This document shows positions 1 through 64,000 of a DNA stretch of 64,000 nt, piece after piece. The stretch spans positions 4,785,192 to 4,849,191 of the forward strand of contig NZ_CP024866.1 of NCBI RefSeq assembly GCF_004136015.1, written 5' to 3'. Under the pieces are notes generated by a model. It searched no databases, was not told where the DNA came from, and saw only the letters and a program-made list of their open reading frames with translations. Position numbers and translations under genes: made by a program. The stretch comes from Pseudomonas sp. ACM7 (GTDB taxonomy: Bacteria; Pseudomonadota; Gammaproteobacteria; Pseudomonadales; Pseudomonadaceae). The stretch's first letter is position 1, and each line of letters starts with the position of its first letter.

Positions 1-1
1 G

Positions 2-535
2 GGCAAGTTCACCGAGTTCGGCGGCATGATCATTGATGGTTTGGTCAATGGCATCAGCAATGCCTTAGGTGCCGCCAAAGAAGCTGTCGTCGGTGTCGGG
101 ACTTCGGTCAAAGGCTGGTTTACCGAGACGCTCGGCATCCAGTCTCCAAGCCGAGTGTTCATGGGCTATGGCGCCAACATCAGCGAAGGCGCCGCTATTG
201 GTATCAGTGCGCAGTCAGATCTGGTCCGAAAAGCGGCACTGGGCATGGCTGAACAATCGGGTGTCGACCTTGCGTCGCCGAATCCGGCTGATGTCTCCAG
301 GGCGAGCATGATGGGGAACGCTGGAGGCGCATCTGCTGGAATGGGTTCCGGCATGGGCGGCGGCCCAAGCTTCACTTTCTCCCCGCAAATCAACGTACCT
401 GGTGGTGCGGAAATACAGCAGCAAGTTCAACAAGGGCTGCAGGCCGGCTATGTCGAATTCACGCGGATGATGGATCGCTACATGCACGACAAGCGCCGCC
501 GTAGCTATGGCCCATCTGATGAGGGGATCGCCTGA
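2..535 (+). CDS. phage tail tape-measure protein, C-terminal part (cut by window start)
   Basis: The reading frame is open from base 2, so only the last 177 residues are visible. They look like the C-terminal tail of a P2-type tape-measure protein: a small-residue-rich segment, then a motif of the type WFTETLGIQSPSRVFMGYG, which is common near the ends of tape-measure proteins, then a Gly/Met-rich stretch and a charged end. Tape-measure proteins fix tail length and leave the tube at injection. The stop codon overlaps the next ATG by one base, so translation of gpU is probably coupled. An internal ATG at base 26 is in frame but is unlikely to be the true start, because the similarity-like pattern continues upstream of it. 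Confidence 0.8.
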   Translation, partial: GKFTEFGGMIIDGLVNGISNALGAAKEAVVGVGTSVKGWFTETLGIQSPSRVFMGYGANISEGAAIGISAQSDLVRKAALGMAEQSGVDLASPNPADVSRASMMGNAGGASAGMGSGMGGGPSFTFSPQINVPGGAEIQQQVQQGLQAGYVEFTRMMDRYMHDKRRRSYGPSDEGIA

Positions 536-1416
536 TGTTTGCAATCCTGGGTGATATCGAATTCACCGTGGCCGGTGGCATCAGCGGTATGGAGCAAAGC
601 GGATCGGCCGACTGGGCAGAGCACGCACGTATCCAGGGGAAACCTTTGCTGGAGTGGATCGGTGAAGGTCTGGATGAGTGCAACCTGACCATCGAGCTGC
701 ACCCGGTCCTGGGCGATCCCGAGGAGCGGTTGCGAACCCTGCGCCTGGCCAAGAGCAAACATGAGCCTCTGGCCTTTGTGATGGGAAGCGGCGAGTACCT
801 CGGTGCCTACGTCATCACTAACATCTCCAATGCCATCCGCCGCTCAACGGCCGTGGGCCAGATCAAGGCTGCCACTGTTCAGTTAAGCCTGAAGGAATAC
901 ACTGGGGCATTCACTCGTAAGGTCGCTCGGCCGGGACTGCTCGATTCGGCCTTAAATGGCACAACGGCGGCGGCTGCTGGTAAGCCCGGACTAATCTCGC
1001 GGCTGATGCCATCCCCCAGTACTGTCCAGGCGGTGATTGGTCATGCGAAAACAGCCGGGAACATCCTGAAGGCAGGCCAGAACCTGTATGAAACGGTCAA
1101 GAGCGGCAACGCCTCGATGATCCTCGGTCAAGTTCCGCAATTGCTGGGTGTTACGGCCAGGGCCATTGGACCGCTTCAAGGACTGACGTCAGTGGCCGGG
1201 TTGCTTGATGACGGCGCCGATCTGTCGCGTCTAGGTGAGGACGTATTGGGCAGTGTGATGGGTGCTCGATCAGCCCTCAACCCGGTCGACCTGGGCAACA
1301 TCGTCGACCGGTTCTCCGCGTCCCGCGAGTCGCTTGGCCAGGCGCTCACCACAATGGACGGCTCCCGCATCCGTTTGGCAGGGTTGGCGGCGCAAGTCTT
1401 GACCAGGAGGGCTTAA
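535..1416 (+). CDS. phage tail protein, GpU family with long C-terminal extension
   Basis: The first ~130 of 293 residues resemble the P2 GpU tail-completion family (FAILGDIEF start, later LGAYVITNISN). GpU caps the top of the contractile tail in P2-like particles. P2 GpU is roughly half this length. The remaining ~160 residues form a helical, Ala/Gly/Leu-rich extension that I cannot assign. The gene overlaps the preceding stop by one base and the following gpX start by one base, so it sits in a tight tail operon. The family call is by pattern recognition; the tail-terminator role is inferred from the family. Confidence 0.75.
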   Translation: MFAILGDIEFTVAGGISGMEQSGSADWAEHARIQGKPLLEWIGEGLDECNLTIELHPVLGDPEERLRTLRLAKSKHEPLAFVMGSGEYLGAYVITNISNAIRRSTAVGQIKAATVQLSLKEYTGAFTRKVARPGLLDSALNGTTAAAAGKPGLISRLMPSPSTVQAVIGHAKTAGNILKAGQNLYETVKSGNASMILGQVPQLLGVTARAIGPLQGLTSVAGLLDDGADLSRLGEDVLGSVMGARSALNPVDLGNIVDRFSASRESLGQALTTMDGSRIRLAGLAAQVLTRRA

Positions 1417-1622
1417 TGTTTATTCCCCATATCACCACCGATGGCGAGCGTTGGGACCAGTTGGCATGGCGATACTACGGTGATGCTCATCGGTATTTGC
1501 CGATCGTAGAGGCCAACTCCCATGTGCCGATTACCGCCGCTTTACCAGCAGGTTTGACCTTGGCCATTCCCGTACTTGAACCCGTGGCCACCACTGAGGA
1601 TCTTCCACCATGGATGCGATGA
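1416..1622 (+). CDS. phage tail protein X (GpX, LysM-like)
   Basis: This 68-residue protein has the typical GpX pattern: DGERWDQLAWRYYGD near the start, a central IVEANSH, and an IPVLEP end, a small LysM-like fold. In P2-like phages GpX is an essential small tail protein. A perfect AGGAGG ribosome site at 1405-1410 precedes the ATG, which overlaps the gpU stop by one base. Its 3' end overlaps the start of gpD by 13 bases. Length agrees with the family. Confidence 0.85.
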   Translation: MFIPHITTDGERWDQLAWRYYGDAHRYLPIVEANSHVPITAALPAGLTLAIPVLEPVATTEDLPPWMR

Positions 1623-2719
1623 TCCCCAAGCAAGTACCGGAAGCTCGCTTCGTGCTGGCCTATCAGCAGAGCAACATCACCCGAAACGTCAGCCAGCACT
1701 TGATCTCTTTGTCTTACACCGACTATCTCACAGGCCAGGCTGACAGTCTGGAGGTCGAACTGGAGGACACCGAGGGTAAGTGGCGTGATGGCTGGTATCC
1801 AGGGCATGGCGACAGCTTGACCCTGTCCATTGGCTGGGAAGGCGAGCCGCTACGCGCCCTTGGCCGGTTTGAGATCGATGAGGTAGAGCTTAATTGCCCG
1901 CCCTCGACGATCACCATTCATGGCTTGGCCACCGGTATTAAGGCGGCATTGCGGACCACCGAACACCACGCTTATGAAAACACCACCCTGGATGCCGTGG
2001 CCAAGCAGATCGCGGCACGTCAGGGGCTGGAGCTGATCGGCAGTATTGAGCCGATCAAGCTCGACCGGCTGACTCAGCAGGAGTCCGATCTGACCTTCCT
2101 GCGCAACTTGGCAGCCGAATATGACTACGCTTTCAAGGTGACCGGCAACCGTATGGTCTTTCATGCCATCAGTGAGTTGGCCAAGGGCGCCCCGGTGGCA
2201 ACGCTGGTGCTCCAGGACTTAACCAGTGTGAACTTGCGCGATCAGATCAAAAGCGTCCCTCAAGCCATCGAGGTAAAGCACAAAGAACCCGCAAAGAAGA
2301 AACTGATTGCCTACAAAATCGAAAATGGTGAAACCGTCGCGGTGCCCAGCAGCGTGAGCAAGGCGACCACCAGCGGTGATACCAAAAAGAGCCGCAAGCG
2401 CAGTGCCTCCGCCGAAGAGTCCAAGGCCAAAGCCAAAGCGGACCTGGCCAAGGCTAACCGCGAACGCACTACCGGCAGTTGGGGCGCGATGGGTCGGCCG
2501 AACCTGCTCAGCGGCAATGTGGTGACCTTGGTAGCGGCGGGTAAACTCGGCGGGAACTACCTGATCACATCTTCACAACACCGGATGACTCGCAGTGGTT
2601 ACACCGTGGAAAAGTCAGTCTGCCGCATCTCGGCACCCTCGATCACATTGACCCAAGAGAGCACCAAGCCGGACCTGGCTTTAACAACCTACGGCATTCA
2701 GCAAGAAGTGGTGGCGTGA
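1610..2719 (+). CDS. phage late control / baseplate hub protein GpD
   Basis: The 369 residues match the P2 GpD family, which is structurally the hub of the baseplate (equivalent to T4 gp27 and Mu gp44). The N-terminal half carries the DSLEVELEDTEGKW and SLTLSIGWEGEPLRALGRFEIDEVE patterns. Around residues 245-295 lies a Lys/Ala/Glu-rich charged insert, followed by the conserved GNVVTLVAAGKLGGNYLI region. A GAGGA ribosome site at 1596-1600 supports the ATG at 1610, which overlaps gpX. Position between gpX and the spike gene fits a hub. Confidence 0.85.
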   Translation: MDAMIPKQVPEARFVLAYQQSNITRNVSQHLISLSYTDYLTGQADSLEVELEDTEGKWRDGWYPGHGDSLTLSIGWEGEPLRALGRFEIDEVELNCPPSTITIHGLATGIKAALRTTEHHAYENTTLDAVAKQIAARQGLELIGSIEPIKLDRLTQQESDLTFLRNLAAEYDYAFKVTGNRMVFHAISELAKGAPVATLVLQDLTSVNLRDQIKSVPQAIEVKHKEPAKKKLIAYKIENGETVAVPSSVSKATTSGDTKKSRKRSASAEESKAKAKADLAKANRERTTGSWGAMGRPNLLSGNVVTLVAAGKLGGNYLITSSQHRMTRSGYTVEKSVCRISAPSITLTQESTKPDLALTTYGIQQEVVA

Positions 2720-2737
2720 CAATGGGGAGCCAAACTG

Positions 2738-3289
2738 ATGGGTGTTGAGTTGGAGTACGGTGAAGTCAGCGCCGTGGATCACCTGACTTGTCGCATCCGA
2801 GTGCGTCTGGATGACCGCGATGGGGTTGAGAGCTACTGGCTCAACGTGCCCCAACGCAACACACAGGGCACGAAGCGGCGGCCTTTGATGCCAGAGCTGA
2901 ATGAACAGGTCGCCGTGTTGCTGGACTCTGATGGCGTGGGCGGTGTTTACCTGGGCGGAATCTACTCATCGGCCGAACCGCCGCCGGTTGTCGATGAAGA
3001 CACTGACTATGTGCGCTTCAGTGATGGAACTGTCTCGACATACGACCGTGCGGCCGGGGTAATGACGTTGGACAACGTCGGGGCTTTGCTTTTGAAGTGC
3101 GGCCGGAACATCACCGTTGAATCGGGTGAACCGGTGTTGGTGAAGGCACCGTCAGCAACGTTGCACATACCGCAGGTCACCTTGAATGGAAACCTGAAGT
3201 TGAACGGCAACCTGATGGTAGATGGCAACGTCAATGCAACAGGTACGGTCATGGATGGCGGTGGAAACTCAAACCATCACACCCACTAG
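2738..3289 (+). CDS. phage baseplate assembly protein V (tail spike)
   Basis: This 183-residue protein has an OB-fold-like N-terminus (YGEVSAVDHLTCRIRVRLDDRDG) and a repetitive beta-helical C-terminus (LNGNLKLNGNLMVDGN) ending in HHTH. An HxH motif at the very end is the iron-binding tip of P2 GpV and Mu gp45 spikes, which pierce the outer membrane. A GGGGAG ribosome site lies about nine bases before the ATG. The gene follows gpD directly. The gpV-to-gpW gap (3290-3344) holds nothing I recognise. Confidence 0.85.
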   Translation: MGVELEYGEVSAVDHLTCRIRVRLDDRDGVESYWLNVPQRNTQGTKRRPLMPELNEQVAVLLDSDGVGGVYLGGIYSSAEPPPVVDEDTDYVRFSDGTVSTYDRAAGVMTLDNVGALLLKCGRNITVESGEPVLVKAPSATLHIPQVTLNGNLKLNGNLMVDGNVNATGTVMDGGGNSNHHTH

Positions 3290-3344
3290 CTCTCTTTAAA
3301 CTCGATTAAAAGCCTCACCGTCCACTCCCTCGCATCATGGGTGC

Positions 3345-3722
3345 ATGACGACACCCATTCCCTACACCAGCATCACCGCCGCCCACTGGCAGCCTGCCCT
3401 CGGAACATCCGGCGAGGTGGTCGAGGGCCTGCGCGATATCGACCAAGCCATCCGCATTGTCCTTACTACACCCAAGGGCAGTGACGCTCATCGGCCGGAC
3501 TTCGGCAGTGATCTTCATTTATATATCGACTGGCCCGTCAACCGTGTTACCCCGCACCTGGTGCGTGAAGCGGTCGACGCTATCCGTCGCTGGGAGACCC
3601 GAGTCTCAGTCGTCCAGATACTGGTGCGCATTGAAGACTCGCGCATCATTTTGCGCGTGCAGTGGCGGGTTGCGGATGGTGTCGCCCAGATGACAGAGGT
3701 GCCCTATGCGCGAGCTGCCTAA
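3345..3722 (+). CDS. phage baseplate assembly protein W (gp25-like)
   Basis: The 125 residues match the GpW/gp25 baseplate wedge family, visible as the core GLRDIDQAIRIVLTTPKGSD followed by RPDFGSDLHLYIDWPVN. These small proteins join the sheath to the baseplate and trigger contraction. The 3' end overlaps gpJ by 17 bases. Length and position between the spike and gpJ fit a contractile-tail baseplate block. Confidence 0.85.
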   Translation: MTTPIPYTSITAAHWQPALGTSGEVVEGLRDIDQAIRIVLTTPKGSDAHRPDFGSDLHLYIDWPVNRVTPHLVREAVDAIRRWETRVSVVQILVRIEDSRIILRVQWRVADGVAQMTEVPYARAA

Positions 3723-4827
3723 GCCAATATTCATCCAGATTGATCCGGCTGCAACTGAGGCGGATCTGATCGCAAGGTACGAGGCGAAGGCGAACAAAAC
3801 ACTTTATCCAGCCCAAGTTGAGCGGCTGTATATCGACCAAATCGCCTACGCCGTGACCCGTCTGCAGATGGGTATTCAGAATGCGGGTGAGCAACTGCTG
3901 GTTCGGTTTGCGAAAGGACCAATCCTTGACTACCTCGGTGAGTTGGTCGCCACACCTAGACTGTTGGCGGTGTCTGCGCGTTGTGCGCTTCGATTCAGCA
4001 TGCCAGCGGCAGTGCAGCAGCCCTTACTCATTCGGGCCGGAACTCGCGTCAGTACCCAGGACGCCAAGCTCGCCTTTCTCACTGACCAAGACGTCATCAT
4101 CCCCGTTGGCCAGGCCCAGATCAGCGTGACGGCAACCTGTCTGACCGCTGGTGAGCTTGGCAATGGCTGGGCTGTGGGCCAAATCAGCAGTATTGGTAAT
4201 CCGCCTGCATCTGGACTGACTGCGACAAACACCATTGTCACGGCGGATGGTGCCGAGGACGAAGAAGACGACCGCTATCGCGAGCGGATCATCCTGGCAC
4301 CCGAAGCCTTCAGCAATGCCGGTAGCCGTGGAGCTTATCGTTACCACGCCCTGGCCGTGCATCAGTCGATCGTAGACGTTGCCGTTCATGGACCGGATGA
4401 AGGGCAACCGGATGGTCATGTTGCGCTATTCCCTCTGACCGACGCAGGCCTGCCCTCGGCGGATCTGCTGCAACGGGTCAAAGACCAGGTCAGTGGCGAA
4501 AAGCTGCGCCCCCTGTGCGATACGGTTCATGCCTATCCACCAACCGAAGTCACCTACCAGATCAAGGCTCGCATTACCTTTTACGACACGGCAGATCGTA
4601 TTGAAGCTATGAAGGATGCCAAAGTTGCGGCCGAGGCTTATGCCGTTGAACGCCGTGCAGGTCTCGGTCGCGATATTGTCCAAGAACAACTGACCGCGCT
4701 GCTGCAGGTGAATGGCGTCTATCGGGCTGATCTGGAGTTCCCGAGCGCTCTGCGTGAATTGGTCGGTAACGAGTGGGCTAACTGCACCTCGATCCAGCTG
4801 GTCGACGCAGGTATGGCACATGGCTGA
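3706..4827 (+). CDS. phage baseplate assembly protein J
   Basis: At 373 residues this belongs to the GpJ / Mu gp47 baseplate family. The visible pattern includes GELGNGWAVGQISSI and a central acidic EDEEDDRYRERI followed by SNAGSRGAYRYHALAV. The family forms the periphery of the baseplate wedge. An AGAGGTG ribosome site lies inside gpW just before the ATG, and the 3' end overlaps gpI by eight bases, so gpW, gpJ and gpI are probably translated as a coupled set. Confidence 0.85.
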   Translation: MRELPKPIFIQIDPAATEADLIARYEAKANKTLYPAQVERLYIDQIAYAVTRLQMGIQNAGEQLLVRFAKGPILDYLGELVATPRLLAVSARCALRFSMPAAVQQPLLIRAGTRVSTQDAKLAFLTDQDVIIPVGQAQISVTATCLTAGELGNGWAVGQISSIGNPPASGLTATNTIVTADGAEDEEDDRYRERIILAPEAFSNAGSRGAYRYHALAVHQSIVDVAVHGPDEGQPDGHVALFPLTDAGLPSADLLQRVKDQVSGEKLRPLCDTVHAYPPTEVTYQIKARITFYDTADRIEAMKDAKVAAEAYAVERRAGLGRDIVQEQLTALLQVNGVYRADLEFPSALRELVGNEWANCTSIQLVDAGMAHG

Positions 4828-5401
4828 CCAGCAGCTACCACCAGCCTTGGCGGGTGACGAACGTTTTGCTCTGCTGTGCGAGCTGCTCAATGAGACGCTG
4901 GACGGCCTCGATATTGACGCAATGTTGGTTTACCTGGTTGACCTGGTGAAGCCTCAGTTATTACCGACCTTGGCAGAGCAGTTCTCTCTCCTCGATGAGG
5001 CCGCCTGGATGCTGGCCGAGTCGGAGGACGCTAAACGCAGCCTGATCAAGAACTCTGCTCAGCTGCATCGCTACAAAGGCACGCCCTGGGCAATCCGCGA
5101 AGTCATACGTCTGCTCGGCTTCGGCGAGGTGACGCTTCAGGAAGGCTTGGGGAACCAGGTGCGTGATGGTTCCATCACCAGGGATGGGAGCCATGTCCAC
5201 GGAGATCCTTCTGCATGGCCGCTTTATAGGGTCTTCCTTGAGCGAGCCATCACCAATGACCAAGCTGCGCTTTTGCGCCGCCTTCTTCTTTCCGTCGCTC
5301 CGGCTCGCTGCCGGCTGGTGTCGCTCGACTATCAGTCGGTCGCTATCAGGCATAACGGCTTCGCTCGCCGCGACGGCCAATACAACCATGGGAGCAGCTA
5401 A
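4820..5401 (+). CDS. phage tail protein I
   Basis: The frame extends further upstream, but the ATG at 4820, inside the last codons of gpJ, gives the expected 193-residue GpI start (MADQQLPPALAGDERFALL). The pattern RYKGTPWAIREVIRLLGFGE is characteristic of the GpI / Mu gp48 family, a baseplate component that attaches the fibre. The stop overlaps the fibre gene start by one base. Confidence 0.82.
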   Translation: MADQQLPPALAGDERFALLCELLNETLDGLDIDAMLVYLVDLVKPQLLPTLAEQFSLLDEAAWMLAESEDAKRSLIKNSAQLHRYKGTPWAIREVIRLLGFGEVTLQEGLGNQVRDGSITRDGSHVHGDPSAWPLYRVFLERAITNDQAALLRRLLLSVAPARCRLVSLDYQSVAIRHNGFARRDGQYNHGSS

Positions 5402-6339
5402 TGGCCGATCTACCTGAAATAGCCGAATGGACAACGGGCATTTACCAGCTTGAAACATCCGACCCCGTATTGGGCGGCCCGGAAGGTATCGACAACCTAC
5501 AAGGCAAACAGCTGGCCAACCGAACCGCTTACCTCAAACAGCATATAGGCGCTCTGGAGTCTGGCGATACGGCCTCGGGCAAGGCCAGTGTTCTGGCGAC
5601 TGCCCGCACGATTTCGTTGACCGGTGATGGGACTTGGTCGGTTTCTTTTGATGGCAGCGGTAATGTGTCCGCAGGGTTCACCCTATCCAATATCGGCGTC
5701 GTTGCGGGTACCTACGGCAAAGTCACTGTCAACGCCAAGGGATTGGTTACGGCTGGGTCCAGTCTCGCGGCAGGTGACATACCCTTGTTGGACTGGTCGA
5801 AAATCACCACTGGACGGCCAACCACTCTTGACGGCTATGGGATTGGTCTGCCGTCCCAGCTGCAGGCAGAAACCGGAACTGATAACACCTTGCCCATGAC
5901 TCCGTTGCGTGTTTTTCAAGCCATCGCAAAGGTCATCACCCAGGCTACAGAGGGAGCGTTTGGATGGTTAAAGATTGCTACGCAGAGCCAGGTTGTCGCG
6001 GGTACCGATGATACTGCCGCCGTTACCTCAAAAAAGCTCAGAGCAGGATTCGTTCTCTATTGGTCAGCTCCGACGGGTGCGGGGTACATCGCCCTTCCAA
6101 CCTGGCTAGGGGGATACATCATTCAAACTGGCCAAGTGAACTCGGCAGTAGATGACGTCATTACCATTCTTCCAACCGCCTTCCCCAACACCTTCATGCA
6201 GGTGATGGTCTGTAACGGATACACGGCAGGGTCGGGATCCATTGGGTATCTGGCAGCTTCAGCTAGGGATGCGTCCTCAATAGTGTCAAGAGGATCAAGC
6301 GCATCACTTGGGGCTCGATACATTGCAATCGGAAAATGA
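5401..6339 (+). CDS. phage tail fibre protein (GpH-like)
   Basis: A 312-residue fibre. The N-terminus (IAEWTTGIYQLETSDPVLGGPEGIDNLQGKQLANRTAYLKQHI, given as a pattern in its parts: YQLETSDPVLGG, LQGKQLANRTAYLK) is the baseplate-attachment module seen in many Pseudomonas P2-like fibres and R-type pyocins. The middle is Gly/Thr/Ser-rich. The end (RYIAIGK) resembles fibre tips. The 3' third looks less GC-rich than the baseplate genes, as is usual for receptor-binding regions that are swapped between phages. It is short compared with many fibres. The next gene is its likely chaperone. Confidence 0.78.
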   Translation: MADLPEIAEWTTGIYQLETSDPVLGGPEGIDNLQGKQLANRTAYLKQHIGALESGDTASGKASVLATARTISLTGDGTWSVSFDGSGNVSAGFTLSNIGVVAGTYGKVTVNAKGLVTAGSSLAAGDIPLLDWSKITTGRPTTLDGYGIGLPSQLQAETGTDNTLPMTPLRVFQAIAKVITQATEGAFGWLKIATQSQVVAGTDDTAAVTSKKLRAGFVLYWSAPTGAGYIALPTWLGGYIIQTGQVNSAVDDVITILPTAFPNTFMQVMVCNGYTAGSGSIGYLAASARDASSIVSRGSSASLGARYIAIGK

Positions 6340-6347
6340 GGTTCTAA

Positions 6348-6779
6348 ATGAAGATTTATTGGAGTTCTGAAACGGGTGGTTTCTATGACTCAAGAATCAA
6401 CAGCGCTTTGCCCGCTGGATCGATAGAAATTACTAGCGAGTATCGCGAATTGCTCATTAAAGGCATGCAGGAAAAGCGTGTGGTGGTAGCAACCGCTGAC
6501 GGTTATCCGGTTCTACAAGCCCCTCCACCCCCAACTGCTGAACAAGTCGCGATGGTCGAGCGCGCATGGCGAGATGAAGCGCTGGATGGCATTAAATGGC
6601 TCCGAGATCGTCATCGTGACGAGCAGGACATGGGCTTGCCCACGACTCTTGGAGTAACCCAATTCTCTGAGCTTCTAAGCTATATGCAAGCACTACGTAG
6701 CTGGCCGCAATCGCCTGAGTTTCCCAACGTAGAGGGCCGACCTGTGCCCCAGCAATGGATTGTCGACCAAGCGTCCTAG
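6348..6779 (+). CDS. tail fibre assembly chaperone (Tfa-like)
   Basis: The 143 residues follow the fibre gene after eight bases. The N-terminus (YWSSETGGFYDSRIN) and the C-terminal block (WLRDRHRDEQDMGLPTTLG, then FSELLSYMQALRSWP) are typical of Pseudomonas tail-fibre assembly / tail assembly chaperone proteins. These help the fibre fold and trimerise and usually travel with their own fibre. The role is inferred from family and position. Confidence 0.75.
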   Translation: MKIYWSSETGGFYDSRINSALPAGSIEITSEYRELLIKGMQEKRVVVATADGYPVLQAPPPPTAEQVAMVERAWRDEALDGIKWLRDRHRDEQDMGLPTTLGVTQFSELLSYMQALRSWPQSPEFPNVEGRPVPQQWIVDQAS

Positions 6780-6816
6780 CGACCTGTGAGAAGCGATTAG
6801 CTCTAGAAAGAGGGCT

Positions 6817-6848
6817 GTCAGCTCAAGTGTTCGAGCACTTGAGCTGAC
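6817..6848. repeat. 13-bp perfect inverted repeat upstream of com
   Basis: Arms 6817-6829 and 6836-6848 (GTCAGCTCAAGTG and its exact complement) flank a six-base spacer, TTCGAG. There is no T-run on either side, so it is a poor intrinsic terminator. It lies 37 bases after the fibre chaperone and 93 bases before the com start, so it could be a processing hairpin, a weak terminator of the tail operon, or an operator for com-dam. Confidence 0.6.
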
Positions 6849-6941
6849 CGCCAACCAGCAGACGAATCCTGCAAGCCAGCCAAGGCCCTCTGCTCACGCG
6901 CGAGCGGCAGGGAGCCTACCAGAAGCCCAAAAGGTTTGCAG

Positions 6942-7136
6942 ATGATGCAAGAAATACGTTGTGGGCACTGCGGTCGGAAGTTGGCCGCAGTGCATGGTTT
7001 TATTGAATTACAAATCAAGTGTCCGCGTTGTCGAACACTCAATCACCTGAAGGCCGAGAGCCTCCTGACACCGCCGTTGAGCGCACCAAGCCATCAGGAG
7101 GCACCATGTACGCACAACCGATCATCCCTTGGATAG
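6942..7136 (+). CDS. com: Com-like zinc-finger translational regulator
   Basis: A 64-residue protein with the Com signature: IRCGHCGRKL near the start and IKCPRCRTLN about 20 residues later, giving four cysteines (7, 10, 27, 30 from the ATG at 6942) for one zinc ion. In phage Mu, Com binds the mom mRNA and allows its translation. A TTG at 6936 and a second ATG at 6945 are alternative starts; the AAAAGG at 6929-6934 favours 6942. The last ~10 codons overlap the start of the methylase gene, the same kind of overlap that com and mom show in Mu. Here the downstream partner is a methylase rather than Mom. Confidence 0.8.
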   Translation: MMQEIRCGHCGRKLAAVHGFIELQIKCPRCRTLNHLKAESLLTPPLSAPSHQEAPCTHNRSSLG

Positions 7137-7900
7137 GCGGCAAACGCCGCCTCGCCGACCGGATTTTCCCACTGTTTCCAGCTCATAGCTGCTACGTCGA
7201 ACCGTTTGCCGGAGGTGCTGCGCTGTTCTTCCTCCGGCCAGTGCCGGCCGAGGTGGAGGTGCTCAATGACGTCAACGGTGACCTGATCAATCTTTACCGT
7301 GTCGTTCAGAACCACCTGGAGGAGTTCGTCAGGCAGTTTAAATGGGCTTTATCGAGCCGCCAGGTGTTCAAGTGGCTGCAGATGACCCGACCGGAGACAC
7401 TCACCGATATACAGCGGGCAGCTAGGTTCTATTACCTGCAGCAGTCGGCCTTCGGTGCCCGTGTAAACGGCCAAAGCTACGGCACCGCCACGACCACACC
7501 ACCAGGCCTCAACTTGCTGCGACTAGAAGAAACCCTATCAGCTGCTCACCTTCGGTTGAGCAGCACCTATATAGAACACCTGAGCTGGTACGAGGTGATG
7601 AAGAAGTACGACCGCGAACACACGCTGTTCTATTGCGACCCGCCGTACTGGCAGACCGAGGGCTACAGTGTACCGTTCGAATTTGATCAGTACGAGTTGA
7701 TGGCCAAGCTCCTGGGCGAGATCAAAGGCAAGGCCATCATCAGCCTCAACGATCACCCAGATATTCGCAGAGTTTTTGCCGGCTATCACATGGAGACAAC
7801 CGACATTAAGTACACCGTTGGCGGTGGGAAAGGGAGCGAGGCGAAGGAGGTACTGATATTCAGCTGGGACATTCAGGCCGAACCGGCCGGCCTGTTTTGA
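7106..7900 (+). CDS. D12-class DNA adenine N6-methyltransferase
   Basis: The 264-residue frame from the ATG at 7106 (AGGAGG at 7096-7101) has the alpha-class (Dam-like) layout: an N-terminal IPWIGGKRRLADRI and PFAGGAALFF for AdoMet binding around residues 6-42, and the catalytic DPPY at 178-181. It would methylate adenine in a short DNA site, as phage Dam enzymes do to evade host restriction. The frame is open upstream to 7019, but the ribosome site and conserved start favour 7106. It overlaps com by 31 bases, so translation is probably coupled or Com-dependent. It is the last prophage-type gene; only 38 bases separate its stop from the convergent rhs stop. Confidence 0.85.
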   Translation: MYAQPIIPWIGGKRRLADRIFPLFPAHSCYVEPFAGGAALFFLRPVPAEVEVLNDVNGDLINLYRVVQNHLEEFVRQFKWALSSRQVFKWLQMTRPETLTDIQRAARFYYLQQSAFGARVNGQSYGTATTTPPGLNLLRLEETLSAAHLRLSSTYIEHLSWYEVMKKYDREHTLFYCDPPYWQTEGYSVPFEFDQYELMAKLLGEIKGKAIISLNDHPDIRRVFAGYHMETTDIKYTVGGGKGSEAKEVLIFSWDIQAEPAGLF

Positions 7901-7938
7901 AATTCTATTGCAAAGGGTGCAAATGAACCTGAAGCTAT

Positions 7939-10900
7939 TTATCTCGCATCAGGGCGCGTATTTTTCGCGCCCGGCATCACCTCATCCCCAAACGCCGGCC
8001 GCTTACACCCATCCCCCCCAGGGCACTCACTCAACCCCAACGGATCAACCCACCCTGTCGGGCTCCGCGTGTACTGATACCCGTTTAACCCGCCCGCCAA
8101 CTTGCTCGGATCCGGCGTCAAATACCGTCCAATATCCGGATTGTAGTAGCGATGCCGGTTGTAATGCAGGCCCGTTTCCGCGTCGAAGTACTGCCCTTGA
8201 AACCTCAATGGCTGATCAAGCACCTGATGGGTGTCGCGGTTGAGGCGAGTCAGGCGGCCATAGGCTGTGTATCGGGCGGCCCAGATGATGTCGCCGCTGT
8301 AGTCGGTGAGTTCTTGCGGTGTGCCGAGGTGGTCGAGTTGGTAGTAGAACGGGCAGGCCTGGTGTGGGCCTTTGCCGTCGAGCATGGCCAGCGGGCGGAA
8401 GCTGCCCGGTTCGTAGACGTAGCTGCGGTAATGCTCGCGGTTGCTTTCGGCGATGAGGTGGTCGCCCTGCCAGAAGAACTCGGTGGTTTTGCCGTCGACG
8501 GTTTTGCTGATGCGGCGGCCGAAGGCGTCGTAGCGGTAGGTCGCCTGGCTGCCGTTGGGCAGGGTGGCTCCGATCAGCCGATGTTGGCAGTCGTAGCGGT
8601 ACTCGGTGATCAGTTTTTGCCCGGTGCCGCGGCGCTCGCGGATCAGGTTGCCAAAGGCGTCGTAGTCGTAATGGCGGTCGCCTTGCATGAGCAGGCGGTT
8701 GCCTTTGACGGTGGCCGGGCCAGGACGATCCTGCATCAGCAGGTTGCCCGCCGGATCGTGGGCGAAGCTTTCCGGTTGTTGATCGCGGGAGTGTCGGACG
8801 CGAATCAGACGGTCGAGTGGATCGTATTGGTAGCTGCGTTGGCCGTGTCGCGTGTCGGCAATGTAGTCGAGGTTGCCGTTGGCGCTGTAGGCATAGTCGC
8901 GGCGATACAGCGGTTGGAGGTGTTGGCTGACGGCGTGGGCTTTCAGACGGCCTTGGTCGTCATATTGATAGTCACTGAGCAACAGGCCTTGTTGGCGGTT
9001 TTGTTCGCGCCCGGCGAAGAATGTATGCGCCGTCAATCGGGTGCCGTTGAGGTCGATGGCCGTCAGCGCACCGCCCTTGGCGTGGTGGTAATCGAGCTTG
9101 CTGTTGTCCGGCAGGCGCAGGCGATTCAGCTGACCGCAGGCGTCGTAGCCATAACGTAACGTGCCCCAGCCTTGGTGTTCGCAGATCAGCCGGTCCTGCT
9201 GGTCGTACTCGAACTCCAGCGGATGATCGTGGCCGTCGTCGACGCTGACCAGGCGGCCGAGGCTGTCGTAGCGATATTCGACCTTGATGCCGTCGGGCAG
9301 GGTTTTGACCAGCAATCGCCCGGCCGAATCCCGCTGATAAGCCGTCACCAACTGCGAGCCATCCTCGCCGAACTCGGTTTTCTCCAGCAACTGGCCGTTG
9401 AGGTCGTAGGCGTACGCCGTGCGTTGGCCGTCGAATCCGGTTTCCTGTCGGATCAAGCCGTTGGGCGTGTAGTCCAGGAGATATTTTTCACCGGATTCGT
9501 TTTCGATTTCCGTGAGCAACAGCTGCGCGTTGTCGTAGCGGTACTTCAGCTGGGTGCCGTCGGCATTGAGGCGGCGGCTGACCAGGTGCAGATCGTCGAC
9601 GTATTCGTAGCGGGTGACGCGACCCAGTTCATCGCGTTCGGCGGTGATCTTGCCGTAGGCGTTGTAGCTGAACGCGCGGCTGGCGCCTGTAGGAAGCGTC
9701 GTCTGGATCAGTCGGTCGACGGCATCCCATTGGTACTGGGTAACGGCGCCGTGTTCGTCCTGACGGGTAATCTGCCGCCCCAACGCATCATAGGAAAACC
9801 GCCGTTGACCACCGTCCGGCAAGGTCTCTTCGAGCAATTGCCCCAAGGCGTTCCAGACGAACACATGCCGGCTGGTGTCCGGGTAACGGATCGACAGCAG
9901 CTGACCTTTTTCGTCGTAGTGATAGTGGGTGACATGACCGTCAGGATCGGTCGCTTCGGTGATGTCACCATGGGCATTGCGCTGATACTTCCACACGACT
10001 TTGCCGCGATAGCGCGCATGCAGGAAACCGTGGCGATACTCGTAGGCCGTTGGTTCGTCTTCCGGCGGAATCAGCGCGATCAGCCGTCCGACCTCGTCGT
10101 AACGGTATTCGGTGACGGCGCCGAGCGGATCCTGCTCGGCAATCAGCCGGCCTTGATCGTCGTAGACCTTGAGGTGTTCGCCGCCGTCCAGCTCGACCTT
10201 GCGCACCAGCCGCGCCCGGTCGTCGTGCTCGTAAATCTCTTCGCTACCGTCGGCGTTCTTAACCAGCACATTGCCGTTGTTGTCCCAGACATATCGCGTG
10301 TCCATCTGCGAAAAAGTCGCCCAATGCCGCACGCACCGGGCCGCTTTGCCGGCACGCTCCCACTCCCAGTAGAAACTCGCCCCCCCGGCTAACTGCCGCT
10401 GCAGAATCACGTGCTGATCGTCGTAGTCGTAGCGTTCGCTTTCGCCGGCGGCATTGGTCGCTTCGATCAAGCGATGACGAGCATCGTAGCGGTAGGCAAC
10501 CAGTGTTTGCTCAGTACGCCAGGCGTCTTCCAGGGTGTCGGCCGGATGAAAACGCTGATACTCGACGGCGACCATGTGCCGGCGCTCATAGCGCAACAGA
10601 AGGGAGCGCCCTGCGCCGTTATCGAGGCGCTTGATCCTGTCAGAAAAGTCCCGCTGCACCATCAGCCGATTGCCGTAGGCATCGCTAATGGCCGTCAGAC
10701 GTCCAGCACAAAAGTGAAAAAAACGCGCTTTTTCGCCAGCCAGGGCGAGGATCAATTCTTCGGGTTCATCGCCGAGATAAATCGCCGCCCGCGATAGGCT
10801 GTTGTGAATCGTCGGGCGCTCGCTACTCGGTAGCGGAAAGGTCGTACGACGGTTTTCGTGGTCGATCCAGATGACGGTGTCGCCATCGATTTCCAGGTGA

Positions 10901-12399
10901 TGCGCGAGGGAGTGACTCCAGCCGAATCCGAGCCCGCAATCGATCTCCACCGCACTGGTGCGATAGAGTCGGGTGAAGTCGAACGGCAAAATCCCGTCCA
11001 GCGCACCGTCGGTCAGCGTGAGCAGTTCCTCGCCCGTGACCATCGATACCGGACAGCCATTGGTACAGGTCAACGGTCCGCAATCGGCGCTGTCGCCGTT
11101 GGGGTTTTTCGCCTGATCCGGGGCATCGTCGCGATGTTCCTGCCTGCCAATCCTGGTCATGGCTTCAGACTTGTCGCGAGCAATGGCCACCGGATTTTTC
11201 ACCAACAGAAGCGGCGCAACCCCAGCGGTGATTTGCAACGACACGGCGGGCGCAGGTTTGATCGGTGCATTCCGGGCATTGACCATCAGCGGTTTGAGCG
11301 CGCCAGCGTGGGCTGTCAGGTCGGACCTGGCGGTGAGCTTAGCCAATCGCAAACTGGCGGCCGCCAGCCATTGCCGGGACTGCGGGGACTTGATCCTGGA
11401 CAGCACCTTCTCACTCAGACGCAATTCCAGTCCCGCAGGACCGGTAAGGCACATGAGTAAGAAACTGATCAATATCTCCGTACGAATTTCCGCCACGACC
11501 TCGGCGATGTACTGCGGCGGCAGCATCCTCAGCCAACTGGTGAACGCCGCGAGATGAATGAACATCAACGGCTCGTCGCTCAGCATCAGCAACACCTTCG
11601 CGATGGACTCCGCCGAAGCGTTCAGCAGTGTTTCAAGCTCGGATCGGGTCAGGTATTCCAGGAGTTTTTCGCTGTTGGCCTGCAGGTCCGCGATCAGGGC
11701 GTAAATCTGCTTCACGTCATCCCACAAACCGTTCAGCGAGTTCTCGAAGCCGCGCCAGTCAGCCTGTTGCAGCATGCCGTAGCGCTTGATGAAACCGGCC
11801 TGGGAGAACCCCGCCCACGCTGGTTCGAACTCGGTCGTCCACTCGTTGCGCAGCCAACCTTCCAGCTCGCCGATGACGTCCTGATAGGAGGCGTAAAGTG
11901 CTTTGACGTGATCAGCGGATACATCGGGAAAAAAGGTGATGCGATAACGCTGGCCGCGCTGGCAATCGGGGATTTCCAGGATGCCGCCGGGGCCGATCTC
12001 GTCGTAGATCGGTTCGCCAAATGTCTGCTTGCCTGCCACGTCGGAAATCAAAGGTTCAAGCATCACCGGGGTATTGCCGATCGGCACGAAACGCGCTGCC
12101 TCAAACATATGCACCAGAGTCAACGGACCGCTGGCCGGGCACGCGGCGACTGTCGCACTGACAGGCGTAGTCGAATTCTTCGGCGCGCTTAGACGGACTT
12201 CGTTGCCGACCTTGAAAACTTGCTCGACATCCAGGGCCTTGCTGGTCCAGAAACTTTCAGCCCAGGCGTCGTAGTCGTTCAGGCACAGTCGAAAATCACC
12301 CAGCAGCGCTTCGACATTCGGCTGGTCAGGGTCCATGGCGGCGAGCACCAACAGCCCGATGGTGTTGTTCAAGGCCAGGAGGTTGTCAGGTATGAACAT
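7939..12399 (-). CDS. Rhs/YD-repeat protein without visible C-terminal toxin
   Basis: This 1486-residue protein has an N-terminal ~430-residue region I cannot assign, then a DUF6531-like region (GCPVSMVTGEELL, FDFTRLYRTS), a long array of YD repeats (YRYD, YEYD, YDALGR-type units), and the Rhs core ending in DPLGL at about residues 1452-1456. Rhs proteins encapsulate a variable C-terminal toxin that starts right after this motif. Here only 30 residues follow, including a CPGGDGCK linker of the sort that normally leads into a toxin, and no immunity gene is seen. I see no N-terminal PAAR motif and no vgrG nearby. The 3' end abuts the prophage, so truncation is likely. Confidence 0.88.
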   Translation of the reverse strand: MFIPDNLLALNNTIGLLVLAAMDPDQPNVEALLGDFRLCLNDYDAWAESFWTSKALDVEQVFKVGNEVRLSAPKNSTTPVSATVAACPASGPLTLVHMFEAARFVPIGNTPVMLEPLISDVAGKQTFGEPIYDEIGPGGILEIPDCQRGQRYRITFFPDVSADHVKALYASYQDVIGELEGWLRNEWTTEFEPAWAGFSQAGFIKRYGMLQQADWRGFENSLNGLWDDVKQIYALIADLQANSEKLLEYLTRSELETLLNASAESIAKVLLMLSDEPLMFIHLAAFTSWLRMLPPQYIAEVVAEIRTEILISFLLMCLTGPAGLELRLSEKVLSRIKSPQSRQWLAAASLRLAKLTARSDLTAHAGALKPLMVNARNAPIKPAPAVSLQITAGVAPLLLVKNPVAIARDKSEAMTRIGRQEHRDDAPDQAKNPNGDSADCGPLTCTNGCPVSMVTGEELLTLTDGALDGILPFDFTRLYRTSAVEIDCGLGFGWSHSLAHHLEIDGDTVIWIDHENRRTTFPLPSSERPTIHNSLSRAAIYLGDEPEELILALAGEKARFFHFCAGRLTAISDAYGNRLMVQRDFSDRIKRLDNGAGRSLLLRYERRHMVAVEYQRFHPADTLEDAWRTEQTLVAYRYDARHRLIEATNAAGESERYDYDDQHVILQRQLAGGASFYWEWERAGKAARCVRHWATFSQMDTRYVWDNNGNVLVKNADGSEEIYEHDDRARLVRKVELDGGEHLKVYDDQGRLIAEQDPLGAVTEYRYDEVGRLIALIPPEDEPTAYEYRHGFLHARYRGKVVWKYQRNAHGDITEATDPDGHVTHYHYDEKGQLLSIRYPDTSRHVFVWNALGQLLEETLPDGGQRRFSYDALGRQITRQDEHGAVTQYQWDAVDRLIQTTLPTGASRAFSYNAYGKITAERDELGRVTRYEYVDDLHLVSRRLNADGTQLKYRYDNAQLLLTEIENESGEKYLLDYTPNGLIRQETGFDGQRTAYAYDLNGQLLEKTEFGEDGSQLVTAYQRDSAGRLLVKTLPDGIKVEYRYDSLGRLVSVDDGHDHPLEFEYDQQDRLICEHQGWGTLRYGYDACGQLNRLRLPDNSKLDYHHAKGGALTAIDLNGTRLTAHTFFAGREQNRQQGLLLSDYQYDDQGRLKAHAVSQHLQPLYRRDYAYSANGNLDYIADTRHGQRSYQYDPLDRLIRVRHSRDQQPESFAHDPAGNLLMQDRPGPATVKGNRLLMQGDRHYDYDAFGNLIRERRGTGQKLITEYRYDCQHRLIGATLPNGSQATYRYDAFGRRISKTVDGKTTEFFWQGDHLIAESNREHYRSYVYEPGSFRPLAMLDGKGPHQACPFYYQLDHLGTPQELTDYSGDIIWAARYTAYGRLTRLNRDTHQVLDQPLRFQGQYFDAETGLHYNRHRYYNPDIGRYLTPDPSKLAGGLNGYQYTRSPTGWVDPLGLSECPGGDGCKRPAFGDEVMPGAKNTRPDAR
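7952..7972. repeat. 7-bp inverted repeat in the last rhs codons
   Basis: GGGCGCG (7952-7958) and CGCGCCC (7966-7972) flank TATTTTT. The palindrome sits inside the final codons of rhs and 52 bases after the methylase stop. There is no T-run after the stem on either strand, so terminator function is doubtful. It may mark or lie near the prophage/host junction. Confidence 0.45.
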
Positions 12400-12662
12400 T
12401 CGCAGTCCCTCGCGCGGATCAATTCAGAGCGCGAGACTTTGCGGGGGATCGGCGGGGAAAGAAGTCGGGAAAGTAAGTGTTTGGTGTAGGGGAAATCGCT
12501 AAATGACGGAGAGCACTTCGGCGCAGGTTTTAGCACCGCTCAGGCATTGCCCGTTGCCCTATGTCCGCCGCGCTCGCTATGCTGCTGAATCCTTTAATCG
12601 ATCGCGGACCCGGCCGTACCTGAGCCGCCTCTGGGATGTCATTAGAAAACGGATCAGATGCG

Positions 12663-13358
12663 ATGAATGCACCACTGAATGAATTCGGCCCGATCAAGGC
12701 CGTGATTTTCGATATGGACGGCTTGTTGCTGGACACCGAGGGCATTTACACCGAAGTCACGTCGATGATTGCCGCGCGTTACGGTCGTGTCTTCGACTGG
12801 AGCGTCAAACAGAACATCATCGGCCGTGGCGCGGGTGATCTGGCGCGTTATGTGGTTGAGGCGCTGGACCTGCCGATCACCGCCGAAGAGTTCCTGGTGA
12901 TCCGCGAACCGCTGATGCGCGAGCGTTTTCCTACAGCGCTGGCGATGCCTGGCGCACAGGAGCTGGTTCGGCATCTGAAGGCGAACAACATTCCGATCGC
13001 GGTGGGCACCAGTTCTTCGCGTCAGTCGTTCGGCCAGAAAACCACCTTGCACCGCGACTGGTTCGCACTGTTCGATTTCATCGTGACGGCCGATGATCCG
13101 GAAGTCGGCGCGGCCAAACCGGCGCCGGACATTTTCCTCACGGCGGCGCGGCGCCTGGGTGTTGCGCCTGAGGATTGCCTGGTGTTCGAGGATTCGCCGT
13201 TCGGTGTCACGGCGGCGAAAGCGGCAGGAATGACCGCGATTGCGATCCCGGATGCGGCGATGGCTGATGAAAAATACGCACACGCCGATGGCATTCTTCG
13301 TACGCTGAAGGCGTTCAGACCGAGCGCATTCGGCCTGCCGGCGCTTGAATGGGCTTGA
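12663..13358 (+). CDS. HAD-IA family sugar/nucleotide phosphatase
   Basis: From the ATG at 12663 the protein is 231 residues. Motif I is FDMDGLLLDTEG with the nucleophile at Asp17 and the acid/base at Asp19; later motifs are GTSSSR (motif II), the Lys in AAKPAPDIF (motif III) and FEDSPFGV (motif IV). The cap insertion is between motifs I and II. This is the pseudouridine-5'-phosphatase / beta-phosphoglucomutase-like branch, and the substrate is not predictable from sequence. An in-frame ATG at 12636 is possible, but no clear ribosome site supports either start; the downstream start gives the usual family N-terminus. Confidence 0.82.
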   Translation: MNAPLNEFGPIKAVIFDMDGLLLDTEGIYTEVTSMIAARYGRVFDWSVKQNIIGRGAGDLARYVVEALDLPITAEEFLVIREPLMRERFPTALAMPGAQELVRHLKANNIPIAVGTSSSRQSFGQKTTLHRDWFALFDFIVTADDPEVGAAKPAPDIFLTAARRLGVAPEDCLVFEDSPFGVTAAKAAGMTAIAIPDAAMADEKYAHADGILRTLKAFRPSAFGLPALEWA

Positions 13359-13368
13359 CGACAGACAT

Positions 13369-13454
13369 GTGGGAGCGGGCTTGCTCGCGAAAGCGTTGTG
13401 TCAGTCGACATTAATGTTGGCTGATATTCCCTCTTCGCGAGCAAGCCCCACACA
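13369..13454. repeat. REP-like hairpin, family A
   Basis: Two inverted copies of the GTGGGAGCGGGCTTGCTCGC unit are separated by ~40 bases containing a GTCGACATTAATGTTG-like core. It lies between two convergent genes. The same unit recurs at five other places in this window. Confidence 0.85.
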
Positions 13455-13482
13455 CATTTGATTTGCGTTTGGCTGACCCGTA

Positions 13483-14229
13483 TCAGGCGCCGAAACCACC
13501 GTCGATGGTCAGGCTGGCACCGGTGATGTAGCCGGCTTCCGGCCCCACGAGGTAGGCGACGAAACTGGCGATTTCTTCCGCTTTGCCGTAACGACCCACT
13601 GCCATCAACGGGATCAGGCTTTCGGCGAAGTCGCCACTGGCCGGGTTCATGTCAGTGTCGACCGGGCCCGGCTGCACGTTGTTGATGGTGATGCCACGCG
13701 GGCCGAGGTCGCGCGCCAGGCCTTTGGTCAGGCCGACTAGCGCCGACTTGCTCATGGCGTATGGGCCACCACCGGCAAAGGGCATGCGGTCGGCGTTGGT
13801 GCTTCCGATGTTGATGATGCGACCGCCTTCTGTCATGTGTTTGGCTGCGGCCTGGGTGGCGATGAATACGCTGCGCACGTTGATCGCGAGGGTCTGGTCG
13901 AAGTCTTCGAGTTTGAAATCTTCCAGCGGTGCAACGGCCAGCACGCCAGCGTTGTTGACCAGAATGTCCAGGCGGCCAAAGGCTTTTACGGTGGCGGTCA
14001 CGGCGTTGCGGATGGCCTCGGCGTCGGCGCTGTCAGCCTTGATGGCGAGGGCTTTGCCGCCGTTACCGGTGATGCTGTTTTGCAATTCTTCGGCTTTGGC
14101 CGTGGAGCTGACGTAGGTGAAGGCGACTGTCGCGCCTTCAGCGGCCAGGCGTTTGACGATGGCGGCGCCGATACCGCGGGATCCGCCTTGAATCAAAGCC
14201 ACTTTGCCGCTGAGGTTCTGAGTAGTCAT
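13483..14229 (-). CDS. SDR-family NAD(P)-dependent oxidoreductase
   Basis: The 248-residue protein (start MTTQNLSG, with GGAG upstream) is a classical short-chain dehydrogenase: cofactor motif GGSRGIG at residues 15-21, NNAG about residue 90, the active-site Ser in IGSTNADR, YAMSK (Tyr/Lys) near 154, and a C-terminal GGFGA. The residue before the glycine motif is Gln where Thr is usual. Members are often annotated as 3-oxoacyl-ACP reductase-like, but the substrate is unknown. A LysR gene starts 125 bases away on the other strand and is its probable regulator. Confidence 0.85.
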   Translation of the reverse strand: MTTQNLSGKVALIQGGSRGIGAAIVKRLAAEGATVAFTYVSSTAKAEELQNSITGNGGKALAIKADSADAEAIRNAVTATVKAFGRLDILVNNAGVLAVAPLEDFKLEDFDQTLAINVRSVFIATQAAAKHMTEGGRIINIGSTNADRMPFAGGGPYAMSKSALVGLTKGLARDLGPRGITINNVQPGPVDTDMNPASGDFAESLIPLMAVGRYGKAEEIASFVAYLVGPEAGYITGASLTIDGGFGA

Positions 14230-14299
14230 ATCGATCTCCAAAGTCCCGAGGCGAGATGCGTCGGTTGATGGAGCCTAGTATCGATTCAGGATTGCCGGC

Positions 14300-14333
14300 T
14301 GTGTAGACGGTAATTGCGATAGTCTGTGTAAAC
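14300..14333. promoter_or_regulatory. direct repeat TGTGTARAC between SDR and LysR genes
   Basis: TGTGTAGAC (14300-14308) and TGTGTAAAC (14325-14333) repeat with a 25-base period in the 125-base divergent spacer. It could be a binding site of the LysR protein encoded at 14355. This is inference only, and the second copy ends 21 bases before the LysR ATG. Confidence 0.3.
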
Positions 14334-14354
14334 CAAAAGTTTATAGTGGCGCTT

Positions 14355-15278
14355 ATGGAAACCTTCAGCAGTATCGAATGCTTCGTGCGCAGTGCCGAGG
14401 TCGGCAGCTTCGCCGAAGCCGCGCGTCGCCTGAGTCTGACCCCGGCGGCGGTGGGCAAGAGCGTCGCCAAACTTGAGGCGCGGCTGGGTGTGCGGCTGTT
14501 TCAGCGCAGCACTCGCAGCCTGACGCTGACTGAAGCGGGTCATGTTTTTCTCGGCGAAGTGAGTTCCAGTCTTCACACGATCCAGAATGCCGTGGCCAAT
14601 CTGGCCAGCGCCGAGGGGCTACCAGCGGGGACGTTGAAGGTCAGCATGGGCACGGTGTTTGGGCGTTTGTACATCGTGCCGTTGCTCGGGGAGTTTCTGC
14701 GGCGCTTTCCGGCGATCAACCCGGACTGGCATTTCGATAACCGTCAGGTTGATCTGATCGCTCAGGGGTTCGATGCGGCGATTGGTGGGGGATTCGAGCT
14801 GCCGCAGGGGGTGGTGGCGCGCAAGCTGACCCCGGCGCATCGGGTGTTGGTCGCTTCAGCCGACTATCTTGCAGGGCGTGAGGTGATTGCCGAGCCCGAT
14901 GATCTCAAACATCATGATGGCATCCTGATTCGATCGCCACAGACAGGTCGTGTGCGTTCCTGGCAATTGACCAGTCGCACCCAGCAACACAGCCCGCTGA
15001 CGCTCAAGGCGCGGATGACCATGAGTGATTCGGAGGCGGCCTGCGCCACGGCCGCCCAAGGATTGGGCATTGCGCTGGTGAGCATGCCGTTTGCCGTGGG
15101 CTATCTGGAGGCCGGGACCTTGCAGCGGGTGCTGCCGGACTGGTATGTCGACGATGGCAACATTTCGATCTATTACGCGGAGCACAAACTGCTGCCCGGC
15201 AAGACCCGGGCGTTTGTGGATTTCATCATTGAGCAGTTTGCGGAGCAGGGGTTGGGGCAGCGGTTTAGTGCGCTCTGA
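14355..15278 (+). CDS. LysR-family transcriptional regulator
   Basis: From the ATG at 14355 the protein is 307 residues. The N-terminal winged helix-turn-helix is clear (FVRSAEVGSFAEAARRL, TPAAVGKSVAKLEARLG, LFQRSTRSLTLTEAG), followed by a periplasmic-binding-like effector domain. The CrgA/DsdC-like group to which it looks similar often controls a neighbouring oxidoreductase. It is divergent from the SDR gene. A GTG three codons upstream is an alternative start. Confidence 0.85.
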   Translation: METFSSIECFVRSAEVGSFAEAARRLSLTPAAVGKSVAKLEARLGVRLFQRSTRSLTLTEAGHVFLGEVSSSLHTIQNAVANLASAEGLPAGTLKVSMGTVFGRLYIVPLLGEFLRRFPAINPDWHFDNRQVDLIAQGFDAAIGGGFELPQGVVARKLTPAHRVLVASADYLAGREVIAEPDDLKHHDGILIRSPQTGRVRSWQLTSRTQQHSPLTLKARMTMSDSEAACATAAQGLGIALVSMPFAVGYLEAGTLQRVLPDWYVDDGNISIYYAEHKLLPGKTRAFVDFIIEQFAEQGLGQRFSAL

Positions 15279-15303
15279 GTCTGATTCAGGACCGAGGTGT
15301 TGC

Positions 15304-15381
15304 CATCGCGAGCAAGCTCGCTCCCACATTGGATCTGCGGCGTTCACAAGTCCCCTGTGGGAGCCGAGCTTGCTCGCGATG
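15304..15381. repeat. REP-like hairpin, family A
   Basis: Inverted pair of the GCGAGCAAGCTCGCTCCCAC unit, one arm on each side of ~35 bases, between the convergent LysR and racemase-like genes. It may serve as a bidirectional 3' end. Confidence 0.85.
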
Positions 15382-15395
15382 AACGATAACGCGGT

Positions 15396-16124
15396 CTACC
15401 GCCCGAAACGCCCGGGCCAGCCAATAATTTTCTTCGGCCGCGGCGTCGCATAAGTCCGCACCTTGGATGTCGACAAGCCCAACCGCACCAACGACTCGGC
15501 GATGGTCACCGCCGCCGTCACGCCATCCACCACCGGCACGCCAGTGCGCTGCCGAATCTGTTCATCCAGCCCGGCCATCCCCCCGCAGCCCAGGCAAATC
15601 ACCTCCGCCTTGTCTTCCAGTACCGCCAATTCTGCCTGACGAATAATTGCCTCCAGCGCACGCTCAGGATCGGATTCCAGTTCCAGCACCGCCAAGCCAC
15701 TGGCCCGCACAGACGCGCAACGGTCCCAGAGTCCGGACAGTTTGAGGCGATCCTCGATCAGCGGCACGGTGCGGTCCAGCGTGGTGACCACCGAGTAGGC
15801 ATGGCCGAGGAACATTGCCGTGCTGGCCGCCGCATCGGTGATGTCCACCACCGGCACGTTGAGCAACTCCTGCAAACCCTCGCGGCCGTGTTCACCGTAA
15901 CCGGCCTGGATCACGGCATCGAAGGGTTGGTCGTAGGACATCACCCGGTCTATCACCGCGATAGCGGCCAGGTAACTTTCGAAATTGCCTTCGATGGAGT
16001 CAGCACCGAAGTAGGGCGTCAGGCCGATGATTTCCGTGCCCGGCGCGGCCACGGACTGAGCCGAACGGGCGATGGCCTGGGTGATGGACTCGGTGGTGTT
16101 GACGTTGACCACGAGAATTCGCAT
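15396..16124 (-). CDS. Asp/Glu/hydantoin racemase-family protein lacking the first catalytic Cys
   Basis: The 242-residue protein starts MRILVVNVNTT like hydantoin racemases (HyuE) and arylmalonate decarboxylases. Racemases of this family use two cysteines. The second is present (LGCGGMAG, Cys180), but the first, expected in an ACFGDPG-type motif, is replaced: here the motif is AGYGEHG with Gly75 in the Cys position. A one-cysteine arrangement is known from arylmalonate decarboxylase. The reaction may therefore be a decarboxylation or another isomerisation rather than racemisation. AAGGAC precedes the ATG. It follows the NCS1 permease gene by 56 bases and is probably co-transcribed, so its substrate is likely the imported compound. 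Confidence 0.72.
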   Translation of the reverse strand: MRILVVNVNTTESITQAIARSAQSVAAPGTEIIGLTPYFGADSIEGNFESYLAAIAVIDRVMSYDQPFDAVIQAGYGEHGREGLQELLNVPVVDITDAAASTAMFLGHAYSVVTTLDRTVPLIEDRLKLSGLWDRCASVRASGLAVLELESDPERALEAIIRQAELAVLEDKAEVICLGCGGMAGLDEQIRQRTGVPVVDGVTAAVTIAESLVRLGLSTSKVRTYATPRPKKIIGWPGRFGR

Positions 16125-16180
16125 GGGAAGTCCTTATAGCGGGTGGTTCTGCGGCCCGAAGGTGCCGGGCCACGAGGGGA

Positions 16181-17722
16181 TTAATGGCTGACGTTATCGA
16201 CGGCGATGGCTTCACCGCTGACGTCTGCGTAATGGGGCTGCCGTTTGGCGATGATCAGGTAGAGCATCCCGGCAATCCCGGCACCAATCAGCCAGGAGAA
16301 GGGCGATACGCTGTCGAAGCCCGGTACCAGCGCCAGGACGATAGCGATCAGCGCGGCAGGAATGAACGCCGCGACGGCGCGTAAATTGACTCCGCGGCTG
16401 TAGTAATAAGCGCCGTTAGGGTCTTCGCTGTACAACTGCGGCACGTTGACCTGACCTTTTCGTACGAGCCAGTAGTCGACCATGATCACCCCGTACAAAG
16501 GGCCGAGCAGGGCGCCGAGGCCGGACAGGAAATACACGATCACCAGGGGGCTGTTGTAGAGGTTCCACGGCAGGATCAGCACCGCGATGGTCGCGCTGAT
16601 CAGGCCGGCGCGGCGAAACGTCAGGTATTTGGGCGCCAGGTTGCTCAGTACGAAGGCCGGTGCGACGAAGTTGGCCATGATGTTCACCGCCACGGTGACG
16701 ATCAGGAACGCCAGGCAACCGAGCACCAGAAAGAAGGTGTTGGGAATCGAGGCGATGATCTCGGTCGGGCTTTCGATAATCCGGCCATTGATCTGAAATT
16801 GCGCGCCACAGAGCAGGACGGTGATGCTGGCGAACACCAGAATATTCACCGGCAGGCCCCAGAAATTGCCGACCTTGATGGTCTTGCGGCACGGCGAAGA
16901 ACGGGCGAAGTCGCAGAAGTTGAGGATCAGCGTGCCGTAGATCGACAGCCACAACGCACCACCGGCAAAGATGTTGCGCCACATCTCGCCGCCGGTCAGC
17001 GGTTCGCGGATCGACCAGGCGATGGTCGCGTTGGCCTGAAAGTACATCCACCCGGCGAGGGCGGCGACGGTCAGCAGAATCACTGGCCCGGCGAACGCCT
17101 CGTAGCGCCGCACCATTTCCATGCCATAGGCGAGAATCGCCAGTTGCACGAACCAGATCGCCACGAAGCACACCCAGCCCAGGCTCGATAGACCGAGGAT
17201 CGAGTTGTGGTCGTAGTCCGCGAAGCCGGGATGAACCGCGATCAGCAGCACCCGAAAGACCACCGAGGCCAGGTAGGTTTGAATTCCGAACCAGGCGATG
17301 GCGATAACGGCGCGGATCAATGCAGGAATTTGCGCCCCGTGAATGCCGAAACTGATCCGGCTGATGACAGGAAACGGCACGCCGGTCTTTTGCCCCATGT
17401 AGCCGGAGAGGTTCATGAAGCAATACACCAACGCCGCGCCGATCCCCAGGGACAGCAGGATTTGCCAGCCGCCCAGTCCGAGGGCATACAGCCCGATGGC
17501 GAATGAGTAATTGGCGATGTTGTGAACGTCGTTGGTCCACAGGGCGAAGATGCTGTAGCGGCCCCAGCGTCGACCTTCGGCCTTGGTCGGCGCCAGGTCC
17601 TTGTTGTGCAGGCGAGGGCTGAGTACGACGGGTTCTTGAAACGTTTGGTCGTGAGGGGGTGAAGTGGGTGGGAAGGAGGGCAGATCCAGCGCGATGTTGT
17701 TATTGGAGAGGCTAGTACGCAT
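16181..17722 (-). CDS. NCS1-family nucleobase/hydantoin:cation symporter
   Basis: From the ATG at 17722 (GGAG about ten bases upstream) the protein is 513 residues with about 12 membrane segments. The N-terminal pattern WGRYSIFALWTNDVHNIANY is the NCS1 signature; family members import allantoin, hydantoins, uracil or cytosine with Na+ or H+. The frame opens further upstream to 17806, but that extension is not membrane-like. The racemase-family gene lies just downstream, which points to a hydantoin- or allantoin-type substrate, though the sequence alone cannot choose one. Confidence 0.85.
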   Translation of the reverse strand: MRTSLSNNNIALDLPSFPPTSPPHDQTFQEPVVLSPRLHNKDLAPTKAEGRRWGRYSIFALWTNDVHNIANYSFAIGLYALGLGGWQILLSLGIGAALVYCFMNLSGYMGQKTGVPFPVISRISFGIHGAQIPALIRAVIAIAWFGIQTYLASVVFRVLLIAVHPGFADYDHNSILGLSSLGWVCFVAIWFVQLAILAYGMEMVRRYEAFAGPVILLTVAALAGWMYFQANATIAWSIREPLTGGEMWRNIFAGGALWLSIYGTLILNFCDFARSSPCRKTIKVGNFWGLPVNILVFASITVLLCGAQFQINGRIIESPTEIIASIPNTFFLVLGCLAFLIVTVAVNIMANFVAPAFVLSNLAPKYLTFRRAGLISATIAVLILPWNLYNSPLVIVYFLSGLGALLGPLYGVIMVDYWLVRKGQVNVPQLYSEDPNGAYYYSRGVNLRAVAAFIPAALIAIVLALVPGFDSVSPFSWLIGAGIAGMLYLIIAKRQPHYADVSGEAIAVDNVSH

Positions 17723-17887
17723 TCCGGCAGGCTCCGAGCTTGGCGTCGCGATGACTGTGCATGAGCGTCGGCTCGACAAATCTTCGTCGCGGGCAGTCAG
17801 CATCATTGGTTACGGGGCATCTGCAGCCTGTACGGGATAGGGCGCTTCAGGCTTGCGGATCTAAAGTGTGTGTATGTTTTGATGTGA

Positions 17888-17897
17888 TTGTATACAA
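17888..17897. promoter_or_regulatory. palindrome TTGTATACAA, candidate GntR (FadR-type) operator
   Basis: A perfect 10-base palindrome about 165 bases upstream of the permease ATG. TTGTATACAA resembles operators of FCD-type GntR regulators. No GntR gene adjoins this operon in the window, so the regulator would be encoded elsewhere. Confidence 0.4.
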
Positions 17898-18114
17898 AAC
17901 ATGTATGCACTTAAGCCAGATCCATGCCAGTCAGCGATCTATGAATTTCGCTATTAATTTCGTTTTGTTATCTGTATGCGATAAGTATCTGAAATAAAGG
18001 CGATATAAATTGACTGTTTGAACAGGTATTTATTTTTCAGAGGGATGTGTATGAAAGGTCGACTGAGGGAGTCAGGGCAGGGGCGTGTAACTTTTTGGGG
18101 CGCTTAAATGAAAA

Positions 18115-18157
18115 GTGCACACACAAATGGCGCCTATGGTGACATTCGTGTGTACAC
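18115..18157. repeat. 15-base imperfect inverted repeat
   Basis: Arms 18115-18129 (GTGCACACACAAATG) and 18143-18157 match at 13 of 15 positions across a 13-base spacer. It is not part of the REP-like families. It may be a protein-binding site; no further support. Confidence 0.3.
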
Positions 18158-18181
18158 ATTTTTGGAGCCGATCATAGAACC

Positions 18182-18271
18182 TGTGGGAGCGGGCTTGCTC
18201 GCGAAAGCGTTGTGTCAGTCGACATCAATGTTGGATGTCAGTCCGCTTTCGCGAGCAAGCCCGCTCCCACA
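18182..18271. repeat. REP-like hairpin, family A
   Basis: Inverted pair of the GTGGGAGCGGGCTTGCTCGC unit around a core with GTCGACATCAATGTTG. It ends 23 bases before the cysH stop and could protect the 3' end of that transcript. Confidence 0.85.
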
Positions 18272-18293
18272 TTGGATCTCACAAGGCTCAAGA

Positions 18294-19034
18294 TTACGCC
18301 TTGGATTTGCTGATGATGTTGCCCGCATGCAGCCCGCATTCTTTCTGCGTCGCTTCTTCCCACCACCAACGACCTTCGCGCTCGTGCTGGTTTGGTAACA
18401 CCGGGCGGGTGCAGGGTTCGCAGCCGATGCTGATGAACCCGCGCTCATGCAGGCTGTTGTACGGCAGCTCCAGCATGCGGATGTAGCCCCAGATCTCTTC
18501 ACTGGTCATTTGCGCCAGTGGGTTGAATTTGTACAGGGTGCGTTCTGGGGTGGAGAACGCGGTGTCGATTTCCAGCACGGCGACGGCGCTGCGTGTTCCA
18601 GGGCTCTGATCCCGGCGCTGACCGGTGGCCCAGGCCGTCACACCGGAGAGCTTGCGACGTAGTGGCTCGATCTTGCGGATGCCGCAGCATTCGCCATGGC
18701 CGTCCTTGTAGAAACTGAACAGGCCTTTTTCCTTCACGAAAGGTTCGAGCTTGGTGTAGTCCGGCGACACCAGTTCGATGTCGATCTTGTAGTGCTCACG
18801 CACCTGATCGATGAAGCGATAGGTCTCGGGGTGCAAGCGGCCAGTGTCGAGGCTGAACACTTTGACGTTCTTGTTCAGCTTCCAGGCCATGTCTACCAGC
18901 ACCACGTCTTCGGCGCCGCTGAAAGATATCCACAGGTCATCGCCAAACTCGGCGAACGCGAGTTTCAGGATGTCCTGGGCGGATTTGTTGGCATAGGTCG
19001 TGGCGAGTTCCACGACATCGAACGATGGGCTCAT
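18294..19034 (-). CDS. cysH: APS/PAPS reductase (assimilatory sulfate reduction)
   Basis: The 246-residue protein has the nucleotide-binding [10 protein letters not shown] region, a Cys-Cys pair at 116-117 ([10 protein letters not shown]) and a CxxC at 205/208 (GCEPCTRP). Together these bind the [4Fe-4S] cluster that marks the adenylylsulfate (APS) reductase type, as in other Pseudomonas. The catalytic cysteine is in the C-terminal ECGLH (Cys233). It reduces APS to sulfite with thioredoxin. It appears to be transcribed alone; thrH starts 174 bases away on the opposite strand. Confidence 0.93.
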
Positions 19035-19208
19035 CAGGGCGGCTTCCTACAGGTCGGTGGCGCTGGGCGCTCTATATGTGGCTGATGGTAACAAAATCCT
19101 GCAGCGACTGGCGCGCCCTATGCGTTGCACCGGTCAGCCTGAGTCGCTAGAGTTCGGCAGTCTTTTTGGCTCGCTCGACTCAATAATCAATACAAATGGG
19201 AGTGTCTT

Positions 19209-19826
19209 GTGGAAATTGCCTGTCTGGATCTTGAAGGTGTGCTGGTCCCGGAAATCTGGATCGCCTTCGCCGAAAAAACCGGGATCGAGTCCCTCAGGGC
19301 TACCACCCGGGACATCCCCGACTACGACGTGCTAATGAAGCAGCGTCTGCGGATTCTCGACGAGCACGGCTTGAAACTCACCGACATCCAGGAAGTGATC
19401 GCCACGCTGAAGCCGCTGGAAGGCGCCATCGAGTTTGTCAACTGGCTGCGTGAGCGCTTTCAGGTGGTGATTCTGTCGGACACATTCTATGAGTTCTCCC
19501 AGCCGTTGATGCGTCAACTGGGCTTCCCGACCTTGCTCTGCCATCGTCTGATTACTGACGATTCCGGTCGGGTGACGAGCTATCAGTTGCGTCAGAAAGA
19601 TCCCAAGCGCCAGTCGGTTTTGGCCTTCAAGAGCCTTTACTACCGGGTGATCGCGGCGGGGGATTCCTACAACGACACCACGATGTTGGGTGAGGCAGAT
19701 GCAGGGATTCTGTTCCATGCGCCGGACAATGTGATTCGCGAGTTTCCGCAGTTCCCGGCGGTGCATAGTTTTGAAGAGCTGAAGCAGGAATTCATCAAGG
19801 CTTCGAATCGGGCGTTGAGTTTGTAG
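19209..19826 (+). CDS. thrH: ThrH: phosphoserine phosphatase / homoserine phosphotransferase
   Basis: The 205 residues match Pseudomonas ThrH nearly throughout: MEIACLDLEGVLVPEIW with nucleophile Asp7 (the HAD motif is DLEG rather than DxDGT), LSDTFYEFSQPLM, and GDSYNDTTML. ThrH dephosphorylates phosphoserine and can pass the phosphate to homoserine, which bypasses thrB. The start is GTG, with GGGAG six bases upstream. A family A REP-like element follows the stop. Confidence 0.92.
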   Translation: MEIACLDLEGVLVPEIWIAFAEKTGIESLRATTRDIPDYDVLMKQRLRILDEHGLKLTDIQEVIATLKPLEGAIEFVNWLRERFQVVILSDTFYEFSQPLMRQLGFPTLLCHRLITDDSGRVTSYQLRQKDPKRQSVLAFKSLYYRVIAAGDSYNDTTMLGEADAGILFHAPDNVIREFPQFPAVHSFEELKQEFIKASNRALSL

Positions 19827-19842
19827 TCGTCTGGGAGGACGT

Positions 19843-19903
19843 CATCGCGAGCAAGCTCGCTCCCACAGGGATCGGTGATCACCTGTGGGAGCGAGCTTGC
19901 TCC
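19843..19903. repeat. REP-like hairpin, family A (short spacer)
   Basis: Inverted pair GCGAGCAAGCTCGCTCCCAC / GTGGGAGCGAGCTTGCTC around only ~15 bases, between convergent thrH and pabB. Likely a transcript-end hairpin for both. Confidence 0.85.
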
Positions 19904-19925
19904 GGGCGGCGTTCCGACGATGCTT

Positions 19926-21263
19926 TTAAAGGCTCTGCAAGGTATCGAGCAGTACTTTTACCTTGGTAATCGATTCCTGATACTCGGCCTGCCACTCGGA
20001 ATCCGCGACGATCCCGCCACCGCCCCAGCAACACACCTGCCCATCCTTGACCAGCAAACTGCGAATCGCGATGGAGCTGTCCATCTCGCCGCGCACGTCC
20101 AGATACAGCAAAGACCCGCAGTACAACCCGCGACGCGTCGGCTCCAGCTCGTCGATGATCTGCATCGCGCGAATTTTCGGTGCGCCGGTAATCGAGCCGC
20201 CAGGGAAGCTGCCAGCGATCAGGTCCAGCGCGTCCCGGTCATCTGCCAGTTCTCCGGTGACACTGCTCACCAAGTGATGCACGTTCGGGTAGCTTTCCAG
20301 GCTGAACAACTCCGGCACCCGCACCGAACCGATACGGCACGTACGGCCGAGGTCGTTGCGCAGCAGGTCAACGATCATCAGGTTTTCTGCGCGGTCCTTG
20401 GGGCTGGCCAGCAGTTCGGCGGCGTTTGCCGCATCTTCGGCAGCGGTCAGTCCGCGAGGGCGGGTGCCTTTGATCGGGCGGGTTTCCACATGGCGTTCGC
20501 TGACTTTGACGAAGCGTTCTGGCGACAGGCTCAACACCGCACCGCCGTCGGGCAAGCTTTGAAAACCGGAAAACGGCGTCGGGCACGCCGCCCGCAGCGC
20601 GCAATACGCGGCCCATGGATCGCCCTGGCACTGCGCGCGGAAACGCTGGGCGAAGTTGACCTGGTAACAGTCGCCGGCCTGGATGTAATGCTGAATGCGT
20701 TCTAGCGCGTGGCGATACTCGTCAGCGCTAAGGTCTGCCTTCATCGGGGCTTTCAACTTGAAAGACTCGACTGCTTCAGCCGTCGGCTCACTGAATAGCG
20801 TGATCAGACGCTGACGTTCGCTGTCGATCAGCGACGGGTGGAAGACCAACTGACTTGTACTCAGTTGGTGATCGCTGATCAGCGCCCAGTCATACAGCCC
20901 GAAACGTGCGTCGGGCAATTGCAGATCGTCCTGCGCCTGACTCGGAAGATTCTCCAGATGCCGACCGAAGTCGTAGCTCAGGTAACCGATGAGGCCGCCA
21001 GCGAAGGGCAAGTTGCAAGGAACAGCCGCTTCACCGAGTCGTGTCAGATTGTCGCGAAGGCGTTGCAGGAAATCGCCGCCACTTTCGTCAGGCAGTACCG
21101 CTATTTGCTCCAGTGGCCAGGCACTGAGCAAGTCGTAGCGGCCGCGATCGGCGGTTGGTCGACCACTGTCGAGCAGCACGGCACCGGGGGCATGACGAAT
21201 CGCCGCGAAGTACTCGGCGGGGTTGGCGCGATAGGGAAGCGGGTGTACGGAACAGGTCAACAT
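19926..21263 (-). CDS. pabB: aminodeoxychorismate synthase component I
   Basis: The 445-residue protein has the chorismate-binding fold of PabB/TrpE: an N-terminal GRYDLLSAWPLE region, QVNFAQRF, the PIKGTRPRG motif near residue 258 whose Lys marks PabB rather than TrpE, ENLMIVDLLRNDLGR, and the C-terminal GSITGAPK and YCGSLLYLD blocks. It converts chorismate to 4-amino-4-deoxychorismate, using ammonia from PabA, for folate synthesis. No pabA is nearby. No strong ribosome site precedes the ATG. Confidence 0.9.
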   Translation of the reverse strand: MLTCSVHPLPYRANPAEYFAAIRHAPGAVLLDSGRPTADRGRYDLLSAWPLEQIAVLPDESGGDFLQRLRDNLTRLGEAAVPCNLPFAGGLIGYLSYDFGRHLENLPSQAQDDLQLPDARFGLYDWALISDHQLSTSQLVFHPSLIDSERQRLITLFSEPTAEAVESFKLKAPMKADLSADEYRHALERIQHYIQAGDCYQVNFAQRFRAQCQGDPWAAYCALRAACPTPFSGFQSLPDGGAVLSLSPERFVKVSERHVETRPIKGTRPRGLTAAEDAANAAELLASPKDRAENLMIVDLLRNDLGRTCRIGSVRVPELFSLESYPNVHHLVSSVTGELADDRDALDLIAGSFPGGSITGAPKIRAMQIIDELEPTRRGLYCGSLLYLDVRGEMDSSIAIRSLLVKDGQVCCWGGGGIVADSEWQAEYQESITKVKVLLDTLQSL

Positions 21264-21376
21264 GGGCGGGGCAGATCAGCCATCGAGGCGGGGTGGCGAT
21301 TGTAGTCCCCTCGGGGAATTGCTCCTAGAGGGGATGTCGGGGATTGGTAGATTGGGGGCAATGGGTGAGAGACAGG

Positions 21377-22363
21377 TCAGCCCTCAACGGCCGGAATATG
21401 CCCAAACATCTCCTGAACAAACTCCACTCGCTCCCTCACCGTCTCAGTAATCCCGCGAGCCTTCATCTCCTCCAGGCGCGCTTCGACCGCATGGGTGCGC
21501 AACGTCAGCCCGCAATCATTGGCAATCTGAATGTTCAGCCCAGGCCGGGCGTTGAGCTCAAGAATCAGCGGCCCTTTCTCCTGGTCCAACACCATGTCGA
21601 CACCGATATAACCCAGCCCGCACAGCTCGTAGCAGCCGGCGGCGAGCTTCATGAAACCGTCCCAGTAGGGCAGTTGCACGCCGTCCACCGCGTTGGTGGT
21701 GTCCGGGTGTTTGTTGATGATGTTGTTCAGCCAGGTGCCGCGCAACGTCTGCCCGGTCGCGAGGTCAACACCGACGCCGATGGCGCCCTGGTGCAGGTTG
21801 GCCTTGCCGCCGGACTGGCGCGTCGGCAAGCGCAGCATGGCCATCACCGGGTAACCCAACAGCACGATGATGCGGATGTCCGGCACGCCTTCATAGCTGA
21901 TGCTTTTGAAAATCTGGTCCGGGATCACCCGGTATTCGATCAGCGCGCGGTCGCGGTGCCCGCCCAGGGAATACAGGCCGGTGAGGATGCTCGAGATATG
22001 GTGCTCGAGCTCCTCATGGTCGATGATCTTGCCGGACACTGTGCGATAGCGCCCCTCGAACCGGTCGGCAACCACAATGATGCCGTCACCGCCCGCGCCC
22101 TGGGCCGGTTTGATCACGAAGTCGTTGCGCCCGCCGATGATGTCGTCGAGGTTGTCGATTTCTTTCTCGGTGGAGATCACGCCATACAGTTCCGGCACAT
22201 GAATGCCGGCGGCGATCGCGCGCTCCTTGGTGATGATCTTGTCATCGACGATCGGGTACAGACTGCGCTTGTTGTACTTGAGCACGTAGTCCGCGTTACG
22301 CCGATTGATCCCCATGATGCCCCGGGCTTCCAGGGCCTTCCAGGTTTTCCAGAAGCCGAACAT
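21377..22363 (-). CDS. ATP-grasp, alpha-L-glutamate ligase-like protein
   Basis: The 328-residue protein is an ATP-grasp enzyme related to RimK-type ligases. It shows NDFVIKPAQGAGGDGIIVV (ATP-binding loop) and the metal-binding end GPLILELNARPGLNIQIA. It should join an amino acid or amine to a carboxylate on a peptide, protein or small molecule. The start overlaps the stop of the upstream 7TM/transglutaminase gene by one base, and the retropepsin-like gene sits just before that, so the three form an operon. Substrate unknown. Confidence 0.8.
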   Translation of the reverse strand: MFGFWKTWKALEARGIMGINRRNADYVLKYNKRSLYPIVDDKIITKERAIAAGIHVPELYGVISTEKEIDNLDDIIGGRNDFVIKPAQGAGGDGIIVVADRFEGRYRTVSGKIIDHEELEHHISSILTGLYSLGGHRDRALIEYRVIPDQIFKSISYEGVPDIRIIVLLGYPVMAMLRLPTRQSGGKANLHQGAIGVGVDLATGQTLRGTWLNNIINKHPDTTNAVDGVQLPYWDGFMKLAAGCYELCGLGYIGVDMVLDQEKGPLILELNARPGLNIQIANDCGLTLRTHAVEARLEEMKARGITETVRERVEFVQEMFGHIPAVEG

Positions 22364-23898
22364 CAGGCGTCAGCCTTCTTCAGGAAAGCCTTGAAACGCA
22401 CCAGTTCGGTCAGGCGGTAGCCGCGATAGCGACCCATGGCCAGCATGAAGCCCACCAGAATCAGCAGGATCGCCGGGAAGGTGAACACGAAGTAAATTAG
22501 CTCTGGCACGGTCATGATCAGGTGCGCCAGAGACGCAGCGAACAGCGTACCGATCGCCACTTTCATGGCATGGCCGGAACCGCGTTCTTCCCAGGTAATC
22601 GACAGGCGTTCGATGGTCATCGTCAGAATTACCATCGGGAACAGCGCTACCGACAACCCGCGTTCCAGGCCGAGTTTATGGCTGAGCAGGCTGATCGTCG
22701 CGATCAGCACCACCACGAAGGTCAGTACCACCGACAGTCTCGGCAGCATTTGCAGCTTCAAGTGTTCAAGGTAGGAGCGCAGCGACAGGCCCAACGCAGT
22801 GATGATCGTAAACAGCGCGATACCGAAGCCGAGCTGGGTTTCCCGGAACGCCAGGGCGATCAGCACCGGAGTAAAGGTGCCGAGGGTCTGAATGCCGATC
22901 AGGTTGCGCAGGATCAGGATCACCAGCACACCGATCGGGATCATCACCATGATCATGAAGGTCTGCTGGGTTTGCAGCGGCAGGCCGTACAGCGAGTATT
23001 CGAGGAAGTTGGCGTCGGTGTTTTCGTCAGTCAGCTTGGCCAGGCGAATCGCGTTCATTTCGCTGTTGTTCAGGCTGAAGGTCACGTTGGCCTTCTTGCC
23101 ACCATCGACGGTGATCAGGTTTTCGTCGCCGGTCCACCACAGCAGGCGGTCGGTCGGCAGGCCCTGTTCACCGGTTTCCGGGTTGAAGTACAGCCAGTCG
23201 GTGCCGTTGAAGCTGCGCAGCCAGAGTTCAGGTATTTGCGGTTGGTCGGCCACCAGGCGAATGGTGTGGACCTTTTCTATCGGCACGTGGGCGATGGACA
23301 GTACCAGCTCGACGATTTTGGCTTTGTTCGCGGTGGATGGATCGCCACCCAGCAGCAGTTTCACATTGTCGTCGCTAAGGTTGTTGACGCGCTTGATGGC
23401 TTCGCCGATGAAGGTTTCGACGTCGGCCGAGTGCTGGCGGATCGGTGCGAGCAGGGCTTCGGCGGCGATTTTTTCCGCGCCTTCGACGGCGATGCTGTCG
23501 CGGAAGGTTGGCCCTTTGATCTTGGATTTTTCACCGGTGTAGCGCTTGGTCAGAACCAGGCGGTAATAAAGCGTTTGATTGCCCTTGGCCCGACGTGCCG
23601 ACCAGGTGACTTTGCGGTTGCCGTCGGCACGGTTCACGGCCACGCCGTAGTTATTGGAAATGAAGCTCTCGTTGAGGCTGACGTAATCGCGGCTCAGCGG
23701 CGGCACGAACATCTGGATCTTGACCGGGTCCTTGGCACTGGCGACGAACTCGACTTTGGCGTCGATGTTCCACAAGTCGTCGGTGGCGTCTTCGGTCACG
23801 GGAATGCCAAGCACGAAGATTTGATAGGCCGTAACTGAAATGCCCAGCACCACCAGGATGGCGATCAGGAATTTCAGGTGAAGGGTAAGAGAGCGCAT
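22363..23898 (-). CDS. membrane protein with inactive transglutaminase-like domain and 7TM region
   Basis: 511 residues: one N-terminal membrane helix (LHLKFLIAILVVLGISV), a ~270-residue extracytoplasmic part, then a C-terminal block of about seven hydrophobic helices starting near residue 310. This is the architecture of the family described as inactive transglutaminase fused to 7TM. No Cys-His-Asp triad is evident. Position between an ATP-grasp ligase and a retropepsin-like protease suggests a membrane platform for a peptide-modifying or signalling system. Function not established by sequence. Confidence 0.75.
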   Translation of the reverse strand: MRSLTLHLKFLIAILVVLGISVTAYQIFVLGIPVTEDATDDLWNIDAKVEFVASAKDPVKIQMFVPPLSRDYVSLNESFISNNYGVAVNRADGNRKVTWSARRAKGNQTLYYRLVLTKRYTGEKSKIKGPTFRDSIAVEGAEKIAAEALLAPIRQHSADVETFIGEAIKRVNNLSDDNVKLLLGGDPSTANKAKIVELVLSIAHVPIEKVHTIRLVADQPQIPELWLRSFNGTDWLYFNPETGEQGLPTDRLLWWTGDENLITVDGGKKANVTFSLNNSEMNAIRLAKLTDENTDANFLEYSLYGLPLQTQQTFMIMVMIPIGVLVILILRNLIGIQTLGTFTPVLIALAFRETQLGFGIALFTIITALGLSLRSYLEHLKLQMLPRLSVVLTFVVVLIATISLLSHKLGLERGLSVALFPMVILTMTIERLSITWEERGSGHAMKVAIGTLFAASLAHLIMTVPELIYFVFTFPAILLILVGFMLAMGRYRGYRLTELVRFKAFLKKADA

Positions 23899-23903
23899 TG
23901 GAA

Positions 23904-24440
23904 TTACTCTGCGGTATGAGCGTCGGTGGCGCAGGCGGGTTTGCCAGCAGCGTATTTAAGACTGGGATCAACCAGCGCGTCGAAGCGTTTGAGCGCGTCG
24001 GAGCCGATCAGGAGCGGGTATTGGAAGGCGCTGCGGTCGGTTAGGTTCACTTCGATGCTACGTAAAGCCGAACCCATGCAGATATCCAGCTCGATCACCG
24101 GACGGGCGGTGTATTTCTTGCCTTCTTCCGGGTCGTAGTCGCCGGCCCGGCGCTTGATCTTGCTGACGCGGGCCAGTGGCCGTTCGATCGGGTGCGAGTG
24201 AGCGGTGTCGATCGCCAGGTAAAAACGCACCCAGGACTCGCCATTGCGTTTGAAGCGTTTGATGTCTCGGGCGCTCAGGGACGCGGTTTTCGCCCCGGTG
24301 TCGAGTTTGGCGGCGACCTCCAGGTTGATACCGTCCAGGGAGGCGTACTCATTGAGGCCGTACACGGTCTTTTCCCCCGCCGCGGCGAAACCGGGCAGGC
24401 AAATAAGGTAAAGGAACGTCGGGAAGGGCTTGAGTCTCAT
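23904..24440 (-). CDS. periplasmic retropepsin-like protein (ATP-dependent zinc protease family)
   Basis: From the ATG at 24440 (AGGA five bases upstream) the protein is 178 residues with a signal peptide ending near AAAGEK. The motif AAKLDTGAKTASLSA contains the DTGA of single-domain retropepsin-like aspartic proteases (often named 'ATP-dependent zinc protease', RimB-like), and a later LLIGSDALKRF fits the same fold. It is the first gene of the three-gene set with the 7TM protein (five bases downstream) and the ATP-grasp ligase. It could cut, or undo, whatever the ligase makes, but here in the periplasm. Confidence 0.75.
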   Translation of the reverse strand: MRLKPFPTFLYLICLPGFAAAGEKTVYGLNEYASLDGINLEVAAKLDTGAKTASLSARDIKRFKRNGESWVRFYLAIDTAHSHPIERPLARVSKIKRRAGDYDPEEGKKYTARPVIELDICMGSALRSIEVNLTDRSAFQYPLLIGSDALKRFDALVDPSLKYAAGKPACATDAHTAE

Positions 24441-24655
24441 AAATCCTGGTGCGCAGCGGTCCGTACTTCGATTCAAGACCCTGGCATCGCTGCGCAAGCT
24501 CCCTCGTATGCCTATCAGCTGTTTATGACAAGCAGTGCAGATGTCACAAACAAATGCGGGCGGCATTCTAGCACGGTGGTTTTATGGCGCCAGCGCCGGG
24601 GGGCGGCTATAAACAGGGAGGGCTGCGTCGTTATGGTGCAGTCGGTTATTAGACG

Positions 24656-24740
24656 ATTGTCGACAATACCTATTTATCCTTTGACTAAAAGGTCTGTATT
24701 CGCTAGTTTTTGCGGCATCAGCTTTCAAGGTGTCGACAAT
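24656..24740 (+). promoter_or_regulatory. promoter and operator pair of the methylcitrate operon
   Basis: A perfect palindrome ATTGTCGACAAT (24656-24667) and a second copy of its right part, TGTCGACAAT (24731-24740), flank a candidate promoter: TTGACT (24681-24686), 17 bases, TAGTTT (24704-24709). The second copy lies between the AAGG ribosome site (24727-24730) and the ATG of the GntR gene, so binding there could block transcription and affect its own translation start. Rest of the 300-base gap 24441-24740: nothing else recognised. Confidence 0.5.
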
Positions 24741-25463
24741 ATGCTGGATCAACTCGATCCCCCAGTCATTGCCCAAGACGATTCGGAGACACTTTCCGAG
24801 AACGTCTTCCGGCGCATTCAGGCGGCCATCGTCAAGGGCGAGATTGCCCCGGGCAGCAAGATCTCCGAGCCGGAACTGGCGCGCACCTATGGCATCAGCC
24901 GCGGGCCGCTGCGTGAGGCGATCCACCGTCTGGAAGGCCAGCGCCTGCTGGTTCGTGTGCCGCACGTCGGCGCGCGGGTAGTTTCGTTGAGCCATGCCGA
25001 GCTGCTGGAACTCTACGAAATCCGCGAATCCCTCGAAGGCATGGCCTGCCGTCTGGCGGCTGAACGCATGACCCTCGAAGAAATCGACGAACTGCGCCGG
25101 GTCCTCGAAACCCATGAGCGCGATGCGGCGTTTCAGGCCGGTGTCGGCTACTACCAGCAGGAAGGCGATTTCGACTTCCATTACCGAATCATCCAGGGCA
25201 GCGGCAACCGCACCCTGACTCAGATGCTCTGCGGCGAGCTCTATCAACTGGTGCGCATGTACCGCATCCAGTTTTCCACCACGCCCAATCGCCCGCGTCA
25301 GGCCTTTGCCGAGCACCACCGAATTCTCGACGCCATCGCCGACCGTGACGGTGAACTGGCCGAGTTGTTGATGCGCCGCCACATCGGCGCCTCCAAACGC
25401 AATATCGCTCGTCACTACCAGGACGGCGCAAACCAGACAGCCACTGAACGAGGTGAGTCATGA
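24741..25463 (+). CDS. GntR-family (FCD) regulator of the methylcitrate operon
   Basis: From the ATG at 24741 the protein is 240 residues: a winged helix at ~20-85 ([39 protein letters not shown]) and an FCD effector domain with [19 protein letters not shown] and conserved metal-type histidines (DFHYRII, AEHHRI). The frame is open much further upstream over the retropepsin promoter region, but only 24741 has a ribosome site and the family start. The stop overlaps the prpB ATG as ATGA. Pseudomonads use this kind of regulator for prp genes; the ligand is likely a methylcitrate-cycle intermediate (inference). Confidence 0.85.
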
Positions 25464-26350
25464 GTTCCAACAAGAGCACTCCAGGCCAGCGATTCCGCGA
25501 TGCGGTCGCCAGCGAACATCCGCTGCAAGTGGTCGGCGCGATCAACGCCAATCACGCGCTGCTGGCCAAGCGCGCCGGGTTCAAGGCTATTTATCTGTCG
25601 GGTGGCGGGGTGGCTGCCGGCTCCCTCGGCGTGCCGGACCTGGGCATCACCGGCCTGGACGACGTGCTGACCGACGTGCGCCGCATCACTGACGTCTGCG
25701 ACCTGCCGCTGTTGGTGGACGTGGACACCGGTTTCGGTTCTTCGGCGTTCAACGTCGCGCGCACCGTCAAGTCGATGATCAAGTTCGGCGCGGCGGCGAT
25801 TCACATCGAAGACCAGGTCGGCGCCAAGCGCTGCGGTCACCGTCCTAATAAAGAGATCGTGTCCCTGCAGGAAATGGTCGATCGGATCAAGGCAGCCGTT
25901 GATGCGCGCACCGATGACAGCTTCGTGATCATGGCCCGTACCGACGCCCTGGCGGTGGAAGGTCTGGAATCTGCGCTGGATCGCGCCGCCGCGTGTATCG
26001 AGGCTGGCGCCGACATGATCTTCCCGGAAGCCATCACCGAACTGGACATGTACAAGCTGTTCGCCAGCCGCGTGAAAGCGCCAATCCTGGCCAACATCAC
26101 CGAATTCGGCGCGACGCCGCTGTACACCACCGAGCAACTCGCCGCTGCTGATGTGTCGCTGGTGCTGTACCCGCTGTCGGCGTTCCGCGCGATGAACAAA
26201 GCCGCAGAAAACGTCTACACCGCAATCCGTCGTGACGGCACGCAACAGAACGTCATCGACATCATGCAGACCCGCATGGAGCTTTACGATCGCATCGACT
26301 ACCACACCTTCGAGCAGAAGCTCGATGCGTTGTTTGCGGCGAAGAAGTAA
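25460..26350 (+). CDS. prpB: 2-methylisocitrate lyase
   Basis: The 296 residues match Prp[25 protein letters not shown], the metal-binding [10 protein letters not shown], the catalytic KRCGH near residue 123, and [11 protein letters not shown]. It cleaves 2-methylisocitrate to pyruvate and succinate, the last step of propionate breakdown. Start overlaps the GntR stop (ATGA). A long inverted repeat separates it from prpC. Confidence 0.95.
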
Positions 26351-26365
26351 TGACGAACGCACACT

Positions 26366-26494
26366 TGTAGCAGCTGCCGAGCCTGCGAGGCTGCGTTCGA
26401 GGCCGAAGGACTCGCAAAACCTGGCGACCGCGTATGCAGGTTTTACGACTGCTGCGCAGCCGAACGCAGCCTCGCAGGCTCGACAGCTGCTACG
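26366..26494. repeat. long inverted repeat (family C) between prpB and prpC
   Basis: Arms 26368-26399 and 26461-26492 pair over 32 bases with a single mismatch (a G/A difference). The spacer carries its own shorter stem, AAAACCTG / CAGGTTTT. It is a third hairpin type, unlike families A and B, recognised by TAGCAGCTGCCGAGCCTGCG. Confidence 0.85.
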
Positions 26495-26555
26495 AAAACA
26501 AGATAACCGTGTAGAAATTGCAGATTCCCTAACAAATTCAAGATTGGAGACAGCA

Positions 26556-27683
26556 ATGGCCGAAGCAAAAGTACTCAGTGGCGCCGGGCTCCGTGGCCAG
26601 GTTGCCGGGCAAACCGCACTGTCCACCGTGGGCCAGTCGGGCGCAGGCCTGACCTATCGTGGCTACGACGTTCGCGAACTGGCGGCTGACGCACAATTCG
26701 AAGAAGTGGCCTACCTGCTGCTGTACGGCGAACTGCCGACCAAAACACAACTCGCCGCTTACATCAGCAAACTGAGCAAGCTGCGCGACCTGCCGCAAGC
26801 GCTCAAAGAAGTGCTGGAACGCATCCCCGCCGACGCCCACCCGATGGACGTGATGCGCACCGGTTGCTCGTTCCTGGGCAACATCGAGCCGGAGAAAGAC
26901 TTCTGCGAACAACACGACGTGACTGACCGTTTGCTGGCCGCGTTCCCGGCGATCATGTGCTACTGGTATCGCTTCAGCCATGACGGCAAACGCATCAGCT
27001 GCGTGAGCGACGAACAATCCATCGGCGGCCACTTCCTGCACCTGCTGCACGACAAGAAGCCGAGCGAGTTGCACGTCAAAGTGATGAACGTTTCGCTGAT
27101 CCTCTACGCGGAACACGAGTTCAACGCCTCGACGTTCACCGCACGGGTTTGCGCCTCGACCCTGTCGGACATGTATTCCTGCGTCACGGCGGCTATTGGC
27201 TCGCTGCGCGGTCCGCTGCATGGTGGCGCCAACGAAGCGGCGATGGAAATGATCGAGCGCTTCAGCTCGCCGGAAGAGGCGATCAAAGGCACCCTCGGCA
27301 TGCTCGAGCGCAAGGACAAGATCATGGGCTTCGGTCACGCGATCTATAAGGACAACGATCCGCGCAACGAGGTGATCAAGGGCTGGTCGAAAAAACTCGC
27401 TGACGAAGTGGGCGACACCGTGTTGTTCCCGGTTTCCGAAGCCATCGACAAGACCATGTGGGAACAGAAGAAGCTGTTCCCGAACGCCGACTTCTACCAT
27501 GCGTCGACGTACCACTTCATGGGCATCCCGACCAAGTTGTTCACACCGATTTTCGTTTGCTCGCGCCTGACCGGCTGGGCGGCGCACGTGTTCGAACAAC
27601 GCGCCAACAACCGCATCATCCGCCCGAGCGCCGAGTACGTCGGCGTCGAACAGCGCAAGTTCGTGCCAATCGAACAACGCTGA
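26556..27683 (+). CDS. prpC: 2-methylcitrate synthase
   Basis: From the ATG at 26556 (TTGGAGA upstream) the protein is 375 residues. Citrate-synthase-family blocks are clear: GLTYRGYDVRELAA, the catalytic His in GPLHGGANEAAMEM, GFGHAIYKDNDPR, and the Asp-bearing FYHASTYHFMGI-like segment near the end. It condenses propionyl-CoA with oxaloacetate. The frame opens upstream to 26232, but that part lies across the inverted repeat and the prpB end and is not coding. Confidence 0.94.
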   Translation: MAEAKVLSGAGLRGQVAGQTALSTVGQSGAGLTYRGYDVRELAADAQFEEVAYLLLYGELPTKTQLAAYISKLSKLRDLPQALKEVLERIPADAHPMDVMRTGCSFLGNIEPEKDFCEQHDVTDRLLAAFPAIMCYWYRFSHDGKRISCVSDEQSIGGHFLHLLHDKKPSELHVKVMNVSLILYAEHEFNASTFTARVCASTLSDMYSCVTAAIGSLRGPLHGGANEAAMEMIERFSSPEEAIKGTLGMLERKDKIMGFGHAIYKDNDPRNEVIKGWSKKLADEVGDTVLFPVSEAIDKTMWEQKKLFPNADFYHASTYHFMGIPTKLFTPIFVCSRLTGWAAHVFEQRANNRIIRPSAEYVGVEQRKFVPIEQR

Positions 27684-27729
27684 ATGGTGGGGGCTGACCA
27701 CGCAGGTTGCTGAATGAACCGGGAACCAT

Positions 27730-27819
27730 TGTGGGAGCGGGCTTGCTCGCGAAGACGGACTGACATTCAACATTGATGTCGACTGATACACCGCATTCGC
27801 GAGCAAGCCCGCTCCCACA
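27730..27819. repeat. REP-like hairpin, family A, between prpC and acnD
   Basis: Inverted GTGGGAGCGGGCTTGCTCGC pair around a core with CATTGATGTCGACTG. The prpC-acnD gap (27684-27889) holds nothing else of note. Confidence 0.85.
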
Positions 27820-27889
27820 TTTGACCGAGTTCATTTCAGCGTCGGCGAAAGGCCCCACCTTTTGAAACTACCGTGACCGAGTCCTGACG

Positions 27890-30487
27890 ATGAACACTGA
27901 ATTCCGTAAACCGCTGCCCGGCAGCCATCTGGATTACTTCGACGTCCGTGCGGCTGTCGAAGCCATCCAGCCCGGCGCCTACGACACTCTGCCGTACACC
28001 TCCCGCGTGCTGGCGGAAAACCTGGTGCGTCGCTGCGACCCGGCCACGCTCACCGAATCCCTGAAGCAATTCATCGAGCGCAAACGCGACCTCGACTTCC
28101 CATGGTTCCCGGCCCGCGTGGTGTGCCACGACATTCTCGGCCAGACCGCTTTGGTCGACCTCGCCGGCCTGCGCGACGCCATCGCCCTGCAAGGTGGCGA
28201 CCCGGCGCAAGTGAACCCGGTGGTGCCGACGCAATTGATCGTCGACCACTCCCTGGCCGTCGAGCGCGGTGGCTTCGATCCGGAGGCGTTCGAGAAGAAC
28301 CGCGCCATCGAAGACCGTCGCAACGAAGACCGTTTCCACTTCATCAACTGGACCAAAAAGGCCTTCAAGAACGTTGATGTGATTCCGCCGGGCAACGGGA
28401 TCATGCACCAGATCAACCTGGAGAAAATGTCTCCGGTGATCCAGGTGCGTGACGGTGTGGCGTTCCCCGACACGTGCGTCGGTACCGATAGTCACACCCC
28501 GCATGTCGATGCGCTGGGCGTGATCGCGATCGGTGTCGGCGGCCTGGAAGCTGAAAGCGTGATGCTTGGCCGCGCGTCGTGGATGCGTCTGCCGGAAAGC
28601 GTCGGCGTCGAATTAACGGGCAAGCTGCAACCGGGCATCACCGCCACCGACATGGTGCTGGCGCTGACCGAGTTCCTGCGTCAGCAAAAAGTCGTCGGTG
28701 CGTGGCTGGAGTTCTTCGGCGAAGGCGCCTCCGCGTTGACTCTGGGCGATCGTGCGACCATCTCCAACATGGCCCCGGAATACGGCGCCACCGCAGCGAT
28801 GTTCTACATCGACCAGCAGACCATCGACTACCTCAAACTTACTGGCCGTGAAGACGAGCAAGTGCAGTTGGTCGAGAACTACGCCAAGCAAACCGGCCTC
28901 TGGGCTGACAGCTTGAAGAATGCGCAATACGAGCGCGGGTTGACCTTTGACCTGTCCTCGGTGGTGCGCAACATGGCCGGCCCGAGCAACCCGCACGCTC
29001 GCGTTGCGACCTCGGACCTCGCCGCCCAAGGCATTTCCGGCCAGTGGACCGAAGTGCCCGGCCAGATGCCGGACGGCGCGGTGATCATCGCCGCCATCAC
29101 CAGTTGCACCAACACCAGCAACCCGCGCAACGTCATCGCCGCCGGTCTGCTGGCGCGCAATGCCAACAAGCTCGGGTTGACCCGCAAGCCGTGGGTCAAA
29201 TCGTCTCTGGCGCCGGGTTCGAAAACCGTGGCGCTGTACCTGGACGAAGCCGGCCTGACCACCGAACTGGAGCAACTCGGTTTCGGCATCGTCGCCTTCG
29301 CCTGTACCACGTGCAACGGCATGTCCGGCGCGCTGGACCCGGTGATCCAGCAAGAGATCATCGACCGCGACTTGTACGCCACCGCCGTACTCTCCGGCAA
29401 CCGCAACTTCGACGGCCGGATCCACCCGTACGCCAAGAACGCCTTCCTCGCGTCGCCGCCGTTGGTGGTCGCTTACGCCATCGCCGGCACCATCCGTTTC
29501 GACATCGAAAAAGATGTGCTGGGTCTGGACGCCGACGGCAAGGAAATTCGCCTGAAAGACATCTGGCCGAGCGACGAAGAGATCGACGCGGTGGTGAAAG
29601 CGTCGGTCAAGCCGGAGCAGTTCCGTCAGGTCTACATCCCGATGTTCGCCATCCACGAAGACACCGGCCCGAAAGTGACGCCGCTGTACGACTGGCGCGA
29701 GATGAGCACCTACATCCGCCGTCCGCCGTACTGGGAAGGCGCGCTGGCCGGTGCACGTCCGCTCAAGGGCATGCGCCCGCTGGCAGTGCTGCCGGACAAT
29801 ATCACCACCGATCACCTGTCGCCGTCGAACGCGATCATGCTCGACAGCGCCGCCGGCGAATACCTGGCGAAAATGGGCCTGCCGGAAGAGGACTTCAACT
29901 CTTACGCAACTCATAGGGGCGACCATTTGACTGCGCAGCGCGCCACCTTCGCCAACCCGAAACTGTTCAACGAAATGGTTCAGGAAAACGGCAAGGTCAA
30001 ACAGGGTTCGCTGGCTCGCGTCGAGCCGGAAGGGCAGGTTATGCGCATGTGGGAAGCCATCGAAACCTACATGGAACGCAAGCAGCCGCTGATCATCATC
30101 GCCGGCGCCGACTACGGTCAGGGTTCGTCCCGCGACTGGGCGGCCAAAGGTGTGCGTCTGGCGGGTGTGGAAGCGATTGCAGCCGAAGGCTTCGAGCGCA
30201 TTCACCGCACCAACCTGGTGGGCATGGGTGTGCTGCCGCTGGAGTTCAAACCGGGCACCGACCGCAAAACCTTGGGCATCGATGGCAGCGAAACCTACGA
30301 CGTGATCGGTGAGCGCACCCCGCGTGCCGAGCTGACGCTGGTGATCAACCGCAAGAACGGCGAACGCGTCGAAGTGCCGGTGACCTGCCGCCTCGACACC
30401 GCCGAAGAAGTGTCGATCTATGAGGCGGGCGGCGTGCTGCAACGCTTCGCTCAGGACTTCCTCGAAGAATCGGCGGTTGCCGTTTAA
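27890..30487 (+). CDS. acnD: Fe/S-dependent 2-methylcitrate dehydratase AcnD
   Basis: The 865 residues belong to the aconitase family with cluster cysteines in TSCTNTSNP (near residue 405) and CTTCNG (near 471-474). The swivel-domain GADYGQGSSRDWAAKG and an ESVMLGRA/WM pattern are also present. It is shorter than AcnA and adjacent to prpF, which together identify AcnD. It dehydrates 2-methylcitrate to trans-2-methylaconitate, which PrpF then isomerises. It duplicates the dehydration step also assigned to PrpD further down the operon. Confidence 0.92.
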   Translation: MNTEFRKPLPGSHLDYFDVRAAVEAIQPGAYDTLPYTSRVLAENLVRRCDPATLTESLKQFIERKRDLDFPWFPARVVCHDILGQTALVDLAGLRDAIALQGGDPAQVNPVVPTQLIVDHSLAVERGGFDPEAFEKNRAIEDRRNEDRFHFINWTKKAFKNVDVIPPGNGIMHQINLEKMSPVIQVRDGVAFPDTCVGTDSHTPHVDALGVIAIGVGGLEAESVMLGRASWMRLPESVGVELTGKLQPGITATDMVLALTEFLRQQKVVGAWLEFFGEGASALTLGDRATISNMAPEYGATAAMFYIDQQTIDYLKLTGREDEQVQLVENYAKQTGLWADSLKNAQYERGLTFDLSSVVRNMAGPSNPHARVATSDLAAQGISGQWTEVPGQMPDGAVIIAAITSCTNTSNPRNVIAAGLLARNANKLGLTRKPWVKSSLAPGSKTVALYLDEAGLTTELEQLGFGIVAFACTTCNGMSGALDPVIQQEIIDRDLYATAVLSGNRNFDGRIHPYAKNAFLASPPLVVAYAIAGTIRFDIEKDVLGLDADGKEIRLKDIWPSDEEIDAVVKASVKPEQFRQVYIPMFAIHEDTGPKVTPLYDWREMSTYIRRPPYWEGALAGARPLKGMRPLAVLPDNITTDHLSPSNAIMLDSAAGEYLAKMGLPEEDFNSYATHRGDHLTAQRATFANPKLFNEMVQENGKVKQGSLARVEPEGQVMRMWEAIETYMERKQPLIIIAGADYGQGSSRDWAAKGVRLAGVEAIAAEGFERIHRTNLVGMGVLPLEFKPGTDRKTLGIDGSETYDVIGERTPRAELTLVINRKNGERVEVPVTCRLDTAEEVSIYEAGGVLQRFAQDFLEESAVAV

Positions 30488-30541
30488 CACGATGAGTTCG
30501 GGCGGGGCCATGCGGTCCCGCTCGATCCTAAAAGGAACATC

Positions 30542-31744
30542 ATGGCTCACGCACCTCAAATCGCCCCTCAAATTAAAATCGCCGCCACCTACATGCGCGG
30601 CGGCACCAGTAAAGGCGTGTTCTTCAGCCTGAAAGACCTGCCCGAAGCAGCACAGGTTCCCGGCCCGGCTCGCGATGCCTTGTTGCTGCGGGTGATCGGC
30701 AGCCCCGATCCGTACGACAAGCAAATCGACGGCATGGGCGGCGCGACCTCCAGCACCAGCAAAACCGTGATCCTGTCCAAAAGCATCAAGGCCGATCACG
30801 ATGTCGATTACCTGTTCGGTCAGGTGTCCATCGACAAGCCTTTCGTCGATTGGAGCGGCAACTGCGGCAACCTGTCGGCAGCGGTCGGTTCGTTCGCCAT
30901 CAGCAATGGTTTGGTGGACGCCAGCCGCATCCCGCACAACGGCGTTGCCGTGGTTCGCGTGTGGCAGGCCAACATCGGCAAGACCATCATCGCCCACGTG
31001 CCGATCACCAATGGTGAAGTGCAGGAAACCGGTGATTTCGAACTCGACGGCGTGACCTTTCCGGCCGCTGAAGTACAGGTCGAATTCATGGACCCGGCGG
31101 CGGAAGAAGAGGGCGGCGGTGGTTCGATGTTCCCTACCGGCAACCTGGTGGATGACCTCGAAGTGCCCGGCGTCGGAACCTTCAAGGCGACCATGATCAA
31201 TGCCGGTATTCCGACGATTTTCGTCAACGCCGAAGACATCGGTTACACCGGCACTGAGCTGCAAGGCGCGATCAACAGTGATCCGAAAGCGCTGCTGATG
31301 TTTGAAACCATTCGGGCTTACGGCGCATTGCGCATGGGCCTGATCAAGGATCTGGACGAAGCGGCCAAGCGTCAGCACACGCCTAAGGTTGCCTTTGTGG
31401 CCAAGCCTGCGGACTACGTTGCTTCGAGTGGTAAAGCGATTGCGGCGGGTGATGTCGATCTGCTGGTGCGGGCGCTGTCCATGGGCAAATTGCACCACGC
31501 GATGATGGGCACGGCGGCGGTGGCCATCGGTACTGCCGCGGCGATTTCCGGCACGCTGGTGAACCTCGCAGCGGGTGGTATCGAACGCAATGCCGTGCGC
31601 TTTGGGCATCCGTCCGGCACGTTGCGCGTGGGTGCTGAGGCGAGCCAGGTGAACGGCGAGTGGACCGTGAACAAAGCCATCATGAGCCGCAGTGCGCGGG
31701 TGTTGATGGAAGGCTTTGTCCGTATTCCGGGCGACTCTTTCTAA
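30542..31744 (+). CDS. prpF: 2-methylaconitate cis-trans isomerase PrpF
   Basis: 400 residues with the PrpF start pattern IAATYMRGGTSKGVFF and the conserved SGNCGNLSAAVGSFA. The fold is that of diaminopimelate epimerase. PrpF converts trans-2-methylaconitate, the AcnD product, to the cis isomer. A clear AAAAGGAA ribosome site lies before the ATG; the acnD gap is 54 bases. Confidence 0.93.
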   Translation: MAHAPQIAPQIKIAATYMRGGTSKGVFFSLKDLPEAAQVPGPARDALLLRVIGSPDPYDKQIDGMGGATSSTSKTVILSKSIKADHDVDYLFGQVSIDKPFVDWSGNCGNLSAAVGSFAISNGLVDASRIPHNGVAVVRVWQANIGKTIIAHVPITNGEVQETGDFELDGVTFPAAEVQVEFMDPAAEEEGGGGSMFPTGNLVDDLEVPGVGTFKATMINAGIPTIFVNAEDIGYTGTELQGAINSDPKALLMFETIRAYGALRMGLIKDLDEAAKRQHTPKVAFVAKPADYVASSGKAIAAGDVDLLVRALSMGKLHHAMMGTAAVAIGTAAAISGTLVNLAAGGIERNAVRFGHPSGTLRVGAEASQVNGEWTVNKAIMSRSARVLMEGFVRIPGDSF

Positions 31745-31758
31745 CCGACACATACCTT

Positions 31759-31842
31759 GTAGGAGCTGCCGAAGGCTGCGATCTTTTGATCTTGCCTATT
31801 AAAAGCAATATCAAAAGATCGCAGCCTTCGGCAGCTCCTACA
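31759..31842. repeat. REP-like hairpin, family B, between prpF and prpD
   Basis: Inverted GTAGGAGCTGCCGAAGGCTG / CGATCTTTTGATC arms. The 192-base gap between prpF and prpD is mostly this element. Confidence 0.85.
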
Positions 31843-31936
31843 TTTGATCCCGTTGCCAAAATAAGAAAGCAGTAACCCGCTGAGTTTGCCCTGAACCGAG
31901 GTCCCATTAACGAACCACTTCAAGAGTGAATCGAAC

Positions 31937-33421
31937 ATGAGCACCAACGTCGACCTGAACAACCGCCCCGACTACGACACGGTCCTGCAGGACATTGCCG
32001 ACTACGTCCTCAACTTCAAGATCCAATCCGTCGAAGCCCTCGACACCGCCCGCAACTGCCTGATGGACACGTTGGGCTGTGGCCTGCTGGCCCTGCGCTT
32101 TCCCGAATGCACCAAACACCTTGGCCCCATGGTGGAAGGCACCGTCGTCCCGTTCGGCGCGCGCGTCCCCGGCACCAGTTATCGCCTCGACCCGGTCAAG
32201 GCAGCGTGGGACATTGGCTGCATCGTTCGCTGGCTCGATTACAACGACACCTGGCTCGCCGCCGAATGGGGCCATCCGTCCGATAACCTCGGCGGCATTC
32301 TCGCGGTGGCCGATCATCTTTCGCAAAAACGCGTGGCCAATGGCGACGCGCCGCTGACCGTTCGCGTGGTACTCGAAGCCATGATCATGGCTCACGAAAT
32401 CCAGGGCGTGATCGCGCTGGAAAACTCATTCAATCGCGTAGGCCTTGATCACGTCATCCTGGTGAAAGTCGCCTCGACTGCTGTCACCGCCAAGCTGATG
32501 GGCGCCAATCGAGAGCAACTGTTGTCCGCGTTGTCTCACGCCTTCGCCGACGGACAGGCGCTGCGCACTTACCGTCATGCACCCAATGCCGGGTCACGAA
32601 AATCCTGGGCCGCAGGCGACGCGTCCAGCCGTGGCGTGCGTCTGGCGGACATCGCAATGCGTGGCGAGATGGGCATCCCCGGCGTACTGACCGCCAAACA
32701 GTGGGGCTTCTACGACGTGCTGTTCAGCCACACCAACAACGACCTGGCGCTCAAGCCCGAAGACAAGCGCGCGTTCAGCTTCTCCCAACCATACGGCAGC
32801 TACGTGATGGAAAACGTGCTGTTCAAAATCAGCTTCCCTGCCGAATTCCACGCGCAAACGGCCTGCGAAGCGGCCGTGACGTTGCACCCGCACGTCAGAA
32901 ATCGCCTGCACGAAATCGACAAAATCGTCATCACCACCCACGAATCGGCGATCCGCATCATCTCCAAGGTCGGCCCGCTGGCCAATGCTGCGGACCGTGA
33001 CCATTGCATCCAGTACATGACGGCCGTGCCGCTGGTGTTCGGCAATCTGGTGGCCGAGCAGTACGAGGATGACTTCCACGCGGCGCACCCGATCATCGAC
33101 GTGCTGCGCGAAAAAATGGTCATCGTCGAAGACCCACGCTACACCCGCGAATACCTGGAGGCTGATAAGCGCTCCATCGCCAATGCAATACAAGTGTTCT
33201 TCAAGGATGGCTCCAGCACCGAGAACGTGTTGGTGGAGTACCCGATCGGCCATCGCCGTCGCCGCACCGACGGCATTGCGCTGCTGGAAGACAAGTTCAA
33301 GGCCAACCTGGCGACCCGCTTCAACGCCCAACGCAGCGCCGAGATTTTTGCGTTGTGCAAGGATCAGGCTGCGCTTGAGGCGACACCGGTGAACCGGTTT
33401 GTCGACCTGTTCGTCATTTGA
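31937..33421 (+). CDS. prpD: 2-methylcitrate dehydratase PrpD
   Basis: 494 residues with the MmgE/PrpD fold: [55 protein letters not shown] segment and [18 protein letters not shown]. It dehydrates 2-methylcitrate without an iron-sulfur cluster. Having both PrpD and AcnD-PrpF is common in Pseudomonas. It is the last gene of the operon. Confidence 0.93.
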
Positions 33422-33443
33422 TCGGATAAACACCAATCCCCCC

Positions 33444-33523
33444 GGAGCTGCCGAAGGCTGCGATCTTTTGATCTTCGCTTTTAAAAGCAGAATCAAGAGA
33501 TCGCAGCCTTCGGCAGCTCCTAC
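33444..33523. repeat. REP-like hairpin, family B, after prpD
   Basis: Inverted GGAGCTGCCGAAGGCTGCG arms around a short TTTTAAAAGC core between prpD and the convergent exporter gene. Probably a shared transcript end. Confidence 0.82.
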
Positions 33524-33535
33524 GCGTGCCCGTGT

Positions 33536-34468
33536 TTATCCGTTGAGCCATTTTTCGATGGGCAATTTGGTGATCGCAAACCCCGTCAGCAAAATCGCCG
33601 AGTACATCATCAGTTCCCGGGACAAGGTTTGCCCCTCGTACCAGGCACCGATGATCACCGCGAACACCGGAAAAATGATGAACACAAACGACAGAATGAT
33701 CGGGCTCAGCCGCTTGAGTAGCAGGAAGTAAACGATAAACCCGCCCACCGACGCCACCAGCCCCAGATAGAGCAGGGCGCTCCACGAACGCGCGGTGATG
33801 GCATCGAACACCGGTGCTTCGACATTCAATCCGGCGACAAACAGCATCAGCCCGGCAATGCCAATCGGCAGCGTGTTGTAGGTAATTACGCTGATCGCCG
33901 TACCGTGTTTTTTCGTCACCACGTAACACAGCGCATGCATCACCGCGGCGCAGAGGATCGCCAATACCCCAAACATTTCGGCATGGTCCAGATGCAGCCC
34001 TTGGCTGCGGATGATCATGAACAGGCTGCCGAAACCGATGGCGATGCCTAGCATTTGCGAGGGGTAGACTTTCTCCCGCAGAAACAGCGCGGAAAACAGC
34101 AGGATGAACACCGGCATGCAGCTGAACAGCAGCGCCGTCAGGCCGGACGAAACGTGCATCTCGCCGTAGTTGAGCAAGTAATACGGCAGGCTGAAATACG
34201 TCAACGTGACGAAGACAAAGAACCAGCGACTTTCTCTGGGAAACAACAATGGTTCACGACGGATCAGGGCGAAGCCGAGAAATAGCGGGAAGGCGATGAG
34301 GAACCGCAGGCCGGCGGCGGTCAGTGGCGGCACGCTTTCAACGGCAATCTTGATCCCCAGCCACGTGGTGCCCCAGCTCAGGCACACGATCAGGAACAGC
34401 ACGCTGGTGACCAAGGCGGCGAGCCAGGGTTTTGCGGTACATGAAGGTGCACTGACGGCAATGGACAT
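33536..34468 (-). CDS. EamA/DMT-family metabolite exporter
   Basis: From the ATG at 34468 (AGGAG seven bases upstream) 310 residues with about ten hydrophobic helices in two EamA repeats, starting VLFLIVCLSWGTTWLGIKIAVESVPP. EamA proteins export amino acids or other small metabolites. A MocR-type regulator is encoded divergently 92 bases away and probably controls it. Confidence 0.82.
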   Translation of the reverse strand: MSIAVSAPSCTAKPWLAALVTSVLFLIVCLSWGTTWLGIKIAVESVPPLTAAGLRFLIAFPLFLGFALIRREPLLFPRESRWFFVFVTLTYFSLPYYLLNYGEMHVSSGLTALLFSCMPVFILLFSALFLREKVYPSQMLGIAIGFGSLFMIIRSQGLHLDHAEMFGVLAILCAAVMHALCYVVTKKHGTAISVITYNTLPIGIAGLMLFVAGLNVEAPVFDAITARSWSALLYLGLVASVGGFIVYFLLLKRLSPIILSFVFIIFPVFAVIIGAWYEGQTLSRELMMYSAILLTGFAITKLPIEKWLNG

Positions 34469-34560
34469 GAGCGAGCTCCTTTTATGTTCGGAATTGACCT
34501 TCATCTGCAAAAGGTCTATCCCTGATTGAACCTGTTTCAAGCACGCTATTCGGGGCTGGA

Positions 34561-35970
34561 ATGACTGTCAAAACAAGTATTGCCATGGTGTCAATCCTGC
34601 GCGACGGCCTGGCGAACGGTCTGGGGGTGAAATACAAACGCCTCGCCGACGCGATCGAAAAAGGCATCGCTGAAGGGCTGATCGAGCCAGGCTGCAAATT
34701 GCCACCTCATCGGTTGCTGGCGGATAGCCTCGGCGTGACCATCGGTACCGTCAGCCGCGCTTACGGTGAACTCGAACGTGTGGGATTGGTGGTCGCGCGG
34801 GTGGGCGACGGCACGTATGTACGTCAGCGCGGAATGGAACGACCGCGGGATGGTGGCTTTCGCAATGTCAGCGATGAACCGCGGGCGTTTTTTGACATGA
34901 GCCGCAATCAACCGATTCCGGGGCAGGAAGCGCTTTTTTTAAGTCAGAGCCTGCAAGCGTTGTCCCTTGATCCTGAGGCGTTGCAACACATCAGCGGCTA
35001 CACCGCCGATGTCGGTTTGCCGCGCTATCGTGCGGCGGGCGCGCACTGGCTCAAGCATAAAGAGTTTGTCCCGAGCGCCGAGCATATCGTTTGCGTGAAC
35101 GGCGGCCAGCACGGTCTGTTGTGTGCCTTGATGGGGTTGCTCAAGGCGGGCGATACGTTGGTGACGGAGCACATGACCTACCCGGGGTTGATCAGCGTCG
35201 CACGCCAGCTCGGGATAAAACTGATCGGCGTCGGGATGGATGATGAAGGACTGATGCCCGATGCCCTGGCGGAGGTTTGCCGCAACCATCGAGTGTCGGC
35301 GCTGTATTGCACACCGACGATCCAGAATCCTACGGCTGCAGTGATGTCCGTCGCACGGCGCGAGGCGATTGCAGAGGTCTGTCGGCAGCACAATCTGTTG
35401 ATCTTTGAAGACGAAGCCCACGCGGTATTGGCTCAACAGCGGCCGTTACCCTTGAGCCATTTCGCCCCGGAGCGCTCAGTGCTGATCGGCAGCCTGAGCA
35501 AGGCGGTTTCGGCGGGTTTGCGAGTCGGTTACCTGCATGCGCCGCAACCGTTGATCGGACGCTTGAGCGCAGCGGTGCGCGGGACGTGCTGGATGGCCAG
35601 CCCGTTGTCGCTGGAGGTGGCGAGTCTGTGGATAGAAAACGGCATTGCCGAGCAGTTGCTGGGCCAGCAGATTGCCGAGATCGGTCGGCGCAAGGCGTTG
35701 GTGAGTGGTGTGCTGGAGGGTTTGGCGTACAAAACCCATTCCCATAGCCCGCACTTCTGGGTCGAGGTGCCAGAGCCGTGGCGGGCTTCGCAGATTTCTG
35801 AGGAGCTTAAGGAAAAAAATTATCTGGTGGCTACTGCCGAGATGTTTGCGGTCGGGCATGGGGCGGTGCCGCAGTTCATCAGGGCGAGTGTTTGTAATTC
35901 GGCGGGGGATGATCGGTTGTTGCTGGGTGGGTTTGACGCATTGGCGGCAGCATTGGCAGAGACCATGTAA
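34561..35970 (+). CDS. MocR-type regulator (GntR HTH + aminotransferase domain)
   Basis: 469 residues: a GntR winged helix in the first ~90 (YKRLADAIEKGIAEGLIEPG, LPPHRLLADSLGVTIGTVSRAYGELE) fused to a class I aminotransferase fold. The PLP lysine is in LIGSLSKAVSAGLRVGY, around residue 313. MocR proteins use PLP as a cofactor or ligand sensor. Divergent from the EamA exporter, its likely target. Confidence 0.88.
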   Translation: MTVKTSIAMVSILRDGLANGLGVKYKRLADAIEKGIAEGLIEPGCKLPPHRLLADSLGVTIGTVSRAYGELERVGLVVARVGDGTYVRQRGMERPRDGGFRNVSDEPRAFFDMSRNQPIPGQEALFLSQSLQALSLDPEALQHISGYTADVGLPRYRAAGAHWLKHKEFVPSAEHIVCVNGGQHGLLCALMGLLKAGDTLVTEHMTYPGLISVARQLGIKLIGVGMDDEGLMPDALAEVCRNHRVSALYCTPTIQNPTAAVMSVARREAIAEVCRQHNLLIFEDEAHAVLAQQRPLPLSHFAPERSVLIGSLSKAVSAGLRVGYLHAPQPLIGRLSAAVRGTCWMASPLSLEVASLWIENGIAEQLLGQQIAEIGRRKALVSGVLEGLAYKTHSHSPHFWVEVPEPWRASQISEELKEKNYLVATAEMFAVGHGAVPQFIRASVCNSAGDDRLLLGGFDALAAALAETM

Positions 35971-35977
35971 TCGTTCT

Positions 35978-36070
35978 TCGCGAGCAAGCTCGCTCCCACA
36001 TTTGATCTTCAGTGAACACAGAGTTTGTGTTCGACATTGATCCCCCTGTGGGAGCGAGCTTGCTCGCGAT
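35978..36070. repeat. REP-like hairpin, family A
   Basis: Inverted GCGAGCAAGCTCGCTCCCAC pair around ~50 bases, between the convergent MocR-type gene and ppsR. Confidence 0.84.
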
Positions 36071-36094
36071 AGCGGTGTTGTTGTCGCCGAAAAC

Positions 36095-36913
36095 CTACTT
36101 GAAGCGCCGCTCCACACCTTTCTCCACCAAAATCTTCGCGGAAATTTCTTCAACGGAGAAGTGCGTGGAATTGATGTGCGGAATGTTCTCGCGGCGGAAC
36201 AGATTCTCCACCTCGCGCACTTCGAATTCGCACTGGGCGTAGCTCGAATAGCGGCTGTTGGGCTTGCGTTCGTTGCGGATCGCGGTGAGGCGATCCGGGT
36301 CGATGGTCAGGCCGAACAGCTTGTGCTGGTGGGCGCGCAGGGTGGCAGGCAGTTGCAGGCGCTCCATGTCGTCTTCGGTCAGCGGGTAGTTGGCCGCGCG
36401 GATGCCGAATTGCATGGCCATGTACAGGCACGTCGGCGTCTTACCACAACGCGACACGCCCACTAGGATCAGGTCCGCCTTGTCGTAATAATGCGTGCGC
36501 GCACCGTCGTCGTTGTCGAGGGCGAAGTTCACCGCCTCGATCCGCTCCATGTAATTGGAGTTGCTGCCAATGGAGTGGGACTTGCCGACGGTGTAGGAAG
36601 AATGCTCGGTCAATTCCTGTTCAAGAGGCGCCAGGAAGGTCGAGAAAATGTCGATCATGAAACCATTGGACGTTGCGAGGATCTCACGGATGTCCTGATT
36701 GACAATGGTGTCGAAGATGATCGGCCGAAAGCCGTCGGTTTCGGCGGCTTTGTTGATTTGTTGTACCATGGCCCGCGCTTTATCCACGTTGTCGATGTAT
36801 GGCCGCGTGAATTTGCTAAAGGTAATGTTTTCGAACTGCGCCAGGAGGCTTTGGCCGAGGGTCTCGGCTGTGATGCCGGTGCCATCGGAAATAAAGAAAG
36901 CAGATCGTTTCAT
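36095..36913 (-). CDS. ppsR: PEP synthase kinase/phosphorylase (regulatory protein)
   Basis: From the ATG at 36913 (AAGGTG just upstream) the 272 residues match the DUF299 family: [20 protein letters not shown], a P-loop-like [10 protein letters not shown] near residue 150, and [16 protein letters not shown]. These proteins inactivate PEP synthase by ADP-dependent phosphorylation and reactivate it with phosphate. The ppsA gene begins 174 bases away, divergently, which fixes the target. Confidence 0.93.
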
Positions 36914-37087
36914 TTGCACCTTGGGCCTTAAGCTAGTGACGATTCTTGGATATAGTAGGCGCGATTTGCCGGCCGCCAGTGGCCCGCATTCTCACTTATT
37001 TTCCAGGTCCAGGCCATACAGCTGGCAAACGCTCTAATGAGCAGCCGGCTTCTGAGCTTTTCCAACACAGTTAGTGGAGAGATCACC

Positions 37088-39463
37088 TTGGTAGAGTACG
37101 TAGTTTCCCTCGATAAGCTCGGCGTCCATGATGTAGAGCACGTAGGGGGCAAGAACGCATCCCTGGGCGAGATGATCAGTAACCTTGCAGGTGCCGGTGT
37201 ATCGGTGCCCGGTGGCTTCGCCACGACAGCTCAGGCTTATCGTGATTTTCTCGAGCTGAGCGGCCTGAACGATCAGATCCACGCCGCCCTCGACGCCCTG
37301 GACGTCGACGATGTCAATGCCCTGGCCAAGACCGGCGCCCAGATCCGTCAATGGATCATGGAAGCCGAATTCCCCGAGAAGCTCAACGCCGAGATCCGCA
37401 TCGCGTTCGCCACGCTGTCGGCCGGCAACCCTGACATGGCCGTGGCCGTGCGCTCTTCCGCTACCGCCGAAGACCTGCCGGACGCTTCCTTCGCCGGTCA
37501 GCAGGAAACCTTCCTGAACATCCGTGGTGTCGAAAACGTAATTCGCGCCGCCAAAGAGGTGTTCGCTTCGCTGTTTAACGACCGCGCGATTTCCTACCGC
37601 GTCCACCAGGGCTTCGACCACAAGCTGGTAGCCCTGTCGGCCGGCGTGCAGCGCATGGTCCGCTCCGAAACCGGCACCGCCGGCGTGATGTTCACCCTCG
37701 ATACCGAATCGGGCTTCCGTGATGTGGTGTTCATCACCGGCGCCTACGGCTTGGGTGAAACCGTCGTACAAGGCGCGGTGAACCCGGATGAGTTCTACGT
37801 CCACAAAGGCACGCTGGCAGCCGGTCGTCCGGCCATCCTGCGTCGCAACCTGGGCAGCAAAGCCATCAAGATGATCTACGGCGAAGTGGCCACGGCCGGT
37901 AAATCGGTCAAGACCATCGACGTGGATAAGGCTGATCGCGCACGTTTCTGCCTGAGCGACGCCGAAGTCAGCGAACTGGCCAAGCAAGCAATGATCATCG
38001 AGAAGCACTACAAGTGCCCGATGGACATCGAATGGGCCAAAGACGGCGACGACGGCAAGCTCTACATCGTTCAGGCCCGTCCTGAAACCGTGAAGAGCCG
38101 TACCTCGGCCAACGTCATGGAACGCTACCTGTTGAAAGAAACCGGCACCGTGCTGGTTGAAGGTCGCGCCATCGGCCAGCGTATCGGCGCCGGCAAGGTC
38201 CGCATCATCAAGGACGTGTCCGAGATGGACAAAGTCCAGCCAGGCGACGTACTGGTCTCCGACATGACCGACCCGGACTGGGAACCGGTCATGAAGCGCG
38301 CCAGCGCCATCGTCACCAACCGTGGCGGTCGTACCTGCCACGCGGCAATCATCGCTCGTGAGCTGGGCATTCCGGCCGTGGTCGGTTGCGGCAACGCTAC
38401 CCAGCTGTTGAAAGACGGCCAGGGCGTGACCGTTTCCTGCGCTGAAGGCGACACCGGTTACATCTTCGAAGGCGAACTGGGCTTCGATATCAAGAAAAAC
38501 TCCGTCGATGCCATGCCGGATCTGCCGTTCAAGATCATGATGAACGTCGGCAACCCGGACCGCGCCTTCGATTTCGCGCAACTGCCGAACGCCGGTGTGG
38601 GCCTGGCCCGTCTGGAGTTCATCATCAACCGCATGATCGGTGTTCACCCCAAAGCGCTGTTGAACTACGACGGTCTGCCGCAGGACATCAAGGACAGCGT
38701 CGACAAGCGCATCGCCGGTTACGACGATCCGGTTGGCTTCTATGTCGACAAACTGGTTGAAGGCATCAGCACCCTGGCCGCTGCGTTCACCCCGAAAAAG
38801 GTCATCGTGCGTCTGTCGGACTTCAAGTCCAACGAATACGCCAACCTGATCGGCGGCAAGCTCTACGAGCCGGAAGAGGAAAACCCGATGCTGGGCTTCC
38901 GCGGTGCTTCGCGTTACATCAGCGAAGCGTTCCGTGACTGCTTCGAACTCGAGTGCCGCGCCCTCAAGCGTGTGCGCAACGAGATGGGCCTGACCAACGT
39001 TGAAATCATGGTGCCATTCGTCCGTACATTGGGCGAAGCTAGCCAAGTGATCGATCTGTTGGCCGAGAATGGCCTGGCCCGCGGCGAGAATGGTCTGCGC
39101 ATCATCATGATGTGCGAGCTGCCGTCCAACGCGATCCTTGCCGAAGAGTTCCTCGAATTCTTCGACGGCTTCTCTATCGGTTCCAACGACCTGACCCAGC
39201 TGACGCTGGGCCTGGATCGTGACTCCGGGATCATCGCGCACCTGTTTGACGAGCGTAATCCGGCGGTCAAGAAGCTGCTGGCCAACGCGATTCAGGCCTG
39301 CAACAAGGCTGGCAAGTACATCGGCATTTGCGGTCAGGGCCCTTCGGACCACCCTGATCTGGCCAAATGGCTGATGGAGCAGGGCATCGAAAGCGTTTCG
39401 TTGAACCCCGATTCCGTGCTGGAAACCTGGTTCTTCCTGGCTGAAGGTCAAGCTTCGGCTTGA
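37088..39463 (+). CDS. ppsA: phosphoenolpyruvate synthase
   Basis: The 791-residue protein starts with TTG at 37088 ([12 protein letters not shown]), supported by GGAGA at 37076-37080. The frame is open to 37037, but that extension is not family-like. Pyruvate-binding and ATP-grasp blocks ([32 protein letters not shown]), the phospho-histidine in GGRTCHAAI (His418) and the C-terminal TIM-barrel end (GICGQGPSD, near 747) are all present. It makes PEP from pyruvate and ATP for gluconeogenesis. PpsR is encoded divergently. Confidence 0.95.
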
Positions 39464-39509
39464 TGTGAATGAAGCCTCGGTCATGTGGCCGAGGCTTTAA
39501 GAATCAAGT

Positions 39510-39541
39510 AGGGCGGGCTCCTCTGGAAGCCGCCCTTTTTT
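39510..39541 (+). terminator. intrinsic terminator after ppsA
   Basis: Stem AGGGCGG (39510-39516) / CCGCCCT (39530-39536) followed by a T-run to 39541. A second stem just upstream (AAGCCTCGG / CCGAGGCTT, 39471-39499) lacks a strong T-run. The next gene starts only 14 bases after the T-run. Confidence 0.8.
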
Positions 39542-39554
39542 GTGCAAGAGCATT

Positions 39555-40544
39555 ATGCAAAGCAGCAGCAACCTATTTCCTGTCGCCCTGATCAGCGCCG
39601 AGCGGCGCGGCGATCTGAGCGAAGACGTCTATCGTCTGAAACCCGGCAACAGCCCTGACGGCACCGTCGAACTGGCTGTGACGCGCCTGGGCATGGCGGA
39701 TGGCTCAGACGCGCGTGGCGTTCCGGTTATTTTGCTTCACGGCAGCTTTTCCAATCGCCGGTTCTGGTTTTCCCCGAAGGGGCTTGGACTGGGCGCCTAT
39801 CTGACGCGTCTGGGATTCGATGTATGGATTCCCGAAATGCGTGGCCACGGCCTGTCCCAGCGTAACCAGAACTACCGCAAGAACCGCGTCGCCGACTACG
39901 CCCGTTACGATTTGCCGGCCATTGGCGCGTTCGTGCGCGAGCAGAGCGGCCAGATCCCGCACTGGATCGGTCACTCGCTGGGCGGGATTACCCTGGCGGC
40001 GGCGCTGGGTGGTGAGTACATCGGCGAGCCGGTGGTGGCCTCTGCGGCGTTTTTCGGTACGCAAGTCAGCCGCACCTACTGGCCGCTGAAGATTCCACCG
40101 GTGGAGTGGAGCGGGCGCTTCATTCTCAAACGTTTTGCCCAGCTGTCCGGTTCACGGCTCAAGCGCGGTCCGGAGGACGAGCCCATTGGCCTGGCCCTGG
40201 AAAGCATGCGCTGGTATGGCCTGTTCGGGCGCTTCGGCGATGCCGACAAGGATTGGTGGGCCGGATTGGCCGACGTTCAGTTACCGGTATTGGCCGTGAG
40301 TGCCGCAGGTGACCATCAGGACCCGACCTGGGCTTGTCGCAAGCTGTTCGATCAGGTGGGTTCCGAGCATAAGCAATTCATCAGCCTGGGTCGTGAGCAG
40401 GGTTTCGCGGATAATTTCGGTCACGTTGAAATGCTGGTCAGCAAAGCCGCGCAGGTTGAAGTCTGGCCGTTGGTGGCGCGCTGGTTGGCAGATCAGCAAA
40501 CGCCATTGCTGGGTGAAAAACCGGATCTGGCTGCGGCGGTCTGA
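39555..40544 (+). CDS. alpha/beta hydrolase (esterase/lipase-like)
   Basis: From the ATG at 39555 the protein is 329 residues. The oxyanion/nucleophile motifs are clear: VILLHGSFSNRRF and IGHSLGGIT (Ser near residue 141), with a late catalytic-type GHVEM His. In P. aeruginosa an esterase/lipase gene occupies the same place between ppsA and rraA. Substrate unknown. AAGAG lies about six bases upstream. Confidence 0.82.
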   Translation: MQSSSNLFPVALISAERRGDLSEDVYRLKPGNSPDGTVELAVTRLGMADGSDARGVPVILLHGSFSNRRFWFSPKGLGLGAYLTRLGFDVWIPEMRGHGLSQRNQNYRKNRVADYARYDLPAIGAFVREQSGQIPHWIGHSLGGITLAAALGGEYIGEPVVASAAFFGTQVSRTYWPLKIPPVEWSGRFILKRFAQLSGSRLKRGPEDEPIGLALESMRWYGLFGRFGDADKDWWAGLADVQLPVLAVSAAGDHQDPTWACRKLFDQVGSEHKQFISLGREQGFADNFGHVEMLVSKAAQVEVWPLVARWLADQQTPLLGEKPDLAAAV

Positions 40545-40665
40545 GCCTGATGCTCTAACAAGGGCATTTCGCTCTGTTCGGCTTGCGGCTAAGATATGAC
40601 GCATTGAGCTGTTCTGGTCACGTTTCGACACCCTCGATTGTCTTCCTCTTTACAGGAGTTTCTCG

Positions 40666-41157
40666 ATGAATCATTACCTCACGCCTGACCTGTGCGACGC
40701 CTATCCGGAGCTGGTGCAGGTGCTGGAACCGATGTTCAGCAATTTCGGTGGCCGTGATTCTTTCGGCGGGGAAATCGTGACCATCAAGTGCTTCGAAGAT
40801 AACTCGCTGGTCAAGGAACAAGCCGAGCTCAAGGGCAATGGCAAGGTGTTGGTGGTCGACGGTGGCGGTTCCCTGCGTCGTGCGCTGCTGGGCGACATGA
40901 TCGCCGAGAAAGCCGCGAAAAATGGTTGGGAAGGGCTGGTGATCTACGGTTGCATCCGCGACGTCGACGTCATCGCGCAAACCGATTTGGGGGTTCAGGC
41001 CCTGGCCAGCCACCCGATGAAAACCGACAAGCGTGGCATCGGCGATCTCAACGTAGCGGTGACCTTTGCCGGCGTGACGTTCCATCCTGGCCATTACATC
41101 TATGCGGACAACAACGGCGTGATCATCTCGCCAAGCCCGCTGAAAATGCCTGAATAA
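40666..41157 (+). CDS. rraA: RraA-like regulator of RNase E activity
   Basis: 163 residues, start [15 protein letters not shown], with [28 protein letters not shown] and the tail [10 protein letters not shown] typical of RraA. RraA binds and inhibits RNase E. Some members of this fold are aldolases or methyltransferase-like enzymes, so the activity is by family. A CAGGAG site precedes the ATG. Confidence 0.9.
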
Positions 41158-41181
41158 ACAGAAACCAACAAAGGGATGCGG

Positions 41182-42177
41182 ATGTTCGAGGAAGAAAACG
41201 CGCAGTGGGGGCTGGTGCATGCCCTGGTGCTGGACGGTAAAGGCGGTGCGCGTTCGATAGCCCGGACTGAACTCGATGACTTGCAGCTGCAGGCCCATGA
41301 AAGCCTGTGGCTGCACTGGGATCGCAGTCACCCGCAAACCCAGACCTGGTTGCGAACATCCAGCGGTCTGAGCGAATTCAGCTGTGATCTGTTACTTGAA
41401 GAAAACACCCGGCCGCGTCTTTTACAGCTTTCGGACAGCGAACTGCTGCTATTTTTGCGTGGGGTCAACCTGAACCCGGGCGCCGAGCCGGAAGACATGG
41501 TCTCGGTGCGGATTTTTGCGTCGGCCCAGCGTGTTATTTCTCTGCGTTTACGTCCGTTGCGCGCCACCGATGATTTGCTGGTGCAGCTCGCCGAAGGCAA
41601 AGGACCGAAAACTGCGTCAGAACTCATCCTTTATATGGCGCAATACCTCACCAATAAGGTGCAGGATCTGGTCAGTTGCCTCTCGGAAGTGGTCGATGAG
41701 GAAGAAGAAAAGCTGGATGCCGACGAACGGTATACACCCGAGCACGGAGCCGTTTTGCAGATCCGTCGCAGGGCCGCTGCGCTGAAACGTTTTCTTGCGC
41801 CGCAGCGGGAAATATTCGGTCAGCTGACACGGATAAAACTGCCTTGGTTCGTCGAAGGCGACGGTGATTACTGGAACGAATTGAACAACAGCCTGACCCG
41901 GTATCTCGAGGAGCTGGAATTGACCCGGGAGCGGGTGGGGTTGGTCCTTGAGGCCGAAGATAGACGTTTGAGCGTGCGAATGAACCGCACGATGTACCGT
42001 TTCGGGATCATCACCGGGATCTTTTTGCCGATGAGTTTTCTGACGGGTCTTTTAGGTATCAATGTCGGCGGGATTCCGTTTTCTGCAAGCCCCTATGGCT
42101 TCCTGATTGCGTGCGTGATGATGATCTCGGTGGCGTTGGGGCAGTGGTGGTTATTCCGACGTTTGCGCTGGGTCTGA
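41182..42177 (+). CDS. cmaX: CorA/ZntB-type metal transporter (cmaX)
   Basis: The ATG at 41182 lies six bases after AAAGGG and gives 331 residues; the earlier ATG at 41176 sits on the ribosome site itself. A large cytoplasmic N-terminal part is followed by two C-terminal helices. The signature after the first is GINVGG (292-294) where CorA has GMN, as in ZntB-like proteins. In Pseudomonas this gene, cmaX, sits upstream of crfX-cmpX-sigX-oprF, as here. Confidence 0.85.
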   Translation: MFEEENAQWGLVHALVLDGKGGARSIARTELDDLQLQAHESLWLHWDRSHPQTQTWLRTSSGLSEFSCDLLLEENTRPRLLQLSDSELLLFLRGVNLNPGAEPEDMVSVRIFASAQRVISLRLRPLRATDDLLVQLAEGKGPKTASELILYMAQYLTNKVQDLVSCLSEVVDEEEEKLDADERYTPEHGAVLQIRRRAAALKRFLAPQREIFGQLTRIKLPWFVEGDGDYWNELNNSLTRYLEELELTRERVGLVLEAEDRRLSVRMNRTMYRFGIITGIFLPMSFLTGLLGINVGGIPFSASPYGFLIACVMMISVALGQWWLFRRLRWV

Positions 42178-42240
42178 GGGTGAAGCATGTGACCCGAGCA
42201 AATTTGATCGCGTCTTTCACTGACATCACGAGAGGTGCGT

Positions 42241-42489
42241 ATGCACGATCCGTTTGAACAGTCTTTGCGTGACATGCTCAATGCATCACCGTCCACCCGG
42301 GACGACGATGCGTGCCTTGGGCGTGTACTGAAAACCGCCAACCGCCAGGTCGGCGCCGGTGATCTGTTCAGCCTGCTGGGCCGCTGGCTGCCCGCGCTGA
42401 TGATCGCCCTGAATAACGGATCGGCCCATGTCGCTCCGGTTTCCCGTCACCGTAAACCTACCGTTCGCACTGCTGATAAGGCTGATTGA
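42241..42489 (+). CDS. crfX: CrfX, small conserved protein
   Basis: From the ATG at 42241 (AGAGGTG upstream) 82 residues: an Asp/Ser-rich start, an amphipathic SLLGRWLPALMIALNN helix, and a basic end. It occupies the crfX place between cmaX and cmpX known from pseudomonads; no domain is recognisable. The stop lies three bases before the cmpX ATG. Confidence 0.8.
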   Translation: MHDPFEQSLRDMLNASPSTRDDDACLGRVLKTANRQVGAGDLFSLLGRWLPALMIALNNGSAHVAPVSRHRKPTVRTADKAD

Positions 42490-42491
42490 AT

Positions 42492-43316
42492 ATGGAACTT
42501 GATCTCTGGACTCAGAGCCTCGTCACTGCAATGACTGCGTTATGGACCAAGGTTGCAAATTTCATCCCGAACCTGTTCGGCGCACTGGTTGTGTTGCTGT
42601 TGGGTTTCGTCGTTGCGAAACTTTTGGATACTTTGTTGTCCAAGTTGCTCGCCAAGCTGGGGCTCGATCGCCTGATGGGCGGCACCGGACTGACCAAATT
42701 GCTGTCCCGGGCCGGCCTTCAAGTACCGATCTCGACCTTGATCGGCAAGATCGTCTATTGGTTCGTTCTGCTGATTTTTCTGGTTTCTGCCGCAGAATCC
42801 CTTGGACTTGAGCGAGTTTCGGCTACGCTGGACATGCTTGCGCTGTATTTGCCGAAGGTATTCGGCGCCGCGCTGGTGCTGCTGGTGGGTGTATTGCTCG
42901 CGCAACTGGCCAATGGGCTGGTGCGGGGTGCGGCAGAGGGCGTAGGGCTGGATTACGCTGCGGGCCTGGGGCGAATTGCCCAGGGCCTGGTGATTATCAT
43001 CAGTATTTCGGTCGCAATCAGCCAGTTGGAGGTCAAGACTGACCTGCTCAACCATGTGATTGTGATCGTATTGATTACCGTTGGTCTGGCGGTTGCGCTG
43101 GCCATGGGGTTGGGAAGCCGGGAAATTGCCGGTCAGATTCTTGCGGGAATCTATGTGCGTGAGTTGTATCAGGTTGGGCAACAAGTGCGTGTTGGCGAGG
43201 TCGAAGGCCAGATCGAAGAGATCGGCACGGTTAAAACCACATTGCTGACCGATGAGGGTGAGCTAGTCTCTCTCTCCAATCGGATTCTCCTGGAGCAGCA
43301 TGTGAGTAGCCGCTAA
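42492..43316 (+). CDS. cmpX: CmpX, MscS-family mechanosensitive channel-like protein
   Basis: 274 residues with an N-terminal FIPNLFGALVVLLLGF helix, several more membrane segments, and an MscS-like C-terminal domain: LGSREIAGQILAGIYVRE, then the beta-domain GEVEGQIEEIGTVKTTLLT. It lies between crfX and sigX. In Pseudomonas its loss affects SigX activity and membrane properties, so it may feed envelope state to the sigma factor (partly inference). Confidence 0.86.
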   Translation: MELDLWTQSLVTAMTALWTKVANFIPNLFGALVVLLLGFVVAKLLDTLLSKLLAKLGLDRLMGGTGLTKLLSRAGLQVPISTLIGKIVYWFVLLIFLVSAAESLGLERVSATLDMLALYLPKVFGAALVLLVGVLLAQLANGLVRGAAEGVGLDYAAGLGRIAQGLVIIISISVAISQLEVKTDLLNHVIVIVLITVGLAVALAMGLGSREIAGQILAGIYVRELYQVGQQVRVGEVEGQIEEIGTVKTTLLTDEGELVSLSNRILLEQHVSSR

Positions 43317-43340
43317 CCCGGCAAACCCTGCTAATGTATG

Positions 43341-43373
43341 CCGCCGCAAAATGCCCTGTAAGGGCTGCGGCGG
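43341..43373. repeat. hairpin in the cmpX-sigX spacer
   Basis: CCGCCGCA (43341-43348) pairs with TGCGGCGG (43366-43373), with an inner GCCC/GGGC. No T-run follows. The sigX TTG lies 30 bases downstream, so it could be an attenuator or an mRNA-processing structure. Confidence 0.5.
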
Positions 43374-43403
43374 ACATTGACCTGACTGTCGGCCCGACTT
43401 GTT

Positions 43404-43994
43404 TTGAATAAAGCTCAATCGCTGTCCACGCGCTACGACCCCCGCGAGCTCTCTGATGAGGAGTTGGTCGCGCGCTCGCATACCGAGCTGTTTCACGTAA
43501 CTCGCGCCTATGAAGAACTGATGCGGCGTTACCAGCGAACATTATTTAACGTCTGTGCACGGTATCTTGGGAACGATCGAGACGCAGACGATGTCTGTCA
43601 GGAAGTGATGTTGAAGGTGCTGTATGGCCTGAAGAACTTCGAGGGCAAATCGAAGTTCAAGACATGGCTATATAGCATCACGTACAACGAGTGCATCACG
43701 CAGTATCGGAAAGAACGGCGAAAGCGTCGCTTGATGGATGCTTTGAGTCTGGACCCCCTCGAGGAAGCGTCTGAAGAAAAGGCGCCGAAACCTGAAGATA
43801 AGGGTGGACTCGATCGCTGGTTAGTGTATGTGAACCCGATTGACCGTGAAATTCTGGTGCTACGATTTGTCGCAGAGCTGGAATTTCAAGAGATCGCGGA
43901 TATCATGCACATGGGTTTGAGTGCGACAAAAATGCGTTACAAACGTGCTCTAGATAAATTGCGTGAGAAATTTGCAGGCATTGCTGAAACTTAG
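43404..43994 (+). CDS. sigX: ECF sigma factor SigX
   Basis: 196 residues, almost identical in pattern to Pseudomonas SigX: LSTRYDPRELSDEELVARSH, region 2 (DADDVCQEVMLKVLYGL, FKTWLYSITYNECI) and region 4 (EFQEIADIMHMGLSATKMRYKRALDKLR). SigX drives oprF and membrane-fluidity genes. The start is TTG with no visible Shine-Dalgarno sequence. oprF follows after 107 bases. Confidence 0.92.
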   Translation: MNKAQSLSTRYDPRELSDEELVARSHTELFHVTRAYEELMRRYQRTLFNVCARYLGNDRDADDVCQEVMLKVLYGLKNFEGKSKFKTWLYSITYNECITQYRKERRKRRLMDALSLDPLEEASEEKAPKPEDKGGLDRWLVYVNPIDREILVLRFVAELEFQEIADIMHMGLSATKMRYKRALDKLREKFAGIAET

Positions 43995-44020
43995 TTCGGC
44001 GCAAATATCTCTTACGTGTA

Positions 44021-44042
44021 GGCAAGTTCTGATAGACTTGCC
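44021..44042. repeat. hairpin between sigX and oprF
   Basis: GGCAAGT (44021-44027) and ACTTGCC (44036-44042) form a 7-bp stem in the sigX-oprF spacer, 59 bases before the oprF ATG. No T-run, so it may shape the oprF 5' leader or weakly end sigX transcripts. Confidence 0.45.
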
Positions 44043-44101
44043 GCCGAGTTGTCCCCCGGTTTGCGGGACTGCTTCACAATCACCAGATGGGGATTTAACG
44101 G

Positions 44102-45136
44102 ATGAAACTGAAAAACACCTTGGGCTTGGCCATTGGTTCTTTGATTGCCGCCACTTCGTTCGGCGCTCTGGCACAAGGCCAAGGCGCAGTTGAAATCGAA
44201 GGCTTCGCGAAGAAAGAGCAGTACGACAGCGATCGTAACTTCAAGAACAACGGCAACCTGTTCGGCGGTTCGGTTGGTTACTTCCTGACCGACGACGTTG
44301 AACTGCGTCTGGCTTACGACGAAGTGCACAACGTACGTTCCGATGACGGTCGTAACGTTAAGGGCGCTGATACCGCTCTGGACGCTCTGTACCACTTCAA
44401 CAACCCAGGCGACATGCTCCGTCCATACGTTTCTGCCGGTTTCTCGGACCAGAGCATTGGCCAGAACGGCGGTGGCGGTCGTAACCGTTCCACTTTCGCC
44501 AACGTTGGCGGCGGTGCCAAGCTGTACTTCACCGAGAACTTCTACGCCCGTGCTGGCGTTGAAGCTCAATACAATATCGACCAGGGCGACACCGAGTGGG
44601 CTCCAAGCGTCGGTATCGGTGTGAACTTCGGTGGCGGCTCCAAGCCTGCTGCTGCTCCAGTTCAAGCACCCGCTGAAGTCTGCTCCGACAGCGACAACGA
44701 TGGCGTTTGCGACAACGTTGACAAGTGCCCGGACACTCCAGCCAACGTAACTGTTGACGCTGATGGCTGCCCAGCAGTTGCTGAAGTTGTTCGTGTTGAG
44801 CTGGACGTGAAATTCGACTTCGACAAGTCGGTAGTCAAGCCTAACAGCTACGGCGACATCAAAAACCTCGCTGACTTCATGAAGCAGTACCCATCCACCA
44901 GCACTACTGTTGAAGGTCACACTGACTCCGTCGGTCCTGACGCTTACAACCAGAAACTGTCCGAGCGTCGTGCAAGCGCCGTTAAGCAAGTTCTGACCAA
45001 CCAGTACGGTGTTGAATCGTCCCGCGTTCAGTCTGTTGGCTACGGCGAATCCCGCCCAGTTGCTGACAACAAAACTGAAGCTGGTCGCGCTGTAAACCGT
45101 CGCGTAGAAGCGCAGGTTGAAGCTAAAGCTAAGTAA
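44102..45136 (+). CDS. oprF: major outer-membrane porin OprF
   Basis: 344 residues: a signal peptide (to ALA-QG, ~24), an N-terminal eight-stranded OmpA-like barrel, a linker with four cysteines in a Ca-binding-like DSDNDGVCDNVDKCPDTP segment, and a C-terminal OmpA peptidoglycan domain (EGHTDSVGPDAYNQKLSERRA). It is the general non-specific porin and a structural protein. GGGGAT precedes the ATG. It is a standard SigX target. Confidence 0.96.
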   Translation: MKLKNTLGLAIGSLIAATSFGALAQGQGAVEIEGFAKKEQYDSDRNFKNNGNLFGGSVGYFLTDDVELRLAYDEVHNVRSDDGRNVKGADTALDALYHFNNPGDMLRPYVSAGFSDQSIGQNGGGGRNRSTFANVGGGAKLYFTENFYARAGVEAQYNIDQGDTEWAPSVGIGVNFGGGSKPAAAPVQAPAEVCSDSDNDGVCDNVDKCPDTPANVTVDADGCPAVAEVVRVELDVKFDFDKSVVKPNSYGDIKNLADFMKQYPSTSTTVEGHTDSVGPDAYNQKLSERRASAVKQVLTNQYGVESSRVQSVGYGESRPVADNKTEAGRAVNRRVEAQVEAKAK

Positions 45137-45152
45137 TTAGCTCGTAGCTCTG

Positions 45153-45178
45153 AAAAGCCCGGCTCAGGCCGGGCTTTT
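45153..45178 (+). terminator. intrinsic terminator of oprF
   Basis: Perfect stem AAAAGCCCGG / CCGGGCTTTT with a CTCAGG loop, followed by TTTCTTTG. It starts 16 bases after the oprF stop. Confidence 0.9.
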
Positions 45179-45223
45179 CTTTGTCTGCGATTTGGGTTTT
45201 AGCGGGAGATTTGCGTTGCGGCG

Positions 45224-45334
45224 AAAAGATCGTCCGAACGCGGCCCGAGCCTTCGGCAGCTCCTACGGGATTGGATTTGCACACGGTCAATATAGGAGCT
45301 GCCGAAGGCTCGGGCCGCGTTCGGACGATCTTTT
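45224..45334. repeat. REP-like element, family B variant with 42-bp perfect arms
   Basis: Arms 45224-45265 and 45293-45334 are perfect reverse complements over 42 bases. The outer ends match family B (AAAAGATCG and GGCAGCTCCTA), but the core is changed to a CGTCCGAACGCGGCCCGAGC type. The right arm forms the 3' coding end of cobA. Confidence 0.9.
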
Positions 45335-46048
45335 GATCTCATCACACCCCGCGACGGCACCGATCACCAGGATCGCCGGGCTTTTGAGCTCGAAGCTGCA
45401 GGCGTCTTCTTCCATTGCCGTCAGGTCGCTCCGACATTCCCGCTGGTGTGGCAGGGAAGCGTTTTCAATCATTGCCACCGGTGTATCCGCCGCCATTCCT
45501 CCGGCGAGCAACTGCTCACGAATCTCGCTCAGTTTTGCGACCCCCATATACACCACCAGCGTCGTGCCACCTTGGGCCAGGGCTTGCCAGTTCAGACTGC
45601 TGCCATCCTGAGTGTGGGCGGTGACCAGCGTCACGCCACGAGCAATACCCCGCAGGGTCAACGGAATATCGCATTGCGTTGCGCCAGCAAGCCCGGCAGT
45701 GATGCCGTTGACCAGTTCCACTTCGACCCCATGTTCACGTAGCCACTGCGCCTCTTCGCCGCCCCGGCCAAAAATGCACGGGTCGCCACCCTTGAGCCGC
45801 ACCACGCATTTACCGTGGCGGGAATAACGCAGCATCAGCCGATGAATGAACGCCTGAGGTGTGGAGCGACAGCCGCCGCGTTTGCCCACGGGAATGATCC
45901 GCGCCTGCGGGCAATGTTCCAGCACCGCGTCGTTGACCAGGTCATCGATCAGCACCACATCCGCTTCGCTCAGCGCCCGCACGGCCTTGAGGGTCAACAA
46001 TTCCGGATCGCCAGGACCCGCACCCACCAGCCAGACTTTTGCGCTCAT
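45287..46048 (-). CDS. cobA: uroporphyrinogen-III C-methyltransferase
   Basis: From the ATG at 46048 (AGGA eight bases upstream) 253 residues with the SUMT pattern: WLVGAGPGDPELLTLKAVRAL, VVRLKGGDPCIFGRGGEE, and VYMGVAKLSEI. It makes precorrin-2, the siroheme precursor for the nitrite reductase encoded in the same operon. It follows nasA by 11 bases. The last ~15 residues (KRSSERGPSLRQLLY) are encoded by one arm of a REP-like repeat, and the stop codon lies just beyond it, so the natural end has probably been replaced. Confidence 0.9.
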   Translation of the reverse strand: MSAKVWLVGAGPGDPELLTLKAVRALSEADVVLIDDLVNDAVLEHCPQARIIPVGKRGGCRSTPQAFIHRLMLRYSRHGKCVVRLKGGDPCIFGRGGEEAQWLREHGVEVELVNGITAGLAGATQCDIPLTLRGIARGVTLVTAHTQDGSSLNWQALAQGGTTLVVYMGVAKLSEIREQLLAGGMAADTPVAMIENASLPHQRECRSDLTAMEEDACSFELKSPAILVIGAVAGCDEIKRSSERGPSLRQLLY

Positions 46049-46059
46049 AGTGTTTTTCC

Positions 46060-48774
46060 TCACGAGGTGACGGCGACCGGCTGCGCAGTGGCGGCCAGCA
46101 AGCGCTTGATTTCCGGGACGCAGGAGCCGCATTGCGTGCCGCAGCCCAATTCTTGTTTCAAACCCTGCAGGTCCAGGCCGCGGCTAATGCCGGCGCAGAC
46201 CGCGCTTTGGCTGACGTTTTTGCAGTTGCACAGGGTTTTGTTACCGATAGCCGGCGTACTGGTGTTGCCCGGCGGTGCGCTCAGCGGTGCCAGTAACCAG
46301 CGCCGCAGCTGTTCGTCAGCGCGACCTTCCAGCCACAGGCTTTGCAGCCAGTGTTGGGCAAGGGTTTCACCGGCCAGGCGAATTGCAGTGATCCGGCCGT
46401 TCTCGATCCGCACCCGTTTACCGATGGAGCGCCGTGGGTCGTCGTAGGCCAAAACCGGGCCATCGTTGAGTCCCAGGCATTGATCGATATCACGCAGCAA
46501 TTGCGGGTCGGGCGCGACGGCGCTGGCAGCGCGTATCAGCAGCGCGGGGCGTTCGCGGCCGGCCAGGCTGAGGCTGACGTAGGAAAACGCCTCACAGAGC
46601 GGTCGTAGCGTCTCAAAATTCTGTTGAACATTGCCCTCGATCAGGGCGAACAGGTTCCACGGCAGTTGCACCGGTTCCAGGCGTACGCCGCTGTGCTTGA
46701 GTTCGGGTTGTTTCGACAAAGGGTCGAAAGCCGGTTGGGTGAGCGCATTTACGCCGCCCTTGAGGAAGCGGTCACCCCAATGCATGGGCAGAAAGGCCTG
46801 ACCAGGTCGCACGCTGTCGTCACTGCCAACGGCGACAATCACTGCGCCACGGCGACTTTTCAGACTGACCAGGTCGCCCGATTGCAGCCGATGCCGACGC
46901 AGTTCATCCGGGTGCAAACTCAACACGGCTTCGCTGACGTGGCCGAATAGTTGTGCGGCAGTGCCGGTGCGGCTCATGCCATGCCATTGATCCCGCAGGC
47001 GGCCGGTGATCAGAGTCAGCGGGAAGCGCGCGTCGCGCTGTTCCTTGGCGGCGCGATACGGGTCGGCCACGAATTGCGCACGTCCGCTGGCCGTCGGGAA
47101 AATTCCGTCCAGGTACAGCCGGGCCGTGCCTTGGCTGGCGCCAGTGGGGAAGGGCCATTGCTGCGGGCCGAGGCGGTCGATCAGTGCATGACTGATGCCG
47201 GACAAGTCCAGATCACGCCCGCGGGTCAATTGCTTGTATTCGTCGAAGACCTGCGCCGGGTTTTCAAAGGCAAACAGGCTGGTTTGCCCGGGACGCAGAT
47301 ATTTTTCCAGACGCTGTGCGAAATCCACCGTGATCGCCCAGTCAGAGCGGGCTTCACCGGGTGCGATGATCGCCCGGCGAACGTGGGAAATGCGACGTTC
47401 AGAGTTGGTCACCGTGCCGTCCTTTTCGCCCCAACTGGCTGCAGGCAGCAGCAGGTCAGCGAAGGCCGCGGTTTCTGTGGTCCGGAACGCTTCCTGCAAC
47501 ACCACGAACGGGCAGGCTTCCAGTGCCGCGCGCACGGCGGTTTGATCCGGCATTGATTGCGCCGGGTTGGTGCAGGCGATCCACAGCGCCTTGATCTTGC
47601 CGCTGCGCACCTGCTCAAACAACTCGATAGCGGTGAGCCCGGTGTTTGCAGGCAGTTGATCCACGCCCCAATACGCCGCCACTTCCGCGCGATGTTCGGC
47701 ATTGGCGGCTTCGCGATGGCCGGGCAGCAGGTTCGACAAGCTGCCGGTTTCGCGGCCACCCATGGCATTTGGCTGACCGGTCAGGGAGAAAGGTCCTGCA
47801 CCGGGGCGGCCGATTTGCCCGGTGGCCAGGTGCAGGTTGATCAGTGCGCTGTTTTTCGCGCTGCCGGCGGTGGACTGGTTCAAGCCCATGCACCACAGCG
47901 ATAGGAAGCTGGGTGAAGTGCCAACCCATTCGGCGCATTGCTGCAGTTGCTCGACACTGATCCCGCAGAGCTGCGAAACCATCTGCGGCGTGTAATCACG
48001 CACCAGGTTTTTCAGTTCGGCCAAGCCTTCGGTGTGGGCCTTGATGAAGTCGCGGTCAACCCAGTCTTCCCACAGCAGCAGGTGCAAAATCCCATGGAAC
48101 AAGGCGACATCGGTGCCTGGCAGAATCGCCAGGTGCAGGTCGGCCAGATCGCAGGTGTCGGTACGACGCGGGTCGATGACGATGACTTTCATCTGCGGCC
48201 GGCGGGATTTCGCTTCCTCCAGGCGACGGAAAAGTATCGGGTGGGCGTAGGCCATGTTGCTGCCGACGATCATCACGCAGTCGCTCAATTCCAGGTCTTC
48301 GTAGTTGCACGGCGGTGCGTCGGCGCCCAGGCTGCGCTTGTAACCGACCACTGCCGAAGACATGCACAGGCGCGAATTGCTGTCGATGTTGTTGGTGCCC
48401 ACCAGCGCTCGCGCCAGTTTGTTGAAGGCGTAGTAATCCTCGGTCAGCAATTGTCCGGAAATGTAGAACGCCACGCTGTCCGGGCCGTGTTCGGCGATGG
48501 TCTCGGCAAAAACGCTGGCGGCGTGATCAAGGGCGGTGTCCCAGTCGGTGCGACTGCGGGCCAGGCCTTTGCCCAGGCGCAGTTCGGGATACAACGCCCT
48601 GGCTGCGAGATCGCCGGTCAGGTGCAAGGTAGAGCCTTTGCTGCACAGTTTGCCGAAGTTGGCCGGGTGGGCCGGATCGCCGCTGACGCCGAGAATGCGC
48701 TCGCCGTCATGCTCGATCAGCACGCCGCAGCCGACCCCGCAATAGCAGCAGGTGGAAGCGGTGATCTGGTTCAT
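46060..48774 (-). CDS. nasA: assimilatory nitrate reductase, catalytic subunit
   Basis: 904 residues from the ATG at 48774. An N-terminal [4Fe-4S] site (Cys9, 12, 16, 44), the molybdopterin domain (NSRLCMSSAVVGYKRSLG, GLNQSTAGSAKN) and a C-terminal BFD-like [2Fe-2S] domain (LCNCKNVSQSAVCAGI ... GCGTQCGSC) mark the NAD(P)H-linked cytoplasmic NasA type. It reduces nitrate to nitrite. The ATG overlaps the nirD stop by one base, so the genes are co-translated. Confidence 0.92.
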   Translation of the reverse strand: MNQITASTCCYCGVGCGVLIEHDGERILGVSGDPAHPANFGKLCSKGSTLHLTGDLAARALYPELRLGKGLARSRTDWDTALDHAASVFAETIAEHGPDSVAFYISGQLLTEDYYAFNKLARALVGTNNIDSNSRLCMSSAVVGYKRSLGADAPPCNYEDLELSDCVMIVGSNMAYAHPILFRRLEEAKSRRPQMKVIVIDPRRTDTCDLADLHLAILPGTDVALFHGILHLLLWEDWVDRDFIKAHTEGLAELKNLVRDYTPQMVSQLCGISVEQLQQCAEWVGTSPSFLSLWCMGLNQSTAGSAKNSALINLHLATGQIGRPGAGPFSLTGQPNAMGGRETGSLSNLLPGHREAANAEHRAEVAAYWGVDQLPANTGLTAIELFEQVRSGKIKALWIACTNPAQSMPDQTAVRAALEACPFVVLQEAFRTTETAAFADLLLPAASWGEKDGTVTNSERRISHVRRAIIAPGEARSDWAITVDFAQRLEKYLRPGQTSLFAFENPAQVFDEYKQLTRGRDLDLSGISHALIDRLGPQQWPFPTGASQGTARLYLDGIFPTASGRAQFVADPYRAAKEQRDARFPLTLITGRLRDQWHGMSRTGTAAQLFGHVSEAVLSLHPDELRRHRLQSGDLVSLKSRRGAVIVAVGSDDSVRPGQAFLPMHWGDRFLKGGVNALTQPAFDPLSKQPELKHSGVRLEPVQLPWNLFALIEGNVQQNFETLRPLCEAFSYVSLSLAGRERPALLIRAASAVAPDPQLLRDIDQCLGLNDGPVLAYDDPRRSIGKRVRIENGRITAIRLAGETLAQHWLQSLWLEGRADEQLRRWLLAPLSAPPGNTSTPAIGNKTLCNCKNVSQSAVCAGISRGLDLQGLKQELGCGTQCGSCVPEIKRLLAATAQPVAVTS

Positions 48775-49091
48775 CAGCTTGCTTCCCGCAGGGCCAGCAA
48801 CACCCGGCCATTCTCGACCCGTGCTGAATGGTGGTGAGCGCAACCGATGTCCGGGGCCTGGGCTTCGCCGGTCTCCAGGTCGATCTGCCAGTTATGCAGC
48901 GGGCAGGCGACCCGTTTGCCGTAGATCAAACCTTGGGACAGCGGCCCGCCCTTGTGCGGGCAACGGTCGTCGAGTGCGAAAACCTCATCGTCGCTGGTAC
49001 GAAAAATCGCGATGTCACCTTTCGGGCCGGCGATGATCCGCGAGCCCAGGGCATTGATTTCTTCCAGTGCGCAGATATCCAGCCAGTTCAT
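48774..49091 (-). CDS. nirD: nitrite reductase small subunit
   Basis: 105 residues from the ATG at 49091, which overlaps the nirB stop as ATGA. A Rieske-like fold with complete cluster ligands: CPHKGG and CPLHNW (CxH and CxxH). Some NirD proteins lack them, so electron transfer by a real Rieske cluster is likely here. Works with NirB to make ammonium from nitrite. Confidence 0.9.
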   Translation of the reverse strand: MNWLDICALEEINALGSRIIAGPKGDIAIFRTSDDEVFALDDRCPHKGGPLSQGLIYGKRVACPLHNWQIDLETGEAQAPDIGCAHHHSARVENGRVLLALREAS

Positions 49092-51556
49092 GCCGGCACC
49101 TCCAGGTTCTTCACTGTGATGACGTCGAATTCTTTCTTCAGCAGCGGTTGTTCCAGGCGTTCCTTCCACGGGTCCTGTTCGAACGACAAGGAGAATTGCA
49201 AGCGATCGTTGAGCGCCTTGCGCCGCTCCGGGTCCTCCAGCACGGCTTTCTTGATGTGTTCCATGCCGACCCGTTGCAGGTAGTGCACGGTGCGTTCGAG
49301 GTAGAAAGCTTCTTCGCGATAGAGCTGCAGGAACGCGCCGTTGTATTCACGCACTTCTTCGGCGGTCTTGAGCTTGACGAAGAATTCCGCGACTTCGGTT
49401 TTGATCCCGCCGTTGCCACCGATGTACATCTCCCAGCCCGAATCCACGCCGATAATTCCGACGTCCTTGATGCCCGCTTCCGAACAGTTGCGAGGGCAAC
49501 CGGAGACGGCCAGTTTCACTTTGTGCGGCGACCACATGTTGAACAGGTCGTGCTCAAGCTCAATGCCCAGTTGCGTGGAATTCTGGGTGCCGAAGCGGCA
49601 GAACTCGCTGCCGACACAGGTCTTCACGGTGCGGATGGATTTGCCGTAGGCGTGGCCGGACGGCATGTCGAGGTCCTTCCAGACGCCCGGCAGGTCCTGC
49701 TTCTTGATCCCCAGCAAATCGATACGCTGGCCGCCGGTAACCTTGACCATGGGCACGTTGTATTTGTCGGCTACATCGGCAATGCGCCGCAGCTCCGAAG
49801 GATTGGTCACACCGCCCCACATCCGTGGGACTACAGAGTAAGTGCCATCTTTCTGAATGTTGGCGTGGGCACGTTCGTTGATCAGGCGCGATTGCGGATC
49901 GTCCTTGGCTTCGCCCGGCCAGGTGGAAATCAGGTAGTAGTTGAGCGCCGGGCGGCACGTGGCGCAGCCGTTCGGCGTGCGCCAGTTCAAATAGCTCTGG
50001 GTGCCTGCGATGGTCAGCTGATGCTGCTCGCGGATGGCCTGGCGGATTTGCCCATGATTCAAGTCGCTGCAACCGCAAATGGCTTTCTCGCTTTTCGGTT
50101 TGACGTCTGCTGCGCCGCCCACGGTGTTGATCAGGATCTGTTCCACCAACCCTGCGCAGGAGCCGCAAGAGCTGGCAGCCTTGGTGTGTTTCTTGACGTC
50201 GTCGACGCTGAACAACCCGTGTTCCTGAATCGCCTTGACGATGGTGCCTTTGCACACGCCGTTGCAACCGCAGACTTCGGCGGTGTCGGCCATGCTCATG
50301 GCTTTGTCCTGGCCCTGATGTCCTACATCGCCGAGAGCCAGCTCCATGGATGAAGAGCCGCCGAACATCAGGTGATCGCGGATCTGCGCGATGTCGTGAT
50401 TCTCACGTATCTGCCGGAAATACCAGCCACCGTCTGCCGTATCGCCGTACAGACAGGCCCCGACCAGCACGTCATCCTTGATCACCAGTTTTTTGTAGAC
50501 CCCGCCGATAGGGTCGGAGAGGGTGATGGTTTCGGTACCTTCGCCGCCCATAAAGTCGCCGGCGGAGAACAGGTCGATGCCGGTCACTTTCAATTTGGTC
50601 GACGTCACCGAACCTTTGTAGGTGGCGAAGCCCAATTGAGCGAGGTGATTGGCGCAGACCTTGGCCTGTTCGAACAGCGGTGCTACTAGGCCGTAAGCGA
50701 TACCTCGGTGGCTGGCGCATTCGCCGATGGCGTAGATGCGTGGGTCGTAGGTTTGCAGGGTGTCGTTGACCAGGATCCCGCGGTTACAGGGAATGCCGGA
50801 TTTTTCCGCGAGCTCGGTGTTAGGTCGAATACCGGCGGCCATCACCACCAGGTCGGCGGGGATGATGTCGCCGTTCTTGAACTCAACCGAGCCGACCCGG
50901 CCATTGCCTGCATCGTGCAGGGCCTGGGTTTGCTCGCAAAGACGAAAGTGCAAGCCGCGGGCTTCCAGGGCAGTTTGCAGCAACTGGCCGCTGGTTTTAT
51001 CCAGTTGCCGTTCCAGCAGCCATTCCCCGATGTGCACCACGGTGACGTGCATGCCGCGCAGCATCAGGCCGTTGGCGGCTTCCAGGCCGAGCAGGCCGCC
51101 ACCGATCACCACGGCGTGCTTGTGGGTTTTCGCGGTGTCGATCATTGCCTGGGTGTCGGCGATGTCGCGGTAGCCGATCACGCCGTGCAAGGTGTTGCCG
51201 GGGATCGGCAGGATGAACGGAGTCGAGCCGGTGGCGATCAGCAGGCGATCGTATTCGGCCTCGCTGCCGTCTTCGGCGATCACGCGGCGTTTGACCCGGT
51301 CAATCTCCACCACTTTGCGGTTGAGCAGCAGCTTGATGTTGTTGTCCAGGTACCAGTCCAGATCGTTGAGCACGATCTCTTCGAAGGTCTGTTCACCGGC
51401 CAGCACCGGTGACAGCAGGATGCGGTTGTAGTTGGTATGGGGTTCGGCGCCGAAGACCGTGATGTCGTACAGCTCATTGCTCAGCTTGAGCAGTTCTTCC
51501 AGGGTGCGAACCCCGGCCATGCCGTTGCCGATCATCACCAGTTTTAGTTTTTTCAT
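49088..51556 (-). CDS. nirB: assimilatory nitrite reductase [NAD(P)H], large subunit
   Basis: 822 residues from the ATG at 51556 (GGAG six bases upstream). N-terminal FAD/NAD(P) domain (IGNGMAGVRTLEEL, VIGGGLLGLEAANGL), two BFD-like [2Fe-2S] regions (CGCNGVCKGT near 428 and CGCSDLNHGQ near 491), then the siroheme/[4Fe-4S] domain with cysteines in CVGSEFCRFG (~643) and SGCPRNCSEA (~685). It reduces nitrite to ammonium. Preceded by a sigma-54 promoter and an antitermination leader. Confidence 0.94.
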   Translation of the reverse strand: MKKLKLVMIGNGMAGVRTLEELLKLSNELYDITVFGAEPHTNYNRILLSPVLAGEQTFEEIVLNDLDWYLDNNIKLLLNRKVVEIDRVKRRVIAEDGSEAEYDRLLIATGSTPFILPIPGNTLHGVIGYRDIADTQAMIDTAKTHKHAVVIGGGLLGLEAANGLMLRGMHVTVVHIGEWLLERQLDKTSGQLLQTALEARGLHFRLCEQTQALHDAGNGRVGSVEFKNGDIIPADLVVMAAGIRPNTELAEKSGIPCNRGILVNDTLQTYDPRIYAIGECASHRGIAYGLVAPLFEQAKVCANHLAQLGFATYKGSVTSTKLKVTGIDLFSAGDFMGGEGTETITLSDPIGGVYKKLVIKDDVLVGACLYGDTADGGWYFRQIRENHDIAQIRDHLMFGGSSSMELALGDVGHQGQDKAMSMADTAEVCGCNGVCKGTIVKAIQEHGLFSVDDVKKHTKAASSCGSCAGLVEQILINTVGGAADVKPKSEKAICGCSDLNHGQIRQAIREQHQLTIAGTQSYLNWRTPNGCATCRPALNYYLISTWPGEAKDDPQSRLINERAHANIQKDGTYSVVPRMWGGVTNPSELRRIADVADKYNVPMVKVTGGQRIDLLGIKKQDLPGVWKDLDMPSGHAYGKSIRTVKTCVGSEFCRFGTQNSTQLGIELEHDLFNMWSPHKVKLAVSGCPRNCSEAGIKDVGIIGVDSGWEMYIGGNGGIKTEVAEFFVKLKTAEEVREYNGAFLQLYREEAFYLERTVHYLQRVGMEHIKKAVLEDPERRKALNDRLQFSLSFEQDPWKERLEQPLLKKEFDVITVKNLEVPA

Positions 51557-51627
51557 CAGGTTCTCCGGGGAGCTCGGACCCGCCTCATCAGGGCTTACAG
51601 GTCTTGCTCGACAAAATTTGCGCAAAC

Positions 51628-51667
51628 AAAAAAAGGCGTCCCGCTAGTTGCCTAGCGAGGACGCCTT
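51628..51667 (-). terminator. leader terminator upstream of nirB
   Basis: On the minus strand a 15-bp stem with one bulged base: arms 51659-51667 plus 51652-51657 pair with 51633-51641 plus 51642-51647 around a four-base loop. A seven-base T-run follows, 71 bases before the nirB ATG. Its 5' arm overlaps the proposed P2 hairpin. Confidence 0.85.
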
Positions 51668-51714
51668 TGTCCTGGTCCCGTTCTCTCGGGCAGCGCATCC
51701 TTCGTCGTTGAAGG
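51658..51714 (-). promoter_or_regulatory. ANTAR (NasT) antitermination target in nirB leader
   Basis: On the minus strand, P1 is CCTTC-AACGAC-GAAGG (51699-51714) and P2 is AGGAC-AAAGGC-GTCCT (51658-51673). Both have six-base loops with A at position 1 and G at position 4, as required by ANTAR proteins. P2 uses bases of the terminator's 5' arm, so the two folds exclude each other. An extra stem CCCG-AGAGAA-CGGG (51677-51690) also fits the loop rule and is an alternative P2. Confidence 0.75.
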
Positions 51715-51741
51715 CTGGGCTTTATGTATGGTGAGAAAGGT

Positions 51742-51760
51742 AATGCAGTGGTTGTGCCAA
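51742..51760 (-). promoter_or_regulatory. sigma-54 promoter of nirBD-nasA-cobA
   Basis: Minus strand TTGGCACAACCACTGCATT: GG and GC are separated by ten bases, exactly as in -24/-12 promoters. Transcription should start about 12 bases after the GC, just before the leader hairpins. Confidence 0.75.
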
Positions 51761-51855
51761 GTCGCACAAATGCCGAATTTATGGGCTCTTGTCATGGGAG
51801 GAGGTATTTCCGTGCACCGGTTCAATGCGCGATGCCCGGTTTTGAAGCAGAAAAG

Positions 51856-51934
51856 TCAAAAGATCGCAGCCTACGGCAGCTCCACAGGAGATCGTGGGCA
51901 CCCGTAGGAGCTGCCGCAGGCTGCGATCTTTTGA
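51856..51934. repeat. REP-like hairpin, family B
   Basis: Inverted TCAAAAGATCGCAGCC / GGCTGCGATCTTTTGA arms around ~45 bases, between the kinase gene stop and the nirB promoter. It likely ends the transporter-kinase transcript. Confidence 0.84.
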
Positions 51935-51956
51935 TCTTTTGGGTGCAGTGAAAAAC

Positions 51957-53627
51957 TCAGCCATGAAACAGTAAAAACAGCAGCACCAGATTCACCAGCA
52001 ACGACACCAGCGCCAAGGTTCGCCAGACCTTCAACGGTTCGCGCTCCAGCAACGGTCTGGGTCGCACGCTCAAACTGCGCCGCTCGCCCTGTTCCACTAG
52101 CAGCAACCATTCTTCCGCCGTTTCAAAACGTTGACCCGGATCCGCCGCCACGGCGCGCTCCAGACTTTGCGCAATCCATTCCGGCAGGTCGGGTCGATAG
52201 CGACTGGCGCTGACAGAAACCCCGAACCGTGGGCGCTGGAAGGCTTCGATTTCGCCGTAGGGATAATGCCCGGTGAGCAGGAAATACAGGGTCACGCCGA
52301 CGGCATACAAATCCTGTTGCGGTGTCGGTGCTTCCCCGCGAAAGGCTTCCGGCGCGATATAGCTGGGCGTTCCGGGCAAGGCAGAAGGTTGGTCTTCGGA
52401 CAGGCCTGGGCAGTAGGCGAGTCCGAAGTCCAGCAGGCGTAATTCGCCGTCGTCCCCCAGTAGCAGGTTCTCCGGTTTGATGTCTCGATGGAGAATCTGC
52501 CGTCGATGCAGCATGCCAACGGCTCGCAGCAGGCGTTCGGCCAGATCCTGCCATTGAGGCAGAGGCAGCGGTCCGACATCGGCGTGCAGCTCCGCCAACG
52601 TAGATCCGGAATATTCCCGCATCACGTAGTACAAATGCTGACGCTGACTGCTGGCATGGACTTCAGGGAAATGCCGCCCGGCCACGCGCTTGAGAAACCA
52701 TTCTTCCGACAGCAACGCCTGCCCGGCCAAGTGATCGTCGCGCAGCGCGCCTGGCAAGGTTTTCAGCAGCCAGGGTTGTTGTTGCCCATCGCGTACCCGA
52801 TAAAGCAACGACTGCTGGCTCTGACCGAGTATCCCTTCGACCTGCCAACCTTCGAAAGTCTGGCCTGGTTTCAAGGCTGGCGGCAGCGGCCATTGCTGCA
52901 AATGAATCAATGCATCGCCGATGCTCGTTTCACCGAGGGCATCGACCCGCACCAACAAGGCGCTGGCGTTGTCCTGGCTGCCGGCCAGATGCGCCGCGTT
53001 GACCAAGGTCTGCGCAGCGCTGTTCAAATCCGGTTGATCGCGCAGAATTGCCGCAATCGCGGTGTCGCCCAGCACGGCCCAAATGCCGTCGCTGAGCAGT
53101 ACGAAACTTTCGTTCAACCGCAGTTCGCCATCGAGAAAATCCAGCACCAAATGCTGATCGAGCCCAAGTGCCCGTTTGAGCACATGCTGCATGCCCGGCT
53201 GGTCCCAGACGTGATCTTCGCTGACCCGTTGCAAGGTGTCAGCGTGCCAGCGATAAACACGGCAATCGCCGACATGGGCCAAGGTAAATCGCCTACCGCG
53301 CATGACCAAAGCACTGACAGTGGTGAGCAACGGTTGCCCACCGCCATTGGCCTGCAACCAGCGATTTTGTGCCAGTAGCAGGCGATCCAGTGCCTGCGCG
53401 ACGCCCCAGGTTTCCGGCGTGGCGTAGTAATCCAGCGCCAGAGCCTGCAGCGTCGAGCGGGCGGCGAGGCCACCATCGGCGCACTGGCTGACGCCATCGG
53501 CGATGGCGAACAGGTAACCCTTGCTCGCCGCCAGCGCCGGGGCTGGAGTCACCAGACGCAGGGCGTCCTGATTCTCCTCGCGAGGGCCAATGGCGCTCGC
53601 TTCGGCAAAACTCAGTTGCAGGCTCAT
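51957..53627 (-). CDS. PP2C phosphatase / Ser-Thr kinase fusion with C-terminal membrane anchor
   Basis: 556 residues. N-terminal PP2C-type phosphatase (1 to ~235: REENQDAL, AIADGVSQ, HVGDCRVYRW, LLSDGIW, GSQDNASA with the metal aspartates), then a Hanks-type kinase (~255-520) with HRDIKPENLL (~380), DFGLAY and SYIAPEAF, and a single hydrophobic helix at the end (ALVSLLVNLVLLFLLF). Phosphatase and kinase on one chain could act on the same target. The ATG lies seven bases after the nitrate transporter stop. A kinase gene occupies this place in other pseudomonads too. Target unknown; a link to nitrate uptake is inferred. Confidence 0.88.
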   Translation of the reverse strand: MSLQLSFAEASAIGPREENQDALRLVTPAPALAASKGYLFAIADGVSQCADGGLAARSTLQALALDYYATPETWGVAQALDRLLLAQNRWLQANGGGQPLLTTVSALVMRGRRFTLAHVGDCRVYRWHADTLQRVSEDHVWDQPGMQHVLKRALGLDQHLVLDFLDGELRLNESFVLLSDGIWAVLGDTAIAAILRDQPDLNSAAQTLVNAAHLAGSQDNASALLVRVDALGETSIGDALIHLQQWPLPPALKPGQTFEGWQVEGILGQSQQSLLYRVRDGQQQPWLLKTLPGALRDDHLAGQALLSEEWFLKRVAGRHFPEVHASSQRQHLYYVMREYSGSTLAELHADVGPLPLPQWQDLAERLLRAVGMLHRRQILHRDIKPENLLLGDDGELRLLDFGLAYCPGLSEDQPSALPGTPSYIAPEAFRGEAPTPQQDLYAVGVTLYFLLTGHYPYGEIEAFQRPRFGVSVSASRYRPDLPEWIAQSLERAVAADPGQRFETAEEWLLLVEQGERRSLSVRPRPLLEREPLKVWRTLALVSLLVNLVLLFLLFHG

Positions 53628-53634
53628 TGAGGCC

Positions 53635-54846
53635 TCAGACTCGAGCAGCGGTCACGGCTGCCGAACCCCAAGTGGTTCTCCAGCGACGTTTCACGCCGTG
53701 CAGACCGAACCAGGCCAGAACGCCAAGACTGGCGAACAACCACAAGGCCAGTTGATAACTGCCGGTGCTTTGCTTGATCGCGCCCATGCCTGCTGCCAGC
53801 GCAAACCCACCGATACCGCCGGCCATGCCGATCAAACCGGTCATCACACCGATCTCCCGACGAAAACGCTGCGGCACCAATTGGAAAACAGCGCCGTTAC
53901 CGGCACCCAAACCGAGCATGGTGCAGACGAAAAGTGCCAGCGCCGCGTAGGAGCTCGGCAGATTGAAACCCACCGCAGCGATGCAGACTGCCGCCACCGT
54001 GTACATCCCCAAGAGGGTGCGAATGCCACCGAAACGGTCGGCCAGAGCGCCGCCCAACGGACGCATCAAGCTGCCACCGAACACGCAGGCCGCCGTGTAG
54101 TAACCGGCGGTCACCGGGCTCAGGCCATATTGGTCGTTGAAATAGCCAGGCAGGGCGCTGGCCAGGCCGATGAAGCCGCCGAAGGTCACGCTGTAGAAAA
54201 ACATGAACCACCAGCTGTCGCGGTCGCCCAGGGCCTTGAAGTAGTCGGACACGGACTTGGCTTTCGGCCGCTCAGGCGCGTTTTTGGCCAACCAGGCGAA
54301 GACGATGATGGTCAGAATCAGCGGGATCAGGGCGAAGCCGAACACGTTGCTCCAGCCAAACGCAGCCGCCAGCACCGGGGCGATCAGTGCCGCGAGCACG
54401 GTGCCCGAGTTACCGGCACCGGCGATACCCATGGCTTTGCCTTGGTGTTGGGGTGGATACCATTGCGACGCCAGCGGCAGGGCGACGGCGAAGGATGCGC
54501 CGGCCATGCCGAGGAACAGGCCCAGCACCAACGCTTGTTCATAACTGTGGATGCCGAGCTTCCAGGCACCAAACAGTGCGCAGATGACGATCACCTGGCC
54601 AATCAGCCCGGCGGTTTTCGGCGACAGGCGATCAGCCAGCAAGCCCATTACAAAGCGCAATACCGCCCCGGCCAGAATCGGCGTGGCCACCACCAGCCCG
54701 CGCTGCTGGGTGGTCAGGTGCAGGTCGGCGGCGATTTGCACTGCCAGTGGGCCGAGCAGGTACCAGACCATGAAACTCAGGTCGAAATAGAGGAAGGCCG
54801 CGAACAATGTCGGGGTATGGCCAGATTTCCAGAAGCTTGATTTCAT
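53635..54846 (-). CDS. nitrate/nitrite MFS transporter (NarK/NasA type)
   Basis: 403 residues, about 12 membrane helices, start MKSSFWKSGHTPTLFAAFLYFDLSFMVWYLLGP in parts (FLYFDLSFMVWYLLGP). The two nitrate-signature regions are present: GAGNSGTVLAALIAPVLA and GLGAGNGAVFQLVPQRF. AGGTG precedes the ATG. It should take up nitrate for NasA. It has its own sigma-54 promoter and antitermination leader upstream. Confidence 0.9.
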   Translation of the reverse strand: MKSSFWKSGHTPTLFAAFLYFDLSFMVWYLLGPLAVQIAADLHLTTQQRGLVVATPILAGAVLRFVMGLLADRLSPKTAGLIGQVIVICALFGAWKLGIHSYEQALVLGLFLGMAGASFAVALPLASQWYPPQHQGKAMGIAGAGNSGTVLAALIAPVLAAAFGWSNVFGFALIPLILTIIVFAWLAKNAPERPKAKSVSDYFKALGDRDSWWFMFFYSVTFGGFIGLASALPGYFNDQYGLSPVTAGYYTAACVFGGSLMRPLGGALADRFGGIRTLLGMYTVAAVCIAAVGFNLPSSYAALALFVCTMLGLGAGNGAVFQLVPQRFRREIGVMTGLIGMAGGIGGFALAAGMGAIKQSTGSYQLALWLFASLGVLAWFGLHGVKRRWRTTWGSAAVTAARV

Positions 54847-54946
54847 CGCGCACCTCAGCTGTTAGGAGTCTCGAGAAGGAGTCATGAGCTTGCAGGTGGG
54901 GCGCCGCATCGGCCGCACCACCGGCCCCGGTCTGTGGGGCCAAAAC

Positions 54947-54993
54947 AAAAAAACGCCGCCACCGGATTCGCCAAAGGGCAAATGAGGTGAGCG
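54947..54993 (-). terminator. leader terminator upstream of the nitrate transporter
   Basis: On the minus strand a long broken stem (CGC-CACC-TTTGCC pairing with GGCGAA-GGTG-GCG) with a CTTT loop is followed by seven Ts (54953-54947). Its 5' end shares bases with the P2 hairpin. It lies 100 bases before the transporter ATG. Confidence 0.75.
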
Positions 54994-55032
54994 ACGTCTT
55001 TGTCGTAGGTGGGGCAACCGCCGTTGGTTACC
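54991..55032 (-). promoter_or_regulatory. ANTAR (NasT) antitermination target in transporter leader
   Basis: P1 is GGTAACC-AACGGC-GGTTGCC (55013-55032) and P2 is CGAC-AAAGAC-GTCG (within 54991-55006). Both six-base loops have A1 and G4. P1 and P2 are separated by a short linker, the expected layout of an ANTAR RNA target. Confidence 0.75.
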
Positions 55033-55046
55033 TGTAGTGATTACCT

Positions 55047-55062
55047 AGCGAGATCTGTGCCA
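55047..55062 (-). promoter_or_regulatory. sigma-54 promoter of the nitrate transporter
   Basis: Minus strand TGGCACAGATCTCGCT, with GG-N10-GC spacing. It lies just upstream of P1, so the leader would begin near 55036. Confidence 0.7.
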
Positions 55063-55085
55063 CATCTAGAGTTTGTGCCGAGACG

Positions 55086-55160
55086 AAAAGATCGCAGCCT
55101 TCGGCAGCTCCACAGGTGTACGCGATACCAAGTAGGAGCTGCCGAAGGCTGCGATCTTTT
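55086..55160. repeat. REP-like hairpin, family B
   Basis: Inverted AAAAGATCGCAGCCTTCGGC / GGCTGCGATCTTTT arms just after the nasT stop. On the minus strand it ends in CTTTTCG and may terminate the nasST transcript. Confidence 0.82.
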
Positions 55161-55166
55161 TGCTCT

Positions 55167-55742
55167 TCAGCCCAACAACTCACTCATGGCGATGATCTGC
55201 TCCGCCACCTGAATCAGCTTCTGCTGACGGCTCATGGCCTGGCGGCGCATCAGGGTGTAGGCCTCTTCCTCGTTGCAGTCCTTCATTTTCATCAGCAGCC
55301 CTTTGGCCAGCTCGATGCGTTTGCGCTCGGCCAGTTGCTGGTCGCGGGCATTGAGTTGGGCGCGCAGGGCCTGGTCGCTTTCAAAGCGCGCCATGGCCAC
55401 GTCGAGAATCGGCTGCAAGCGCTGTGCGTGGATGCCTTCGACGATGTAGGCACTGACGCCGGACTTGATCGCCTGACGCATCACATCGGGGTCATGTTCA
55501 TCGGTAAACATCACGATTGGCCGCGGTTGATCGCGGCTCACCAGCACCACTTGTTCCATCACATCGCGGCTCGGTGACTCGGTATCGATCAAAATCACGT
55601 CTGGACGCACCGTTTCGACGCGCGCGGGCAGGTCGATGGTCAGGCCCGACTCGTCGATCACCTCGAACCCGGCTTCGGTCAGGGCCGCCTTCAGGCGACC
55701 GACTTTCTTCGCGGTGTCGTTGATCAGCAGGATACGCAACAT
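55167..55742 (-). CDS. nasT: NasT, ANTAR-domain antiterminator
   Basis: 191 residues: a receiver-like N-terminus (LLINDTAKKVGRL, VILIDTESPSRD) in which the usual acidic pair is Asn-Asp, and a C-terminal ANTAR domain (LAERKRIELAKGLLMKMKDCNEEEAYTLMRRQAM). NasT binds paired hairpins in leader RNA and stops terminator formation. NasS holds it inactive without nitrate. The gene ends before a REP-like hairpin and begins 15 bases after nasS. Confidence 0.92.
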   Translation of the reverse strand: MLRILLINDTAKKVGRLKAALTEAGFEVIDESGLTIDLPARVETVRPDVILIDTESPSRDVMEQVVLVSRDQPRPIVMFTDEHDPDVMRQAIKSGVSAYIVEGIHAQRLQPILDVAMARFESDQALRAQLNARDQQLAERKRIELAKGLLMKMKDCNEEEAYTLMRRQAMSRQQKLIQVAEQIIAMSELLG

Positions 55743-55757
55743 ATTCGCAGTCTCCTG

Positions 55758-56969
55758 TCAGCGGCTGGCGAGAAGGGGCGAGCTGTCGCTCATGGCGTGC
55801 AGCTTGAAACTGCGGGCATAGCCGGCGGGGTCCAGGGCATCCCAGACCTTGCCGTCGATCAACTGGCTGCTGCGCATTGGCTGATCACTCGCGGCCACAC
55901 CGACAGCGGTGGCGGCCTCTCGATACAAGTCTAGTTGCTGGACCTGACGGGCCACGCCCAGGTAGTCCGGGTCGTCGCGCAACAAACCCCAACGGCGGAA
56001 CTGGGTCATGAACCACATGCCATCGGACAGATACGGCAGATTGACCTCGCCTTCACCATGGAAGCGCAGCGCGTGCGGATCTTGCCAGCGATTACCCAGC
56101 CCATCGGCGTAGTCACCGAGCAATCGCGGCTCGATGCAGTCGAGCGGTGCGTCGAGATATTCGGGCGCGCTCAAGAGCTTCGCGGTGCTGCGGCGATTCT
56201 CGGTGCTTTCTTCGATGAAGCGGCTGGCCTCCAGAATCGCCATCACCAGCGCCCTTGCGGTGTTGGGGTATTGCTCGACAAAGGCGCGGGTGCAACCGAG
56301 GACTTTTTCCGGATGATCGGGCCAGATGGTCTGGGTGGTTGCCATCGTGAACCCCAGATTTTGCTGCACCGCGCTGGCGGACCATGGCTCGCCGACGCAG
56401 AAACCATCGATGCGTCCGGCTTGCAGGTGCGCGACCATTTGTGGCGGCGGCACCACCACACTGTCGACGTCCTGCAACGGATGAATACCCTGACTCGCGA
56501 GCCAGTAATACAGCCACATGGCGTGGGTGCCGGTAGGAAATGTCTGGGCGAAGGTGAGTTTTGGGCGACTTTGGTGCACGTGCCGGTCCAGTGCTTCAGG
56601 ACTGGTCACGCTCAGCGCCTGTAAGCCATGGGAGAGGTTGATGCTCTGGCCATTCTGATTCAGGCCCATGAGCACCGCCATGTCGGTCGACGCGACACCG
56701 CCGATGCCCAAATGCACGGCGTAGATCAAACCGTACAGACTGTGGGCGGCGTCGAGTTCGCCACTGACCAGTTTGTCCCGCAGGTTGGCCCAGGACGACT
56801 GGCGCTTGAGGTTCAGCGTCAGGCCATAAGGTTGGGCAAAGCCCTGCGTGGCCGCGACAACCACGGAGGCGCAGTCACTCAGGGCCATGAAGCCGAGGTT
56901 GATTTCGGTCTTTTCCGGGGCATCGCTGCCGTTGACCCAGGCCAGAGGGTTGGCTGGAACTTCAATCAT
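55758..56969 (-). CDS. nasS: NasS, nitrate-binding sensor
   Basis: 403 residues from the ATG at 56969 (GGAAGGTG upstream). It resembles nitrate ABC-transporter binding proteins (NrtA/NasF: INLGFMALSDCASVVVAA, LDAAHSLYGLIYAVHLGIGG, GFCVGEPWSASAVQQNLG) but has no secretion signal, so it stays in the cytoplasm. It binds NasT when nitrate is absent. Linked to nasT by 15 bases. A leader with terminator lies upstream of this gene as well. Confidence 0.9.
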   Translation of the reverse strand: MIEVPANPLAWVNGSDAPEKTEINLGFMALSDCASVVVAATQGFAQPYGLTLNLKRQSSWANLRDKLVSGELDAAHSLYGLIYAVHLGIGGVASTDMAVLMGLNQNGQSINLSHGLQALSVTSPEALDRHVHQSRPKLTFAQTFPTGTHAMWLYYWLASQGIHPLQDVDSVVVPPPQMVAHLQAGRIDGFCVGEPWSASAVQQNLGFTMATTQTIWPDHPEKVLGCTRAFVEQYPNTARALVMAILEASRFIEESTENRRSTAKLLSAPEYLDAPLDCIEPRLLGDYADGLGNRWQDPHALRFHGEGEVNLPYLSDGMWFMTQFRRWGLLRDDPDYLGVARQVQQLDLYREAATAVGVAASDQPMRSSQLIDGKVWDALDPAGYARSFKLHAMSDSSPLLASR

Positions 56970-56986
56970 CAGTAAACACCTTCCAT

Positions 56987-57010
56987 AAAAAAGCGCCGGA
57001 CCGGCTGCTT
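56987..57010 (-). terminator. short leader terminator upstream of nasS
   Basis: Minus strand AAGC-A-GCC-GGTCC-GGC-GCTT (one bulge) followed by a six-T run, 18 bases before the nasS ATG. Weaker than the other two leader terminators. Confidence 0.55.
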
Positions 57011-57031
57011 GCCAGGGCAAGGCCAAGTGAC

Positions 57032-57071
57032 GACGCCTTTGTCTTTCGACTCATCCCGCCGTTGGCATGAG
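57032..57071 (-). promoter_or_regulatory. candidate ANTAR (NasT) target in nasS leader
   Basis: P1 is CTCATGCC-AACGGC-GGGATGAG (57050-57071, one mismatch) and P2 is GAC-AAAGGC-GTC (57032-57043). Loops have A1 and G4, and the loop sequences match those of the transporter and nirB leaders. The P2 stem is only three pairs and does not overlap the terminator, so this case is less sure. Confidence 0.5.
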
Positions 57072-57089
57072 TGCTGATGTCAGTGACGG

Positions 57090-57105
57090 TGCAAGGCATA
57101 TGCCA
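57090..57105 (-). promoter_or_regulatory. sigma-54 promoter of nasST
   Basis: Minus strand TGGCATATGCCTTGCA, a near-perfect -24/-12 match (TGGCA, TTGCA) with GG-N10-GC spacing, upstream of the nasS leader hairpins. Confidence 0.75.
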
Positions 57106-57154
57106 TCGCTCGCTGATTTTGTCGTGCGCCTCGCCTGCAACCCCGATGCCCGGC

Positions 57155-57160
57155 TATAAT
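57155..57160 (+). promoter_or_regulatory. -10 box TATAAT of pyrD
   Basis: A perfect TATAAT 37 bases before the pyrD ATG. No good -35 hexamer is seen at 16-18 bases. It lies in the 92-base space between the nasS promoter and pyrD. Confidence 0.5.
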
Positions 57161-57197
57161 CGCCGCCACTTTTCGTAGCCCAGAGTCAAACCCGCCC

Positions 57198-58217
57198 ATG
57201 TACACCCTGGCCCGTCAGCTGTTGTTCAAACTTTCCCCGGAAACCTCCCACGATCTGTCCCTGGACCTGATCGGCGCGGGCGGGCGTTTGGGCCTCAACG
57301 GCTTGCTGTGCAAGGCCCCGGCGAAAATGCCGGTGACCGTCATGGGCCTGGACTTCCCGAATCCGGTGGGTCTGGCGGCCGGTCTGGACAAGAACGGCGC
57401 GGCCATCGACGGTTTTGCGCAACTGGGTTTTGGTTTTGTCGAAATCGGCACCATCACCCCGCGTCCGCAGCCGGGCAACCCGAAACCACGCATTTTCCGT
57501 CTGCCGGAAGCCGAGGCGATCATCAATCGCATGGGGTTCAACAACCTCGGCATCGATCACCTGCTGGCTCGAGTGGCGGCGGCCAAGTTCAAGGGCGTGC
57601 TGGGTATCAATATCGGCAAAAACTTCGATACCCCGGTTGAGCGGGCGGTCGACGACTACCTGATCTGCCTGGACAAGGTCTACGCCCACGCCAGCTATGT
57701 GACGGTCAACGTCAGCTCGCCGAACACCCCGGGCCTGCGCAGCCTGCAATTCGGCGATTCGCTGAAGCAATTGTTGGCCGACCTGGCGACGCGCCGCGCA
57801 GAACTGGCGCTGCGCCATGGCAAACATGTACCACTGGCGATCAAGATTGCGCCGGACATGACCGACGAAGAAACCGCTCAGGTCGCGCAAGCGCTGATCG
57901 AAACCGGGATGGACGCGGTGATCGCTACCAACACCACCCTGAGCCGCGTCGGCGTAGAAGGCATGGAGCACGGCGACGAGGCGGGCGGTCTGTCCGGCGC
58001 ACCGGTTCGTGACAAGAGCACCCACACCGTGAAGGTGCTGGCGGCCGAGTTGGCCGGTCGCTTGCCGATCATCGCCGTGGGCGGCATCACCGAAGGCAAG
58101 CACGCGGCTGAGAAAATCGCTGCGGGTGCCAGCCTGGTGCAGCTCTATTCCGGCTTCATCTATAAAGGCCCGGCGCTGATTCGTGAATCCGTAGACGCCA
58201 TCGCCGCCCTGCGCTGA
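57198..58217 (+). CDS. pyrD: dihydroorotate dehydrogenase (quinone)
   Basis: 339 residues of the class 2 enzyme: an N-terminal amphipathic helix for membrane binding ([21 protein letters not shown]), then [33 protein letters not shown] (in parts, GLDKNG and [17 protein letters not shown]), NRMGFNN, and the active-site Ser in [12 protein letters not shown]. It oxidises dihydroorotate with FMN and ubiquinone in pyrimidine synthesis. A family B REP-like hairpin follows. Confidence 0.95.
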
Positions 58218-58223
58218 TCCCCC

Positions 58224-58312
58224 GTAGGAGCTGCCGAAGGCTGCGATCTTTTGATATTGATCTGATTACCAGGAAGCAAGATCAAAAGATCGCAGCCTTC
58301 GGCAGCTCCTAC
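58224..58312. repeat. REP-like hairpin, family B
   Basis: Inverted GTAGGAGCTGCCGAAGGCTG arms around ~30 bases, immediately after pyrD. Confidence 0.86.
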
Positions 58313-58374
58313 AGTGAGAGGGTGTTTAGTCAGTGCCGCAGGCATGAAGTTGTGTTTAGCCAGAGAGCAGGCAT

Positions 58375-58399
58375 AAAAAAGGGCTCCTCGAAGGAGCCC
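58375..58399 (-). terminator. intrinsic terminator of rmf
   Basis: Minus strand GGGCTCC-TTCGA-GGAGCCC followed by six Ts (58380-58375). It lies 86 bases after the rmf stop. Confidence 0.88.
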
Positions 58400-58484
58400 C
58401 TGGGCCGAAGCCCGCCGCCCGGATGGGGCGTGCGTGGTAAGTCGTTACGTAATCAGATTGTCGTGTCGGAGTGTGTGCCCTGTG

Positions 58485-58700
58485 TTAGCCGACGGCGTGA
58501 AGTTCGTTGAGTCTATGGATTCCCGCAGTGCCGGTCATACCGTCCCAGTTGTCGCCGCGTCCTTCTCGCCAGCCGTTAATCCAGGCTTGGCGTACCGACG
58601 GTAGAGTAAATGGGCAAAGCTCACGGGATTTGCCACCAACGCCATATTGATATCCGCGCAAAAATGCTCTTTCCAACGGATCACGCTTAAGTCTTCTCAT
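58485..58700 (-). CDS. rmf: ribosome modulation factor
   Basis: 71 residues, MRRLKRDPLERAFLRGYQYGVGGKSRELCP and the tail INGWREGRGDNWDG in parts (GYQYGVGGKSRELCP, WINGWREGRGDNWDG). Rmf dimerises 70S ribosomes to inactive 100S in stationary phase. The upstream minus-strand leader is unusually long and structured. Confidence 0.94.
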   Translation of the reverse strand: MRRLKRDPLERAFLRGYQYGVGGKSRELCPFTLPSVRQAWINGWREGRGDNWDGMTGTAGIHRLNELHAVG

Positions 58701-59230
58701 AGGGTGTTGCCCTCACTTGTTGACTGTATTAATCGTGTCGACCTCAATCGAGGTCTGGCAGAAAAACTCCTGCCGTTGGGGCTCGCTGCCGGCGTCGCGA
58801 GCCAAGGTGTTGACGTCATTGCGGCGTCAACCTGTATTGAGTTCTAACCAATGCGTCACATCGAGGGAATGATCGTTTTGTCATAAGGACGTAACGAAAA
58901 AGATGGTATGGCGATAAGTAACACGATGTTGTCCCGTGTCTATTGGCAAAACCCCGGTATGATCAGCCCCGCGCTGCATGATGGGGTTAATCCTTTAGTG
59001 AGAATGTCTCCTGTTGAGCAGGGGGACTATTCGACGAAGGGTCGACTTATGACATTTTGTTGCATCAACTTTTTTATCTGTCTTTGCATCTAAGCTCTTT
59101 TAACCCGAGCTTGCAGGGGTGGGACGGCACACCTTCGTGCCACGCGGGCGCTCTTTTAGAAAAGCGCCTGATTGAAAACCGGGCCGGCAATGCGTTGCCG
59201 GTTCACTTAGCTAAAGGCTCTGGAATTACC
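58701..59230. other. 530-bp region between divergent rmf and rlmKL
   Basis: No gene seen. The rmf side holds four stem-loops (listed separately). The rlmKL side has a hairpin at 59184-59201 (CCGGCAA/TTGCCGG), 30 bases before the ATG, and a partial GCGCT...AGCGC stem before it. Both promoters must be here; I cannot place them. Confidence 0.6.
58740..58830 (-). ncRNA. structured 5' leader of rmf (candidate rmf RNA motif)
   Basis: Four consecutive stem-loops on the minus strand: TTGACG/CGTCAA (58810-58830), GGCTCGC/GCGAGCC (58780-58803), GGCAG/CTGCC (58757-58774) and GACCTC/GAGGTC (58740-58755). A conserved RNA called the rmf motif is known upstream of rmf in Pseudomonas, and position and structure fit. 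Confidence 0.6.
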
Positions 59231-61507
59231 ATGTCCGATCGTTTCGAACTCTTCCTCACTTGCCCCAAAGGCCTTGAAGGCCTGCTCATCGAGGAAGCCA
59301 TCGGGCTTGGCCTTGAGGAAGCGCGTGAGCACACCTCTGCCGTGCGCGGCATGGCCACCATGGAAACCGCTTATCGCCTGTGCCTGTGGTCGCGTTTGGC
59401 GAACCGGGTGCTGCTGGTGCTCAAGCGTTTTCCGATGAAGGACGCCGAAGACCTTTATCACGGCGTGCTGGATATCGAGTGGCAAGACCACATGCTCAAC
59501 GATGGCACCTTGGCCGTTGAGTTCAGCGGTCACGGCTCGGGCATCGACAACACCCACTTCGGCGCCTTGAAGGTCAAGGACGCCATCGTCGACAAACTGC
59601 GCACGCCGCAGGGCGATCGTCCTTCCATCGACAAGCTCAACCCGGATCTGCGCATTCACCTGCGCCTGGACCGTGGCGAAGCCATCCTGTCCCTCGACCT
59701 GTCCGGCCACAGCCTGCACCAGCGCGGTTATCGCTTGCAGCAAGGCGCGGCGCCGCTGAAGGAAAACCTCGCGGCAGCGATCCTGATCCGTTCCGGCTGG
59801 CCACGCATTGCGGCCGATGGCGGCGCGCTGGCTGACCCGATGTGCGGTGTCGGTACGTTCCTCGTCGAAGCCGCGATGATCGCCGCCGACATGGCGCCGA
59901 ACCTGCGTCGCGAGCAGTGGGGCTTCACCGCCTGGCTCGGTCACGTCCCGGCGCTGTGGAAAAAACTTCACGAAGAAGCCACCGAGCGTTGCGCGGCCGG
60001 CCTGGCCAAGCCACCGCTGTGGATTCGCGGCTACGAAGCCGACCCGCGCTTGATTCAACCGGGCCGCAACAACGTCGAGCGTGCCGGCCTGAGCGAGTGG
60101 ATCAAGATCTACCAGGGCGAAGTCGGTACGTTCGAGCCGCGTCCGGACCAGAACCAGAAAGGCCTGGTGATCTGCAACCCTCCGTACGGCGAGCGTCTGG
60201 GCGACGAGGCGAGCTTGCTCTACCTCTACCAGAACCTCGGCGAGCGTCTGCGTCAGGCCTGCCTGAACTGGGAAGCCGCGGTGTTCACTGGTGCCCCGGA
60301 CCTGGGCAAGCGCATGGGCATCCGCAGCCACAAACAGTATTCGTTCTGGAACGGCGCGTTGCCGTGCAAGTTGCTGCTGATCAAGGTCACGCCAGATCAG
60401 TTCGTCACTGGCGAACGCCGCACCCCGGAACAGCGTCAGGTCGAGCGTGAACAAGTTCAAGCCGAAGTCGAAGTCGCAGACAACGACGTAGCACCCGGCA
60501 AGTACGAGAAGTACAACAAGAACGGCAACCCGATCAAACCGGCGCCGGTGGTGATCGAGCAGCCGCGCTTGAGCGAAGGCGGGCAGATGTTTGCCAACCG
60601 TCTGCAAAAGAACCTCAAGGCCCTCGGCAAGTGGGTCAAGCGTGAAGGCATCGACTGCTACCGCGTCTACGATGCCGACATGCCGGAATACTCGATGGCC
60701 ATCGACCTGTATCAGGATTGGGTCCACGTCCAGGAATACGCCGCGCCGAAGTCCATCGACCCGGAAAAAGCCTCGGCGCGTATGTTCGATGCCCTGGCGG
60801 CCATTCCGCAGGCCTTGAACATCGACAAGAGCCGCGTGGTGGTCAAGCGTCGCGAGCGTCAGAGCGGCACCAAGCAGTACGAGCGCCAAGCGGCACAGGG
60901 CAAGTTCGTCGAGGTCAACGAAGGCGGTGTGAAGCTGCTGGTGAACCTCACGGATTACCTCGACACCGGGCTGTTCCTCGATCACCGGCCGATGCGCATG
61001 CGGATCCAGAAAGAGGCGGCCGGCAAGCGCTTCCTCAACCTGTATAGCTACACCGCAACCGCCAGTGTTCACGCAGCCAAGGGCGGCGCGCGCAGCACCA
61101 CCAGCGTCGACCTGTCGAAAACCTATCTGGACTGGGCGCGTCGCAACTTGTCGCTGAACGGTTTCTCCGAGAAGAACCGTCTGGAGCAGGGCGACGTGAT
61201 GGCTTGGCTCGATGCCTGCCGTGACGAGTACGACCTGATCTTCATCGATCCGCCGACGTTCTCCAACTCCAAGCGCATGGAAGGGATCTTCGACGTGCAG
61301 CGTGACCAGGTGCAATTGATCGACCTGGCCATGGCGCGTCTGGCCCCGGGCGGCGTGTTGTACTTCTCCAACAACTTCCGCAAGTTCCAGCTTGAGGAAA
61401 ACCTCACCGAGCGTTATGCGGTCGAGGAAATCACCGCCCAGACCATCGATCCGGATTTCGCTCGTAATGGCAAAATCCACCGTGCCTGGAAAATCACGGC
61501 TCGTTGA
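59231..61507 (+). CDS. rlmL: 23S rRNA methyltransferase RlmKL (m2G2445 / m7G2069)
   Basis: From the ATG at 59231 the protein is 758 residues. The THUMP domain lies at about 45-155, the first methyltransferase has NPPYGERLG (near 316) and the second has DPPTFSNSKRM (near 673). The two fused enzymes modify G2445 and G2069 of 23S rRNA. The frame opens upstream to 59057, but MSDRFELFLTCPKGLE is the family start. Confidence 0.94.
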   Translation: MSDRFELFLTCPKGLEGLLIEEAIGLGLEEAREHTSAVRGMATMETAYRLCLWSRLANRVLLVLKRFPMKDAEDLYHGVLDIEWQDHMLNDGTLAVEFSGHGSGIDNTHFGALKVKDAIVDKLRTPQGDRPSIDKLNPDLRIHLRLDRGEAILSLDLSGHSLHQRGYRLQQGAAPLKENLAAAILIRSGWPRIAADGGALADPMCGVGTFLVEAAMIAADMAPNLRREQWGFTAWLGHVPALWKKLHEEATERCAAGLAKPPLWIRGYEADPRLIQPGRNNVERAGLSEWIKIYQGEVGTFEPRPDQNQKGLVICNPPYGERLGDEASLLYLYQNLGERLRQACLNWEAAVFTGAPDLGKRMGIRSHKQYSFWNGALPCKLLLIKVTPDQFVTGERRTPEQRQVEREQVQAEVEVADNDVAPGKYEKYNKNGNPIKPAPVVIEQPRLSEGGQMFANRLQKNLKALGKWVKREGIDCYRVYDADMPEYSMAIDLYQDWVHVQEYAAPKSIDPEKASARMFDALAAIPQALNIDKSRVVVKRRERQSGTKQYERQAAQGKFVEVNEGGVKLLVNLTDYLDTGLFLDHRPMRMRIQKEAAGKRFLNLYSYTATASVHAAKGGARSTTSVDLSKTYLDWARRNLSLNGFSEKNRLEQGDVMAWLDACRDEYDLIFIDPPTFSNSKRMEGIFDVQRDQVQLIDLAMARLAPGGVLYFSNNFRKFQLEENLTERYAVEEITAQTIDPDFARNGKIHRAWKITAR

Positions 61508-61649
61508 CGCTCGAAGGGATTGGATCCACAGAGCCTTGATTTTTAAAGGCTCTTGGCTTCTTTCTGTGCTGGTCAAATTGATGGCTAATAGCTATAACTC
61601 AACGCATGGCCAATGGGCTTTCCCGCACCTGGCGATGTGAGTTGCGTCT

Positions 61650-64000
61650 ATGTCGTTGCACGCCGTGCGCCCGAAGATCCTGGGTTTTATCAGTGAAGAT
61701 GTCTCGGCCTGGCTGGTCGCACTGCTGGTATTGGTCGTCGGCGGGATTCTCACGGGATTGCTGGCGTGGTCGACGCTGAATCTGTTCCACCATCAATTGC
61801 GGCAACGTTTCCAACTGCTGGCCAGTGAACGTTACAGCCGTATCGAAGAACGCTTCGAAGATCAGGAGCAGCGCCTCGATGGCCTGCGCCGGTTCTTTGC
61901 CAATTCCGATTCGGTCTCCCGAGCGCAGTTCGACGGTTACACCCAACCGCTGCTGCACCGGACTCAGGCCTACTCCTTCGCCAAGCGGGTAACCGGTGCC
62001 GAGCGGGCGGTATTTGAACGCCAGGTGCGTGCAGAGGGTTTACCCGAGTTCACCCTGCGCGAAATCAATGCCGACGGCCAACTGCAACTGGCGGCCGAAC
62101 GGGATGAGTACGTGGCGGTGCTGTATAGCCAGACCCAAAGCAAACTGGGTTCGCCGCTGGGCTACGACTTGTGGGCTCAACCCTTGCGCCGTTCCACCCT
62201 TGAACGGGCCGATCAGCACGGCGGCATGGCGGTATCGCAGCCGATGCATCTGGTCAGTATCGAACCGGCCTATGCGCGCGGCGTGCTGTTGGTCGCACCG
62301 GTGTTGCTGCGCAATAGTCCGGCTACGGCGGGGGTGAAATCGTACGGTTATGTCATGGCCGTGATCAGCATGCATCAGTTGCTGGCGGACGGGCTGCCGG
62401 ACGCTGGCCGTGACTATCTTTCGGTGCGCATCCTCGACTTATCCACAGACGATCAGCACGAAGTGCTTTATGAGTCCCCCAACACGCCGGCGCCCAGTGA
62501 GTTGTCCGCGACCCAGCTGTTGCGGCTTGCCGACCATGACTATCAAGTCGACATTCAGCCCAGCGATGCCTTCCTGCGAGCCAATCACTCTTCGGTGACC
62601 ACCTTGGTGGTGCTGGGCGGCTTGCTCAGTCTGTTGCTCAGTGCCTTGCTCTATGTGCTGGTCAGTCAGCGTCGACGGGCGCTGAAAATGGTCGAGCAAC
62701 GGACCCAGGAACTGCGCGCCCGTGAGCAGGAGTTGCGCGGCACCCATGGTCAGTTGCGCGGCGTGCTGAATGCCGCGACCCAAGTGGCGATCATCGCCAC
62801 TGACCTGCGCGGGGTTATCCGCACTTTTAATGCCGGTGCCGAGCAAATGCTCGGTTATGCCGGCGCTGAGGTGGTGGGCCACATGACCCTGGAAAACCTG
62901 CACCTGCCCCGAGAGCTCCTGGCACGTTCGGCGGAGTTGAGCGCGCGTTATGGCAAACCGATTCCGACCTGCCAGGCGATGTTGGTCGAGGGCGGCGAGG
63001 AGGGCGGTCACGAAGCGCGGGAATGGACGCTGCTGCGTAGCGACGGCAGCCATTTGACGGTGAACATGCTGGCGACCCCGGTCCTCGACGAGCAAGGCTT
63101 GTGGGTCGGGCACCTGGCGATCTGTATCGACATCACTGAACGTAAGCGGGTCCACGAGGCCCTGGCGGCACGGGACCTGTTGTTGAAGAAACTCAGCGCC
63201 CATGTGCCCGGCGGGATCTACCAATTCAAAATGGAATTCGATGGGCGCTTCAGTGTGATCTACGCCAGCGACGGTATTCGCGAAATCTACGAACTTGAAC
63301 CGGATGTGCTGTTGTTCAACGCCGAAGCGATTTTCACGCGGATTCATCCGCAGGACACCACCCGGGTCCGCGCTTCGATCCGGGCGTCGGCGGACACCCT
63401 CAGCCCTTGGCGCGAGGAGTACCGCGTGCAGCTGCCCCTGCGCGGCCTGCGTTGGGTTCGTGGCGAGGCGACGCCGGAGGAATTGCCCGGTGGCGGCGTG
63501 CTCTGGCACGGCTATGTCTCGGACATCTCCGATTTGAAACGGGTGGAAGAAGAACTGCGGGCGCTATCGATCACCGACTCGCTGACCGGGATCCACAACC
63601 GCCGCTATTTCCAGGAACGCCTGACCACCGAAATGGTCCGGGTCGAACGCGGTGGCGGCGAGCTGTCGGTGATCATGCTCGATATCGACCATTTCAAACG
63701 CATCAATGATCAGCATGGCCACGCGGTTGGCGATCGGGTGTTGCAGATCGTGTGCGAACGCATCGGCCATCGTCTGCGCCGCACCGATGTGTTCTGTCGC
63801 CTGGGTGGCGAGGAGTTCATGGTGCTTTGCCCGGATATCAACGGCGAGCACGCCCATGTCCTGGCTTTGCAGCTGTGGCAAGGGTTGCGCAGTTCCCCGA
63901 TCGAAGGCGTCGGGACAGTGACCGCCAGTTTCGGGATTGCCAGTTGGCGAGTCGGGGAGGGCGCGGATGCGCTGCTGCTGCGGGCGGATTCGGGGGTGTA
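61650..64000 (+). CDS. membrane-bound diguanylate cyclase with PAS domains (cut by window end)
   Basis: The frame runs from the ATG at 61650 past the window end (783+ residues). An N-terminal helix (WLVALLVLVVGGILTGLLAW) and a second at ~313-335 (VTTLVVLGGLLSLLLSALLYVLV) frame a periplasmic CHASE-like sensor. Two PAS-type domains follow (~370-510, ~515-630). The GGDEF domain has an intact GGEEF at 719-723 and an RRTD inhibitory site five residues before it, so it should make c-di-GMP with product feedback. No strong ribosome site. What follows the GGDEF domain (an EAL domain, for instance) is not visible. Confidence 0.85.
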   Translation, partial: MSLHAVRPKILGFISEDVSAWLVALLVLVVGGILTGLLAWSTLNLFHHQLRQRFQLLASERYSRIEERFEDQEQRLDGLRRFFANSDSVSRAQFDGYTQPLLHRTQAYSFAKRVTGAERAVFERQVRAEGLPEFTLREINADGQLQLAAERDEYVAVLYSQTQSKLGSPLGYDLWAQPLRRSTLERADQHGGMAVSQPMHLVSIEPAYARGVLLVAPVLLRNSPATAGVKSYGYVMAVISMHQLLADGLPDAGRDYLSVRILDLSTDDQHEVLYESPNTPAPSELSATQLLRLADHDYQVDIQPSDAFLRANHSSVTTLVVLGGLLSLLLSALLYVLVSQRRRALKMVEQRTQELRAREQELRGTHGQLRGVLNAATQVAIIATDLRGVIRTFNAGAEQMLGYAGAEVVGHMTLENLHLPRELLARSAELSARYGKPIPTCQAMLVEGGEEGGHEAREWTLLRSDGSHLTVNMLATPVLDEQGLWVGHLAICIDITERKRVHEALAARDLLLKKLSAHVPGGIYQFKMEFDGRFSVIYASDGIREIYELEPDVLLFNAEAIFTRIHPQDTTRVRASIRASADTLSPWREEYRVQLPLRGLRWVRGEATPEELPGGGVLWHGYVSDISDLKRVEEELRALSITDSLTGIHNRRYFQERLTTEMVRVERGGGELSVIMLDIDHFKRINDQHGHAVGDRVLQIVCERIGHRLRRTDVFCRLGGEEFMVLCPDINGEHAHVLALQLWQGLRSSPIEGVGTVTASFGIASWRVGEGADALLLRADSGV

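What the first reader, a model, noticed from the sequence alone, without database searches (positions are those of the whole stretch)
51628..57105. Three sigma-54 promoter + ANTAR-leader + terminator modules around nasST
Each of the three minus-strand transcription units (nirB-nirD-nasA-cobA, transporter-kinase, nasS-nasT) has a GG-N10-GC promoter (51742-51760, 55047-55062, 57090-57105) followed by two hairpins with six-base loops that carry A1 and G4 and then an intrinsic terminator before the first ATG. P1 loops are AACGAC, AACGGC, AACGGC; P2 loops are AAAGGC, AAAGAC, AAAGGC. In the nirB and transporter leaders the P2 stem shares bases with the terminator, which gives a direct on/off switch. 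ANTAR control of nas leaders by NasT is known; a complete set with shared loop sequences in one locus is worth recording.
Basis: partly seen in the sequence, partly recalled or inferred. Interest (0 to 1): 0.72.

Follow-up and report, generated by a model that had tools for sequence, protein, structure and literature searches.

The report
Three nitrate-responsive RNA switches around nasST
Three neighbouring gene groups for using nitrate each appear to begin with the same kind of RNA stop/go switch worked by the protein NasT; one switch probably sits on NasT's own gene, an apparently old arrangement that several relatives lack.

Summary
Each of three minus-strand units in a Pseudomonas genome has a GG-N10-GC site, hexaloop hairpins with A1 and G4, and an intrinsic terminator. 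In all three, nasS included, the predicted terminator's 5' arm is the P2 loop plus P2's 3' arm, so P2 and terminator exclude each other. A P2-plus-U-tract pattern matches only these three sites in 6.6 Mb, and one ANTAR protein, NasT, was found. They look like NasT-type antitermination leaders, a known kind: the nirB leader matches Rfam P11 (the position of NalA), the transporter leader Rfam narK RNA. (1) The nasS leader has covarying P1 pairs; with P2 and terminator it occurs in 93 of 127 NasS-bearing genus genomes and before nasS in two genomes of a neighbouring genus. The other 34 have a short leader (27), no own promoter (4) or remnants (3); the short type includes P. putida. The tree suggests presence first, then repeated loss. 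(2) The nirB leader has a third hairpin between P1 and P2, so these lie 41 rather than 23-24 nt apart. (3) narK RNA looks like an ANTAR leader. NasT autoregulation is inferred, not tested. New member of a known kind.

The parts
51744..51759 (-). nirB sigma-54-type -24/-12 site, TGGCACAACCACTGCA
   Evidence: present in the 46 distinct nirB leaders tabulated (a promoter match was required there for a leader to be kept)
51699..51714 (-). nirB leader P1 hairpin, loop AACGAC (51704-51709)
51677..51690 (-). nirB leader extra hairpin Pm, CCCG[AGAGAA]CGGG, between P1 and P2
51658..51673 (-). nirB leader P2 hairpin, loop AAAGGC (51663-51668)
51628..51668 (-). nirB leader intrinsic terminator, overlapping P2 loop and 3' arm
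51635..51771 (-). Rfam RF00625 P11 match, 131.1 bits
49088..51556 (-). nirB; the minus-strand genes after it are nirD (48774-49094), assimilatory nitrate reductase (46060-48774) and a cobA-type gene (45287-46051); starts chosen by eye
55047..55062 (-). transporter sigma-54-type site, TGGCACAGATCTCGCT
55013..55032 (-). transporter leader P1 hairpin, loop AACGGC (55020-55025)
54992..55005 (-). transporter leader P2 hairpin, loop AAAGAC (54996-55001)
54947..55001 (-). transporter leader terminator, overlapping P2
54991..55061 (-). Rfam RF03032 narK RNA match, 80.6 bits
53635..54846 (-). NarK-family nitrate/nitrite transporter
   Evidence: TIGR00886, 311.2 bits, just under its cut-off of 311.7
51957..53627 (-). 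protein with PP2C phosphatase and Ser/Thr kinase parts, 7 bases after the transporter
   Evidence: all matches below curated cut-offs
57090..57105 (-). nasS sigma-54-type site, TGGCATATGCCTTGCA
57049..57072 (-). nasS leader P1 hairpin, loop AACGGC (57058-57063), one G.G mismatch in the stem
57032..57043 (-). nasS leader P2 hairpin, loop AAAGGC (57035-57040)
56987..57040 (-). nasS leader terminator, overlapping P2
55758..56969 (-). nasS, nitrate-binding sensor protein (name recalled, from its place beside nasT and the literature; one search gives only weak SsuA-type matches)
55167..55742 (-). nasT, the only ANTAR protein found in the genome

Best explanation
The three units form one small NasT regulon. 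When nitrogen is scarce, NtrC and sigma-54 polymerase start each transcript; a terminator ends it after about 90-106 nt. Without nitrate NasS holds NasT, the terminator forms from the P2 loop and 3' arm onward, and transcription stops. With nitrate or nitrite NasT is free, binds the A1/G4 loops of P1 and P2, holds P2 shut, and so prevents the terminator. Because nasST has such a leader, NasT should also raise its own and NasS's synthesis. Shown here: sequences, predicted folds, mutual exclusion, conservation, covariation in P1, distribution. Taken from literature on relatives: NtrC dependence, NasS-NasT release by nitrate, NasT binding of other leaders. Inferred: that NasT acts on the transporter and nasS leaders; positive autoregulation.
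For: Folds and overlap. Rfam P11 and narK matches. One ANTAR protein and three pattern sites in the genome. nasS leader core, 32 sequences: 7 of 9 P1 pairs changed on both sides in some sequence, 53 such cells against 21.6 shuffled, covariation 0.285 against 0.102 +/- 0.016, 0 of 500 shuffles as high, slid versions at most 0.093. These 32 were picked from 207 upstream regions for spacing 23, A[AG]NG loops and the inner CC/G pairs, near copies dropped, not for the outer stem. Transporter/nasA core, 28 sequences: covariation 0.232 against 0.150 +/- 0.013, 0 of 500; here a stem was required when picking, so this is weaker. Model R1, not trained on nasS leaders, finds 19 of 37 other nasS upstream regions at E up to 0.01. 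narK RNA with ANTAR 129, neither 14, ANTAR only 4 (three of these have P11), RNA only 2 of 149. Twenty narK sites away from nasST precede nitrate reductase or NarK-type transporter genes (20 of 20 regions taken, by eye, two of them from another reading frame's resemblance). Spacing 24 and 23 here; 24 in eutP by the numbering A29/A53 (PMC3369931, passages). NtrC dependence of nirB, nasA, nasS, nasT in P. aeruginosa (PMC7214821, passages) and of nasS, nasT and other nas genes in P. stutzeri (PMC8443478, passages). NasT binds NalA, the nirBD leader (review PMC12830290, passages).
Against: P2 pairs hardly vary, so P2 has no covariation support, and six nasA leaders have a mismatch in it. In one search one measure, pairs with a change on both sides, is not beyond shuffles (7 against 5.6, 57 of 500). 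The sigma-54 motif is not above chance by itself and no clear NtrC sites were found. In P. putida, nirB, nirD and nasA rose under nitrogen limitation in an rpoN mutant too (PMC7801951, passages). In Bradyrhizobium predicted NasT hairpins stand before narK and bjgb, yet these genes rose in a nasT mutant (PMC6759348, passages), so a hairpin does not prove NasT activation. R1 finds the own nasS leader only weakly (E 0.87, rank 19 in the genome; E 0.0084 in the window) and in 20 of 30 nirB leaders only P2. 25 of 127 nasS leaders fail the P1 rule, many by internal loops seen by eye. G085 and G132 have a narK or P11 match without an ANTAR hit (G132 is 88% complete). No transcript or binding data for this genome.
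Confidence: 0.82

Rival explanations
1. The nirB and transporter leaders are NasT-controlled, but the nasS leader is a decaying leftover that sets only a fixed read-through level.
For: 27 of 127 relatives have a short leader with the promoter 48-92 nt before nasS and no hairpins; 3 more keep remnants; nasS P1 stems often have internal loops. On the tree the label L needs 6 changes. In this genome P1 has a G.G mismatch and the terminator is the weakest of the three.
Against: 93 of 127 keep P2 and terminator (90 by rule, 3 by eye); P1 shows 53 both-side-changed cells against 21.6 shuffled; the leader also precedes nasS in two genomes of another genus.
Confidence: 0.25
2. The nirB leader and P11 form a free small RNA acting in trans.
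For: Rfam lists P11 as a gene, described as an sRNA.
Against: It starts at the nirB promoter and ends at a terminator that P2 excludes; a review describes NalA as the nirBD leader bound by NasT (PMC12830290, passages).
Confidence: 0.05
3. In the nirB leader NasT uses the middle hairpin Pm as a contact (P1+Pm, at the canonical 23 nt, Pm+P2, or all three), so nirB differs in mechanism from the other two.
For: P1-Pm spacing is 22-24 in the 42 of 46 leaders where both were found; Pm loops have A1 and G4 in 39 of 46 (38; L210 by eye). In L210 and L211 the first hairpin has no A1/G4 hexaloop by eye while Pm has one. NasT released by nitrate is oligomeric (PMC3795266, abstract).
Against: In most leaders Pm is closed by G-C rather than the C-G seen in NasR SELEX (PMC7496416, passages); 7 of 46 Pm loops lack A1, G4 or both; five P. 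putida-group leaders have other sequence there without an A1/G4 hexaloop, two of the five folding with a hairpin at that place; Pm does not overlap the terminator.
Confidence: 0.3

Closest known systems
NalA / Rfam P11, leader of nirBD, with NasT
   Same: The nirB leader here matches P11 at 131 bits and stands in front of nirB; sigma-54, NtrC and NasT control are described for NalA (review PMC12830290, passages).
   Different: The Rfam P11 structure draws P1, Pm and the terminator but not P2. That P11 and NalA are the same RNA is recalled; here it rests on the shared position.
narK RNA, Rfam RF03032
   Same: Transporter leader 80.6 bits, nasS leader 34.9 bits; the consensus begins at the -24 GG and ends in P2.
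   Different: Rfam models only the P1 hairpin, and nothing in the call links it to ANTAR. Whether its discoverers made that link is unknown to me: the paper is not held. NasT-type hairpins before a narK gene were predicted in Bradyrhizobium (PMC6759348, passages).
EutV, NasR and AmiR two-hairpin ANTAR sites
   Same: Hexaloops with A1/G4, C-G closing pair, P2 overlapping the terminator, spacing 24 in eutP (PMC3369931, PMC7496416, passages).
   Different: Here one NasT is predicted to serve three units within 5.5 kb including its own operon; nirB has a third hairpin.
NasS-NasT of Paracoccus denitrificans and Bradyrhizobium
   Same: NasS-inhibited ANTAR antiterminator and leader hairpins before nas or nos genes (PMC3795266, PMC5424462, PMC6759348, passages).
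   Different: In Paracoccus nasTS is reported under NtrC and the hairpins lie before nasA; no ANTAR leader before nasTS is mentioned in the 12 of 35 places I saw.

Membership tests
ANTAR two-hairpin antitermination leader | Two tandem hairpins with six-base loops, A at 1 and G at 4 | tested here: met
   All three leaders
ANTAR two-hairpin antitermination leader | P2 overlaps an intrinsic terminator | tested here: met
   All three, by predicted fold
ANTAR two-hairpin antitermination leader | Spacing of the loops near 24 nt | tested here: inconclusive
   24 transporter, 23 nasS; 41 nirB with a hairpin in between; 22-31 in the 64 transporter leaders that pass the rule
ANTAR two-hairpin antitermination leader | Stems supported by compensatory change | tested here: met
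   P1 of nasS leaders; P1 of transporter/nasA leaders, picked for a stem. P2 varies too little to test.
ANTAR two-hairpin antitermination leader | An ANTAR protein binds it and read-through depends on it | not testable with these tools
   Co-occurrence only
Rfam P11 (RF00625) | Score over gathering threshold | tested here: met
   nirB leader 131.1 against 70 bits
Rfam narK RNA (RF03032) | Score over gathering threshold, transporter leader | tested here: met
   80.6 against 43.2 bits
Rfam narK RNA (RF03032) | Score over gathering threshold, nasS leader | tested here: not met
   34.9 against 43.2 bits, E 6.1e-4
NtrC/sigma-54 promoter | GG-N10-GC element at a fixed place | tested here: met
   the motif alone is not above chance in the window
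NtrC/sigma-54 promoter | NtrC sites upstream | tested here: inconclusive
   Two one-mismatch sites in 300 b before nirB (0.58 expected), none before the other two

The most novel reading that the evidence does not exclude
NasT antiterminates its own operon: a leader probably older than the genus makes the nitrate antiterminator dependent on itself, giving a positive loop, braked by co-made NasS, with possible memory of nitrate. Some lineages replaced it by a short leader (the P. putida group and one more clade), placed nasST directly behind another gene, or broke the leader. Work in P. putida would miss it if the strains used share the short leader (not checked for the published strains). In addition the nirB leader carries a third hairpin that could let a NasT oligomer bind.
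Probability: 0.5. Interest if true: 0.55.

Novelty: new member of a known kind. Interest (0 to 1): 0.42.

Why it matters
It gives a closed test case: one ANTAR protein, three targets, 5.5 kb. It joins two Rfam entries, one called an sRNA and one of unstated control, to one mechanism. The nasS leader, missing in some close relatives, lets feedback in a one-protein RNA circuit be compared between natural strains with and without it.

Tried and rejected
The sigma-54 motif as evidence by itself was dropped: 6 matches, 5.14 expected. An NtrC-site search was inconclusive.

R1 (transporter/nasA core) proved too narrow to define a regulon: the own nasS site ranked 19th in the genome. R2, built from 32 nasS leaders including this one, gave the nasS site (E 1.5e-9, a training sequence) and, second, the transporter site (E 0.127, not in training), and no other match at E up to 1 (150 of 7541 candidates of the first look were scored). 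It did not list nirB.

The rule for P1 in nasS leaders was changed twice on the same 127 regions: 59, 50 and 65 with P1+P2+terminator, 31, 40 and 25 with P2+terminator, 37 each time with none. I report the last. Shuffles: 0 and 15 of 1016, 0 and 16 of 2540. Of the 37, I judged by eye 27 short, 4 without a promoter match within 300 nt, 3 remnants and 3 leaders that the rule missed (L033, L086, L099). In the named set one of the 18 P2+terminator calls (L267) looks doubtful by eye.

nirB leaders: 55 loci were examined; 6 gave no leader by the rule (L122, L212-L216; the last five were then read by eye), 3 were duplicates, 46 were counted.

The narK match in G003 lies in a fumarase-like gene, by eye, and was rejected; that in G085, which has no ANTAR hit, precedes an apparently shortened nasA, by eye, and is read as a relic.

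The BLAST parts failed through my own script error; genes behind L312-L315 were named by eye from the ORFs.

Literature: in the listings, and the passages I opened, I saw no statement that NasT controls nasST by a leader in Pseudomonas; the main papers (Romeo 2012, Wang 2012, Weinberg 2017, Nie 2024) are not held. One search found no held paper with the words narK RNA or narK motif.
Full report
What is there. The window lies in a 6.6 Mb single-contig genome; the nearest named records are Pseudomonas. On the minus strand lie nasS-nasT (56969-55167), a NarK-family transporter followed by a protein with PP2C-phosphatase and kinase parts (54846-51957), and nirB followed by nirD, assimilatory nitrate reductase and a cobA-type gene (51556-45287). 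Each unit is preceded by a GG-N10-GC element, a leader of 90-106 nt counted from an assumed start 12 nt after the GC, and a U-tract.

Switch anatomy. Folded to the U-tract, all three leaders show P1 plus a terminator whose 5' arm is the P2 loop and P2's 3' arm. Folded only to P2, each forms P1 and P2. Forcing P1 and P2 costs 11.8, 11.8 and 6.7 kcal/mol for nirB, transporter and nasS. The exclusion therefore holds for nasS too.

Genome-wide. The P2-plus-U-tract pattern hits three sites, these three. Rfam narK RNA ranks the transporter and nasS leaders first and second in the genome; the third hit has E 0.116, and the nirB leader is fourth at E 0.449. One ANTAR domain is found. Across 149 genus genomes (own included) narK RNA is found in 131 at E up to 0.01 (125 over the cut-off) and ANTAR in 133: both 129, neither 14, ANTAR only 4 (G001, G018, G050, G146; all but G050 have a P11 match), RNA only 2 (G003 spurious, G085 relic). 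G132, one of the 14, has a P11 match without an ANTAR hit; it is 88% complete. Related genomes are not independent, so this is association, not proof.

Relatives. Twenty narK sites on other contigs or far from nasST, chosen from the list, were fetched. All 20 have the two hairpins and stand before nitrate reductase (15) or NarK-type transporter genes (5), read by eye, L145 and L146 from another reading frame's resemblance. Transporter leaders: of 90 nasS loci, 69 contain the transporter start; 64 of 69 pass the rule, among them 21 of the 23 genomes with a short nasS leader. Of the five that fail, four have the hairpins with a shorter U-run and one (L013) has G in place of A1 in the P2 loop.

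nasS leader. 127 of 149 genomes have NasS at 68% identity or more (G034's is split). In 93 the leader has P2 and terminator (90 by rule, 65 of them with P1; 3 by eye); 27 have the promoter 48-92 nt before nasS and no hairpins; 4 show no promoter match within 300 nt and lie behind another gene; 3 keep remnants. In 80 named records, the best 80 of 586 and partly the same genomes, 64 have P2 and terminator by rule (46 with P1) and 16 do not, among them P. putida (two strains), P. monteilii, P. inefficax and P. huaxiensis. P1 covariation is strong. R1, not trained on nasS leaders, finds 19 of 37 nasS upstream regions at E up to 0.01. A NasS+NasT tree of 90 rows, made by the quick method, has long leaders (61) on both sides of a midpoint root, the short type in two groups (20 and 3 rows), the type without own promoter in one and remnants in three places; label L needs 6 changes (shuffled mean 24.7), at least 5 by starred branches. 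The root is for drawing only. A search of 194 genomes of the order with R2 gave 8 with a match at E up to 0.001: four of the genus, two of genus g3 before nasS (G241, G316; a third, G269, had none, and 166 genomes without a match are not listed), one of genus g2 before a NarK-type transporter, and one of another family before a nitrate-binding-protein-like gene (genes by eye). Presence first and repeated loss is thus the simpler reading; transfer is not excluded.

nirB leader. In 46 distinct leaders P1-P2 spacing is 39-42 and P1-Pm 22-24 where P1 was found (42), and the Pm stem is nearly invariant TCCCG/CGGGA. Pm loops have A1 and G4 in 39 of 46. Five P. putida-group leaders have other sequence there; two of the five fold with a hairpin in that place, without A1/G4. 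Either Pm is a spacer that folds the linker back to about 25-27 nt (41 minus 14-16), or a contact. The data do not decide.

Known or new. NasT control of the nirBD leader is published (PMC12830290, passages); NtrC control of all three units in P. aeruginosa is in published tables (PMC7214821, passages). A sigma-54 survey predicts promoters for the gene group that includes nasT (PMC12316311, passages). Against strict sigma-54 control, nirB and nasA were still induced in a P. putida rpoN mutant (PMC7801951, passages). I saw no statement that nasST carries an ANTAR leader or that Rfam narK RNA is one, in the searches named, in a library that lacks the key papers.

Noticed in passing
51854-51936 and 55090-55165: Two near-identical long inverted repeats (AAGATCGCAGCCT..CGGCAGCTCC type) directly after the kinase gene and after nasT (sequences printed); they resemble repeats used as terminators in Pseudomonas (recalled).
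   Followed up: no
58719-58851 (-): Rfam rmf RNA match, 111.4 bits.
   Followed up: no
51957-53627 (-): A protein with PP2C phosphatase and Ser/Thr kinase parts is placed behind the nitrate transporter under the NasT-type leader; in the 60 loci L040-L099 a match to it was found in 37. Its role in nitrate use is unclear.
   Followed up: partly
L187:1501-1570: Genome G085 has no ANTAR hit yet keeps an intact-looking leader in front of an apparently shortened nitrate reductase gene.
   Followed up: partly
L080, L085, L094, L182: nasS shows no promoter match within 300 nt and directly follows the end of another gene (C-terminus like a flavoprotein reductase, by eye), so nasST may be under another leader there.
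   Followed up: partly
L030, nasS upstream: The leader has lost P2 and terminator while its near neighbour on the tree, L027, keeps them: a recent loss.
   Followed up: partly
L013, transporter upstream: P2 loop GAAGAC instead of AAAGAC: a natural loss of A1.
   Followed up: no
L314: In a genome of another family a similar leader precedes a nitrate-binding-protein-like gene, by eye.
   Followed up: no
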